Of a stretch of 42,529 nucleotides of DNA, positions 1-42,529 are shown piece by piece. Origin of the DNA: Treponema sp. (GTDB lineage: Bacteria; Spirochaetota; Spirochaetia; Treponematales; Treponemataceae); assembly GCA_016283615.1 (NCBI GenBank), contig JAEENG010000073.1:1-42529 (forward strand). The letters are read 5' to 3'. Both the position numbers and the translations under genes were made by a program. Every line of letters starts with the position of its first letter. Position 1 is the first letter of the stretch. The notes under the pieces are model-generated. The model was given only the letters and a program-made list of their open reading frames with translations. It did no database searches and was not told the origin of the DNA.

Positions 1-1
1 A

Positions 2-1897
2 TCACGCATGAATGCTTTGTCACGTTATGTTCATGCTGATATTGCCCGATGGGGCTCTGTTGAACAGATAGGACGCTGGCTTGAAAATGAAACAGTTGAT
101 GCCGAAAGCGGTTTTGACTATGTAATGTTCTGTGGCCCGGACGGACTGGCTTATACTACAACAGGTACCCGTACTGATATTCATACCCGTCCATACTTTA
201 CAGCAATTATGGAGGACGGAAATTCAAGATATATTGATGACCCGGTAATTTCCAAAACAACAGGAAATCCTGTAATTCATATTACTCGTGCAGTTGAACA
301 GAACGGACAAATAATCGGTCTTTTTGCAGGTGTTATGAACCTTGACAAAGTAAGCGCCATCACAGCAATCAAATTTGGTGAAGGCGGGTACGGCTGGATG
401 CTTGCAAGCGATGGTACAGTAATCGCCCATCCAAATGAAGAATTCATTATGAATAAAAACTTTATTACCGGCCTTTCGGAAGGTTTTGAAGATATGGCAG
501 CGGTTGCCCAGGAAATTGCCAACCACAACCAGGGCAATGCGGTAATCAGAGGTCTTAACGGCGGACATGATTATATCTTCTACCGTGGAATTGAAGGTTG
601 TCCATGGGGACTTGCCCTTACAGTTCCTGAAGCACAGATTACAAACATTTCAATCGAAATCAGAAAGGTACTCCTTGCGTGCGGCGGACTTGCCGTAGCA
701 ATCTTTGTAATCGTAATCGGTCTTGCAATTGCAAAAAGCTTAAAACCGCTCAAAATTGTAGAAAACGCAATTACCGGTATTTCTGCAGGAAACGCCGACC
801 TTACTCAGCGTATCGAAGTTAAATCAAACAACGAAATCGGAACTGTAGTTCAGGGATTCAACAACTTTACGGCCAAACTCCAGTCGATTATCGCTGACGT
901 AAAATCATCAAAAGAAGAACTTTCACTTGCCGGCCAGAACATGACTGCAAGTACAGAAGATACAGCATCTTCAATTACACAGATTCTTACAAGTATTGAT
1001 GAAGTTACAAACCAGGTAATGAATCAGAGTGCCGGTGTAGAAGAAACAGCCGGTGCCGTAAACGAAATCGCTTCAAACATTCAGTCTCTTGAACACATGA
1101 TTGAAAACCAGAGTGCGGGTGTTACACAGGCATCGGCCGCTGTAGAAGAGATGATCGGAAACATTGCTTCGGTTAACAAGTCAGTTGACCGAATGGCTGA
1201 GTCATTCCAGGAACTCAATGAAAACGCCCACACTGGTTTTATCAAGCAGCAGGACGTTAACGAACGTATCGTTCAGATTGAACAGCAGTCATCTATGCTT
1301 AAAGAAGCAAATACTGCAATCAGTGCAATCGCCGAACAGACAAACCTCCTTGCCATGAACGCCGCAATCGAAGCTGCACACGCCGGCGAAGCCGGAAAGG
1401 GCTTCTCTGTAGTTGCTGACGAAATCCGTAAACTTTCGGAAACTTCAACAATGCAGTCTAAGACAATTGGTGAACAGCTGAATAAAATTCAGGAACAGAT
1501 TAACAGCGTAGTAAGTGCCAGCAACGAATCAAGCCAGGCTTTCGAAACTGTATCAAAGAAGATTGAAGCAACTGACGAACTTGTAAATCAGATTAAGGCT
1601 GCAATGCAGGAACAGAACGAAGGTTCTAAGCAGATCAGCGAAGCACTCCATGTTATGAATGACAGTACTTCTGAAGTTCGTAACGCTTCTGCAGAAATGG
1701 CAGAAGGTAATAAGGCAATTCTTGATGAAGTTAATAACCTTCAGACTGCGACATCGATTATCCGCGACAGTATGAGTCAGATGTCCAGCGGTGCAAAGAA
1801 GATTAGCGAAAACGGAAGGGCTTTGACGGAAGTTTCTACACAGATTCAGAGTTCAATCAATAAGATTGGTGCTCAGATTGATCAGTTCAAGGTGTAA
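2..1897 (+). CDS. Methyl-accepting chemotaxis protein, 5'-truncated by the window edge
   Basis: Inner-membrane chemoreceptor that would pass ligand binding in the periplasm to CheA/CheW. Visible order: a periplasmic dCache-like sensor (to about residue 215, counting from the ATG at base 8), one transmembrane helix (about 219-244, rich in V, I, A and G), a HAMP segment (about 245-297), and a long coiled-coil signalling domain. The conserved hairpin tip lies at about 437-478, with the core [19 protein letters not shown]. The frame is open upstream of base 8 and the usual N-terminal transmembrane helix is missing, so the gene most likely starts outside the window and the ATG at 8 is internal. 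It is followed by a strong terminator at 1922. The ligand cannot be inferred. Confidence 0.93.
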
Positions 1898-1921
1898 GCA
1901 GACAATAAGCCTTAAATAACA

Positions 1922-1965
1922 ATGCCTGGTTTGGGAACAAACGCTCCTGAACCAGGCATTTTTTT
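1922..1965 (+). terminator. Rho-independent terminator of the chemoreceptor gene
   Basis: Perfect 10-bp stem ATGCCTGGTT / AACCAGGCAT (1922-1931 with 1950-1959) followed by a run of six T (1960-1965). It lies 25 nt after the stop codon. The T run favours the plus strand. The convergent gene ettA ends at 2000, so the stem could also act weakly in the other direction. Confidence 0.85.
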
Positions 1966-1999
1966 GATGGATTATCGGGTCATGTCCGATAATGACACC

Positions 2000-3763
2000 T
2001 TATCGTGTGAGTTTTCTGTAAACAGTTTTGTGAGGATGATCCTCGTCAATTCCCAAAACATTCTTGCGCCATTCAACATACTCAGACCAGTTTCCTTCAA
2101 AGAAATGAACATCACTGTTGTTTTCGTATGCGAGGATGTGAGTACAGATACGGTCGAGGAAGTAGCGGTCATGGCTGATAACCATAACAACGCCCGCAAA
2201 ACCGTTGATTGCCTCTTCCAGGGAGCGTGTTGTTGCAATATCAAGGTCGTTTGTAGGTTCGTCCAGGAGCAGCACGTTGCCGGCCTCTTTGAACATCATA
2301 CCCATGTTAAGGCGGTTCTTTTCACCACCGGAAAGTACGCTGATTTTTTTGTTCTGTTCTGCGCTGTTAAAGTTGAACCATGAACAGTATGCGTGGGCGT
2401 TGATTTCGCGGACAGCACCGTTAATCGGGTGACCTTTTTCGTCCACTGCACCGAGTTTAACCAGGTCTGAGCCGCCCGAAAGCATTTCATAAACTGTTTT
2501 GTTCGGGTCAAGTTTTGAACGCATCTGGTCTACATAAACGAGTTTTACTGTTTCGCCGATTTTGATGCTTCCTGAATCAGGATCTTCTGTTCCGAGGCTT
2601 CCGTCAGGGAGTTCTACTTTTTGTCCGGCGGCGCTTGCAATCATCTTGAATAAGGTAGTTTTACCGGCACCGTTTGGACCGACGATTCCCACAACTGCGC
2701 CCGCAGGAATATGGAAGTCGAGGTTTTCAAAAAGAACGCGGTCATCAAAACTCTTGGTAAGTTTTTCTGCATCGATAACAACATTACCGAGGCGCGGACC
2801 TGCTGGAATTGAAATCTGAGTATCTTTAAGCTGAACACGCTTGCTCTCTTCTGCAAGAAGGCTTTCGTATTTGCTGATATGTTCCTTGTGTTTTGCCTGA
2901 CGTCCCTTTGCACCCGCATGAATCCATTCAAGTTCTTCCTGCATTTCCCGGCGGCGTGTAGAAGCCTGCTTTTCTTCCAGGGCGAGGCGTTTTTCTTTGG
3001 CTTCGAGCCATTCAGTGTAATTTCCTTTGAACGGATAACCTTCGCCACGGTCCATTTCCAGAATCCAGCCTGCAACATTGTCCAGGAAGTAACGGTCGTG
3101 GGTAATTGCGATGATGGTTCCAGGATAATCCTTTAAGTGGCGTTCGAGCCATGCAACGGTTTCTGCATCCAGGTGGTTTGTAGGTTCATCAAGAAGCAGA
3201 ATATCAGGTTTCTGGAGAAGGAGACGGCAGAGGGCAACACGGCGGCGTTCACCACCGGAAAGAACGTCAACAACCTGGTCAGCCGGAGGACAGCGCAGGG
3301 CGTCCATAGCGAGTTCGAGGTTTGAGTCCAGGTTCCATGCGTCTGCAGCGTCGAGTTTTTCCTGGATTTCGGCCTGACGTGCGCAAAGCTTGTCAAAGTC
3401 AGCATCCGGATCACCAAATGCTTCGTTAACCTTATCAAATTCTGCAAGAAGGTCAGTGATAGGTTTAACGCCTTCTTTTACGATTTCGAGAACAGTTTTG
3501 CCCGGTTCAAGATATGGTTCCTGTTCAAGGTAGCCCATAGTGTAGCCCGGCAGGAGATGAGTTTCGCCGGTGTAGTCTTTATCGATTCCGGCAAAAATCT
3601 TAAAGAGCGAAGATTTACCGGCACCGTTTTCACCGATTACGCCGATTTTAGCCCCATAGTAATAAGAAATGGAAATGTCTTTAAGGACAACCTTTGTTCC
3701 ATACGCGCGACTAACGCGATCCATTGTGTAAATGATTTTTTTGTCGTCAAATGTCTTAGCCAT
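2000..3763 (-). CDS. ettA: Energy-dependent translational throttle protein EttA (ABC-F ATPase)
   Basis: Soluble ABC-F protein that, in the family, binds the ribosomal E site and gates entry into elongation according to the ATP/ADP ratio. It has two ATP-binding cassettes and no membrane helices. Walker A of the first is GENGAGKS at about 44-51, followed by an LSGGE signature and [13 protein letters not shown]; the second has GPNGAGKT and [13 protein letters not shown]. The interdomain arm region is rich in K, R and E. The sequence follows E. coli EttA closely through whole blocks such as [13 protein letters not shown] and [17 protein letters not shown]. Length is 587 aa against about 555 in E. 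coli. No Shine-Dalgarno precedes the ATG; instead TATACT lies 6 nt upstream, suggesting a leaderless mRNA. Confidence 0.95.
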
Positions 3764-3769
3764 GAGTTA

Positions 3770-3775
3770 AGTATA
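3770..3775 (-). promoter_or_regulatory. Predicted -10 box of ettA, leaderless architecture
   Basis: On the minus strand TATACT is followed by 6 nt (TAACTC) and then the ATG of ettA. AAGACA lies 17 nt upstream as a possible -35 (4 of 6 matches to TTGACA). Transcription would start at or next to the A of the start codon. There is no Shine-Dalgarno. Confidence 0.6.
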
Positions 3776-3846
3776 TAGGAATAAGTAAGTTGTGTCTTTA
3801 GGGATAAAGAGGGGGTATTGAACTGTTATTTTGCGCGGCGGAAATT

Positions 3847-5811
3847 TTAGTTGGAAACGGTTGTTGTAAATTCAGTTGAATAGAATGTCTGTCCGTTGTA
3901 AATTCCAGCTGCCTGCAGGGTATAAGTTCCCTTAAATGGCAGGATTACTGTGTATGAGTAAGTAGATTGTGCTGAGCCGTCTGTCGGGACATTTACAGTT
4001 GACTGAACGTTTCCGTTAAGAAGGAATTTGAACTGTTCAAATTGAGAATTTGGTAATGAAGAACGGTCAACCGTAAGGGTAATATAAGTTCCTGCGGATA
4101 AGGTTGAAATTCCATTTGCGTTGGAACCTGTTCCCCAGGCAGAACCTGCGGCTGTTGCTCCATAGGTCAGATGTACAGAATCATTATCGATATAGACATC
4201 GGAAGAATTCTGCATTGTATAGGCTGCAACAAATGTTCTGTTTACAAAACTGTCAACACTTGTAATTTCAATCTGTGTAGAGTCACCGTAGGCAAACCAC
4301 TTGCTCCATGGCTGATCCAGAGTTGAATAATATAATACCGGCCAGTCATTCTGACTTGCAAATGTCGGGTCAGAAGGGTCTGCAATTTCCGCCGGCGTCA
4401 GAAGTGATGTAGCTGAGCCTGTGTAAATGTGATATTCGTTATAATACTGTCCTTCGTGTGCGGTGCCGCGGTTTGTGAGCATGGTTCCGTCAGCAAGATT
4501 GTAAGATAAAACAAATGTATTTACACGGGTATATGGTGAAGAATCTGTCGCGCCAAATCCGGTGAGTTCACCGTAATCGCTGTCATCAGCGATATCAGTA
4601 GAAGTAATGCGTGAAACACTGCTGGATGAACCGAAGGAGTTAACGGAATACAGTTCAATATCATAGAGCTTTCCGGTAGCAAGTTTAAGAACATATTCTT
4701 CGCTTCCTGACCAGAGGGAGCCTCCGATGTAACCCACACCGTCCTGGGCAAAGGTAACGGAAGAAAACCTTTTACTGCCATCAGTCGGTTCACTGTACTG
4801 GCCTGTAAGCGTTGTCGTAGTGCCTGTTGTAGCTGTATTTGACGCATAGGAGCGCAGTTTGAGCACAAAATATTCTTCATTTGTTGAAACATCATCCCAG
4901 CGGATTACAGCATTATATGAATCGGCCGTTAATGTTGAATCAATTCTGTGAAGCGTTAAATTTTGCGGTGCTGCAGGTTTTGTTGAGAGAATGTTTGGGA
5001 TTGTGATTGTTTTTGTAGTCTGGCGTCCAGGTTCAATTACAAGCAGATCACTCCAGAATCCTGAACGCTTTGTTACTGAATTTTCCGTATAGAAAAATTC
5101 AACTGTAAGAATGTAAGAACCCGGGTTCATCAGGTTTCTTTGAGCCGTATATCCTTCGCCAAGCCATTTTGCCAGCTCTGTGGTGTCTCCGGTGGAAAAG
5201 AAACTGTATATTTCATGGCCGGTTAACGGGTCACAGATTTTTCCTGATACGGAACTTGCCATCTGGTTAAAGGTAGCAGCTCCGTCTGAGTTATATTTAA
5301 ATGTCAGCGAGCAGCTGCCCTGAGTAGATACCTCGGCACTTGTTAAGACAAAAGCAACGGTTGTAATGTAACTTGTGTCGACGGTTGCATATCCGCGCAA
5401 AACTTCTGTTGTGCCTGCAGCATCACTATATGCGTGGAGTACAAAATTCCATACAGAAGGCTTGAGACCGACTATTGTACCTGTACCGTCGTTTGCTATT
5501 GCGATTGAATTTGAATAGAAATCACCGTCATAATTTTCTCCTTCGATTATAAACTTTCTAACATCTTCAAGAAGATAGGTCGAAGGTGCGACAGTTTTTG
5601 CAACTGACACATTTGAATTCTGACTGTAATTTGTGATGACAATGGAAACTTCATCATCCTGAGAATTTGAGATTAAAGCACCCTGTATAACATTTGAACA
5701 GCCTGTAACAGACAGCAAAACGAGCATTGCAATAACGGTATAAGTATCGTTAAAGCAATGCTTTATGCGAGATGCTGTTCTGTTAAAAAAGTTCAAAAAT
5801 AACCTGTGCAT
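3847..5811 (-). CDS. Large lipoprotein with fibronectin-III-like domain (paralogue of the next upstream gene)
   Basis: Predicted secreted lipoprotein of 654 aa, function unknown. The N-terminus has a basic segment, a hydrophobic stretch and a lipobox ending SVTGC. The body is rich in S, T, Y and G, typical of beta-sandwich surface proteins. A segment beginning APQNLTLHRIDS and containing AVIRWDDVSTNEEYFVLKLR looks like a fibronectin type III strand pattern and matches the same place in the neighbouring lipoprotein (APTLLAAQLMDG, LFWQDNAKNEESFELFIRKF). I chose the ATG at 5811; an in-frame TTG at 5853 lies inside a GC-rich hairpin and has no ribosome site. It is the last gene of a three-lipoprotein operon. 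No clear terminator follows. Confidence 0.8.
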   Translation of the reverse strand: MHRLFLNFFNRTASRIKHCFNDTYTVIAMLVLLSVTGCSNVIQGALISNSQDDEVSIVITNYSQNSNVSVAKTVAPSTYLLEDVRKFIIEGENYDGDFYSNSIAIANDGTGTIVGLKPSVWNFVLHAYSDAAGTTEVLRGYATVDTSYITTVAFVLTSAEVSTQGSCSLTFKYNSDGAATFNQMASSVSGKICDPLTGHEIYSFFSTGDTTELAKWLGEGYTAQRNLMNPGSYILTVEFFYTENSVTKRSGFWSDLLVIEPGRQTTKTITIPNILSTKPAAPQNLTLHRIDSTLTADSYNAVIRWDDVSTNEEYFVLKLRSYASNTATTGTTTTLTGQYSEPTDGSKRFSSVTFAQDGVGYIGGSLWSGSEEYVLKLATGKLYDIELYSVNSFGSSSSVSRITSTDIADDSDYGELTGFGATDSSPYTRVNTFVLSYNLADGTMLTNRGTAHEGQYYNEYHIYTGSATSLLTPAEIADPSDPTFASQNDWPVLYYSTLDQPWSKWFAYGDSTQIEITSVDSFVNRTFVAAYTMQNSSDVYIDNDSVHLTYGATAAGSAWGTGSNANGISTLSAGTYITLTVDRSSLPNSQFEQFKFLLNGNVQSTVNVPTDGSAQSTYSYTVILPFKGTYTLQAAGIYNGQTFYSTEFTTTVSN

Positions 5812-5839
5812 TTTAAAACCCAAAAAAGTTCTGCCAGAC

Positions 5840-5866
5840 CCCGGTTCCGGCAAAGCCGGAACCGGG
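5840..5866 (-). repeat. GC-rich perfect hairpin between two lipoprotein genes
   Basis: Arms CCCGGTTCCGGC and GCCGGAACCGGG (12 bp, perfect) enclose a 3-nt AAA loop. It sits between the stop of the 5897-7972 gene and the start of the 3847-5811 gene. In the direction of transcription a CTTTTTT tract follows only about 12 nt later, so it may be a leaky terminator or an RNA-stabilising hairpin that sets the ratio of the two lipoproteins. Confidence 0.65.
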
Positions 5867-5896
5867 ACCAGGTAAAACCAGATAAACTAATTAAAA

Positions 5897-7972
5897 TTAG
5901 TTGTCTTTGTTAATGTAGAACGATGCACTTGCACTTTCTCCTGTTGCAGTGTATGCGTCTACGCGGATACAAGTTGAACTTCCCATCGGGAGTCTACTTG
6001 TAGAGAAGCTTGTAAATGTAAGGGATTCAGCATAGAGCTTGTTGTCATACTGAACATCTCCTACCCACAATGCATATCTTACAAAGATCGGGTTGGTTGT
6101 TACCTTAACATAAACAAACTGTTCGTCTCCACCACGGGCAACTGTAATAGTACCGTTTTTACATGCTGTACCACTTGCGGCTCCTGTTGCAGCGTTTGCA
6201 TAGTATGCGTCAACATTGGTATCAGAGAATAACTCATGAGCAAGCTGGGCAATTGTTGTGCTTGTAATGGTGATATCACCTGTTGTAGCACCGTAAAGTG
6301 CCATAACAGTGAAGTTTCCATATGCATTTGTGTTGTAAGTTACTGCAGTAGCAGTTAATGGAGTAGAACTTTCTGTAGGACTAATCCACTTTGTATATGG
6401 AACAGAATCTCTGAGAAGAGTGTTTGTTGAACCGTCGATTACTATTAACGGAATATATTTACCTGCATCACCTTCGCCATCAGTAAAAAGTTTATACGGT
6501 TTGTATTCAACATAGTTAACGCCTGTAAATATGTGACTTACAGCTTCGGAAGAGTCAAAGTCAACATCAGGGAGTGTCAGTACACCGCCATCAAGCTGGT
6601 ATGTAATCTTAACCATGCTGATGTGATTCCATTTAGAATCTGTACCGACTCCGTAACCGGTTACATATTTATCATCGAGAGTCGACATAAATGTTTTTGA
6701 ACTTGTAGGAGCCGGAGCTTCGTTAGTAGGTGTAGCGATTTCGAGCTGTGTATGATTTGCTGAATCGGCAACGCGTACACATGATGCTGAAGTACCGATA
6801 GAGTTAACAGCACGAATCTGTACATCCCAGAGTGTTCCTGTAGGGAAACTCAATACAAGTTCTTCACTTCCTGCAAACAATGAACCTGAAACATATTTGA
6901 TAACGTTTTGTGTACCTGTAGCAGCAGCTCCGCTACCAAAGTATTTAGTTCCATCGAGACCAAGAATTGTACCGTAGTCGTACTTCATTTCCTGCAGGCT
7001 TGGAGTAAATTCTGCATCTGCTGTCTTAGATGTATAAGCAGTAGTAGTGTCAGTAAATTTACGGATAAACAGTTCAAAAGATTCTTCGTTCTTTGCATTA
7101 TCCTGCCAGAAGAGGCGGACATTGTAGAAGTCTTCGTCTTCAGTGCCGTCCATGAGCTGGGCTGCAAGAAGAGTAGGAGCTGCAGGAGCTGTTTTGATAA
7201 TATTGTCGTCGAGAATGAGTTCACCTTCTGTCTTACGACCTGGTTCGATAACGATTTTTTCAGAAGCAAAACCAAGCTTTGTTGTGCCTTGTTTAATGTA
7301 AACACCGAAGGTATAAGAACCAGGAGTTACACCTGTTGCATCTGCTGTAAAGCCGGATGCTTCAGCAATTGCTTTAGAGTTTTCTGCAGTCTGGTCTGTA
7401 ATGGCAGTTCCATCAACACCTAAAGTACCTGCCGGAACACCTGTCAATTCATTATACAGACCCCAGCTGATTACATAAGAATCTTTCCAGGCTCCGCCTT
7501 CATATTTAATAACAATTTCGTAAGAACCGGTAGTTACAAGACCGATAGAAGACAGGTTGAAAGTTACTGTATCCTGGCCTGTACTCTTGAGGGTACATAC
7601 AGATGTTCCCTGCAGAAGCTTACCGCCTTCGTCGTTTACGGCATAAAGAGTTAAAGTCCAGTCATCAAGTGCAAGATCGGTAATGCTTGCAGACCCGTCT
7701 TCGATAGCATCTTTTTCGATATCGGTAGCAGCGAGAGTGTAGCCTTCTTTTGATTCACCTGTAATTACATAGTGATCAATTTCATCGCTGTCGACAGTCA
7801 ATGTATCCGGTGCAAGAGTAGCACGGGAAATACTTCCGAGAGACAAGTGAACAGTTGCTTTGTCTCCGATGTTTTTGCCGGATAAAGTACCTGTAGTAAG
7901 GTTGTTACATCCGACAATGACCAACATTGTGGCAATTGCAAAGATTGCCACTGCTTTGATTTTTTTAACCAT
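5897..7972 (-). CDS. Large lipoprotein with fibronectin-III-like domain
   Basis: Predicted lipoprotein of 691 aa, function unknown. A short basic N-terminus (MVKKIK) precedes a hydrophobic stretch and the lipobox VIVGC, giving a diacylated Cys near residue 22. The mature protein is rich in T, S, A, G and Y. A fibronectin-like segment (APTLLAAQLMDG then FYNVRLFWQDN) aligns with the downstream lipoprotein at 3847-5811, so the two are tandem paralogues. The start at 7972 is fixed by a strong Shine-Dalgarno (GGAGGT, plus-strand 7979-7984); a longer frame to 8035 would overlap the upstream gene and lacks a ribosome site. It is the middle gene of the operon, 44 nt after the small lipoprotein. Confidence 0.85.
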   Translation of the reverse strand: MVKKIKAVAIFAIATMLVIVGCNNLTTGTLSGKNIGDKATVHLSLGSISRATLAPDTLTVDSDEIDHYVITGESKEGYTLAATDIEKDAIEDGSASITDLALDDWTLTLYAVNDEGGKLLQGTSVCTLKSTGQDTVTFNLSSIGLVTTGSYEIVIKYEGGAWKDSYVISWGLYNELTGVPAGTLGVDGTAITDQTAENSKAIAEASGFTADATGVTPGSYTFGVYIKQGTTKLGFASEKIVIEPGRKTEGELILDDNIIKTAPAAPTLLAAQLMDGTEDEDFYNVRLFWQDNAKNEESFELFIRKFTDTTTAYTSKTADAEFTPSLQEMKYDYGTILGLDGTKYFGSGAAATGTQNVIKYVSGSLFAGSEELVLSFPTGTLWDVQIRAVNSIGTSASCVRVADSANHTQLEIATPTNEAPAPTSSKTFMSTLDDKYVTGYGVGTDSKWNHISMVKITYQLDGGVLTLPDVDFDSSEAVSHIFTGVNYVEYKPYKLFTDGEGDAGKYIPLIVIDGSTNTLLRDSVPYTKWISPTESSTPLTATAVTYNTNAYGNFTVMALYGATTGDITITSTTIAQLAHELFSDTNVDAYYANAATGAASGTACKNGTITVARGGDEQFVYVKVTTNPIFVRYALWVGDVQYDNKLYAESLTFTSFSTSRLPMGSSTCIRVDAYTATGESASASFYINKDN

Positions 7973-8016
7973 GGTTTTACCTCCAATAGTTGATTTATAA
8001 AAAAAGTTTTTGACTT

Positions 8017-8457
8017 TTAATATACATAAAGCCATGCGGTGTCCTTTATGATTTCACCGCTTGTTCGGGTAATGGAAACAGTAAGTTTATAGGTGCCCCA
8101 GCGTTTAATGTTGCTGTTCCTGATATACAGGCTTAATACTCTGTTTGCGCCTAAAATATACTGTTTTCCAACAGGAATATCGTTTGCGTTTTCATCTACC
8201 TCCGCTGTCCAGGTGTAATTTACGCCCCCCGTAGGGGCCGTAAGACACAAGGTTGTTGTATAACTTACGGCATAGTAAGGTCTTAGAATATCCTCGGCGA
8301 TAACATCATCAAGGGTATAACTTTGCTGTACCGTAGCCACTTTAAAATTACTGTTGTAATCTTCAATTAGAGTGTCGATTGAATTGGAGCATCCGCATAA
8401 AGACAGTCCGGCGCACAAAAATGCGGTTGCAAGAACAACAATTTTACATTTTGACAT
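8017..8457 (-). CDS. Small lipoprotein, first gene of the lipoprotein operon
   Basis: Predicted 146-aa lipoprotein. MSKCKIVVL begins a hydrophobic signal and the lipobox ends LSLCGC. The rest has an alternating beta pattern (YTWTAEVDE, YKLTVSITRTSG) suggesting one Ig/PKD-like beta sandwich; I recognise no named family. The ATG at 8457 is supported by GGAGGA 9 nt upstream. The longer open frame to 8553 runs through a terminator-like stem and is rejected. It is co-directional with the two larger lipoproteins and probably co-transcribed with them from the leader at 8458-8700. Confidence 0.8.
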   Translation of the reverse strand: MSKCKIVVLATAFLCAGLSLCGCSNSIDTLIEDYNSNFKVATVQQSYTLDDVIAEDILRPYYAVSYTTTLCLTAPTGGVNYTWTAEVDENANDIPVGKQYILGANRVLSLYIRNSNIKRWGTYKLTVSITRTSGEIIKDTAWLYVY

Positions 8458-8510
8458 CGTTATCTGTCCTCCATACGAGATTTTTGAACTGAAAAGGAAG
8501 TAAAAAAGAC

Positions 8511-8595
8511 AAAAAAAAGGAATTGTCGCATGGCAACAGAGTTTTTCTGTCAATTTTACGCACTTTTCAGTGCTCCACCCAACAATTCCTTTTTT
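8511..8595 (-). promoter_or_regulatory. Structured 5' leader with terminator-like stem upstream of the lipoprotein operon
   Basis: On the minus strand a perfect 14-bp outer stem (AAAAAAGGAATTGT, plus-strand 8513-8526, with ACAATTCCTTTTTT, 8582-8595) closes a 55-nt internal region. That region can form two small hairpins: GCACT-GAAA-AGTGC, with a GNRA tetraloop, and ACAG/CTGT. The outer stem ends in a run of eight U, so the whole is a possible attenuator about 55 nt before the first start codon. No other minus-strand gene ends just upstream that would need a terminator here. I could not match it to a known riboswitch class. Confidence 0.5.
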
Positions 8596-8789
8596 ATAAG
8601 AAAAAGGATAAATCTCCCCGAAACAGTATCGGTAAGATTAGAACTGAACTTTAATAAATTCTTAAGAATTCAAATTTTTTAAAGAAATTGATTATCCCCT
8701 CATTCTGACAAATTTTAACGCCAATGGGGTTTAAAACAACATTATAAGATAATGTTATATAAAAAAGAGTTAAAATCTAATTGGCGTGA
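8596..8789. other. AT-rich divergent intergenic region with palindromes
   Basis: No gene is seen here. It holds a perfect 14-bp palindrome AATTCTTAAGAATT (8657-8670) and a hairpin AACATTAT-AAG-ATAATGTT (about 8740-8758). An inverted pair ACGCCAAT / ATTGGCGT also flanks the second hairpin. These are candidate operators between the lipoprotein operon (minus) and the 8802 gene (plus). No strong -35/-10 pair for the minus-strand operon could be fixed. Confidence 0.4.
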
Positions 8790-8795
8790 TATAAT
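8787..8795 (+). promoter_or_regulatory. Extended -10 box directly before the 8802 gene, leaderless architecture
   Basis: TGATATAAT is a perfect extended -10 (TGnTATAAT). Its last base is followed by exactly 6 nt (GAACGC) and then the ATG at 8802, so transcription should start at the start codon. There is no Shine-Dalgarno. Confidence 0.65.
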
Positions 8796-8801
8796 GAACG
8801 C

Positions 8802-9221
8802 ATGAAACTAAAGGCTTTGATTGAATTTTTATACGCGGACGGCAGATTTTTTCTGAGTTTTATTGCCATATGTCTTTGCTGCATTCTTTGCGGGGTTTTG
8901 CTTACGGTAATTCTGTACACAAAGAAAAATCAAAAAATAAGAAAAGATGCGATAAAACGCTCCAGGGCTGTTCTTGGAGGACTTGCCGGCGAGCAGATTG
9001 CACCGTATCTGCCGGGCTTTCCCTGCAATCCGGCTGAAGTGCGCTTTGTGGGAAAACCTGTTGATTACATAGGTTTTGAAGGAGCGGCTACTGGTGAAGA
9101 AATAAAGGAAATTCTATTTATAGAAGTTAAAACAGGGCAGAGTCAGCTTTCAGAGCGTGAAAGGCAGATAAAAAACGCGGTCGAGAGTGGCCGCGTCCGT
9201 TATGTTGAATACCGTCTTTAA
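8802..9221 (+). CDS. Membrane-anchored Holliday-junction-resolvase-like protein
   Basis: 139-aa protein with one N-terminal transmembrane helix (about 19-41) followed by a cytoplasmic domain resembling the bacterial 'endonuclease related to archaeal Holliday junction resolvase' family (PF10107 type). Typical blocks are RSRAVLGGLAGEQIAPYLPG, the R-F-x-G-x-P-V-D-Y-I segment, and FIEVKTGQSQLSERERQI, where E-x-K resembles a PD-(D/E)XK nuclease core. The membrane anchor is usual in this family and activity has not generally been shown. Its stop codon overlaps that of convergent argC within the shared bases TTAA. The mRNA is probably leaderless. Confidence 0.85.
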   Translation: MKLKALIEFLYADGRFFLSFIAICLCCILCGVLLTVILYTKKNQKIRKDAIKRSRAVLGGLAGEQIAPYLPGFPCNPAEVRFVGKPVDYIGFEGAATGEEIKEILFIEVKTGQSQLSERERQIKNAVESGRVRYVEYRL

Positions 9222-10162
9222 AGTCCGGTTCCTTCGTCAATGCCCATCATGATGTTCATGCACTGAACGGCAGCACCGCTGGCGCCTTTGCCGAGATTGT
9301 CAAAACGGCTGGTCAGAACAAGGCGTTCGTCATTGCCGCAGACAAAAATCTGCATGTTGTTTGTGCCGGCGAGAGTGTTGGACGGGATAAAGTTTTCTGT
9401 AAGAATGTCGGTGCCCATAAAGTCTGCCGCGTGAACAAAGCGGCTTGAGTTATAGTGCTCTTTAAAGAGTTCTGCAAGCTGTTCGCCTGTCAGTTTTTTC
9501 TTCATGAGGCGTGTGTGGATTCCCACAGAAACTGTCATTCCGGCATAATAGTCGCAGACATAAGGATCAAATATCGGTTTGTAGGCAAGTCCGCTCACTT
9601 TCTGCATTTCCGGAAGGTGTTTGTGTTCCTGGGTTAATGCGTAGAGGCGCGGGCTTTTGAACTGAATGTCACGATTCGGGTCTTCGTATTGTGCGATTCC
9701 CTTTTTGCCGGCTCCTGAATAACCTGATACAGCGTGGCAGACAATCGGGTAGTCCGGGGCAATAATTCCATTTTTTACAAGGGGGTATACAAGTGAAGCA
9801 AAACCTGATGCGTAACATCCCGGGCCCGCAACACGGCTGGAAGATTGAATTCTTGATCTGTGTTCAGCGGACAATTCCGGAAAACCGTATGCCCAGTCGT
9901 CGTTTGTTCTGTGGGCAGTTGAAGCGTCAATAATTCTTACTTTCGGGTTGGTGCAGAGTTTTACGGCTTCAATTGAAGCGGCGTCCGGAAGACACAAAAA
10001 AGTAAAATCCGAAGCATTTATCATTTTGGCGCGTTCTGCGCTGTCCTTGCGTTTTTCTTCGTCGATAAGTAAAAGTTCAATATCGTCGCGGTTCTGGAAC
10101 CGTTCGTAAATTTTGAGGCCTGTAGTGCCGTCTTTTCCATCAATAAAAACTTTGTATTTCAT
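9218..10162 (-). CDS. argC: N-acetyl-gamma-glutamyl-phosphate reductase (short type-2 form)
   Basis: Third step of arginine/ornithine synthesis: NADPH-dependent reduction of N-acetylglutamyl-5-phosphate to the semialdehyde, in the cytoplasm. The N-terminal KVFIDGKDGTTGLKIYER is the Rossmann nucleotide-binding start. GPGCYASG at about 115-122 holds the catalytic Cys, and SGYSGAGKKG follows in the substrate-binding part. Length of 314 aa fits the short form rather than the 340-350 aa long form. No other arginine gene is nearby. TATAAT lies 6 nt before the ATG, with TTGCCC 17 nt upstream of it and no Shine-Dalgarno, so the mRNA is probably leaderless. It is divergent from the OmpA-domain gene. 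Confidence 0.92.
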   Translation of the reverse strand: MKYKVFIDGKDGTTGLKIYERFQNRDDIELLLIDEEKRKDSAERAKMINASDFTFLCLPDAASIEAVKLCTNPKVRIIDASTAHRTNDDWAYGFPELSAEHRSRIQSSSRVAGPGCYASGFASLVYPLVKNGIIAPDYPIVCHAVSGYSGAGKKGIAQYEDPNRDIQFKSPRLYALTQEHKHLPEMQKVSGLAYKPIFDPYVCDYYAGMTVSVGIHTRLMKKKLTGEQLAELFKEHYNSSRFVHAADFMGTDILTENFIPSNTLAGTNNMQIFVCGNDERLVLTSRFDNLGKGASGAAVQCMNIMMGIDEGTGL

Positions 10163-10168
10163 ATTGCC

Positions 10169-10174
10169 ATTATA
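10169..10174 (-). promoter_or_regulatory. Predicted -10 box of argC, leaderless architecture
   Basis: On the minus strand TATAAT is followed by GGCAAT (6 nt) and ATG. TTGCCC with a 17-nt spacer is a fair -35. Confidence 0.65.
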
Positions 10175-10192
10175 AGAAAAAATTATATGTTG

Positions 10193-10208
10193 GGCAAAGG
10201 TTTTTGCC
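10193..10208. promoter_or_regulatory. Palindrome between divergent argC and OmpA-domain promoters
   Basis: GGCAAAGGTTTTTGCC has 6-bp arms GGCAAA / TTTGCC and a 4-nt centre. It touches the -35 zone of argC and abuts the GATAAT box of the plus-strand gene, so a bound protein could affect both promoters. Confidence 0.4.
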
Positions 10209-10214
10209 GATAAT
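10209..10214 (+). promoter_or_regulatory. Predicted -10 box of the OmpA-domain gene, leaderless architecture
   Basis: GATAAT is followed by GTGGGT (6 nt) and the ATG at 10221, the same spacing as in seven other genes of the window. This favours the ATG over the GTG at 10215, which would lie inside the spacer. Confidence 0.5.
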
Positions 10215-10220
10215 GTGGGT

Positions 10221-11585
10221 ATGAAAAGGTTTTTTGCTGTTTCAAGTATTTGGTTTATTCTCGCATGCAGCGTTTTATGCCAGAAACTTACTGGTCAGAC
10301 CGTGTCTTCCGGCTCAGCAAATTCTGTTTCCCTCAAGTATACCGGTACGGGCGGTTACTCACTTGTTGAACGCACAAATCTCAGGCGCTATGTAAACGGA
10401 AAATACGTCGGGCTTACCAGCCGCGAAGTCCGTTCATTTGTAAGTCCGAGCCTTCCTCCCAGCAAAAAATTTATAGCCAAAGGCAGCATGTTTGAACACG
10501 ACCAGTGGTATGACGGAAGTTTTTATGTAATGGAAGAAACTTTGCGCAATAACCAGGCCGCTGCCGCAGGTGTTCACGAAGCAATTCAATCAGTTTTTCA
10601 TATTTCGCCGAACGGTCAGCTGACGATGCATAAGGATAACGGATATCCGAGTTACAGAAGTTTTCCGGCTTATGGAGCAGATTTTGTAAAAGCCGGAGAC
10701 ACATGGCAGGCAATGGCCGAGCGTTCGGTAGACCCGATGAACAAGGGCGTTTTTACCCGAATGCCGATGCTCGTTATGTATACCTTTGCAGGAAGCGAAG
10801 TGTACAAGGGAAAAGACGTTTATCGAATCAAGGCAATCTGGCAGACTTCTTATGGCCCGTCGGAATATGATGTGCGCGGAGATGCGTCCCTCAAAAAAGC
10901 GGCAGGAGGCCACAAGGCAGATATCATAGTTCTCAAGTCCACCTGCGAACCGATTCTTGTAATCGACAATACCGACGAAACCTTCGTTTATTCGGACGGA
11001 ACCCAGATAAATTTTAAGGGAACAATTACATTATTTACTGAATTTCCTCCGGCAGTTGATACAGAAAAAATCGTTACAGCCATCAACCGTGTTGCAACCG
11101 TTGCCCCGCAGGCCGGCGGCTCTGGAAGCGGCGCTGTTTCTGGCGGGACAACAGGTGCTGTGTCAGGCGGAGCGGGCTCTGGCGCTGCTGCAATCGATAC
11201 CGGAACTTATAAAAACAATGTGCTCGTAGAAAAAACACCTGCGGGCATACGTTTGAGTGTGCGCGATATAAAATTCAAGCCGGACAGCGATCAGATAGTT
11301 GAATCAGAAAAGACTCGTCTTGATGAACTTGCAAAGGTTCTTGCAATGGCACCGCAGTCAAAATTCCTTATCGAAGGTCATACAGCAAGCGTTGGAAAAC
11401 CAGAAGGCGAAAAGCAGCTTTCAATCGCACGGGCAAAGAGGATTGCGCAGGAACTTGCTGAGCGCGGTATCACGGGTGACAGATTTATCTGCCGCGGATG
11501 GGGCGGAACAAAACCTGTTGCAGGCAATGACACGGACGAAGGCCGTGCACAAAACCGCCGCGTCGAAATTACGATTCTTGAATAG
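10221..11585 (+). CDS. OmpA-family envelope protein, peptidoglycan-binding C-terminus
   Basis: 454-aa exported protein. MKRFFAVSSIWFILACSVLC is a signal peptide; ILAC could serve as a lipobox, so lipoprotein status is open. The middle (to about 300) is a beta-rich region with no family I recognise. A flexible linker of G, S, A and T follows at about 300-325. The C-terminal 110 residues form an OmpA-like domain: DIKFKPDSDQIV, the FLIEGHTASVG block, LSIARAKRIAQEL, and RAQNRRVEITI, whose Arg residues contact diaminopimelate or ornithine in peptidoglycan in the family. It probably links the outer envelope to the cell wall. Monocistronic and divergent from argC. Confidence 0.88.
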   Translation: MKRFFAVSSIWFILACSVLCQKLTGQTVSSGSANSVSLKYTGTGGYSLVERTNLRRYVNGKYVGLTSREVRSFVSPSLPPSKKFIAKGSMFEHDQWYDGSFYVMEETLRNNQAAAAGVHEAIQSVFHISPNGQLTMHKDNGYPSYRSFPAYGADFVKAGDTWQAMAERSVDPMNKGVFTRMPMLVMYTFAGSEVYKGKDVYRIKAIWQTSYGPSEYDVRGDASLKKAAGGHKADIIVLKSTCEPILVIDNTDETFVYSDGTQINFKGTITLFTEFPPAVDTEKIVTAINRVATVAPQAGGSGSGAVSGGTTGAVSGGAGSGAAAIDTGTYKNNVLVEKTPAGIRLSVRDIKFKPDSDQIVESEKTRLDELAKVLAMAPQSKFLIEGHTASVGKPEGEKQLSIARAKRIAQELAERGITGDRFICRGWGGTKPVAGNDTDEGRAQNRRVEITILE

Positions 11586-11616
11586 GGTACCGCTCCCCTT
11601 AATCAGCGTCTTTGAA

Positions 11617-12366
11617 TTAACCGAATATCTCGCTTTTATGCACCTGGCCGAGGGCGCGGGTGGCCTCAGAAAGAGAAAGGTCTATGTGAGTTTTGCAGAA
11701 TTCATTTAAATCAATCGAAAAGCGGTTCATCGAAAAATGCTGAAAGACAAAAACCTTGTCCCAGGCGTCTTTTGCGCTGTCGTAAGCGTGTAAAAGGTGG
11801 TCGCGGTACGGAATAAAAAGGCCTTTTCCCTTTAACTCCGCGTAACCTACGAGCCAGAGTTCTGTGTTTTTGAATGCCTGATGTAATTGTGCAGTTTTCT
11901 GAGCCATGTAAATCTGACTGTCTAAAATCAATTTTTCAATCTGCGGGCCGCCGTTTTTAATCAGATATTTTATCTGGCTGGTTTTTGCCGTGTGGACAGG
12001 CGTTTTATTCAATATAATTACGTTTTTTCTAAAATCTGTGTTGAATTCAGCATGTCGGGCAAAAAAACCGGCAGCAATTTTACCGCTCTGGCCTACAAGG
12101 TATTTGCGGTTTTTTTCCAGCTGTTCGTCTTTGCCGGGGTTGTCGCCGATTACAATAAGATTGATTTGATCCTGCTGCGTAACTGAATCAAGCGCGCTGT
12201 TGTAAACCACTGCGGTCTGGAGCGGGTATTCGGGAGATTTTCCTAAAAGGGCGGCTTCTTTCTGGAGAGGCTTGAGGACAGAAGAAAACTTCTGGTTCAA
12301 CCGGGTGCAGTATTGTTTAAAGTCGTTTCTAAAAGAAACAAAAGCAATCCATTCTTCGTCAGTCAT
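11617..12366 (-). CDS. Uracil-DNA-glycosylase-superfamily-like protein
   Basis: 249-aa cytoplasmic protein. LIVIGDNPGKDEQ at about 70-82 resembles motif A (GxxPGxxE) of family 4/5 UDGs and of the wider UDG-like superfamily, and FVFQHFSMNRF near the C-terminus resembles the HPS motif. The four iron-sulfur cysteines of family 4 are absent and the usual active-site residues are only partly recognisable, so DNA repair activity is uncertain. The ATG overlaps the end of the GNAT gene by 8 nt, so the two are translationally coupled. The gene ends 31 nt from the convergent OmpA-domain gene. Confidence 0.7.
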   Translation of the reverse strand: MTDEEWIAFVSFRNDFKQYCTRLNQKFSSVLKPLQKEAALLGKSPEYPLQTAVVYNSALDSVTQQDQINLIVIGDNPGKDEQLEKNRKYLVGQSGKIAAGFFARHAEFNTDFRKNVIILNKTPVHTAKTSQIKYLIKNGGPQIEKLILDSQIYMAQKTAQLHQAFKNTELWLVGYAELKGKGLFIPYRDHLLHAYDSAKDAWDKVFVFQHFSMNRFSIDLNEFCKTHIDLSLSEATRALGQVHKSEIFG

Positions 12367-12946
12367 TTGAGCCTTCTCCGTTCAATCTGAAATTATCGGC
12401 GTCTGCAGTCATAATTAATCCGTCACTTTTTGCTTTATGCAGAGACGGAAAAAACTCTTTTATTATACGCAGGGTTTTAAAATTCAATTTTTTGTAGACA
12501 GAAAGCGCGCCCGTCCATTCCTGGTTTACGAGGAGGACAACGGTTTTGATTGAATTATAGGCGCCGCAAATTGAATTCAATGAATCCTTAAAAAAGTTGA
12601 ATGAAAGGCCCTTTCCGCGGTAATCGGTAGCAAGTGCAAAAGAGCTTACATATAAAACAGAGCCGGTGTCAGTATGCATTTTTCTGGCAGAGTGCCCCAG
12701 TTCAAAAAATTTGTCTTCGGGAATCGATGGCCATATTTCTGAACAAAAATATCCGGCGGTAACTGCGTGCCCCTGTTCGAGGACGGTCTTTTCTGAAACA
12801 TCCTGCAAAATCAAAAATCCGTTTGGAAAGACGCTCATGCGTTCTTCGAACGTTTTCTGCTTTTCTTGAATCTGGGGAATAAAGGCAGACCGTTCAATTG
12901 CCATTATCGAATTAATATCAAAACTCTTTGCAGGATAAAGTTTCAT
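12359..12946 (-). CDS. GNAT-family N-acetyltransferase
   Basis: 195-aa cytoplasmic acetyl-CoA-dependent acetyltransferase, substrate unknown. VSSFALATDYRGKGLSFNFF contains beta strand 4 and the R-x-x-G-x-G/L pyrophosphate-binding turn (YRGKGL), followed by the late strand LLVNQEWTGALSVYKKLNF in which the N and Y fit GNAT motif B. It is the first gene of a pair with the UDG-like gene. TGCTATACT lies 6 nt before the ATG and there is no Shine-Dalgarno, so the mRNA is probably leaderless. Its promoter begins immediately after the adhE terminator. Confidence 0.85.
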   Translation of the reverse strand: MKLYPAKSFDINSIMAIERSAFIPQIQEKQKTFEERMSVFPNGFLILQDVSEKTVLEQGHAVTAGYFCSEIWPSIPEDKFFELGHSARKMHTDTGSVLYVSSFALATDYRGKGLSFNFFKDSLNSICGAYNSIKTVVLLVNQEWTGALSVYKKLNFKTLRIIKEFFPSLHKAKSDGLIMTADADNFRLNGEGSND

Positions 12947-12952
12947 AAAAAA

Positions 12953-12961
12953 AGTATAGCA
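12953..12961 (-). promoter_or_regulatory. Extended -10 box of the GNAT gene, leaderless architecture
   Basis: On the minus strand TGCTATACT (TGn plus TATACT) is followed by six T and the ATG at 12946. The -35 position falls inside the adhE terminator stem and is not conserved, so the extended -10 would carry recognition. Confidence 0.6.
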
Positions 12962-12990
12962 AAAAAAAGCCTCCGTCTCTAGCGGAGGCT
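12961..12990 (-). terminator. Rho-independent terminator of adhE
   Basis: On the minus strand AGCCTCCG...CGGAGGCT forms an 8-bp stem with a short loop, followed by eight T. It lies just after the adhE stop at 12999. Confidence 0.9.
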
Positions 12991-12998
12991 TTACCTGT

Positions 12999-15629
12999 TT
13001 ACTTTTTAATCAAAAATTCCTGAGAATCGTAGGCATCAGTCAAAATCTTCTTGATGTCTTCGACAAGCGGTACACGCGGGTTTGCCGGTGAACACTGGTC
13101 TTCGTATGCAAGGAAGGCGAGCTTATCAACAGCGTCCATGTAAACTTTTTTGTCGAGACCCTGACTCTTGAAGTTCATTTCGATGCCGAGGCGGGCGGCA
13201 AGTTCACCACAGGCCTTTGCGTAAGACTCTACACCTTCTGCGGTTGTTTTTGCAGGGAGGCCGAGCATGCGTGCAAGTTCTGCGTAGCGTTCTGCGGCCT
13301 TGTAGTAGTTGTATTTTGGCCATGTGCTCAACTTATCCGGCTGAGTTCCGTTGTAGCGGATTGTATATGGCAGAAGAATTGCGTTTGCCCTTCCGTGCGG
13401 TACGTGGAATTCGGCACCAACCTTGTGAGCCATCGAGTGGTTCATTCCGAGGAAGGCGTTGGCAAAAGCCATACCTGCAAGACAAGAAGCGTTGTGCATT
13501 TTTTCTTTTGCTTCGTCATCCCGTGGAGCGTCTTTAAAGCCTGCTTTGTATGAGCGTTCAAGATACTGGAATACCATCTTTATTGCCTGAATACAGATAC
13601 CGTCTGTAAAGTCGTTGGCAAGTGTAGAAACGTAAGCTTCTGTTGCGTGAGTCAAAACGTCCATACCTGTATCTGCGATAATCTTTGGCGGCAGACTGTA
13701 AGTGAATGTCGGGTCGATAATCGCAATTGTCGGTGTCAGAGCATAGTCTGTGAGCGGATATTTTTTGTGTTCAACCTTGTCTGTGATTACGGCAAATGGT
13801 GTAACTTCCGAACCTGTTCCTGATGTAGTCGGGATACAAACAAGCTGTGCCTTCTGACCGAGGTTTGGATAACGGAAAGCGCGCTTACGGATGTCCATAA
13901 ACTTTTGCTTGAGGTCGTTAAAGTCAACTTCCGGATTTTCGTAGAACAGCCACATACCTTTTGCACAGTCCATTGCAGAACCGCCGCCAAGTGCGATGAT
14001 TGTGTCAGGAGCAAAACTGCGCATAAGTTCAACGCCTTCGTGTACTGTCTGAATTGACGGATCCGGTTCAACATCGCAGAAAAGCTGGTACTGAACCGGG
14101 TCGCGGCGCAGCTTGAGCTGGTCTGTAACTTTGTCAACAAATCCGAGATCTACCATTGAGCGGTCTGTTACAATGATTACCTTGTGAACATTCTTCATCT
14201 GGTGAAGGTATTCAATCGAATCGCGTTCAAAGAAAATTTTTGATGGTACTTTAAACCACTGCATATTGTTTCGTCTCCTTCCGAGTTTTTTGATATTGAG
14301 CAAGTTTACGGCGCTTACGTTGTCGTCGGTTGAGTTGTGTCCGTATGAACCGCAGCCGAGTGTAAGCGATGGAAGGAATGAGTTGTAAACGTTACCGATT
14401 CCACCGAATGTTGATGGTGAATTCCAGATTATGCGGATTGCAGGAACTAAGTCGCCAAAGCGTTCTGCAAGTTTTTTGTCCGAAGTGTGAATTGCAGCTG
14501 AGTGTCCAAGTCCGTTAAAGCGGACTGAAGCTTCTGCCTTTTTAAGACCGTCTTCTGTGTCCTTTGCTTTTACGATTGCAAGAACAGGAGAAAGTTTTTC
14601 GCGTGTCAAACATTCTTCAACGCCAATGTCCTTACATTCAGCGAGGATGATGCTTGTGCGTTCAGGAATTGTAAAGCCGGCATTTTTAGCGAGCACGCCC
14701 GGTGCCATACCAACGATGTCAGGATTCAATTTTGCAACGGTCGGATCGTTTGTTACGCCGAACATGTATTTTTCGAGCTTTTTCTTTTCTTCCGGAGTTG
14801 CAACGTATGCACGGTATTCTTTGAACAGCTTGATTGCATCATTCCAGATTTCTTTGTCGATGATGGCTGTCTGTTCAGAAGCACAAATCATACCGTTGTC
14901 GAATGCCTTTGACATTACAACGTCGTTAACGGCCTGCTTGAGATTACAGGTTTTTTCGATGTAAGCCGGAACGTTTCCCGCACCAACACCGAGTGCAGGC
15001 TTACCGCAGGAGTATGCGGCACGAACCATTGCGTTACCGCCGGTAGCAAGGATTGTTGCAACGTTCGGGTGGTTCATAAGGTCGTTTGTTTTTTCCATCG
15101 ATGGTTCTTCAATCCACTGAATACAGTTTTCTGGAGCGCCGGCTGCAACAGCTGCTTCGTAAACGATTTTTGCGGCTTCAATTGAACATTTGATGGCGCT
15201 CGGGTGGAAAGAAAAAATAATCGGGTTGCGGGTTTTAAGACAGATAAGTGACTTAAAGATTGCGGTAGAAGTAGGGTTGGTTACCGGAGTAAGACCTGCA
15301 ACAACGCCGACTGGTTCAGCAATTTTTACGATACCTGTTACATCGTCATCTTCAACGATACCAACTGTTTTAAGGTGGCGCATATTGTTAACAACGTATT
15401 CGCAGGCAAACAGGTTTTTGGTAGCCTTGTCTTCAAAAACGCCGCGCTTTGTTTCTTCTACGGCAAGTTTGGCCAGAGTTCCGTGATGATCGAGGGCTGC
15501 AACGCTGGCCTTTGCAACGATATAGTCGATTTTTTCCTGATCAAAATCAGCATATTCTTCCAGAGCTCTCTGGGCTTTGGAAACAAGAAGGTTAATTTCT
15601 TCCTGACTCTTTGTTAATGATGAACTCAT
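12999..15629 (-). CDS. adhE: Bifunctional acetaldehyde-CoA/alcohol dehydrogenase AdhE
   Basis: Reduces acetyl-CoA to acetaldehyde and then ethanol, reoxidising two NADH; a central fermentation enzyme that forms filaments (spirosomes) in the family. The N-terminal half is a CoA-acylating aldehyde dehydrogenase with the catalytic Cys in ICASEQT. A linker ([21 protein letters not shown]) joins the iron-dependent alcohol dehydrogenase, which has the NAD-binding [12 protein letters not shown] and the metal site including [13 protein letters not shown] and [11 protein letters not shown]...HVPHGRAN. 876 aa is the usual full length. The start at 15629 is chosen because GGAG lies 6-7 nt upstream; a GTG at 15641 is inside that site. 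The leader carries an attenuator-like structure. Confidence 0.96.
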
Positions 15630-15653
15630 ATAAATCTCCACTGATGCAAATTC

Positions 15654-15703
15654 AAAAAAGAAAAGTCCGGCATTTTCAACCGGACTTCTTTGCGAGAAAA
15701 TGC
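15654..15703 (-). promoter_or_regulatory. adhE leader: terminator hairpin with competing antiterminator
   Basis: On the minus strand AAGTCCGG and CCGGACTT form an 8-bp stem (15663-15687) followed by TTCTTTTTT, an intrinsic terminator 35 nt before the adhE start codon. An upstream GCATTTTC (15696-15703) is perfectly complementary to GAAAATGC (15670-15677), which lies in the loop and base of the terminator. The two pairings exclude each other, as in attenuators. Confidence 0.6.
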
Positions 15704-15866
15704 AAATTTTTATTCACCTAAAATGATAACTGATAAAAGTCGCATTTTAAAGAATTTAATTAAAAATTATAAAAAAACGGGGACTGATATTGAATATATA
15801 AATTTTCTATAGTGAATTACATTTCTTTTTGAAATGTGATAGATTCCTGTTGATGGAGGTTCTGTT
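15704..15866. other. Divergent intergenic region adhE / DUF4418
   Basis: No gene is seen. It is AT-rich and contains a perfect hairpin ACATTTC-TTTTT-GAAATGT near 15819-15837, which could be an operator. I looked for a Rex-type operator upstream of adhE and did not find a convincing one. Confidence 0.4.
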
Positions 15867-16274
15867 ATGGCAGACAAAAAGTTAAATATCGGTGTAAGCG
15901 ACATTGTTCTTGCAGTCGTTTCTGTATTCTTTGTGGCAGGAATTTTCAGCTTTTTTGGAGCATGTGGTCCAAAGGATGACGGAAGCTGGATGATGTGTCA
16001 CTGGGCTGGTCAGATTGAAAAAGGTCTTTCAGTTGTACTTGCTGTGATTGCTCTTGCCCGCCTTTTTGTAAAAAATTCAAAAGTAAAGCTTGGTCTTTCT
16101 TTGAGTATCGTTCCGGTTGCTGTTTTTGCAGCCCTTGTTCCGGGACACATTATTCATTTGTGCATGATGAAAACAATGCGCTGTCACACTATAATGCATC
16201 CTGCGATTGTAGTAATTGCAGTTGTGCTTATCGCCGCAGCCGTAATTGATTCAATCATTCAGTCAAAAAAATAA
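15867..16274 (+). CDS. DUF4418 family membrane protein
   Basis: 135-aa protein with about four transmembrane helices. The DUF4418 hallmark FGACGPKDDGSWMMCHWAGQ is present (about 30-50), and a later loop HLCMMKTMRCHTIMHP is rich in Cys, His and Met. The function of the family is not established. The conserved Cys/His/Met residues are compatible with metal binding, which is my inference. A good Shine-Dalgarno (GGAGG) precedes the ATG. It is the first gene of an operon with a FtsX-like permease and an ABC ATPase, an arrangement that suggests a transporter accessory role; copA lies two genes further on the other strand. Confidence 0.85.
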   Translation: MADKKLNIGVSDIVLAVVSVFFVAGIFSFFGACGPKDDGSWMMCHWAGQIEKGLSVVLAVIALARLFVKNSKVKLGLSLSIVPVAVFAALVPGHIIHLCMMKTMRCHTIMHPAIVVIAVVLIAAAVIDSIIQSKK

Positions 16275-16292
16275 AATTTTACGGAGTTATAA

Positions 16293-17495
16293 ATGAAAAT
16301 CCAGTCTCTGCCGTTTTTGAACTTAATCGGTAAAAAAGGACGTTCAACCGCGCTTTTAGTTTTTGCCGCCCTGTTGTCGTTTACAGTTTTTACCGGAGCA
16401 CTTGTTTTGACATCGCTTAAAAACGGACTGGAAAGTCTTGAATTGAGGCTTGGGGCTGACATAATTGTTGTTCCAAAAGAAACTGCTGAACGCAAAACTT
16501 TTGAATCCATTCTTTTTGACGGAAACTGTACATATTTTTATATGGACAAAGGTCTGGTTCAAAAAGTTGCCGCAGTGGAAGGAGTTGAAAAGGTTTCGCC
16601 GCAGCTCTTTCTGGCTTCCATGAATGCAGGATGCTGTTCAGTTAAGCTGCAGATGATTGGATTTGACCCCGAAACTGATTTTACGGTTCAACCGTGGATC
16701 AGTAAAACTTTTAACGGAACTCTTGAACCTCTCGACATTCTTGTGGGTTCAAAAATCATAGTTCCGGAAAACAAAAAACTTACTTTTTACGGAACTGAGT
16801 GCCATGTGGCAGGCCAGCTTGCTCCGACAGGAACAGGGCTTGATTCCGGCGTGTATTCTACAATCAATACAATCAAAACTTTGACCGGCTCCATGATTAC
16901 GATGGGCAAAAACATTGAAAAGAACACCAGCCCGGACGACGTTGTAAGTTCAATCCAGGTAAAGGTTTACGATGAATACGCCGTCGAAGATGTAGTTCAG
17001 TTTATAAATCAGAATGTTCCGGAAGTTACGGCCGTACAGACTAAATCGATGACCGTAAATGTCGGAAATAATATGAGCCAGATTGCAGGTTTGCTCGGCA
17101 CATTGATTTTTGTAGTCTGGATTTTGTGTCTGGTTGTAATCGTAATTGTATTTACTATGATTATGAATGAACGTAAAAAGGAATTTGCAATTATGCGCGT
17201 TATGGGTTCAACACGGAGTGGACTTGCGGCACTTGTATTCAGCGAATCCATGATTTTAAACCTTGCAGGAAGCCTCCTTGGAATTGCCCTTGGAGTTATG
17301 CTGATTATTCCGTTCCAGAGTTCGCTCGAAGAAAAACTTGCGCTTCCGTTCCTTATCGCGGGACCCGGAAAAATCGCTCTTCTTGCTTTGATTACTTTAA
17401 TTCTTTCTTTGATAACCGGCTGTTTGACTTCTATTGCCAGTGTACTGAAAATCAGTAAAATTGATACCGGTGTAATTTTGCGGGAGGGAAACTGA
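16293..17495 (+). CDS. FtsX/MacB-like ABC transporter permease
   Basis: 400-aa inner-membrane permease. One N-terminal transmembrane helix (about 19-41) is followed by a periplasmic MacB-type domain of about 200 residues and then three helices (about 263-290, 313-340, 355-385), the topology of the type VII ABC systems (MacB, LolCE, FtsX). Such transporters drive extracytoplasmic work rather than move a substrate through the bilayer. The substrate is unknown. The Shine-Dalgarno is GGAG. The stop overlaps the start of the ATPase gene (TGATG), so they are translationally coupled, and it follows DUF4418 by 18 nt. Confidence 0.88.
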   Translation: MKIQSLPFLNLIGKKGRSTALLVFAALLSFTVFTGALVLTSLKNGLESLELRLGADIIVVPKETAERKTFESILFDGNCTYFYMDKGLVQKVAAVEGVEKVSPQLFLASMNAGCCSVKLQMIGFDPETDFTVQPWISKTFNGTLEPLDILVGSKIIVPENKKLTFYGTECHVAGQLAPTGTGLDSGVYSTINTIKTLTGSMITMGKNIEKNTSPDDVVSSIQVKVYDEYAVEDVVQFINQNVPEVTAVQTKSMTVNVGNNMSQIAGLLGTLIFVVWILCLVVIVIVFTMIMNERKKEFAIMRVMGSTRSGLAALVFSESMILNLAGSLLGIALGVMLIIPFQSSLEEKLALPFLIAGPGKIALLALITLILSLITGCLTSIASVLKISKIDTGVILREGN

Positions 17496-18166
17496 TGCTC
17501 GTTGCTCAAAACGTAACAAAAAAATATTACAGACCGACAAAAAACCAGAGTCATTTTGAAGCGGTCAAACCGTGCACTCTTGAACTTGTACCGGGTAAGC
17601 TAACAGAAATTACCGGCCGCTCAGGCAGCGGAAAAAGCACCCTCCTTTACATGTGCGCCGGTCTTTTAAAACCAAATTCGGGAAGTGTGATGCTCGACGG
17701 GAAAGACTTGTACCGCATGGAAGACAAGGAACTTTCGCATCTTCGTAACGAGTGGTTTGGTGTAATTCCTCAGGGACAGAACGGTCTGTACGCACTTTCG
17801 GTTCTGGAAAACGTACTTATTCCGGCTGCGCTTTTAAAGGGAGACAGCTCAGATTACACTGAGCGTGCCCGCGAACTTCTGGACATGGTGGGAATATTGA
17901 ATCTTGAAAACGCCCGCATGAGCGAACTTAGCGGCGGCGAAATGCGCCGGATGTCGATTGCCCGTGCACTTTTGTTAAAACCAAAAGTTTTGTTTGCAGA
18001 CGAGCCGACAGACGATCTGGACGACGAAAACACAAACATAGTTCTTAATCTTTTGCGTAAAACAGCTGACAGCGGCTGTGCGGTTATGCTCGTAACCCAC
18101 GAAAACGAAGCGGCCAAATACGCAGATGTAATCTTGAAAATGGATGCAGGACAGTTACAGAAGTGA
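17495..18166 (+). CDS. ABC transporter ATP-binding protein (LolD/MacB type)
   Basis: 223-aa cytoplasmic ATPase partner of the upstream permease. Walker A GRSGSGKST (about 45-53), Q-loop near GVIPQGQNG, signature LSGGEMRRMSIARALL, Walker B VLFADEPTDDLDDE, and H-loop VTHENEAAKYAD are all intact. The Shine-Dalgarno is GGGAGGG. It overlaps the permease at its start and the kinase-like gene at its end (GTGA), giving a tightly packed operon. Confidence 0.92.
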   Translation: MLVAQNVTKKYYRPTKNQSHFEAVKPCTLELVPGKLTEITGRSGSGKSTLLYMCAGLLKPNSGSVMLDGKDLYRMEDKELSHLRNEWFGVIPQGQNGLYALSVLENVLIPAALLKGDSSDYTERARELLDMVGILNLENARMSELSGGEMRRMSIARALLLKPKVLFADEPTDDLDDENTNIVLNLLRKTADSGCAVMLVTHENEAAKYADVILKMDAGQLQK

Positions 18167-19062
18167 TAAAAAAATATGATTCGCTTGCCGGTGCTCTGGT
18201 TGATTTATTCGGGAACTCGGTAAAAATCGCAAAAACTGACAGACTCACAGGCGGCGACATAAACAAGGCTTACGGGCTTACGCTCACTGACGGCACAAAA
18301 GTTTTTATGAAGGCAAACGCCAGGGAGAATTTTAACTTTTTTGAATGCGAACGGGCCGGACTTGAAGAAATTCAAAAATCGAACGCCATTACAACTCCAA
18401 AAGTTCTGGGTTATGGAACCGATAACGGCGAGCAGGTGGGTTATAGTTTTCTGCTTCTTTCTTTTGTTGAATTAGGAAATTTTGCCGTAAATTTCTGGGA
18501 TGACTTTGCACAGAGCCTTGCAAAAATGCACCGCTTTTCCGGTTCGGAAGGCTCAAATGGTTTTGGCTTTTACCAGGACAATTATATCGGAGCCCGTGCT
18601 CAAAAAAATACATGGACCAAAAGCTGGATAGAGTTTTTCCGCGACAACCGCCTTGCAGTTCAATTTAAAGACGCAGACAAATATTTTGATGAGTCTGACA
18701 GAAAACGAATTTCTAAACTTCTTGATAACCTTGATAAATTCCTGATTGAACCGGATGCGCCTTCACTTTTGCACGGTGACATGTGGGCCGGAAACGTAAT
18801 GTGTGGTCCTGAAGGAAAGGCCGTTTTAATTGACCCGGCAGTTTACTACGGTCACCGCGAGGCCGACCTTGCAATGACCGAACTTTTTGGTGGATTCAAC
18901 AGCCGCTTTTACGAAGCCTACAATGAAGCGTTTCCTCTGGAAAGCGGCTATGATGACAGACGCGATTTGTACAATCTGTATCATCTGCTGAACCACCTCA
19001 ACATGTTCGGGCAGAATTATCTGGACGGCGTACGTGCAATTCTGCGGGAATATACTGAGTAA
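18163..19062 (+). CDS. Fructosamine/ketosamine-3-kinase family protein
   Basis: About 299-aa protein of the fructosamine kinase branch of the kinase-like superfamily. In characterised members the reaction phosphorylates C3 of ketosamines on glycated proteins or free amines, leading to deglycation. Seen here: RLTGGDINKAYGL near the start, an ATP-binding Lys in KVFMKANA, the catalytic loop LLHGDMWAGNVM, and the metal-binding LIDPAVYYGHREADLAM. The start is GTG, overlapping the ABC ATPase stop by 4 nt. Its presence in the transporter operon may only reflect co-transcription. A weak hairpin ACTGA-GTAA-TCAGT followed by CTTTTC includes the stop codon and may end transcription. Confidence 0.88.
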   Translation: MIKKYDSLAGALVDLFGNSVKIAKTDRLTGGDINKAYGLTLTDGTKVFMKANARENFNFFECERAGLEEIQKSNAITTPKVLGYGTDNGEQVGYSFLLLSFVELGNFAVNFWDDFAQSLAKMHRFSGSEGSNGFGFYQDNYIGARAQKNTWTKSWIEFFRDNRLAVQFKDADKYFDESDRKRISKLLDNLDKFLIEPDAPSLLHGDMWAGNVMCGPEGKAVLIDPAVYYGHREADLAMTELFGGFNSRFYEAYNEAFPLESGYDDRRDLYNLYHLLNHLNMFGQNYLDGVRAILREYTE

Positions 19063-19075
19063 TCAGTCTTTTCTC

Positions 19076-19291
19076 TTATTCAATTCCCTTGAACTCGTAG
19101 CCGGCTTCTGTCACTGCGTCTTTTACGGCGCTTTCGCTGAATTCTGCCCCTTCTTTAAGGGTGAGCACGGCTTTTTTTGCTTCGTGGTCTGCCTTAGCGC
19201 TTTCTATAAAGTCGAGGGCTTCTAGGGCTTTTTTTACGTGCATTTCGCAGTGGCTGCACATCATTCCGTTGATTGAAACAGTTTTTTCCAT
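19076..19291 (-). CDS. Possible internal translation product: CopZ-like copper chaperone from the 3' end of copA
   Basis: The last 71 residues of copA form a complete CopZ-like HMA domain that begins with Met (MEKTVSING) and carries MMCSHC. Directly upstream is an ideal ribosome site, AAGGAG (19298-19303), 6 nt from this internal ATG. Free CopZ delivers Cu(I) to CopA in the cytoplasm, so one gene could give both the fused domain and a soluble chaperone. Separate translation is inferred from the sequence only; the site could also be a relic of a recent fusion of copA and copZ. Confidence 0.5.
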   Translation of the reverse strand: MEKTVSINGMMCSHCEMHVKKALEALDFIESAKADHEAKKAVLTLKEGAEFSESAVKDAVTEAGYEFKGIE

Positions 19292-21637
19292 TTTGGACTC
19301 CTTGTGTGTTTGTGTATTTTTTCTGACTGTTTTTTTGCCATAAATATTAAAAAGGTTTAACCTTAGTGCATTGCTTACAACGCAGAAACTTGAAAGGCTC
19401 ATTGCGGCTGCAGCAAACATCGGGTTGAGCTGCCATCCGAAAGCTTTTATAAACGCCCCTGCCGCGAGAGGAATTCCTGCCGCATTGTAAAAGAAGGCCC
19501 AGAAAAGGTTCTGGTAGATGTTGCGGAGGGCTGCACGGCTCAGGCGGATTGCTGCCGGAACATCTGCAAGTGAACTTTTCATAAGTACAACATCTGCACT
19601 GTCGATGGCTACGTCTGTACCGGCGCCTATTGCGATTCCAGTGTCGGCGCGGGTGAGGGCAGGAGCATCATTGATTCCGTCACCGACCATGGCAACTTTA
19701 TTTTTTGAATTTTTCCTGCTTTTGCTGCGGCCGGCTTGAGGAGCGGAAGATTCTTCCTGGAGTTTACGGATTACTTCTTCTTTTCCGTCGGGGAGGACGC
19801 CTGCAATTACTTCTTCGACTCCGGCCTGTGCGGCAACTGCGCGTGCCGTCTGTTCGTTGTCTCCGGTGAGCATTATTACGCGGATTCCCATCTGTTTTAA
19901 TTCTTTTACGGCTTCGGGGCTGTCTTTTTTGATTGTGTCTGCTGCTGCAATTATGCCGAGGAATCTGTCATCAAGGGCAAAGAAAAGCGGAGTTTTTCCG
20001 GACTGGGAAAGGGACTGTGCTTTTTGACGAATTTCTTCCGGGACGGAAGTTTTTGTTTTGATAAATTCAAGGTTTCCGCCTGAGAGAGTTTTGTCTGAAA
20101 GGTTTGCAGAAAGGCCGTTTCCGGGTAGGGCTTTAAAACCGCTTACTTCCTTTGCATTGATGTTTTTTTCCGTGCAGGCCCTGACTACAGCTTTTGCAAG
20201 AGGATGTTCGCTCATTTTTTCAAGGGAGAAGGCACAGGAAAGAAGTTCTTCTTCCGTGCTTTGCGGAGAAGGCAGAATGTCTGTTACCTCCGGGGTTCCG
20301 TTTGTGATTGTGCCCGTTTTGTCCAGAACGACTATATCAGTTCTTCCGGCAATTTCCAGGGCGGCAGAAGTTTTAAAGAGAATTCCGTTCCGGGCTGCAC
20401 TTCCGTTTGCGACCATAACTGCAACCGGGGTTGCAAGGCCCAGGGCGCACGGGCAGCTGATTACGAGTACGGCTACAGCACGGGTAAGGGCTGTTCCGGC
20501 ATCTGAACCGGTTAAAAACCATGCTGCAAAGGTTATGAGTGCTATGCCGATAACTGCCGGAACGAAAATGCCTGAAACTTTGTCTGCAATTTTTGCAACT
20601 GGGGCTTTTGTTGCGGCCGCATCACTTACCATGGCGATAATCTGGGAAAGGGTAGTATCCTGTCCGACCCGCTCTGCACGGCATTTTAAGAATCCTGAAG
20701 TGTTTATTGTAGCGGCGCTTACAGAGTCTCCGGCTTTTTTGTCTGCCGGAATGCTTTCGCCTGTAAGGGCAGATTCGTTAACAGACGATTCTCCTTCGAG
20801 AATTATTCCGTCAACAGGAATACTCTGGCCCGGGCGTACAATAAAGATGTCGCCTTTTTTTACGTTCTTAACGGGAACTGTTATTTCTTTTGAATCGACA
20901 AGGAGAACTGCAGTTTCCGGAGAAAGCTTCATGAGGCTTTTGAGGGCATCAGTTGTTTTTCCTTTTGAGCGGGCTTCGAGCATTTTGCCGGTCGTGATTA
21001 AGGTTAAAATCATTGCGGCGGCTTCAAAATAGAATTCGTGCATGTATTTAACAACAGCCTGGCTGTCACCTTTAAGCTGGGCACTGGTCATCAAAAAGAG
21101 GGCGGCAGTGCTGTAAACAAACGAAGCGAGCGAACCCAGGGAAACCAGAGTGTCCATGTTAGGTGAGAGATGAAAGAGGGCTTTAAAACCGCTTATAAAG
21201 AATTTCTGGTTTATAACCATTATGAGTGCGCTGAGAATAAGCTGGTACAATCCCATGGCAATATGGTTATCCTGCATGGCGGGCGGAAGAGGCCAGTTCC
21301 ACATCATATGTCCCATTGAAACATATAGGAGTGGAAGCAGAAGAATCAGTGAAAAAATCAGGCGTTTTTTAAGGACAGGAGTTTCCCTGTCTGTAAGGTC
21401 GTTTTCTCCGGTGCGCTCAGAAGAGTCACTGCTTGTTTCATCTTTTACAGATGCAACGTAGCCGGCATTTATTACGGCTTCGATAATCTGAGCGTCATCT
21501 GCAGTTCCTTCAATACCCATTGAGTTTGTAAGAAGGCTTACCGAGCAGGATTCAACTCCTGCAACCTTTGAGACAGCCTTTTCTACCCGGGCAGAGCAGG
21601 CGGCACAGGTCATGCCTGTAACTGTGTATTGTTTCAT
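19076..21637 (-). CDS. copA: Copper-exporting P1B-type ATPase with N- and C-terminal HMA domains
   Basis: Inner-membrane Cu(I) export ATPase, 853 aa. The N-terminal heavy-metal-associated domain carries MTCAACS. Then come membrane helices; the CPC ion motif in VISCPCALG (about 394); the phosphorylation site DKTGT (about 438); the HP motif in SEHPLAKAV; and GDGINDAPAL (about 652). CPC plus this order indicates the Cu(I)/Ag(I) class. Unusually, a second HMA domain with MMCSHCEMHVKKAL is fused at the C-terminus after a basic linker and has its own start signals (see the internal entry). The main start has AAAGGA upstream and a possible TATATT -10 at 21663-21668. It lies 78 nt downstream of the tetR gene on the same strand. 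Confidence 0.94.
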   Translation of the reverse strand: MKQYTVTGMTCAACSARVEKAVSKVAGVESCSVSLLTNSMGIEGTADDAQIIEAVINAGYVASVKDETSSDSSERTGENDLTDRETPVLKKRLIFSLILLLPLLYVSMGHMMWNWPLPPAMQDNHIAMGLYQLILSALIMVINQKFFISGFKALFHLSPNMDTLVSLGSLASFVYSTAALFLMTSAQLKGDSQAVVKYMHEFYFEAAAMILTLITTGKMLEARSKGKTTDALKSLMKLSPETAVLLVDSKEITVPVKNVKKGDIFIVRPGQSIPVDGIILEGESSVNESALTGESIPADKKAGDSVSAATINTSGFLKCRAERVGQDTTLSQIIAMVSDAAATKAPVAKIADKVSGIFVPAVIGIALITFAAWFLTGSDAGTALTRAVAVLVISCPCALGLATPVAVMVANGSAARNGILFKTSAALEIAGRTDIVVLDKTGTITNGTPEVTDILPSPQSTEEELLSCAFSLEKMSEHPLAKAVVRACTEKNINAKEVSGFKALPGNGLSANLSDKTLSGGNLEFIKTKTSVPEEIRQKAQSLSQSGKTPLFFALDDRFLGIIAAADTIKKDSPEAVKELKQMGIRVIMLTGDNEQTARAVAAQAGVEEVIAGVLPDGKEEVIRKLQEESSAPQAGRSKSRKNSKNKVAMVGDGINDAPALTRADTGIAIGAGTDVAIDSADVVLMKSSLADVPAAIRLSRAALRNIYQNLFWAFFYNAAGIPLAAGAFIKAFGWQLNPMFAAAAMSLSSFCVVSNALRLNLFNIYGKKTVRKNTQTHKESKMEKTVSINGMMCSHCEMHVKKALEALDFIESAKADHEAKKAVLTLKEGAEFSESAVKDAVTEAGYEFKGIE

Positions 21638-21715
21638 AAAAAATCCTTTGACTGTTTATTAAAATATAGTAAAAATTTTTTAAAACGGCAGTTTTTTATG
21701 AAATCAGTTTCCCCT

Positions 21716-22327
21716 TTAACTCAGTTTGAGCACGCTTGCCCAGCCGGCTTCATAAAAATCGTGGATTTTTTCGGCGCATTTTATTCCTTCTTCAAATGGA
21801 ATGTCGTGAACAATCAGTTCAAAGACGGCAGTAAATTCACCTGAAATGATCAGGTGTTCCAGGGTCTGGTCAAAAGCGTAGGGAGTATAACCCTGTTTTT
21901 TCAGTTCCTTGTAAAAAATGTGGGTTATTTCAATTTCTTTTTCAATCATGTCGTGAACAAAGTTTTCAAATTCTGTTCCTTCGCTGGCGTTTAAAAGGAG
22001 ACGGAAGGCGTTCTTCTGGTTGTAGGCATATTCGTAAATCTGCAGGGCTCCCTGTTTTGAAAAGGTCGACATGTTTGCTATCCAATCAGATTTCGGAAGG
22101 CTTTTGAATTGTTCAATAAGGCTTACAAACAGGTTTGAGACATAATCCGCATGAGGCTGTACAAGTGCGGTAAAAAGTTCTTTCTTGCTCTTGTAGTACC
22201 CGTAAAATGCTCCGGTTGTGACTCCTGCTTTTTTAACGATTTCGCGAAGGGATGCCCCGCGGAAACCTTTTTCCAGAAACTCGCCCGTGGCAATTTTATG
22301 GATTTTTTGCAAAGTATTTTCTGCCAT
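21716..22327 (-). CDS. TetR-family transcriptional regulator
   Basis: 203-aa DNA-binding repressor type. The N-terminal helix-turn-helix is recognisable in RGASLREIVKKAGVTTGAFYGYYKSKKELF; the C-terminal ligand-binding part is not identifiable to a subfamily. The frame is open to 22390, but the ATG at 22327 fits family length and has TATACT exactly 6 nt upstream, so I take it as a leaderless start. It is divergent from the ABC exporter pair, whose promoter region holds two palindromes, so it is the likely regulator of that operon and perhaps of itself. Confidence 0.88.
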   Translation of the reverse strand: MAENTLQKIHKIATGEFLEKGFRGASLREIVKKAGVTTGAFYGYYKSKKELFTALVQPHADYVSNLFVSLIEQFKSLPKSDWIANMSTFSKQGALQIYEYAYNQKNAFRLLLNASEGTEFENFVHDMIEKEIEITHIFYKELKKQGYTPYAFDQTLEHLIISGEFTAVFELIVHDIPFEEGIKCAEKIHDFYEAGWASVLKLS

Positions 22328-22333
22328 AAGAAA

Positions 22334-22339
22334 AGTATA
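22334..22339 (-). promoter_or_regulatory. Predicted -10 box of the TetR gene, leaderless architecture
   Basis: On the minus strand TATACT is followed by TTTCTT (6 nt) and ATG. A weak TTTCAA lies 17 nt upstream. This sets the start codon at 22327. Confidence 0.6.
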
Positions 22340-22371
22340 AGAGCAAAAGTGGATTTTTGAAAGTGCCTGTA

Positions 22372-22424
22372 TTGACATGAAATATAACACTGTTATATTA
22401 TTCGATTAGTTAGCAAGGGCTAAC
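22372..22424 (+). promoter_or_regulatory. Promoter and TetR-type operators of the ABC exporter operon
   Basis: TTGACA (22372-22377), a 16-nt spacer and TATATT (22394-22399). A palindrome AATATAACactGTTATATT (22381-22399) fills the spacer and covers the -10. A second, GTTAGC-AAGG-GCTAAC (22409-22424), lies just downstream of the start point. The second is also found upstream of enolase. Confidence 0.65.
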
Positions 22425-22440
22425 AACAGGAGAATTAAAA

Positions 22441-24333
22441 TTGTCTCAAAATAAATCTCTTCTTTCATGGATTTTTACCTTTGCAGGAGAAAAAAAGAGT
22501 GCCTATTTTGCAAGCATCTTTTTTGCCCTGCTTAAAGTTGCCTGTGGAATTGTCCCTTACATCCTGATTGCCGCAATCGTAGGGGAATTGCTTTCAGGCC
22601 TTCGTGACTGGAACCTTTATCTGCGCCAGTGCGCCCTCATCGCCCTTTTCTGGGCGGGAAATGCTTTTTTCCACATGATATCGACTACTTTAAGCCATGT
22701 GGCCACATTCAATGTTCTTGCAAATATCCGCAAAAAGCTCTGTGACAAGCTTTCGCGCCTTCCCCTTGGTTCTGTTCTTGATATGCCCTCGGGCACACTG
22801 AAAAATATTCTCATTGAGCGGATTGACAGCATGGAAACTACCCTTGCCCACATCCTGCCTGAATGGACCAGTAACCTGATCCTTCCCTTGGTAATGTTCG
22901 TGTACCTGTTCCACATTGACTGGAGAATGGGGCTTGCATCCCTTGCAACCCTCCCGGTCGGCATGATTTCTGCTTCTTTCATGATGATTAACATGACGGA
23001 GCGATTTAAAAATGCCGTTGAAAAAACAAAAATCCTCAACGACACTGCAGTGGAATACATCAACGGAATTGAAGTCATCAAGGCTTTCGGAAAATCAAAA
23101 TCATCCTACGAAAAATTTGTCACAGCTGCCAGAGAAGGCTCTGACTGTTATGTTGAGTGGATGCGGGACTGCATCTGGCCTTTTACCATTGCCTTTGTGA
23201 TTGCTCCTTCCACATTGCTTGCAGTCCTTCCGGCCGGCGGTTATTTCTTTCTGAAGGGAAGCCTTTCAGGAATTGATTTTATAACAGTCATAATTCTTTC
23301 CATGAGTGTGATTCAGCCTCTGCTTACGGTTTATTCCTATCACGATGACATTGCAAAGGCAGGGGTAATATTCGGCGAAGTCGGCGGCATTATGGATATG
23401 AAAGAACTTGACCGCCCTGAAAAAGACGAGAAAAAGCCTGCGGACAATTCGATTGTGCTTCGTGATGTGAGATTTAGTTATAGAAAAGGGGAAAGCCTTC
23501 CCCTCGCTCCAGCCGACCAGTCGTCTTCCGCTACCCCTTCTGCGGGGGGCGGCTCAGGCACAGCCTTCGCCGAGACTCGCTCAAAACCTGTCTCACAGGT
23601 TTTGCCCCTAACGGGTCGCTCCCTACCCGCAACGCCCCCGGAAACTGAAGTCTTACACGGAATCAGCATGACCCTTCCTTCAGGTTCCTACACCGCCCTT
23701 GTGGGACCCAGCGGCAGCGGCAAGTCTACCATTGCCCGCCTTATCGCCTCTCTCTGGGATGTGAATTCCGGAGCAATTGAAATCGGCGGCGTAAATATCA
23801 AAGATCTTTCCCTTGAAGAATATAACCGCCGGGTGGCCTACGTAAGTCAGGACAACTTTTTGTTTGACCTGTCCATCCGGGAAAATATCCGTCTTGGCCG
23901 CCTGGACGCCACTGACAGTGAAGTTGAAGAAATTGCCCGTAAATCCGGCTGCTATGATTTTATCATGGGCCTTGAAAAGGGCTTTGACACACTTGTGGGA
24001 GGAAGCGGTGCTCATTTAAGCGGCGGCGAGCGGCAGAGAATTGCAATCGCAAGAGCCATGATGAAGGACGCTCCAATTGTTATTCTTGATGAGGCAACGG
24101 CGTATACCGATCCGGAAAACGAGGCCATCATCCAGGAAAGCGTTGCCCGCCTTGTGCAGGGGAAAACCCTGATTGTAATTGCCCACAGGCTTTCAACAGT
24201 AAAAGATGCCGGTCAGATTTATGTAATCAAAGACGGCAGGATTGATTCACATGGTACGCATGAGGAACTTCTTGCCCAAAACGGCTTGTACAAATCAATG
24301 TGGGAAGCGCATGTACAGAGTAAAGACGAGTAG
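22441..24333 (+). CDS. ABC exporter half-transporter (subunit 1) with palindromic-element insert
   Basis: 630-aa fusion of a six-helix transmembrane domain (to about 330) and an ATPase domain. Walker A is GPSGSGKST (about 421-429), signature LSGGERQR (about 526-533), Walker B IVILDEAT. It forms a heterodimer with the following gene by inference from pairing; the substrate is unknown (peptide, siderophore or drug exporters share this form). The start is TTG with AGGAG 8 nt upstream. Between FSYRKG and ETEVLHG, where the domain normally continues directly, there is a GC-rich insert of about 50 residues (about 349-400) of S, P, A and G, encoded by DNA with hairpins. Confidence 0.9.
   Translation: MSQNKSLLSWIFTFAGEKKSAYFASIFFALLKVACGIVPYILIAAIVGELLSGLRDWNLYLRQCALIALFWAGNAFFHMISTTLSHVATFNVLANIRKKLCDKLSRLPLGSVLDMPSGTLKNILIERIDSMETTLAHILPEWTSNLILPLVMFVYLFHIDWRMGLASLATLPVGMISASFMMINMTERFKNAVEKTKILNDTAVEYINGIEVIKAFGKSKSSYEKFVTAAREGSDCYVEWMRDCIWPFTIAFVIAPSTLLAVLPAGGYFFLKGSLSGIDFITVIILSMSVIQPLLTVYSYHDDIAKAGVIFGEVGGIMDMKELDRPEKDEKKPADNSIVLRDVRFSYRKGESLPLAPADQSSSATPSAGGGSGTAFAETRSKPVSQVLPLTGRSLPATPPETEVLHGISMTLPSGSYTALVGPSGSGKSTIARLIASLWDVNSGAIEIGGVNIKDLSLEEYNRRVAYVSQDNFLFDLSIRENIRLGRLDATDSEVEEIARKSGCYDFIMGLEKGFDTLVGGSGAHLSGGERQRIAIARAMMKDAPIVILDEATAYTDPENEAIIQESVARLVQGKTLIVIAHRLSTVKDAGQIYVIKDGRIDSHGTHEELLAQNGLYKSMWEAHVQSKDE
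23487..23640 (+). repeat. In-frame GC-rich palindromic insert in ABC subunit 1
   Basis: The segment differs in base composition from its flanks and contains a perfect hairpin CAAAACCTGT-CTC-ACAGGTTTTG (23582-23604) and CCCC/GGGG pairs. It interrupts the start of the ATPase domain without shifting the frame. It resembles in behaviour the palindromic elements inserted in Rickettsia genes. Confidence 0.55.
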
Positions 24334-24341
24334 CAGGGGGT

Positions 24342-24445
24342 GTGATAAAAAGTACATCCTTGTACTTTTTATCACATGCAGTTTTTGCCGTTGGCAAAAC
24401 TGCGATTTCGTGCCTCCTGCACGACCGCTAACGCGGAGTTTTTAA
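24342..24445. repeat. Cluster of four hairpins between the two ABC genes
   Basis: In order: arms GTGATAAAAAGTACA / TGTACTTTTTATCAC (24342-24356 with 24361-24375, perfect); GCAGTTTTTGCC / GGCAAAACTGC (24378-24403, one bulge); CGTGC-CTCCT-GCACG (24409-24423); CCGC-TAAC-GCGG followed by AGTTTTT (from 24424). The first is repeated at 41908-41941. The cluster could reduce expression of the second gene or protect the mRNA. Confidence 0.75.
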
Positions 24446-24456
24446 AGGAGGATACA

Positions 24457-26316
24457 ATGTTTGAAATTTTACGGAACTTTTTTAATTTTTGTGACAAAGA
24501 AAACCGCAATAAATTTTACGCTTCAATTGCTCTTGGAGTCGTAAACTCATTTTTCATGGCCCTGAGGATTGCTGCCATAGCCGTAATGATTCAGGGTTTA
24601 ATCAGAAGGCTTACCGCAGGGGAGCCTTTTACAAGCCGCACAATATGGCTTTCATTTGGAATCATGCTTTTTAGCGTGACGGCCGCCATCATCACTAAAA
24701 AGACTGTTTCCATGTGGCAGACCGAAGGCGGCTACCGCACCTGTGCCAAAAAACGCATCGAAATTGCCGAGCACCTGCGCTACATTCCCATGGGTTATTT
24801 TAACAAAAACTCCCTGGGACAGATAACTTCCGTTACCACAAACACCATGGAACTGGTGGGGGACATTGCAACCCGGGCAGTCATGCTTGTAATGCAGGGG
24901 CTTTTGGATTCGGCCCTGATTATCGTTATGATTTTCTTCTTTGATGTGAGGATTGCTCTTGTGGCCCTGGCAGGTTTTCTGCTTTTTCAGTTCGTAAATG
25001 TTTTTATGAGGCTTTCTGTCCTGGGTGTTTCTGAAGAAAAAAATATCGCCGACGAAAAGCAGGTCAGTAAAATTCTTGAATACATTCAGGGAATCGCAGA
25101 AGTTCGTTCATATAACCTTACGGGAAGCCGGAGTGCAGAACTGAACGCCGTAATCAATGAGGCAAAGAAAGTCTGTCTTAAAATGGAACTCCGCTGTATT
25201 CCCATTGCCGCCATTCAGAGTCTTGTGGCAAAAATGACTGGTGTTGCGATTATGCTGGCCTCGATTTATTTTTATCTGCAGGGAACAATGCCGCTGGAAA
25301 ACTGTGCGGTCATGCTTGTCTGTTCATTCATGCTTTTTACTGCCCTGGAAGCAGGGGGAAACTACAGCGCCCTCCTGAGGACAATTGACATCGGCGTTAA
25401 AAAGGCACAGGCAATTCTTGATGTGCCCATGATGGACATTGAGGGAAGCGAGCGGCATGCGGAGCAGGCAAAAACAGTCCAGCGGACTGTTTTTAGCGAG
25501 TCTCCGAGCAGCTGTGCTGCGAAGGCGGAAGCGAGCAAAGAACAAGGTCATTTTGACAAAGTCAATGACCTTTCTGCCCAAAACATCAGTTTTTCATACG
25601 ATCCGGATTCTTCAAATCCCCGCAAAATCATCGACGGCCTTTCGTTTACGATTCCGGCCTGTACGACGACTGCAATTGTGGGACCTTCCGGCGGCGGAAA
25701 GACAACCCTCTGTCATCTTCTGGCCCGTTTCTGGGATGTGGACAGTGGCAGTGTCACCCTTGGAGGAAAGGATGTAAGGGATTATGACATGGACAGCCTC
25801 ATGGCAAATTTCAGCTTTGTCTTCCAGAATGTCTATCTTTTCCACGATACAATTGCAAACAACATCCGTTTTGGACAGAGGGATGCTTCCATGGAAAAAG
25901 TTATTGCAGCTGCTAAAAAAGCCTGCTGCCATGACTTTATTTCTTCCCTGCCGGACGGCTATGAAACGGTAATCGGTGAAGGAGGGGCAAGTCTTTCCGG
26001 CGGAGAAAAACAGCGCATTTCAATTGCCCGGGCAATTATGAAAGATGCTCCTGTCATCATCCTGGACGAAGCCACTGCCAATGTTGACCCTGAAAACGAG
26101 CGTGACCTTATGGCAGCAATCAAGGAACTTACAAAAGAAAAGACCGTAGTCATGATTGCCCACCGCCTTAAAACCGTCCGTAATGCCGACCAGATAATAG
26201 TCCTGGACAAGGGACGGATCGCCGAACAGGGAAAGCACGATGAACTTATAAAATCAGGCGGAATCTATGCCCGCTTTATAGACAGCCGCAAAAAGGCTGT
26301 CAGCTGGAAACTTTAA
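24457..26316 (+). CDS. ABC exporter half-transporter (subunit 2) with palindromic-element insert
   Basis: 619-aa fusion of a six-helix transmembrane domain and an ATPase domain: Walker A GPSGGGKTT (about 408-416), signature LSGGEKQR (about 512), Walker B VIILDEAT. It pairs with the gene before it. The ATG at 24457 has AAGGAGG upstream; a longer frame from 24376 only translates the hairpin cluster and is rejected. Residues about 333-372, between the transmembrane domain and LSAQNISFSY, are an insert of odd composition (AEQAKTVQRTVFSESPSS) encoded by three consecutive hairpins. So both partners carry such inserts in the same linker. Confidence 0.9.
   Translation: MFEILRNFFNFCDKENRNKFYASIALGVVNSFFMALRIAAIAVMIQGLIRRLTAGEPFTSRTIWLSFGIMLFSVTAAIITKKTVSMWQTEGGYRTCAKKRIEIAEHLRYIPMGYFNKNSLGQITSVTTNTMELVGDIATRAVMLVMQGLLDSALIIVMIFFFDVRIALVALAGFLLFQFVNVFMRLSVLGVSEEKNIADEKQVSKILEYIQGIAEVRSYNLTGSRSAELNAVINEAKKVCLKMELRCIPIAAIQSLVAKMTGVAIMLASIYFYLQGTMPLENCAVMLVCSFMLFTALEAGGNYSALLRTIDIGVKKAQAILDVPMMDIEGSERHAEQAKTVQRTVFSESPSSCAAKAEASKEQGHFDKVNDLSAQNISFSYDPDSSNPRKIIDGLSFTIPACTTTAIVGPSGGGKTTLCHLLARFWDVDSGSVTLGGKDVRDYDMDSLMANFSFVFQNVYLFHDTIANNIRFGQRDASMEKVIAAAKKACCHDFISSLPDGYETVIGEGGASLSGGEKQRISIARAIMKDAPVIILDEATANVDPENERDLMAAIKELTKEKTVVMIAHRLKTVRNADQIIVLDKGRIAEQGKHDELIKSGGIYARFIDSRKKAVSWKL
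25470..25572 (+). repeat. Three in-frame hairpins inserted in ABC subunit 2
   Basis: AAAAACAGTCC-AGC-GGACTGTTTTT (25470-25494, 11-bp perfect arms), GCAGC-TGT-GCTGC (25508-25520) and AAGGTCATT / AATGACCTT (25544-25572). All are translated within the linker before the ATPase domain. Confidence 0.65.
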
Positions 26317-26345
26317 TGGTTGAGAACAGGCGGAAAACTTTCACC

Positions 26346-26398
26346 TTGACAGAATCGGGCACAAAGTTTAGACTAACTCAAGTTAGCAAATGCTAACT
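26346..26398 (+). promoter_or_regulatory. Promoter with paired TetR-type operators upstream of enolase
   Basis: TTGACA (26346-26351), 17-nt spacer, TAGACT (26369-26374). Over and after the start point are CTAACT-CA-AGTTAG (26373-26386) and AGTTAGCAAATGCTAACT (26381-26398), a perfect 8-bp-arm palindrome sharing GTTAGC-n4-GCTAAC with the ABC operon operator. The next 120 nt hold no gene; a CAAGCTTG palindrome followed by a run of T near 26480-26493 could be a weak attenuator. Confidence 0.6.
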
Positions 26399-26410
26399 GC
26401 CTGATACTAG

Positions 26411-27838
<1,428 letters not shown>

Positions 27839-27861
27839 AAAAAATATAAAAAATATAAAGA

Positions 27862-27908
27862 GGCTGTCCAATGAAGTGAATTAATTTCCAGGGCAGCCGG
27901 TTTTTTTT
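27862..27908 (+). terminator. Terminator after enolase, abutting the next ribosome site
   Basis: GGCTGTCC (27862-27869) pairs with GGGCAGCC (27891-27898), eight pairs with one G-U, followed by eight T (27901-27908). The Shine-Dalgarno GGGGG of the methyltransferase gene follows at once, so that gene would depend on read-through or on its own promoter. Confidence 0.7.
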
Positions 27909-27920
27909 GGGGGAATTAAA

Positions 27921-28715
27921 ATGACTATAAATCTTGGTGATGTTGAGACAACTGCCCTTATTCCTGTGGCAATTAAGGCAAGCGAAAGCCTGCGCAAAAA
28001 TCCCCGCGTCCGTGACGATGTGGCTGTGGAGATGGTAAAAACTCTCGGCATCAACACGGCGCCTTTTGATAAATTTATGTCCCACGAAGGCGTTATTGCC
28101 CGTACAGTCATGCTTGACCGCATGGTAAAGGATTTTATCACAAAAAATCCGGAGGCAGTCATCGTGAATATTGGGGCAGGTTTTGACAACCGTTTTTCAC
28201 GGGTGGATAACGGGCGGATTTTCTGGTTTGACCTGGACTTGCGGGATTCAATCGAACTTAGAAAAAAAGTTTTTGCTGAGCGGGAGAGGGTTTGTATGAT
28301 TTCAGGCAGTGTGCTTGAGGAAGGCTGGTGTGCGTCCGTAAAGGCAGAATGTGAAAAAAGAAATTCAAAGGTCCTTTTTCTTGCAGAAGGGCTTTTCATG
28401 TACCTTACCCTGGAAGAAATTACAAAGCTTCTTTTTGTCCTCAAAACAAATTTCCCGGGCGGAACTCTGATTGCAGAGCAGAACAATCCCCTCATGGTAA
28501 AAAATCAGAAATATCACGACACGGTAAAAAACACCAGCGCAGTCTTTAAAAGCGGTACCTGGAGCGGACAGGAAATTGCTGACCTTTGCGAAGGAATTCG
28601 TTTTGTGGAAGAGCACAGTTTTAACGAGGAGATGAAAAAACACTCGGTCCGCGGATGGCTTTTTGCAAAAATCCTTCCAAAGATGAACGACCGCTGGGCA
28701 GTCTTTGAGTGGTAG
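27921..28715 (+). CDS. SAM-dependent O-methyltransferase, LCM/TcmP-like family
   Basis: 264-aa cytoplasmic methyltransferase of the leucine-carboxyl-methyltransferase-like superfamily, substrate unknown. VIVNIGAGFDNRFSRV is the SAM-binding motif I (VxxGAGxDxRxxR), FWFDLDLRDSIELRKK follows as the acidic strand, and LFLAEGLFMYLTLEEI is the family's EGLxMYL motif. Relatives act on small molecules or carboxyl groups. A GGGGG ribosome site precedes the ATG. The gene is 25 nt before a second methyltransferase, suggesting co-expression. Confidence 0.85.
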   Translation: MTINLGDVETTALIPVAIKASESLRKNPRVRDDVAVEMVKTLGINTAPFDKFMSHEGVIARTVMLDRMVKDFITKNPEAVIVNIGAGFDNRFSRVDNGRIFWFDLDLRDSIELRKKVFAERERVCMISGSVLEEGWCASVKAECEKRNSKVLFLAEGLFMYLTLEEITKLLFVLKTNFPGGTLIAEQNNPLMVKNQKYHDTVKNTSAVFKSGTWSGQEIADLCEGIRFVEEHSFNEEMKKHSVRGWLFAKILPKMNDRWAVFEW

Positions 28716-28740
28716 ATGTAACTGTACAGGGAAGCAAAAA

Positions 28741-29343
28741 ATGAAAAAATCAGTCTGGGATATATTCGCTCCGATTTACGAGCGGGCAATGAAAAGTCAG
28801 GAAAATATTTACGATTTTCTTTACAAAGAAATATCGGGGGCTGTAAGCGGGAAAACTGTACTTGAGCTTGCGACAGGGCCGGGACTGATTGCCCGGCATA
28901 TTGCTCACTCTGCAAAAAGCGTGACTGCAACTGATTTTGCCCCAAAGATGATTGAAACAGCAAAAAAGGCGGGCGCTCCGCAAAATGTGATTTTTGAGAC
29001 AGCTGATGCCACAAATCTTTCGTATGAAGATGATTCATTTGATGTGGTCGTGATCGCAAACGCCCTTCACATTATACCCAATCCGGAAAAAGCACTTTGT
29101 GAAATCAACCGTGTTTTAAAATCTGACGGAATCCTCATTGCCCCGAATTTTATAGAACGGGAAAAAGGAAAGAAAAATCTCTGGCAGAAAATTCTTACCT
29201 TTGCCGGCATAAAATTTGCTCATGAGTGGACGGCAGAGGAATACAAAGCTTTCCTTGAAACAATGGGCTGGAAAATTACAAAAAGCGAAGTTATAAAAGG
29301 CAGAATCGATTTACTTTATACCGAATGCAGGCGCAGTTTATAA
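28741..29343 (+). CDS. Class I SAM-dependent methyltransferase (Methyltransf_11 type)
   Basis: 200-aa methyltransferase, substrate unknown. VLELATGPGLIARHIA is motif I, VTATDFAPKMIETAKK gives the acidic SAM-ribose contact, and DDSFDVVVIANALHIIPNPEKAL is motif II/III. The start at 28741 (MKKSVWDIF) has AGGGA upstream; a longer frame from 28705 lacks a ribosome site. It is the last conventional chromosomal gene before the cassette array. Confidence 0.87.
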   Translation: MKKSVWDIFAPIYERAMKSQENIYDFLYKEISGAVSGKTVLELATGPGLIARHIAHSAKSVTATDFAPKMIETAKKAGAPQNVIFETADATNLSYEDDSFDVVVIANALHIIPNPEKALCEINRVLKSDGILIAPNFIEREKGKKNLWQKILTFAGIKFAHEWTAEEYKAFLETMGWKITKSEVIKGRIDLLYTECRRSL

Positions 29344-29357
29344 AAGAGGAATTGATG

Positions 29358-29395
29358 AAGCCCGGCCGCCTGTCGGCTTTGAAGCTTTGGTATGT
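29358..29395 (-). repeat. Truncated attC-like site at the left end of the array
   Basis: GCCTGTCGGCTTTGAAGCTTTG is cut short here as a half-site: it is shared with the site at 32745-32807 and ends in a degenerate core GGTATGT (29389-29395). The other half is missing and replaced by AAGCCCGGCCGCCTG (29358-29372), which also occurs at 41189-41203. Confidence 0.55.
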
Positions 29396-29409
29396 GTTAT
29401 TCTTTATAA

Positions 29410-29790
29410 CTAAACTGAAAACAATTTTAATTCTGGTAATACAACCTGCATTAGTTTGAAATGCTTATCGTTTGTCCAGACTTCGCAATTATATTTTATG
29501 GCAAGATATGCAATTATCGCATCTTGAAATGGAACTGCAAGTCCATTTTTCTTTAAGGTAATAAATTGTTTTGAAAGGGAAATCCAGTCTTTTTCTGAAA
29601 ACGAAAGGTAAGTAAAATCATTTAAAGCTTCTTCCATTTGTAAAAACTGGTTGTCAGAATTGCTGCCACGAAGTAATTCTGTCTTTATAACTCCGCAAGT
29701 AGCTATTTCATTTTCTTCAAAAATCTTCTTGGCATCGTCCGTAGGTTTATCCCAGAAATCGATGATTATATTTGTATCTGCGAGAATCAT
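29410..29790 (-). CDS. vapC: VapC-like PIN-domain toxin
   Basis: 126-aa PIN-domain ribonuclease, toxin of a type II module; relatives cleave tRNA or rRNA. The acidic metal-binding residues are in place: D5 in MILADTN, the Glu of KTELLRGS (about 38), the Asp of VPFQDAIIA (about 89), and the Asp of WTNDKHF (about 107). The ATG overlaps the stop of the upstream antitoxin gene (ATGA), so the pair is translationally coupled. It lies in the last cassette position at the left end of the array. Confidence 0.88.
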   Translation of the reverse strand: MILADTNIIIDFWDKPTDDAKKIFEENEIATCGVIKTELLRGSNSDNQFLQMEEALNDFTYLSFSEKDWISLSKQFITLKKNGLAVPFQDAIIAYLAIKYNCEVWTNDKHFKLMQVVLPELKLFSV

Positions 29791-30002
29791 AATAAACTTG
29801 CCTCGCGAAGTTCTGTTACGGAATTACTATCAAGATGAATCTTTCCTGCAAGTTCAAGGAAATTCTTTTTTGTTTTTGGGGCAGTTTTAGTAACATACAT
29901 TTCTGACTGTTCAGCTTCCAACAACTTTATAAATGCGGAAACCGATGTCAACAATTGTTCAGGTAGAGTTTTTACTTGTTCAATTACCATTTCGTATGAC
30001 AT
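29787..30002 (-). CDS. Antitoxin partner of the VapC-like toxin
   Basis: 71-aa protein, MSYEMVIEQVKTLPEQLLTS at its start, an acidic-basic helix-rich protein with the layout of short antitoxins (a helical part, then a basic linker TAPKTKKNF and a C-terminal toxin-binding tail). The exact antitoxin family is not clear. The start at 30002 is set by GGAGG 7 nt upstream; a longer frame to 30047 has no ribosome site. It overlaps vapC. Confidence 0.8.
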   Translation of the reverse strand: MSYEMVIEQVKTLPEQLLTSVSAFIKLLEAEQSEMYVTKTAPKTKKNFLELAGKIHLDSNSVTELREASLL

Positions 30003-30049
30003 AATATACCTCCAATTGATTTTATCATACTCTTTGAAAAATTTCACCT

Positions 30050-30072
30050 AAAAAAGGCGAGCTTGACTCGCC
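30050..30072 (-). terminator. Rho-independent terminator downstream of the GyrI-like pseudogene
   Basis: On the minus strand GGCGAG-TCAAG-CTCGCC (6-bp perfect stem) is followed by six T. It lies after the pseudogene's original stop and before the vapBC start. Confidence 0.85.
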
Positions 30073-30104
30073 ATACTAAAAATTCAGGATTGACAAAATT
30101 TTTC

Positions 30105-30623
30105 TTATAATTTCTTTATTGGATGCCGAATAACTGTTTTCCATTTTTCAGGCTCTGCTTTTCTTGGGTCAGAAAGGTATATTTCGTGGTGAAGTCGAGA
30201 TTGATTCATATCGTTTGCTTAACCTTTCTATTTTAAGTAGTCATCCATAAGTTTTACCGAAGCTGGCTCATCATCATAAGATCCCATATGCATAATCTGA
30301 ACGCAAAGTCCCTCGTTAATTGTCAAAAATTCTGCTGATGAATAATCAACTCCGTCAATTCTATCTTGCCACCAGAATCTTTCAAGTGGTGGAACAACAT
30401 AATCAAAAAATCCATCAATTTTGTAATCTGTTTTATAGCTCATTTTTAAGGTGTAAGCCACAGCATACAGAATACTGACTGCTTTTTGATATGAGTCAAC
30501 TTTTTCATTGGGATTTCCTTTTCCACGTACTGCAATGTAATTTGCCTTTGGAACAGTAACAATTTCAGGTTTTGTTTTAGGAAGATATAATCCCTTGAAT
30601 TGTTTCTTAAAATCAAATGCCAT
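30105..30623 (-). pseudogene. GyrI-like small-molecule-binding protein, inactivated by two in-frame stops
   Basis: The open part (131 codons) matches the GyrI-like/DUF-type family from its start (FKKQFKGLYLPK, YIAVRGKGNPNE) to GLCVQIMHMGSYDDEPASVKLMDDYLK. There a TAG, then two codons later a TAA, interrupt the frame. The same frame then continues with RLHHEIYLSDPRKAEPEKW and TVIRHPIKKL, the normal C-terminus of the family, to a TAA at 30105. About 50 residues also seem missing after RFWWQDR. Undamaged relatives are about 200 aa. The decay is recent because everything remains in frame. It is a cassette gene directly after the attC site at 30658. Confidence 0.85.
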
Positions 30624-30657
30624 TTTCTTTCAGCAATGCGCCCCAGTGTGGGCGTCC

Positions 30658-30721
30658 ACATAACAACTGGTTGTACCGCAGCGGGGTGGACCGGTTTGTT
30701 GGTTACGGACCTTTGTTATAC
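30658..30721 (-). repeat. attC-like site 2
   Basis: Core ACATAAC (30658-30664) pairs with GTTATAC (30715-30721); the inner arms ATAACAA / TTTGTTAT extend the pairing. The right half GGTTACGGACCTTTGTTATACG resembles that of the site near 31711. On the gene side follows the GCGCCC/GGGCG leader hairpin. Confidence 0.7.
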
Positions 30722-30786
30722 GTTTTTATACAAATATTTTTAGATTAATTCTTAAAACAAAATATTTATTTAAGAAAAAATAATTA

Positions 30787-31542
30787 CTAATCCCAACCAA
30801 ACATAAATCTTATTTCTTCATCTGGAATACTATATTTTAGACCACCATGTTCTACATGAGTAAACCCGCCAAATATCCAACCTTCAAGACCGTTATACTT
30901 AACTTTAATCCAATGATCGTATTTTCCATCAATTTGTTCTATTTCCTCTGTCATTGCTAGTGTTTCCACATTTAATTGATTTCCATTTGGCCTAATTACT
31001 GCTAAAACTTTTGTATTATTTGTACCAGGGTTATCACGTAAATTTAGGTTTTCATAAATACTAACTAGCCCCCGATCATATTTTCTTACAGTCCATTTCT
31101 TTCCATCAATATTAATTTCGTCTAAGACTTCCCAATAGTTATCCAGATACGGATCTCCCCACCCGTATTGATAGTCTTTATTTCTCACGCAAATCCAACC
31201 TGATAAGGTAGATGATTTTATTTTTAACCAAATTTCTCCATTTTTCCAATCATTTTCATTTGTTAAATCTTTTATTCTACAAAATTGAGAAATTTGAATT
31301 TTTTCATTATCTATTAACTTTCCTACACTATCTTTATAGTCATAATTTTCATAGACAATTTTCATATTTTCATTTAGAAATTCTCCACAAATTGTTGAAA
31401 TTTCACATTTTCGAATTGTGATTCTGTAGTTATCAATTGTCGGTTCTTGTAAAATTGTTCCATTTCCATTCTTATAATTTGGACTTGCATATAAAAAAGA
31501 ACCGAAAGTAATAAATAATAAAACGAAATTAATTTTTTTCAT
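30787..31542 (-). CDS. Exported SH3-domain protein, cassette gene
   Basis: 251-aa protein with an N-terminal signal peptide (MKKINFVLLFITFGSFLYAS). The C-terminal part holds a bacterial SH3 (SH3b) pattern: LNLRDNPGTNNTKVLAVI, then HWIKVKYNGLEGWIFGGF. The N-terminal part may hold a second, weaker copy around WLKIKSSTLSGWICVRN. Such domains bind peptidoglycan or peptides; no enzyme domain is visible, so the role is unknown. The Shine-Dalgarno GGAG lies rather far (about 14 nt). It is followed by attC-like site 2. Confidence 0.8.
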   Translation of the reverse strand: MKKINFVLLFITFGSFLYASPNYKNGNGTILQEPTIDNYRITIRKCEISTICGEFLNENMKIVYENYDYKDSVGKLIDNEKIQISQFCRIKDLTNENDWKNGEIWLKIKSSTLSGWICVRNKDYQYGWGDPYLDNYWEVLDEINIDGKKWTVRKYDRGLVSIYENLNLRDNPGTNNTKVLAVIRPNGNQLNVETLAMTEEIEQIDGKYDHWIKVKYNGLEGWIFGGFTHVEHGGLKYSIPDEEIRFMFGWD

Positions 31543-31560
31543 TTTTTACCCTAATTCTCC

Positions 31561-31711
31561 AGCTCAATGAGCTGTGCGTAAAACTAGCGTTTTAAACCGT
31601 AAAAACGGTTTTGCGCATCGCGCAACATTGGCGCAAAAGTTTCGGTGGCGTAAAGCCACGAAGAGCAACTTTTGTGACAAAGTTTTTGTCGGCTACGAAC
31701 CTTTGTTATGT
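31561..31711 (-). repeat. attC-like site 3, degenerate and hairpin-rich
   Basis: The right end GGCTACGAACCTTTGTTATGTG carries the core GTTATGT (31705-31711) and resembles site 2. The left core is poor (GCGCAAC, 31620-31626). Several further hairpins are packed in: AGCTC/GAGCT, AAACCGT/ACGGTTT, TTGCGC-ATC-GCGCAA and GGTGGC-GTAAA-GCCAC. It may be an attC merged with another palindromic element. Confidence 0.55.
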
Positions 31712-31714
31712 GAT

Positions 31715-32707
31715 TTATTTCTTCTTTGTTGTATTAATAATTTCTAATTTATCATTAAATTGTTGTTCTGGAGATTTTAAAGAAAAATCTCTTACATAAT
31801 AATATTGTTTACCATTACTTCCAAATAGAAATACTAAATAAAGATATATATCATCTCCAAGTTTATATTCTTTTTTTAAATAATCTTCAAAGCCCTTATA
31901 AAATACTAAATGAAATGGAAGCCCATCAAAATTTATTATTTGCTCAGTATCACAGAATGAATAGAACATCATTTTTAATGTTAAATCAGTCTTAGATTCT
32001 GTACGAATATGTTCTGGATATTTATCTAATTTTGTTTTTATTAAAATTTTATAATTTGGTAATCTTTTTATATAACCTTTATCCTCTTTTTTCTTATTTA
32101 TTTTTGAAGCTATACTTTCTAATGATTCTGGATAATCCCAAAATTCTATGGAATCTTTTTTTGAAAGAATTGGTTGAAAAGTTAATAACTTAGGAGTTGT
32201 CGGCATGAAAGTAGATGCATCGTAATAAGTATATTTACCTACTTCTATAGGAGGATTTTTACTATCAATAATTAAATTTGGATCATAACCAGTTACAGTT
32301 CTTACAATTAAACCAGGATTATCAATATAGGCTGTCCCTATAACTGTTCCAGACTTTATTTCCGAAAAAAGTTGTATTGCCTGAATTTCTTTCTTTAATT
32401 CTACATCTTTTATAATTAATTCATAAAATACTTCTTGTTTCTTTCCTTCAAAATAAAAAGAATAAGGAATAGAAACAATTAAAACTTTATTACCAAATTC
32501 TTTAGGAATTGAATAATCCCAATCGTTTTCAAAGATAGTTGTTTTTCCATAAGAAATAAAACCACAATCTATTGGCATTTTTATTTCTTCACCAGCTCTG
32601 ACATTAAAATTCGACCAAGGAAATTTTGTATCTTTATTTTCTTGATTTTTTGCATTAACACTACTTAAAACAAATATAGACAATAATAGACATATTATTT
32701 TTTTCAT
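31715..32707 (-). CDS. Exported hypothetical protein, cassette gene
   Basis: 330-aa protein with a signal peptide (MKKIICLLLSIFVLSSVNA). The mature part is rich in K, E, Y and F with alternating hydrophobic strands; I recognise no family or catalytic motif. Ribosome site AAGGAG 7 nt before the ATG belongs to a leader shared with the ankyrin cassette. The stop codon lies 4 nt after the attC core, typical of compact cassettes. Confidence 0.8.
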   Translation of the reverse strand: MKKIICLLLSIFVLSSVNAKNQENKDTKFPWSNFNVRAGEEIKMPIDCGFISYGKTTIFENDWDYSIPKEFGNKVLIVSIPYSFYFEGKKQEVFYELIIKDVELKKEIQAIQLFSEIKSGTVIGTAYIDNPGLIVRTVTGYDPNLIIDSKNPPIEVGKYTYYDASTFMPTTPKLLTFQPILSKKDSIEFWDYPESLESIASKINKKKEDKGYIKRLPNYKILIKTKLDKYPEHIRTESKTDLTLKMMFYSFCDTEQIINFDGLPFHLVFYKGFEDYLKKEYKLGDDIYLYLVFLFGSNGKQYYYVRDFSLKSPEQQFNDKLEIINTTKKK

Positions 32708-32714
32708 TTTTTTC

Positions 32715-32744
32715 TCCTTCGGAAGCGCCCCAGTGCGGGTGTCC
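32715..32744 (-). promoter_or_regulatory. Conserved cassette leader with Shine-Dalgarno
   Basis: On the minus strand, after the attC core come a GC hairpin (CGCACTGGGGCGC) and then GAAGGAGAAAAAA before the ATG at 32707. The same leader, almost identical, precedes the ankyrin gene (34004); the hairpin part also occurs before the genes at 30623 and 35392. The recombination site thus seems to bring its own translation start signals. Confidence 0.6.
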
Positions 32745-32807
32745 CCATAACAACTGGTTGTACCGCAGGCAGCTTGACTGCCTGTCGGCTTTGAAGCTTT
32801 GATATGG
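32745..32807 (-). repeat. attC-like site 4
   Basis: Core CCATAAC (32745-32751) with the partner GATATGG (32801-32807, one change from GTTATGG), and a central hairpin GGCAG-CTTGA-CTGCC. It lies 2 nt from the brnA stop codon. Length is 63 bp. Confidence 0.7.
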
Positions 32808-32809
32808 GT

Positions 32810-33022
32810 TTATTTACTAAACGCAACTTCCAGATGTTTTTTTTCTTTTACACAATCCAGAAGATAATAATTGATAATATTCTGATACGGCATACCTGTT
32901 TCTTCTGCCATATTCTTAAAATAATCAATTACCTGGTCATCAAGTCGAATTGTAATCTGTTTTTTGAGTCTGTCTGCATAAGGATTTTTTATTCCGTTTG
33001 AAAAATCGTAGTGGTCTCTCAT
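32810..33022 (-). CDS. brnA: BrnA-like antitoxin
   Basis: 70-aa antitoxin of the BrnT/BrnA type II module. A basic N-terminal part leads to KKQITIRLDDQVIDYFKNMA, a ribbon-helix-helix pattern that binds the operator, and the tail NIINYYLLDCVKEKK. The start at 33022 is fixed by GGAGG inside the end of brnT, 8 nt upstream; the longer frame to 33118 lies wholly inside brnT. Antitoxin follows toxin, the usual BrnTA order. The complex normally represses its own promoter. Confidence 0.85.
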   Translation of the reverse strand: MRDHYDFSNGIKNPYADRLKKQITIRLDDQVIDYFKNMAEETGMPYQNIINYYLLDCVKEKKHLEVAFSK

Positions 33023-33023
33023 T

Positions 33024-33311
33024 TTATCTTCCTCCATATTGTGCGGCTTCAAGCGTATCTGCTTTTCGAGCCGAAATAATTCTAATTCTGTCATTTTCCC
33101 TATAACAGTGACAGACAACCAGCATATGTAACTCTGAACTCAGTCCAAGCATTATAAATCTGTCTTCATCCATACTTGAATGATCCGGATCTGCAATTAA
33201 GATTGCATTTTCATCATAGAAAACACTTTTCGCTTCCTCAAAAGTTACTTTGTGTTTCGTATAATTCAATTCAGCTTTTACAGGATCCCATTCAAAGATT
33301 ATTTCAGCCAT
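33024..33311 (-). CDS. brnT: BrnT-like ribonuclease toxin
   Basis: 95-aa toxin of the BrnT family, a RelE-fold ribonuclease that inhibits translation. The family start FEWDPVKAELNYTKHKVTFEEAKSVF is clear, as are DEDRFIMLGLS and the C-terminal RIRIISARKAD, where Arg residues act in catalysis. The start at 33311 fits the family, and TATAAT lies exactly 6 nt upstream with TTGACG 18 nt before that; there is no Shine-Dalgarno, so the transcript is probably leaderless. The frame continues to 33368 but without support. It is coupled to brnA. Confidence 0.9.
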   Translation of the reverse strand: MAEIIFEWDPVKAELNYTKHKVTFEEAKSVFYDENAILIADPDHSSMDEDRFIMLGLSSELHMLVVCHCYRENDRIRIISARKADTLEAAQYGGR

Positions 33312-33347
33312 AATTATATTATAATTATGCTTTCTCATAATCGTCAA
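33309..33347 (-). promoter_or_regulatory. brnTA promoter with palindrome over the start codon
   Basis: TTGACG (33342-33347), 18-nt spacer, TATAAT (33318-33323), 6 nt, ATG. A 21-bp palindrome with arms CATAATTATA / TATAATTATG around one central base (33309-33329) covers the -10, start point and start codon. It is the natural operator for BrnA autorepression. Confidence 0.7.
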
Positions 33348-33357
33348 GCATAAAAAA

Positions 33358-33402
33358 TGCACCTCCAAAATTGAACTTTATTTGTCCAACTTTAAGGGTG
33401 CA
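33358..33402. repeat. Imperfect inverted repeat resembling fused insertion-sequence ends
   Basis: TGCACCTCCAAAATTGAAC (33358-33376) and GTCCAACTTTAAGGGTGCA (33384-33402) are inverted copies, about 15 of 19 matching, only 7 nt apart, both ending in TGCACC. This looks like the two terminal repeats of an insertion sequence after loss of its interior. It lies where the ankyrin cassette should have an attC site. A tiny frame with a good ribosome site (MLDDYEKA) follows and overlaps the brnT promoter. Confidence 0.45.
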
Positions 33403-33449
33403 CTTCATTGACCGCATTTTTTTTAGATATAATGTGTTATTTTATGAGA

Positions 33450-34004
33450 TTAATAAATAATACCATTTTTGCAATTAGATTTATAATATTCTAAATTATT
33501 TCCTTTACTATCACAGCTGTCTGGATTTGAACCTTTTTCTATTAAGTGTTGTAATAATTCCTGATTAGAATTCATTTCAGCTGCATACAATAAAACTGTT
33601 TGCCCCTTGTAATTTCTATGTTCTATATTGGCTCCTGCATCTAATAATAAATCTACAATAGTAATTGTTTTATCGTTATTCACTTCTACAGCATAAAATA
33701 ATGGTGTATATGAACCGTTTGCTTCTGCTGAAACATTAGCTCCATTTTCAATTAATAATTTTACAACTTCTACATCACTTCTACCCACTGCAAACATTAA
33801 TGGAGTTACTCCATACATATTCACTTCATTTACATTTGCTCCGTTTTTAATTGCTTTTTCAATTTCATTGCAAGAGCTTTTATACCTGACCATATCATTC
33901 AGCGTTTCACTTGTAGAATTTGTACTTGTGCTTTTCAGTGATACACAACTTGACAGAAACAACAAGGAAAGCCCCAACATAAAAGTTTTAATAATTCTTT
34001 TCAT
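33450..34004 (-). CDS. Ankyrin-repeat lipoprotein, cassette gene
   Basis: 184-aa predicted lipoprotein: signal MKRIIKTFMLGLSLL and lipobox FLSSC. Three to four ankyrin repeats follow, with the usual marks GANVNEVNMYGVTPLMFAV, GANVSAEANGSYTPLFYAV and GANIEHRNYKGQTVLLYAA. It is a protein-binding surface, partner unknown. The Shine-Dalgarno AAGGAG comes from the shared cassette leader. No intact attC follows its stop; an IS-like inverted repeat is there instead. Confidence 0.87.
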   Translation of the reverse strand: MKRIIKTFMLGLSLLFLSSCVSLKSTSTNSTSETLNDMVRYKSSCNEIEKAIKNGANVNEVNMYGVTPLMFAVGRSDVEVVKLLIENGANVSAEANGSYTPLFYAVEVNNDKTITIVDLLLDAGANIEHRNYKGQTVLLYAAEMNSNQELLQHLIEKGSNPDSCDSKGNNLEYYKSNCKNGIIY

Positions 34005-34041
34005 TTTTTTTCTCCTTCGAAGCGCCGCAGTGCGGGCGTCC

Positions 34042-34106
34042 GTATAACAATTGCTTAAACGGTGGCGAGGCTTGACCGCGACATCCGCTTTGAAGCTTTG
34101 TTATGT
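34042..34106 (-). repeat. attC-like site 5
   Basis: The best site: core GTATAAC (34042-34048) and GTTATGT (34100-34106). The inner arms ATAACAATTGCTTAAACGG and CCGCTTTGAAGCTTTGTTAT pair with bulged (extrahelical) bases, the hallmark of folded attC recognised by IntI. The stop codon of the next gene lies inside the right core. Confidence 0.8.
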
Positions 34107-35054
34107 GTTTTTCTTTATTTTATTTATATAATTTTCAGGTTCTGAAATAATTTCATCATATTCAGATTTATGAATTCTTTTAGAATCAAAATCGATTTTA
34201 ACATCTTGAATAAATTTTTTGAAATCTGCATTTATTTCACATAATTTATTCATAGTTTCCCAGTCAAGCTCCTTTCGTTTCTTTGAATGAAAAATAACTG
34301 TAGATGAATCGATGTCATCTAAATCTAATCTTATTAATCCAATACCAAAAGAAGAAGATAATCTTTCCAATTCGTTCATCAATTCATCATCATTACTAAT
34401 TTCTGCTGCAACCAGATATCCTTCATTTGCCCATGAAGAATTTGATACTGCTTGAAAGAAGTATTCTCGATAATTAGATCTATTTATCTCTCTTTTCATT
34501 TCGAAAGATAATAATTCTATGGTGTTTGAATTACTGATTTTACTTAATTCTATTATTTCATTACTCCAATCTTCAATAGGAATATAGACACCAACAATAT
34601 CAGGGTGAATCCATTCATTTAATCCTTCCTTTTTTGATTTTTCATGAAAAATTGTTTTTGTAAGTATTGCTTTTCCGTTATTAAACGAAGTATTTGTATA
34701 TGCAAAATAACTCAATAATGGATGAAGTTCTCTTTCTTTGTAAAAAATTTTTTCATTTTTTACTGGAGAAATATCATTATCTATATTTTCAATTATTTCT
34801 GAGGAGAGAAGATGCATTTTAGATTTTAAAAAGAATTTCGCAGGCCTTTTACCAACTTTAGTAAATTTTGAGTTTGGATTATCTCTTACTTCACAAAAAA
34901 GTCTTGCACCTAAAGTTTGCCAAGGAGTTTTTCCGGAAGTTGATAAGATTTTATCTAATTCCATGTCAACGCCTTTTTTCCATATATCTTGATAAATCAA
35001 TGGCAAATCAGATTGTTCCAAAACTTTTTCAGCAAATTCTAAAAATTGAATCAT
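34101..35054 (-). CDS. HARE-HTH protein with possible PD-(D/E)XK nuclease domain, cassette gene
   Basis: 317-aa protein. The first 70 residues match the HARE-HTH winged-helix domain (MIQFLEFAEKVLEQSDLPL, then STSGKTPWQTLGARLF), a DNA-binding module found in restriction and chromatin proteins. The C-terminal part resembles the COG2958 type and has ELLSFEMKREI (about 180-190), where E-x-K with an upstream acidic residue could be a PD-(D/E)XK core, followed by REYFFQAVSNSSWANEGYLVAAEI. A restriction or antiviral role is plausible but not shown. The stop codon TAA is part of the attC core (ACATAAC read on this strand). Confidence 0.75.
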   Translation of the reverse strand: MIQFLEFAEKVLEQSDLPLIYQDIWKKGVDMELDKILSTSGKTPWQTLGARLFCEVRDNPNSKFTKVGKRPAKFFLKSKMHLLSSEIIENIDNDISPVKNEKIFYKERELHPLLSYFAYTNTSFNNGKAILTKTIFHEKSKKEGLNEWIHPDIVGVYIPIEDWSNEIIELSKISNSNTIELLSFEMKREINRSNYREYFFQAVSNSSWANEGYLVAAEISNDDELMNELERLSSSFGIGLIRLDLDDIDSSTVIFHSKKRKELDWETMNKLCEINADFKKFIQDVKIDFDSKRIHKSEYDEIISEPENYINKIKKNT

Positions 35055-35080
35055 TTTTTTCCCTCATCATTATTTCCAAC

Positions 35081-35392
35081 TTATAAAAATTCAAAATAAT
35101 CCATTGAATAAATATAATCTTCACCGCTTTCATCAATAACTCTACATTCATTTTTATCTTTATCAATAGAAACAACCTCATATATTGTATCTTTTATTAA
35201 ATCAATATTTACATCTTCAATACATTTTGCTTTCAGTACTTTGAGTGTTTTAAAACTACAGACAGGATAATTTCGTATAATTCCTGAATCATTTTTCAGC
35301 CTATATAAGTCACCTTGATTTTCAAGCATTATGACTTCATAAGTTTTTCCAATCGTTAAATCAAGTTCTTTATCAATACACTCTACTTTCAT
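35081..35392 (-). CDS. Small duplicated beta-barrel-like protein, cassette gene
   Basis: 103-aa protein built of two similar halves, each with the pattern K-x-x-C-I-(D/E)-x-x-x-D-L-x-x-x-x-x-Y-E-V followed by an aspartate/glycine turn and a terminal F (halves at about 1-48 and 51-103). This suggests two small SH3-like barrels, function unknown. It is the rightmost cassette, beginning 33 nt after the core GTTAGGT. It is 26 nt upstream of the HARE-HTH gene and may share its transcript. Confidence 0.7.
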   Translation of the reverse strand: MKVECIDKELDLTIGKTYEVIMLENQGDLYRLKNDSGIIRNYPVCSFKTLKVLKAKCIEDVNIDLIKDTIYEVVSIDKDKNECRVIDESGEDYIYSMDYFEFL

Positions 35393-35403
35393 AGTTTTTC
35401 ACA

Positions 35404-35460
35404 AAGCGCCCCACCGCGGGCGTCAACCTAACAATATTTCTCTGTATCCAGAGTATTATC
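35404..35460 (-). repeat. Right-end cassette boundary (single attC or attI core)
   Basis: ACCTAAC (35426-35432; GTTAGGT on the coding strand) is a perfect RYYYAAC core with the conserved GCGCCCC...GCGGGCGTC hairpin on the gene side. Beyond it is only a small hairpin, AATATTTCTCTG / CAGAGTATT, with no partner core, so this is either a decayed attC or the entry point of the array. Confidence 0.5.
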
Positions 35461-35671
35461 TTTTTGCTCTGTTCTAATTATTATCCATATTATTCGAAAA
35501 ATAAAGGGAATTCATGAAGGTTTATACGGATCCGTGTAAGACCAGAAAAAATACCGGGCTTTTCCAAGTTTCGGATTATGATTGAGAGTTATCCTTTTAT
35601 AATTGTTACATCCGGTCGAGGGGACTTATGACGGCACAGGTTCCTTTTTATAAGTTAGTTTTTTACCTTCT
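35461..35671. other. Intergenic stretch without recognised features
   Basis: No open frame, stem or promoter that I can support was seen in these bases. Confidence 0.5.
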
Positions 35672-35935
35672 TTATTTGAACATATTTTTTATGCCAGTAG
35701 CAGCGTCCTTTACGAGAGAAGATTTATACTCTTTTTTGAATCCGCATTTATTGCATATATAGGTAGTTGTTTTATTTCCGAATGCTGCTCCTCCAACAAC
35801 TCCTATAGGTCCAAGCAACAGGCCTCCGATAAGAGCTTTACCTAGTGTATTACCAGCACCAGTGTTTTCCTTAGCAAGACCCCAAATTTCACCACATTTC
35901 GGACACCGATTTGGAATTCCTTCTTTAGTTGTCAT
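35672..35935 (-). CDS. Small zinc-ribbon protein with glycine-rich hydrophobic segment
   Basis: About 87 aa from the ATG at 35935: a CPKCGEIW knuckle, a glycine-rich hydrophobic stretch (LIGGLLLGPIGVVGGAAFG) that may be a membrane segment, then YICNKCGFKKEYKSS as the second knuckle. Four Cys would bind one zinc. Function unknown. The frame is open to 36157, but the extra 74 residues cross a poly-G tract and a hairpin and look non-coding, so I use the internal start; it lacks a clear Shine-Dalgarno, so the start is uncertain. Confidence 0.6.
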   Translation of the reverse strand: MTTKEGIPNRCPKCGEIWGLAKENTGAGNTLGKALIGGLLLGPIGVVGGAAFGNKTTTYICNKCGFKKEYKSSLVKDAATGIKNMFK

Positions 35936-36052
35936 TTCTTTTGTAGCTGAATATGTTGAGGCCGAAGTCTTTAATTTTTGTATTCCATTTTGCTGTGGCG
36001 ATGAGTGGGGGCGGCTGCGTAAACTGCGTTGAGACTGGGTGTTGCGTTGAGC

Positions 36053-36062
36053 GGGGGGGGGG
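36053..36062 (+). repeat. Homopolymer of ten G
   Basis: Ten consecutive G (ten C on the minus strand) in an AT-rich region upstream of the zinc-ribbon gene. Poly-G tracts of this length are known phase-variation sites in T. pallidum. Confidence 0.8.
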
Positions 36063-36068
36063 CGGATA

Positions 36069-36125
36069 ATTTTAGGAAAATTTTCGTAAAATATTTTCCT
36101 AAAATTGTGGATTTTCGTAAAAATC
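36069..36125. repeat. 13-bp perfect inverted repeat with flanking direct repeats
   Basis: ATTTTAGGAAAAT (36069-36081) and ATTTTCCTAAAAT (36093-36105), 11-nt loop. The motif ATTTTCGTAAAA occurs in the loop region and again just after the second arm. It lies between the SIR2-like gene's stop (36211) and the poly-G tract and could end SIR2 operon transcription or act as an operator. Confidence 0.65.
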
Positions 36126-36210
36126 GCAGAAGATTCTAAAAAAGAAGGTGTGAGCATGAATCAGTACTGTGTATATATTCTGTCAAAAAATTTGGCTGCC
36201 TCTCATCTTG

Positions 36211-37884
36211 TTATGACGGTAAAGTGAAATTTTTCCATTGTTCAAAATTTGGATAGAAGAGTTCTTTTACATCTGCTTCTGTACATTTTCCGAATACCTG
36301 GGGAATACCGCCTGTCCATGCGCGTACTTTGGATAAACCGAAAATAGAAATACAGTTTATTATAGCATTTATGCCAAATGCTTCATCATCTTTTGGACTA
36401 GATTTTATATATTTTAATAGTTCATCCCCATACAAATAACAATTTTTTCCCTTATATCCAATAACAATTGTGCAAAAGGCCTCTTTGTTACTATTTATTC
36501 TTGATCTCACTGCTTCAGAAAATGTATGGTACCAAATAACATCGTCTTTAGGCAAACTATAGCCTAATAAAATAATATGACTCGCTTTTTTCAGTTCAAT
36601 TTTTACATTTCTTTGTATTTCTTCAAGGAATGATGTAGGAGTTGATTTATATATTGTTTGCATTATCATTGGGGAGTCGTTTGTCTTAGTTTCCTGTCCG
36701 CAGTGCATGCATTGAAGAGAGTCATTATGTAAAATAGCTTTCCATTCATATTCCTTTTCTGTACGATGTATATTTTGTTCTGATTTAAATAGAGGTATAG
36801 GAAAAGGAGGAATTAATTCACTTGATTTAAAATTCCATTTTTTTTCACTTGTACCAAAATAAAATGTTAATCTGCCACAAGCCGGACATTCTCTCCAATT
36901 GGCGGATCCGTGTGCAAAGTAGAATTTTCCAGCACGGTTGATGGGGGTTCCGATGTGATCATCTTCATTTTCACGACTTGCAACACTTTCTGTGAATTCT
37001 AAAGTAGGTATGATTTTATTATTATTATTTATTTTTCTCCCTCGATGTTCAACATTATAATCAAGCCATAGTTTAAGAGGGTGATTTTGGATATAAACTG
37101 GATTATGGTTTAAAGTATAATGAGAATTCATAAAAATCCAGGGAAAGACCATATCAAAATTGAAGGATACGAATGAGGTAGAAAAGAGATAAAAATCTCT
37201 TGATTCTTTTTTATAGTTTTTAACACTATTATTAGTAAATCCTTCTTTTAACATAAGATGATTGAAAGCTATAATAAAATTTTTATATTTTTCAAATTCT
37301 GCTTCTTTTTCTCCGATTGTGATTTTAAACCAGGCGGATGATATTAACACATTTGTAAGTAAAATCAGGAAGTTTCTAGCACCATTTAAGCGTGTTAATG
37401 GCAATGTGGATTCATCAATGTTTGGATTAAGGGATTGTTTAGTTAAAAGTTTATTATCAATAATTGAGTATAAATCAAAGATTAAGTTATCATTATTAGA
37501 ATCTAATGGTTCTGGGCAAATTTTTATGATTTTTTTTGCGGCATTCCAATCATATTCAAGACGTAATTCTATAATTCGCTTTTTTAGAAGATCTTCTTTT
37601 TTATTATTAAAAATATGAGATGCATTTTTAATATCTGAATTTGATATATTAAAAATTGAATCAGACACGTCAAGAATTTTTAAAAATGCAATAATTTTTG
37701 ATAAATCAGGCTCAAGAAAATAATTAGTTAACAGGTTAGATAATTCTTGTTCATTTTTAGCTTCTGCTAACTTGCGAAAGAACTTTGATTGAGTACTTGT
37801 CGTGGGTATACCTAATGAACTTGTTGAACCGGCACCAATAAATACGAGATTTTCTGAATGATAAGTAGAGTATTGTTCTTGCAT
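36211..37884 (-). CDS. SIR2_2-like protein with a four-cysteine zinc insert
   Basis: 557-aa cytoplasmic protein. IGAGSTSSLGIPTT (about 16-29) is the NAD-binding start of SIR2 folds. SFNFDMVF (about 243) has the N-x-D of the SIR2_2 group, FAHGSANW (about 322) carries the catalytic His, and ILLGYSLPKDDV follows as the last nucleotide-contact strand. A zinc site is added by CPAC (about 331) and CMHC (about 392). A helical region of about 200 residues sits between motif 1 and motif 2. SIR2_2 proteins in bacteria are often NAD-depleting antiphage effectors; that role is inference here. It starts 6 nt after the upstream hypothetical gene, so they are coupled. Confidence 0.8.
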   Translation of the reverse strand: MQEQYSTYHSENLVFIGAGSTSSLGIPTTSTQSKFFRKLAEAKNEQELSNLLTNYFLEPDLSKIIAFLKILDVSDSIFNISNSDIKNASHIFNNKKEDLLKKRIIELRLEYDWNAAKKIIKICPEPLDSNNDNLIFDLYSIIDNKLLTKQSLNPNIDESTLPLTRLNGARNFLILLTNVLISSAWFKITIGEKEAEFEKYKNFIIAFNHLMLKEGFTNNSVKNYKKESRDFYLFSTSFVSFNFDMVFPWIFMNSHYTLNHNPVYIQNHPLKLWLDYNVEHRGRKINNNNKIIPTLEFTESVASRENEDDHIGTPINRAGKFYFAHGSANWRECPACGRLTFYFGTSEKKWNFKSSELIPPFPIPLFKSEQNIHRTEKEYEWKAILHNDSLQCMHCGQETKTNDSPMIMQTIYKSTPTSFLEEIQRNVKIELKKASHIILLGYSLPKDDVIWYHTFSEAVRSRINSNKEAFCTIVIGYKGKNCYLYGDELLKYIKSSPKDDEAFGINAIINCISIFGLSKVRAWTGGIPQVFGKCTEADVKELFYPNFEQWKNFTLPS

Positions 37885-37890
37885 GGGTTT

Positions 37891-38256
37891 TTAATTATTT
37901 GATATTTTGATCGATTTTACAGTTAAGGGATGATTTTTAATAATATCATTATTTGAAGCTTCTATGATTAAAGTGAGTTTAAAACCTGAAGTAATTGAAG
38001 CCGAAAGTAATGGTATATTACTTTCACTTGTCTCAAAAACAATGTCTTGAAAAATTATAAATGCAGGTGTTGTAGAAGAGATAGCTAAATTTTTACCTGA
38101 AGATAATATATTGTAGGTTTGGCCCCCTCGTTTTATGGAAAAGCCTTCAGTACCATAAATTTTAAAAGAAACATTATTGTTTTCGACCATTAGTTCAGAA
38201 ATAGTGCCTTGTAATAAAAATGTCGATTTTTCATTGTTATAATTATCGTAATTCAT
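37891..38256 (-). CDS. Hypothetical beta-rich protein between BspA-like and SIR2-like genes
   Basis: 121-aa protein without signal peptide or membrane segment. Hydrophobic residues alternate in strand-like fashion (FLLQGTISELMV, AFIIFQDIVFETS, FKLTLIIEASNN). I recognise no family. The Shine-Dalgarno GAGG lies 7 nt before the ATG. It begins 22 nt after the BspA-like lipoprotein and ends 6 nt before the SIR2-like gene, so it likely works with the latter. Confidence 0.75.
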   Translation of the reverse strand: MNYDNYNNEKSTFLLQGTISELMVENNNVSFKIYGTEGFSIKRGGQTYNILSSGKNLAISSTTPAFIIFQDIVFETSESNIPLLSASITSGFKLTLIIEASNNDIIKNHPLTVKSIKISNN

Positions 38257-38278
38257 ATAACATCCTCGTAATAATTAT

Positions 38279-40651
38279 TTATAGTTTGTAGAAGTATTTA
38301 TTTTTATATGTGGATTTTAGATAAGTAGCCATTTTTTCTGCATTTTCTACCTCTGTTGGATTAATTATTGTTCCGTCAATGTATGAAGAACTGCTTGTGT
38401 AATACCAAGTTGTCGAGTCAGTAAACGTTATGTTTTTGAGATTTGTACAATCATAAAAAGTTTTTAGTCCTATTTTTGAAACGCTAGAACCAATAGTTAC
38501 ATCTGAAAGAACAGTACAGTTAGAGAAAGCGTAATTGCCAATGGAAGTTACACTATCCGGGATAGAAATACTTGAAAGACTAGAACAGCTAGAGAAAGCT
38601 CCACCGCCAATAGAAGTTACACTATCCGGGATAGAAATACTTGAAAGATTAGAACAGCTATAGAAAGCGGAATCGCCAATAGAAGTTACACTATCCGGGA
38701 TAGAAATACTTGAAAGACTAGAACAGCTAGAGAAAGCGTAATTGCCAATAGAAGTTACACTATCCGGGATAGAAATATTTGAAAGACTAGAACAGCTAGA
38801 GAAAGCTTTATTGCCAATAGAAGTTACATTCTTTTCGAGTATTATATCTGTAAGATTGGAGCAATTAGAAAAGGTGCCATATAAAAGCATACCGCTTGTG
38901 ATTACTACTTTTGTTAGTGTTGGTGGTAAATAATATGTTTGATAGTCAGAATCTGAATAATATTGTTTTGTAGTTACTGCTCCAGTGTAAGAAGATGTTC
39001 CAAAAATATAACCGAATAATGTGGATTTTGAGGCTGTTGTTGTGGTAGAACAGGTTCCTGTAAATGGCAGTGTAATTTCATTAAGTGCTGTACAACCAGC
39101 GAATGCAGCAATACCTATATTTGTTACACTATCTGGGATTGTTATTTTTTTAAGTGAAGAGCATCCAAAAAATGCATGACAACCGATAGAATTAATTATT
39201 GTAGGTAATATTATCTCTCTTAAATTTGTGCAATTATAAAAAGAATTCGATGAATTTATTAACCTATAATCCAAATAACCAGAACTATATTCGGTGAAAA
39301 CGCTAGCAGCTTCAAGTTCGGTTAACCCTGTTACTTCAGATAAATCAAGAGTTATAAGAATAGCTTTTTTTGTATTTGCTAATTCTTTTAGTGCAGTATT
39401 AATTTCTCGTATTAAAAGTGTATTAAATTCACCACTTGCTTTGATTGTACCGGATTCTGTCATGCTTTTTATGGTTTCCACAATAGTTTCTGCTGTTGCT
39501 TTGCTACCATTCCATTTTGCATAAAAAGTCAGATTGCCGTTTTTTTCAGTATGTTCCCATTCAGAAATTTTGCTTCCTGTAAAGTCAGCATTTTCATACC
39601 ATCCGACAAATACTCTGTCAGTATGTTCTACCTCAGGTAATATTATATTATCTTCTACAGTGTATGTGCTAACTGCATCTGTTAGAAATGTACCTCCGTT
39701 CAAAACATAGTTTATTGAATAAGTGAGTAAACTCAATTTTGCTGTAAAAGTAATATCTTCAGAAACAATATAATTCGTTGTTAATTTGTTATTGCCATTA
39801 AACCATCCGTCAAACGAATAACCTATATGTGAGATACTTTGTATTTCAGATTCGTTTAGAGATTCTCCGATAAATTTTGTTATTGGGGCGATAGTTTCTT
39901 GAAAAACTGTTTCAAAAGATACAGTCGCTGTTTTCCATTTCGCATATAGAGTTGTATTTGTTTTTAAGATTGTTCCAGCCTGCGCTTTAACACCAGTACC
40001 GTTTTGGCTTTCATTGCATGAATAATACCACCCTAAAAATATGTGTGAGCCATTTTCAAGATTTTTTAAGTTTTCTTCTGTAAGAGAGGAGTTTATTTTA
40101 ATGTTAAAACTATTTGGAGAAGTACCAAAAACACTTGAATAGGAAACTGTTATATAATCCTGCCATTTTGCCGTAAGGTTTAAATCTCCTGTGATAATTT
40201 CACCTGCATTAATTTTTTTGTCGTTTACATACCAGCCTTTAAAAATAGCATCTTCAGAAGAGAGTGTTGGCAGGTGGCTTGAAGTTAAAACAGAATTCTC
40301 AGCAATTTTGATAGATGCTGGTGCTGTACTATATTCAGAACTATATGTAATGTTGTAATAATTAATTGCAACCTTCCATTCTGCAGTAAGTACTAGATCA
40401 GAAGTTACTAAAGTTGTAAAAAAATATTTTTCTTCACCATTATACCAGCCCATAAAAAGATATCCCTCACGTACTGGCTCGTCCGGCTCTATTACTTTTT
40501 TACCGTGTTCGATTGTCTGAGCGGTTATAAAACTTCCGCCGTTGCTGTCAAATGACACTGTATGATAAACAGGAACTTCTGTGTCTGTGCTGCAGCTGTA
40601 AAATAGTATAGAAAAAAGTAAACAGATTATGCTGAAAAATCTTCTTTTCAT
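38279..40651 (-). CDS. BspA-like leucine-rich-repeat surface lipoprotein with InlB B-type repeats
   Basis: 790-aa predicted surface lipoprotein, likely an adhesin. Signal MKRRFFSIICLLFSI and lipobox LFYSC. Then about five B-repeat (Listeria-Bacteroides, Flg_new) domains, each ending in a W-Y/x-G turn and TAEW/AKW (to about 375). After a helical linker come LRR_5 (BspA/TpLRR) repeats of 23 residues of the type TSIGNYAFSSCSSLSSISI, at least six in a row. Four are almost identical in DNA. T. denticola and Bacteroidetes/Firmicutes relatives bind host proteins or other bacteria. The start has GGAGGT upstream. It heads an operon with the small hypothetical and SIR2-like genes. Confidence 0.9.
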   Translation of the reverse strand: MKRRFFSIICLLFSILFYSCSTDTEVPVYHTVSFDSNGGSFITAQTIEHGKKVIEPDEPVREGYLFMGWYNGEEKYFFTTLVTSDLVLTAEWKVAINYYNITYSSEYSTAPASIKIAENSVLTSSHLPTLSSEDAIFKGWYVNDKKINAGEIITGDLNLTAKWQDYITVSYSSVFGTSPNSFNIKINSSLTEENLKNLENGSHIFLGWYYSCNESQNGTGVKAQAGTILKTNTTLYAKWKTATVSFETVFQETIAPITKFIGESLNESEIQSISHIGYSFDGWFNGNNKLTTNYIVSEDITFTAKLSLLTYSINYVLNGGTFLTDAVSTYTVEDNIILPEVEHTDRVFVGWYENADFTGSKISEWEHTEKNGNLTFYAKWNGSKATAETIVETIKSMTESGTIKASGEFNTLLIREINTALKELANTKKAILITLDLSEVTGLTELEAASVFTEYSSGYLDYRLINSSNSFYNCTNLREIILPTIINSIGCHAFFGCSSLKKITIPDSVTNIGIAAFAGCTALNEITLPFTGTCSTTTTASKSTLFGYIFGTSSYTGAVTTKQYYSDSDYQTYYLPPTLTKVVITSGMLLYGTFSNCSNLTDIILEKNVTSIGNKAFSSCSSLSNISIPDSVTSIGNYAFSSCSSLSSISIPDSVTSIGDSAFYSCSNLSSISIPDSVTSIGGGAFSSCSSLSSISIPDSVTSIGNYAFSNCTVLSDVTIGSSVSKIGLKTFYDCTNLKNITFTDSTTWYYTSSSSYIDGTIINPTEVENAEKMATYLKSTYKNKYFYKL
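38520..38825 (-). repeat. Tandem 69-bp repeats in the BspA-like gene
   Basis: Units begin at 38544, 38613, 38682, 38751 and 38820 (the motif GAAGTTAC on the plus strand), exactly 69 bp apart, differing at a few positions only. Each encodes one 23-residue LRR. Such near-identity favours copy-number change by slippage or recombination. Confidence 0.9.
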
Positions 40652-40768
40652 ATTAGTACACCTCCAAAAAATGAGTGTTGATTTATATCAATACGCTTAT
40701 CCGAGTAAATAATTATATAGCCATACTTTTAAAAAAGTCAAATTTGCCACTTTTTACGCTAATCAAGG
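40652..40768. other. Divergent regulatory region between BspA-like operon and XRE gene
   Basis: AT-rich, no gene. It contains TTGAT-TTAT-ATCAA (about 40679-40692) and an AAAAAGT...ACTTTTT pair (about 40733-40755). These are candidate operators for the adjacent XRE regulator. Confidence 0.4.
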
Positions 40769-40774
40769 TATCTT
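40769..40774 (+). promoter_or_regulatory. Possible -10 box of the XRE gene, leaderless architecture
   Basis: TATCTT is followed by TTATGC (6 nt) and the ATG at 40781, with no Shine-Dalgarno. The hexamer is weaker than in the other cases. Confidence 0.4.
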
Positions 40775-40780
40775 TTATGC

Positions 40781-41104
40781 ATGGGGTTTAGAGAATTCTT
40801 AAAAGATGAAATGGAATATCAGGGTTTAACCACACGGGCTCTTTCTGAAAAATCCGGGGTGAGTAAAAGAACCATTGATAATTATTTAAAGAAGAATCCT
40901 CAGGAACCAAGTGTAAGTAATGCTTATAAAATTGCAAAAGCACTTAATGTTTCAATTGAATATCTTTTAACCGGCGAAGAATATACCGGAACAATTCCAC
41001 TTACAGGCCAGCTTCTTGAATATGTTGCTGAATTTGAAGCACTTACACAGGAACAGAAACAGATTGTTCTGATGTTGGTTAAAAATATGCAGACTGTCAG
41101 TTAA
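40781..41104 (+). CDS. XRE-family transcriptional regulator
   Basis: 107-aa DNA-binding protein. The helix-turn-helix covers about residues 6-65 (LTTRALSEKSGVSKRTIDNYL, then PSVSNAYKIAKALNVSIEYLL), and the C-terminal part TQEQKQIVLMLVKNMQ may dimerise. It resembles short phage-repressor-type regulators with no sensor domain. It is divergent from the BspA-like/SIR2-like operon and could regulate it. The mRNA may be leaderless. Confidence 0.87.
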   Translation: MGFREFLKDEMEYQGLTTRALSEKSGVSKRTIDNYLKKNPQEPSVSNAYKIAKALNVSIEYLLTGEEYTGTIPLTGQLLEYVAEFEALTQEQKQIVLMLVKNMQTVS

Positions 41105-41109
41105 AAAGA

Positions 41110-41225
41110 TTCTAGCGCCAGGGATTGGAGCACCGCCGAAAGGCGTCCGGCACGAAGTGACGGATGAAGCGTTAAGCGGAAGTGCGCAAAGCCCGGCCGC
41201 CTGCCGTGCAGGCGGGGCGCCCTTT
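41110..41225. repeat. Hairpin-rich GC intergenic repeat after the XRE gene
   Basis: CGCC-GAAA-GGCG and CCGCCTGC-CGT-GCAGGCGG (41197-41215) are clear stems. The 15-mer AAGCCCGGCCGCCTG (41189-41203) recurs at 29358-29372 beside the truncated attC. The base composition is far above that of its neighbours. It may also act as a terminator between the convergent XRE and reductase genes. Confidence 0.55.
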
Positions 41226-41236
41226 GTAGTATAAAA

Positions 41237-41818
41237 CTAGCGGATAAAATTCGTAAAGATTTTTGTTTCGGCTTCCGGCTGGGGGATGCCTGCATTTTTT
41301 CCGGCTTCGATGCTTTTTAAAATCCAGGCCATGTTGCGGCCGATGGTATGCATAATCTGGATGCCTTCTTCATCTTTGAGGACGTCGTTTCCGTTTGAAC
41401 CGTGAACCATATTCCAGTAGCGGGAAGTGATTACTGGCTGCTGTGCATAGGTGATGTATTTGTTGAGTACATCAAGGCAGGCTGTTGTTCCGGCACGTCT
41501 GGCAATGGTAAGGGCAGCTGCAGGCTTAAAGCGCAGGAATTTTTCGCCCTTCCAGTAGAATCTGTCTAAAAAAGCGATAAGTTCGCCGCTCGGGGATGCA
41601 TAGTAAACAGGGGAGCCTAAAACCATACCGTCGGCTGTCTTGATTTTTTCAACTGCTTCGTCTACCAGCCGGTCAATCTGTCCGTTTAAGGCGCGCTCTC
41701 CCACCCAGAAAAACTCGGTTTCGATTCCGTTTTTGTTGAGTTCTTCGGCAACGAGGCTTAAAGCAGTATAGGTGCTGCCTTTTTCGTTCCTGCTTCCGTT
41801 AAAAAGAATGACTTTCAT
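41237..41818 (-). CDS. Flavodoxin-family NAD(P)H-dependent FMN reductase
   Basis: 193-aa flavoprotein of the NADPH-dependent FMN reductase/iron-sulfur flavoprotein-like group. MKVILFNGSRNEKGSTYTAL carries the FMN phosphate loop (GSRxxxGxT) and DGMVLGSPVYYASPSGELIAFLDR the isoalloxazine-binding loop. No Cys cluster for an Fe-S centre is seen. The substrate is unknown. AGGAGG lies 11 nt before the ATG, somewhat far. It is downstream of the partial TetR gene on the same strand, separated by a hairpin cluster, and may be controlled by it. Confidence 0.87.
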   Translation of the reverse strand: MKVILFNGSRNEKGSTYTALSLVAEELNKNGIETEFFWVGERALNGQIDRLVDEAVEKIKTADGMVLGSPVYYASPSGELIAFLDRFYWKGEKFLRFKPAAALTIARRAGTTACLDVLNKYITYAQQPVITSRYWNMVHGSNGNDVLKDEEGIQIMHTIGRNMAWILKSIEAGKNAGIPQPEAETKIFTNFIR

Positions 41819-41854
41819 ATAAATTTTTTCCTCCTATAAAGCCATGGCGGCAGC

Positions 41855-41941
41855 CACGCGCCAGGACGGCGCGAATAGCAATTGCAGGCTTTAGAATGCA
41901 ATTGCCCGTGATAAAAAGTACAGGGAAGTACTTTTTATCAC
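41855..41941. repeat. Hairpin cluster sharing a palindrome with the ABC operon
   Basis: GCGCC-AGGAC-GGCGC (about 41859-41873), GCAATTGCA / TGCAATTGC (41878-41886 with 41897-41905), and GTGATAAAAAGTAC / GTACTTTTTATCAC (41908-41921 with 41928-41941). The last has the same 14-base arms as the hairpin at 24342 but a different loop, and is again followed by GCCTCCTG. Confidence 0.75.
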
Positions 41942-41984
41942 GCCTCCTGTTAAAAACGTCAGTTTGGCTGCTTTTGAATGATAA

Positions 41985-42529
41985 TCAGGCCCTTGCAATT
42001 CCTAAAAGTTTGTACATGCCACTTTCTGTAAATTCAATTATATCAGAAATGTATTTCAGAGCGTCGTTTTTCGGCATGTTGTGAAGAATGATGTCACAGA
42101 AGGCGTTGATTATGGTAGAAGCCATAAAGTGAATTGTCATTTGGGAAACATGTTTTGTGGCAATTTTCTGTTCATACATCAGGTCAAAAGTCCGCCTGCA
42201 GTTTTCCGTGTAAAGTTCACAGATGTCTTCCTGAAAGCCTTCATGGGAGCTTCCCGCTGATTTTGTAAGGAGAAGGGTGAATGCATCAAAATGATCGTAC
42301 ATATAGTTCAGGAATTTTTGGGTAGATTCTTTTTCGGAATCTATATGTTCCTGCATCCGGGATAGAGTCAGATTTATGTGATTGTCTGAATCAGCAAGAG
42401 AAACGGCTTTTTTTGTTGTTTCTATGGCGTCATCAACCAGTGCACAGAAAAAAGCGTCCTTGTCCTTAAAGTGACGGTACATGGCCCCTGTTGTAACTCC
42501 CGCATTTGCGGCGATAGTACGGAGGGAAG
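41985..42529 (-). CDS. TetR-family regulator, 5'-truncated by the window edge
   Basis: Partial gene. The frame is open to the window end and reads SLRTIAANAGVTTGAMYRHF, a TetR helix-turn-helix, before the internal ATG at 42482, so that ATG is not the start. The C-terminal domain (about 165 residues seen) is helical, not assignable to a ligand class. It is upstream of the flavodoxin-family gene on the same strand. It resembles in its helix-turn-helix the TetR protein at 21716 (both with AGVTTGA) but the rest differs. Confidence 0.85.
   Translation of the reverse strand, partial: SLRTIAANAGVTTGAMYRHFKDKDAFFCALVDDAIETTKKAVSLADSDNHINLTLSRMQEHIDSEKESTQKFLNYMYDHFDAFTLLLTKSAGSSHEGFQEDICELYTENCRRTFDLMYEQKIATKHVSQMTIHFMASTIINAFCDIILHNMPKNDALKYISDIIEFTESGMYKLLGIARA

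Follow-up and report, generated by a model that had tools for sequence, protein, structure and literature searches.

A branched, terminator-like structure confined to one lineage in the probable leader of a Treponema lipoprotein operon

The window, which is the whole stretch of DNA analysed here, is one contig of 42,529 nt from a Treponema genome. The host genome contained 2.36 Mb in 209 contigs. The window encodes an operon of two lipoproteins on the minus strand. Neither protein was assigned to a family when Pfam and NCBIfam were searched.

8017-8457, minus strand: small lipoprotein gene, 146 aa, N-terminus of lipobox type, operon gene 1
about 5897-7972, minus strand: large lipoprotein gene, MVKKIKAVAIFAIATMLVIVGCNN..., operon gene 2

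A yraN-like gene (8802-9221, plus strand; Pfam Endonuc_Holl) is divergent from the operon and is separated from the small lipoprotein gene by an intergenic region of 342 nt. The argC gene was located at 9218-10162 on the minus strand. Its apparent terminator (ACGCGG...CCGCGT followed by U5, 9196-9170, minus strand) falls within the 3' end of the convergent yraN-like gene. Another apparent intrinsic terminator, a strong GC-rich hairpin followed by U6 (5822-5880, minus strand), lies inside the gene cluster, between the large lipoprotein gene and the next lipoprotein gene (3847-5853).

From roughly 200 genomes of the genus Treponema, we gathered homologues of the small lipoprotein. Relatives recovered by name are metagenome-assembled Treponema genomes, including one that came from the stomach of a ruminant. 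A good match to the leader DNA was retrieved from one genome only, the sister genome G135 (UBA9738), with 97% identity in the leader and 99% in the protein. The leader sequence is single-copy in the host genome. We rejected the idea that it is a repeat or mobile element, as this genome has one copy.

The intergenic region contains a branched element of 85 nt on the minus strand (8595-8511), in which two small hairpins join the closing stem at a three-way junction. This stem, P1, pairs 5'-AAAAAAGGAAUUGU (8595-8582) with ACAAUUCCUUUUUU (8526-8513), an uninterrupted 14 bp around 55 nt. Two further pairs, the wobble U8581-G8527 and G8580-C8528, lengthen it to 16 bp. An inner pairing of GUGG with CCAU (8578-8575 with 8533-8530) extends it further.

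8580-8595, minus strand: P1 5' arm (A-tract and GGAAUUGUUG), from the predicted fold
8560-8573, minus strand: P2 hairpin GCACU-GAAA-AGUGC with a GAAA loop, from the predicted fold
8535-8551, minus strand: P3 hairpin GACAGA-AAAAC-UCUGUU with a five-base loop, from the predicted fold
8513-8528, minus strand: P1 3' arm, with three substitutions and one neighbouring base lost in the sister genome
8511-8518, minus strand: U8 tract of the terminator, read from the sequence; U7 in the sister genome

The earlier note had described a perfect 14-bp stem around 55 nt, two sub-hairpins (one with a GAAA loop) and a U8 tract. All of these are present, on the minus strand, which the note had not specified. 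It had placed the first gene about 55 nt away, and we measured 53 nt from the end of the U-run to the ATG of the small lipoprotein (8457). Its statement that no upstream gene needs a terminator here also agrees with the gene order, in which argC has an apparent hairpin and U5 of its own and the yraN-like gene is divergent.

The fold is far stronger than expected by chance. The RNA from 8604 to 8508 has a minimum free energy (MFE) of -37.4 kcal/mol (z -6.6), which was equalled by 0 of 200 dinucleotide shuffles. Perfect inverted repeats in the intergenic region are at most 14 bp long, a length that 0 of 200 shuffles reached (maximum 12). The stem-plus-U-run score is 41 for the window, and the shuffle maximum is 25. 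At the U-tract, the best fold that lacks P1 reaches -20.6 kcal/mol, which gives the fold with P1 (-37.4 kcal/mol) an advantage of about 17 kcal/mol. The element has the features of an intrinsic terminator, namely a stable G+C-containing hairpin and a U8 tract immediately 3' of the stem.

The plus strand also folds like a terminator, with a stem followed by U6 (-26.0 kcal/mol, z -4.9). The A-tract mirrors the U-tract closely, and the element could act in both directions. It might then be an ordinary terminator or insulator that is unconnected to the regulation of the operon, blocking antisense transcripts that leave the operon before they reach the yraN-like gene, as well as stray ones from the opposite direction. 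We judge this unlikely. The minus-strand fold is the stronger (-37.4 versus -26.0 kcal/mol), there is no plus-strand gene upstream, and argC apparently has its own terminator.

A candidate promoter precedes the hairpin.

8692-8717, minus strand: candidate promoter, sigma28-like TAAA-N14-GGGGATAA, matching at 10 of 12 positions and overlapping a sigma70-like site

The sigma28-like site lies 234 nt upstream of the ATG. Taken alone, this 10/12 match is weak evidence for a promoter, and 24 of 500 shuffles match as well or better. The overlapping sigma70-like site (TTAAAA-16-GATAAT, 8718-8691) is the only one on the minus strand of the intergenic region, and it is also upstream of the hairpin. Sigma70-like sites were not enriched in the scanned region overall. 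The closest homologues with their own promoters (L030, L032, L033, L035 and L036) all score 11 to 12 of 12 for a sigma28-type site (best shuffled score, 8). Four of the five carry the site 268 to 342 nt before the ATG; in the close homologue L036, the leader is just 44 nt long. Given the promoter-like site upstream of the hairpin and the sigma28-type promoters of the homologues, mostly with long leaders, the element is probably located inside an mRNA leader of about 230 nt with a putative start near the site. A mapped sigma28 promoter precedes flaB2 of T. denticola, with the -10 sequence CCGATAA and a 124-nt leader (PMC9481697).

Sigma28-type sites are common in the family as a whole. Among members with their own promoter, 23 of 28 score 10 to 12. 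Perfect sigma28 (FliA)-type promoters, TAAA-N15/16-GCCGATAA, were observed 44 to 279 nt from the start codon of many members (L030, L032, L033, L036, L078, L079, L095, L112, L125, L126, L129, L133 and others). The host genome contains three exact sites, each shortly upstream of a reading frame. This distribution suggests that the small-lipoprotein family is part of a motility-type regulon. Many other homologues (among them L031, L037, L038, L040 and L041) lie directly 3' of a gene of about 380 to 500 codons and often overlap its stop. These homologues adjoin the upstream gene and therefore have no leader of their own.

A start at the candidate promoter (8717-8692) and a stop at 8511 would also yield a separate small RNA of about 175 nt, with the element as its 3' end and a role in trans. 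Small RNAs and 3' ends have been described for Borrelia leaders (PMC10319736). We regard this as highly improbable, as the sequence is not conserved outside the sister genome.

Beyond the window, the element was clearly recognised in the sister genome only. The covariance model R2, built from the window and the sister, was run against 196 genomes. It scored the window at 125 bits and the sister at 113 bits, and everything else at 27 bits or less, the level expected from generic terminator hairpins across so many genomes. Stem-plus-U-run scoring covered 29 homologues with their own leaders. None of the next-closest homologues (38 to 49% identity) had a leader terminator above its own shuffles by this scoring. 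The distant members L039 and L125 exceeded their shuffles, at scores below that of the window. No conserved core was found in the leaders of other species. Clear R2 matches are restricted to two genomes, close homologues have no terminator above their shuffles and the L036 leader is only 44 nt, so the element, as judged from these comparisons, is not a conserved feature of the small-lipoprotein family and is confined to one lineage.

The earlier note had left the choice between an attenuator and a riboswitch, of an unclassified type, and had proposed an Rfam search and a search for covariation among homologous leaders. Rfam gave no match at the gathering threshold in the window or in 18 homologous loci. 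Permissive matches (microRNA, rimP leader and others) were below threshold and meaningless. R2 recognised the element in no homologous leader beyond the sister, and the changes in the sister are uncompensated. The note had also named lack of conservation in other species as the result that would count against its proposal, and such conservation is essentially lacking. The attenuator half of the proposal stands as the best reading, in the form of a leader terminator, given the promoter-like site upstream and the leaders of the homologues. The riboswitch half is not supported, in view of the absent Rfam match, the restriction to the window and sister, the damaged and uncompensated P1, and competing structures that are within chance.

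Two structures in other leaders were set aside. The leader of homologue L035 has a three-way junction that is similar by eye; it is not recognised by R2, and scoring finds no terminator. The G-rich motif GGGTGG, common to other leaders, belongs to a separate hairpin of another subgroup, and model R1 finds none in the host genome. This hairpin occurs about 180 to 255 nt before the start codon in L051, L057, L093, L106 and L127 and has a constant G-rich loop (GGGUGGGA..GG). In its stem, 93% of cells are paired and two pairs are changed on both sides, in five sequences only. R1 retrieved those five genomes from the 196, with one apparent chance match inside a gene.

The window and sister differ at 2.9% of columns over 6.1 kb. 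Within the 85-nt element, all of the differences are in or beside the P1 3' arm, and P2 and P3 are intact in both genomes. The arm reads CGACAATTCC-T8 in the window and GGACAATGAC-T7 in the sister. Each of the three substitutions in the sister disrupts one pair (G8580-C8528, A8587-U8521 and G8588-C8520), and the U-tract is shorter by one U. No compensatory changes were found in the sister P1. The predicted energy at the U-tract falls from -37.4 kcal/mol in the window to -26.1 kcal/mol in the sister. Because the sister P1 is damaged (about -26 kcal/mol) and uncompensated, strong termination appears not to be retained even between close relatives.

Of 14 change clusters over the 6.1 kb, only that in the P1 3' arm has an inverted copy nearby that accounts for it. 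Over 14 nt, the window sequence ACAATTCCTTTTTT matches the reverse complement of the P1 5' arm exactly; a separate C/G change falls outside the copied tract. RNA stems are known to arise, and to become perfect, through template switching (Monttinen and Loytynoja 2022, PMC8794818). The cluster resembles a footprint of template switching, whose direction two genomes leave unfixed, and both assemblies are apparently from metagenomes, where misassembly of inverted repeats can occur. The perfect P1 is probably recent, and it may have arisen when a template switch corrected an imperfect inverted repeat. Two more change clusters were observed at 8722-8784, between the divergent genes. The sites form an inverted repeat (ACGCCAAT/ATTGGCGT) in the window that is absent from the sister.

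The element may be read as a quasi-palindrome with little or no function, an imperfect inverted repeat perfected in this lineage by a replication template switch and with no selected regulatory role. The inverted copy (ACAATTCCTTTTTT) that explains only the P1 cluster of the 14, the known perfecting of stems by such switching (PMC8794818) and the lack of conservation past the sister genome are all consistent with this. But the stem lies exactly before U8, P2 and P3 are intact in both genomes, and termination would be expected whatever the origin of the stem; the direction of change is also not deducible from two genomes. We give this reading a minor share of the probability, and we consider it unlikely.

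Two alternative pairings could compete with the terminator.

8587-8608, minus strand: possible competing hairpin H0, UCCUUUUU-CUUAUA-AAAAAGGA, seen in the fold with the P1 3' arm blocked and overlapping the P1 5' arm
8488-8517, minus strand: downstream arm, predicted to pair with 8571-8542 (24/30) as an alternative to P2, P3 and the U-tract

A regulated attenuator or unclassified riboswitch would use H0 or the downstream pairing (8571-8542 with 8517-8488) to compete with the terminator, favoured by some signal. Both alternatives exist, and in the sister they form the MFE structure of the full leader. But both are within chance, H0 being equalled in 427 of 2000 shuffles (21%) and the downstream pairing in 3.6 to 9.2%. 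The downstream arm is made after the U-tract, which is too late for it to work as a classical antiterminator. There is no conserved core elsewhere and no Rfam family, and the 44-nt leader of L036 also argues against a switch. We consider such a switch quite improbable.

Upstream reading frames did not provide a regulatory element. The small lipoprotein has an open frame that extends its N-terminus to TTG 8553, and a 1-nt deletion in the sister breaks it. A Phe-rich frame (MRQFLFFVFFTSF..., from 8531) begins inside the 3' side of the terminator. It was rejected as a by-product of the U-tract, and it stops after three codons in the sister. No leader peptide with regulatory codons was found, and the TTG frames at 8585 and 8582 have no properly spaced ribosome site.

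The best explanation is a lineage-specific, branched intrinsic terminator in the leader, which would serve as a default attenuator, probably a leaky one, of the small and large lipoprotein operon. We give it an even chance of being correct. The sequence shows the predicted fold, the U-tract and the position before the gene; the start of transcription, the termination and its consequence are inferred. RNA polymerase would initiate near 8685. It would synthesise the A-rich arm, then P2 and P3, and then the complementary arm. The long P1 would close over the junction while the U8 tract emerges, and a fraction of transcripts would stop near 8511. Transcripts that read through would express the lipoproteins. 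This attenuator does not invoke a ligand or switch. Another apparent terminator, with U6, occurs elsewhere in the same gene cluster, so such signals are apparently in use here.

A bolder version combines several of these elements. The operon would be sigma28-driven and the attenuator regulated and fast evolving, with an upstream hairpin or late downstream pairing competing with the three-way-junction terminator. Template switching would toggle the perfection of P1, and hence expression, between lineages. We rate this version as very improbable.

If termination by the default attenuator is real, it may represent a simple DNA-level tuning of lipoprotein operon expression between close Treponema lineages. 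The case shows that a leader structure may be striking and statistically significant and yet not be conserved across species. A stem without mismatches does not by itself indicate an ancient RNA switch under selection, as a single template-switching step can produce it. The sigma28-type promoters before many family members suggest a link between the lipoproteins and the motility regulon. These promoters and the G-rich hairpin of the other subgroup are perhaps the better leads.

The element can be compared with three known systems. Riboswitches with a terminator expression platform likewise combine a three-way junction and a terminator stem within the leader. The element differs from them in having no conserved core, no Rfam match and no supported competing antiterminator, and its P1 is damaged in the nearest relative. 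Hairpins made by template switching (PMC8794818) likewise show a change cluster that turns one arm into an exact reverse complement of its partner, whereas here there are two genomes only and the direction of change is not fixed. Intrinsic (Rho-independent) terminators in leaders, where premature termination has been mapped in E. coli and Borrelia, likewise have a stable stem with an A-tract and an immediate U-tract, placed after a likely promoter and ahead of the first gene. Predicted Borrelia terminators have an average stem of about 7 and a loop of 11 nt (PMC10319736). Here, where termination is predicted, a stem of 14 to 16 bp closes a branched region of 55 nt instead of a short loop. Nothing found favours a new riboswitch, and the element appears to be a known kind of signal, a strong terminator-like leader structure.
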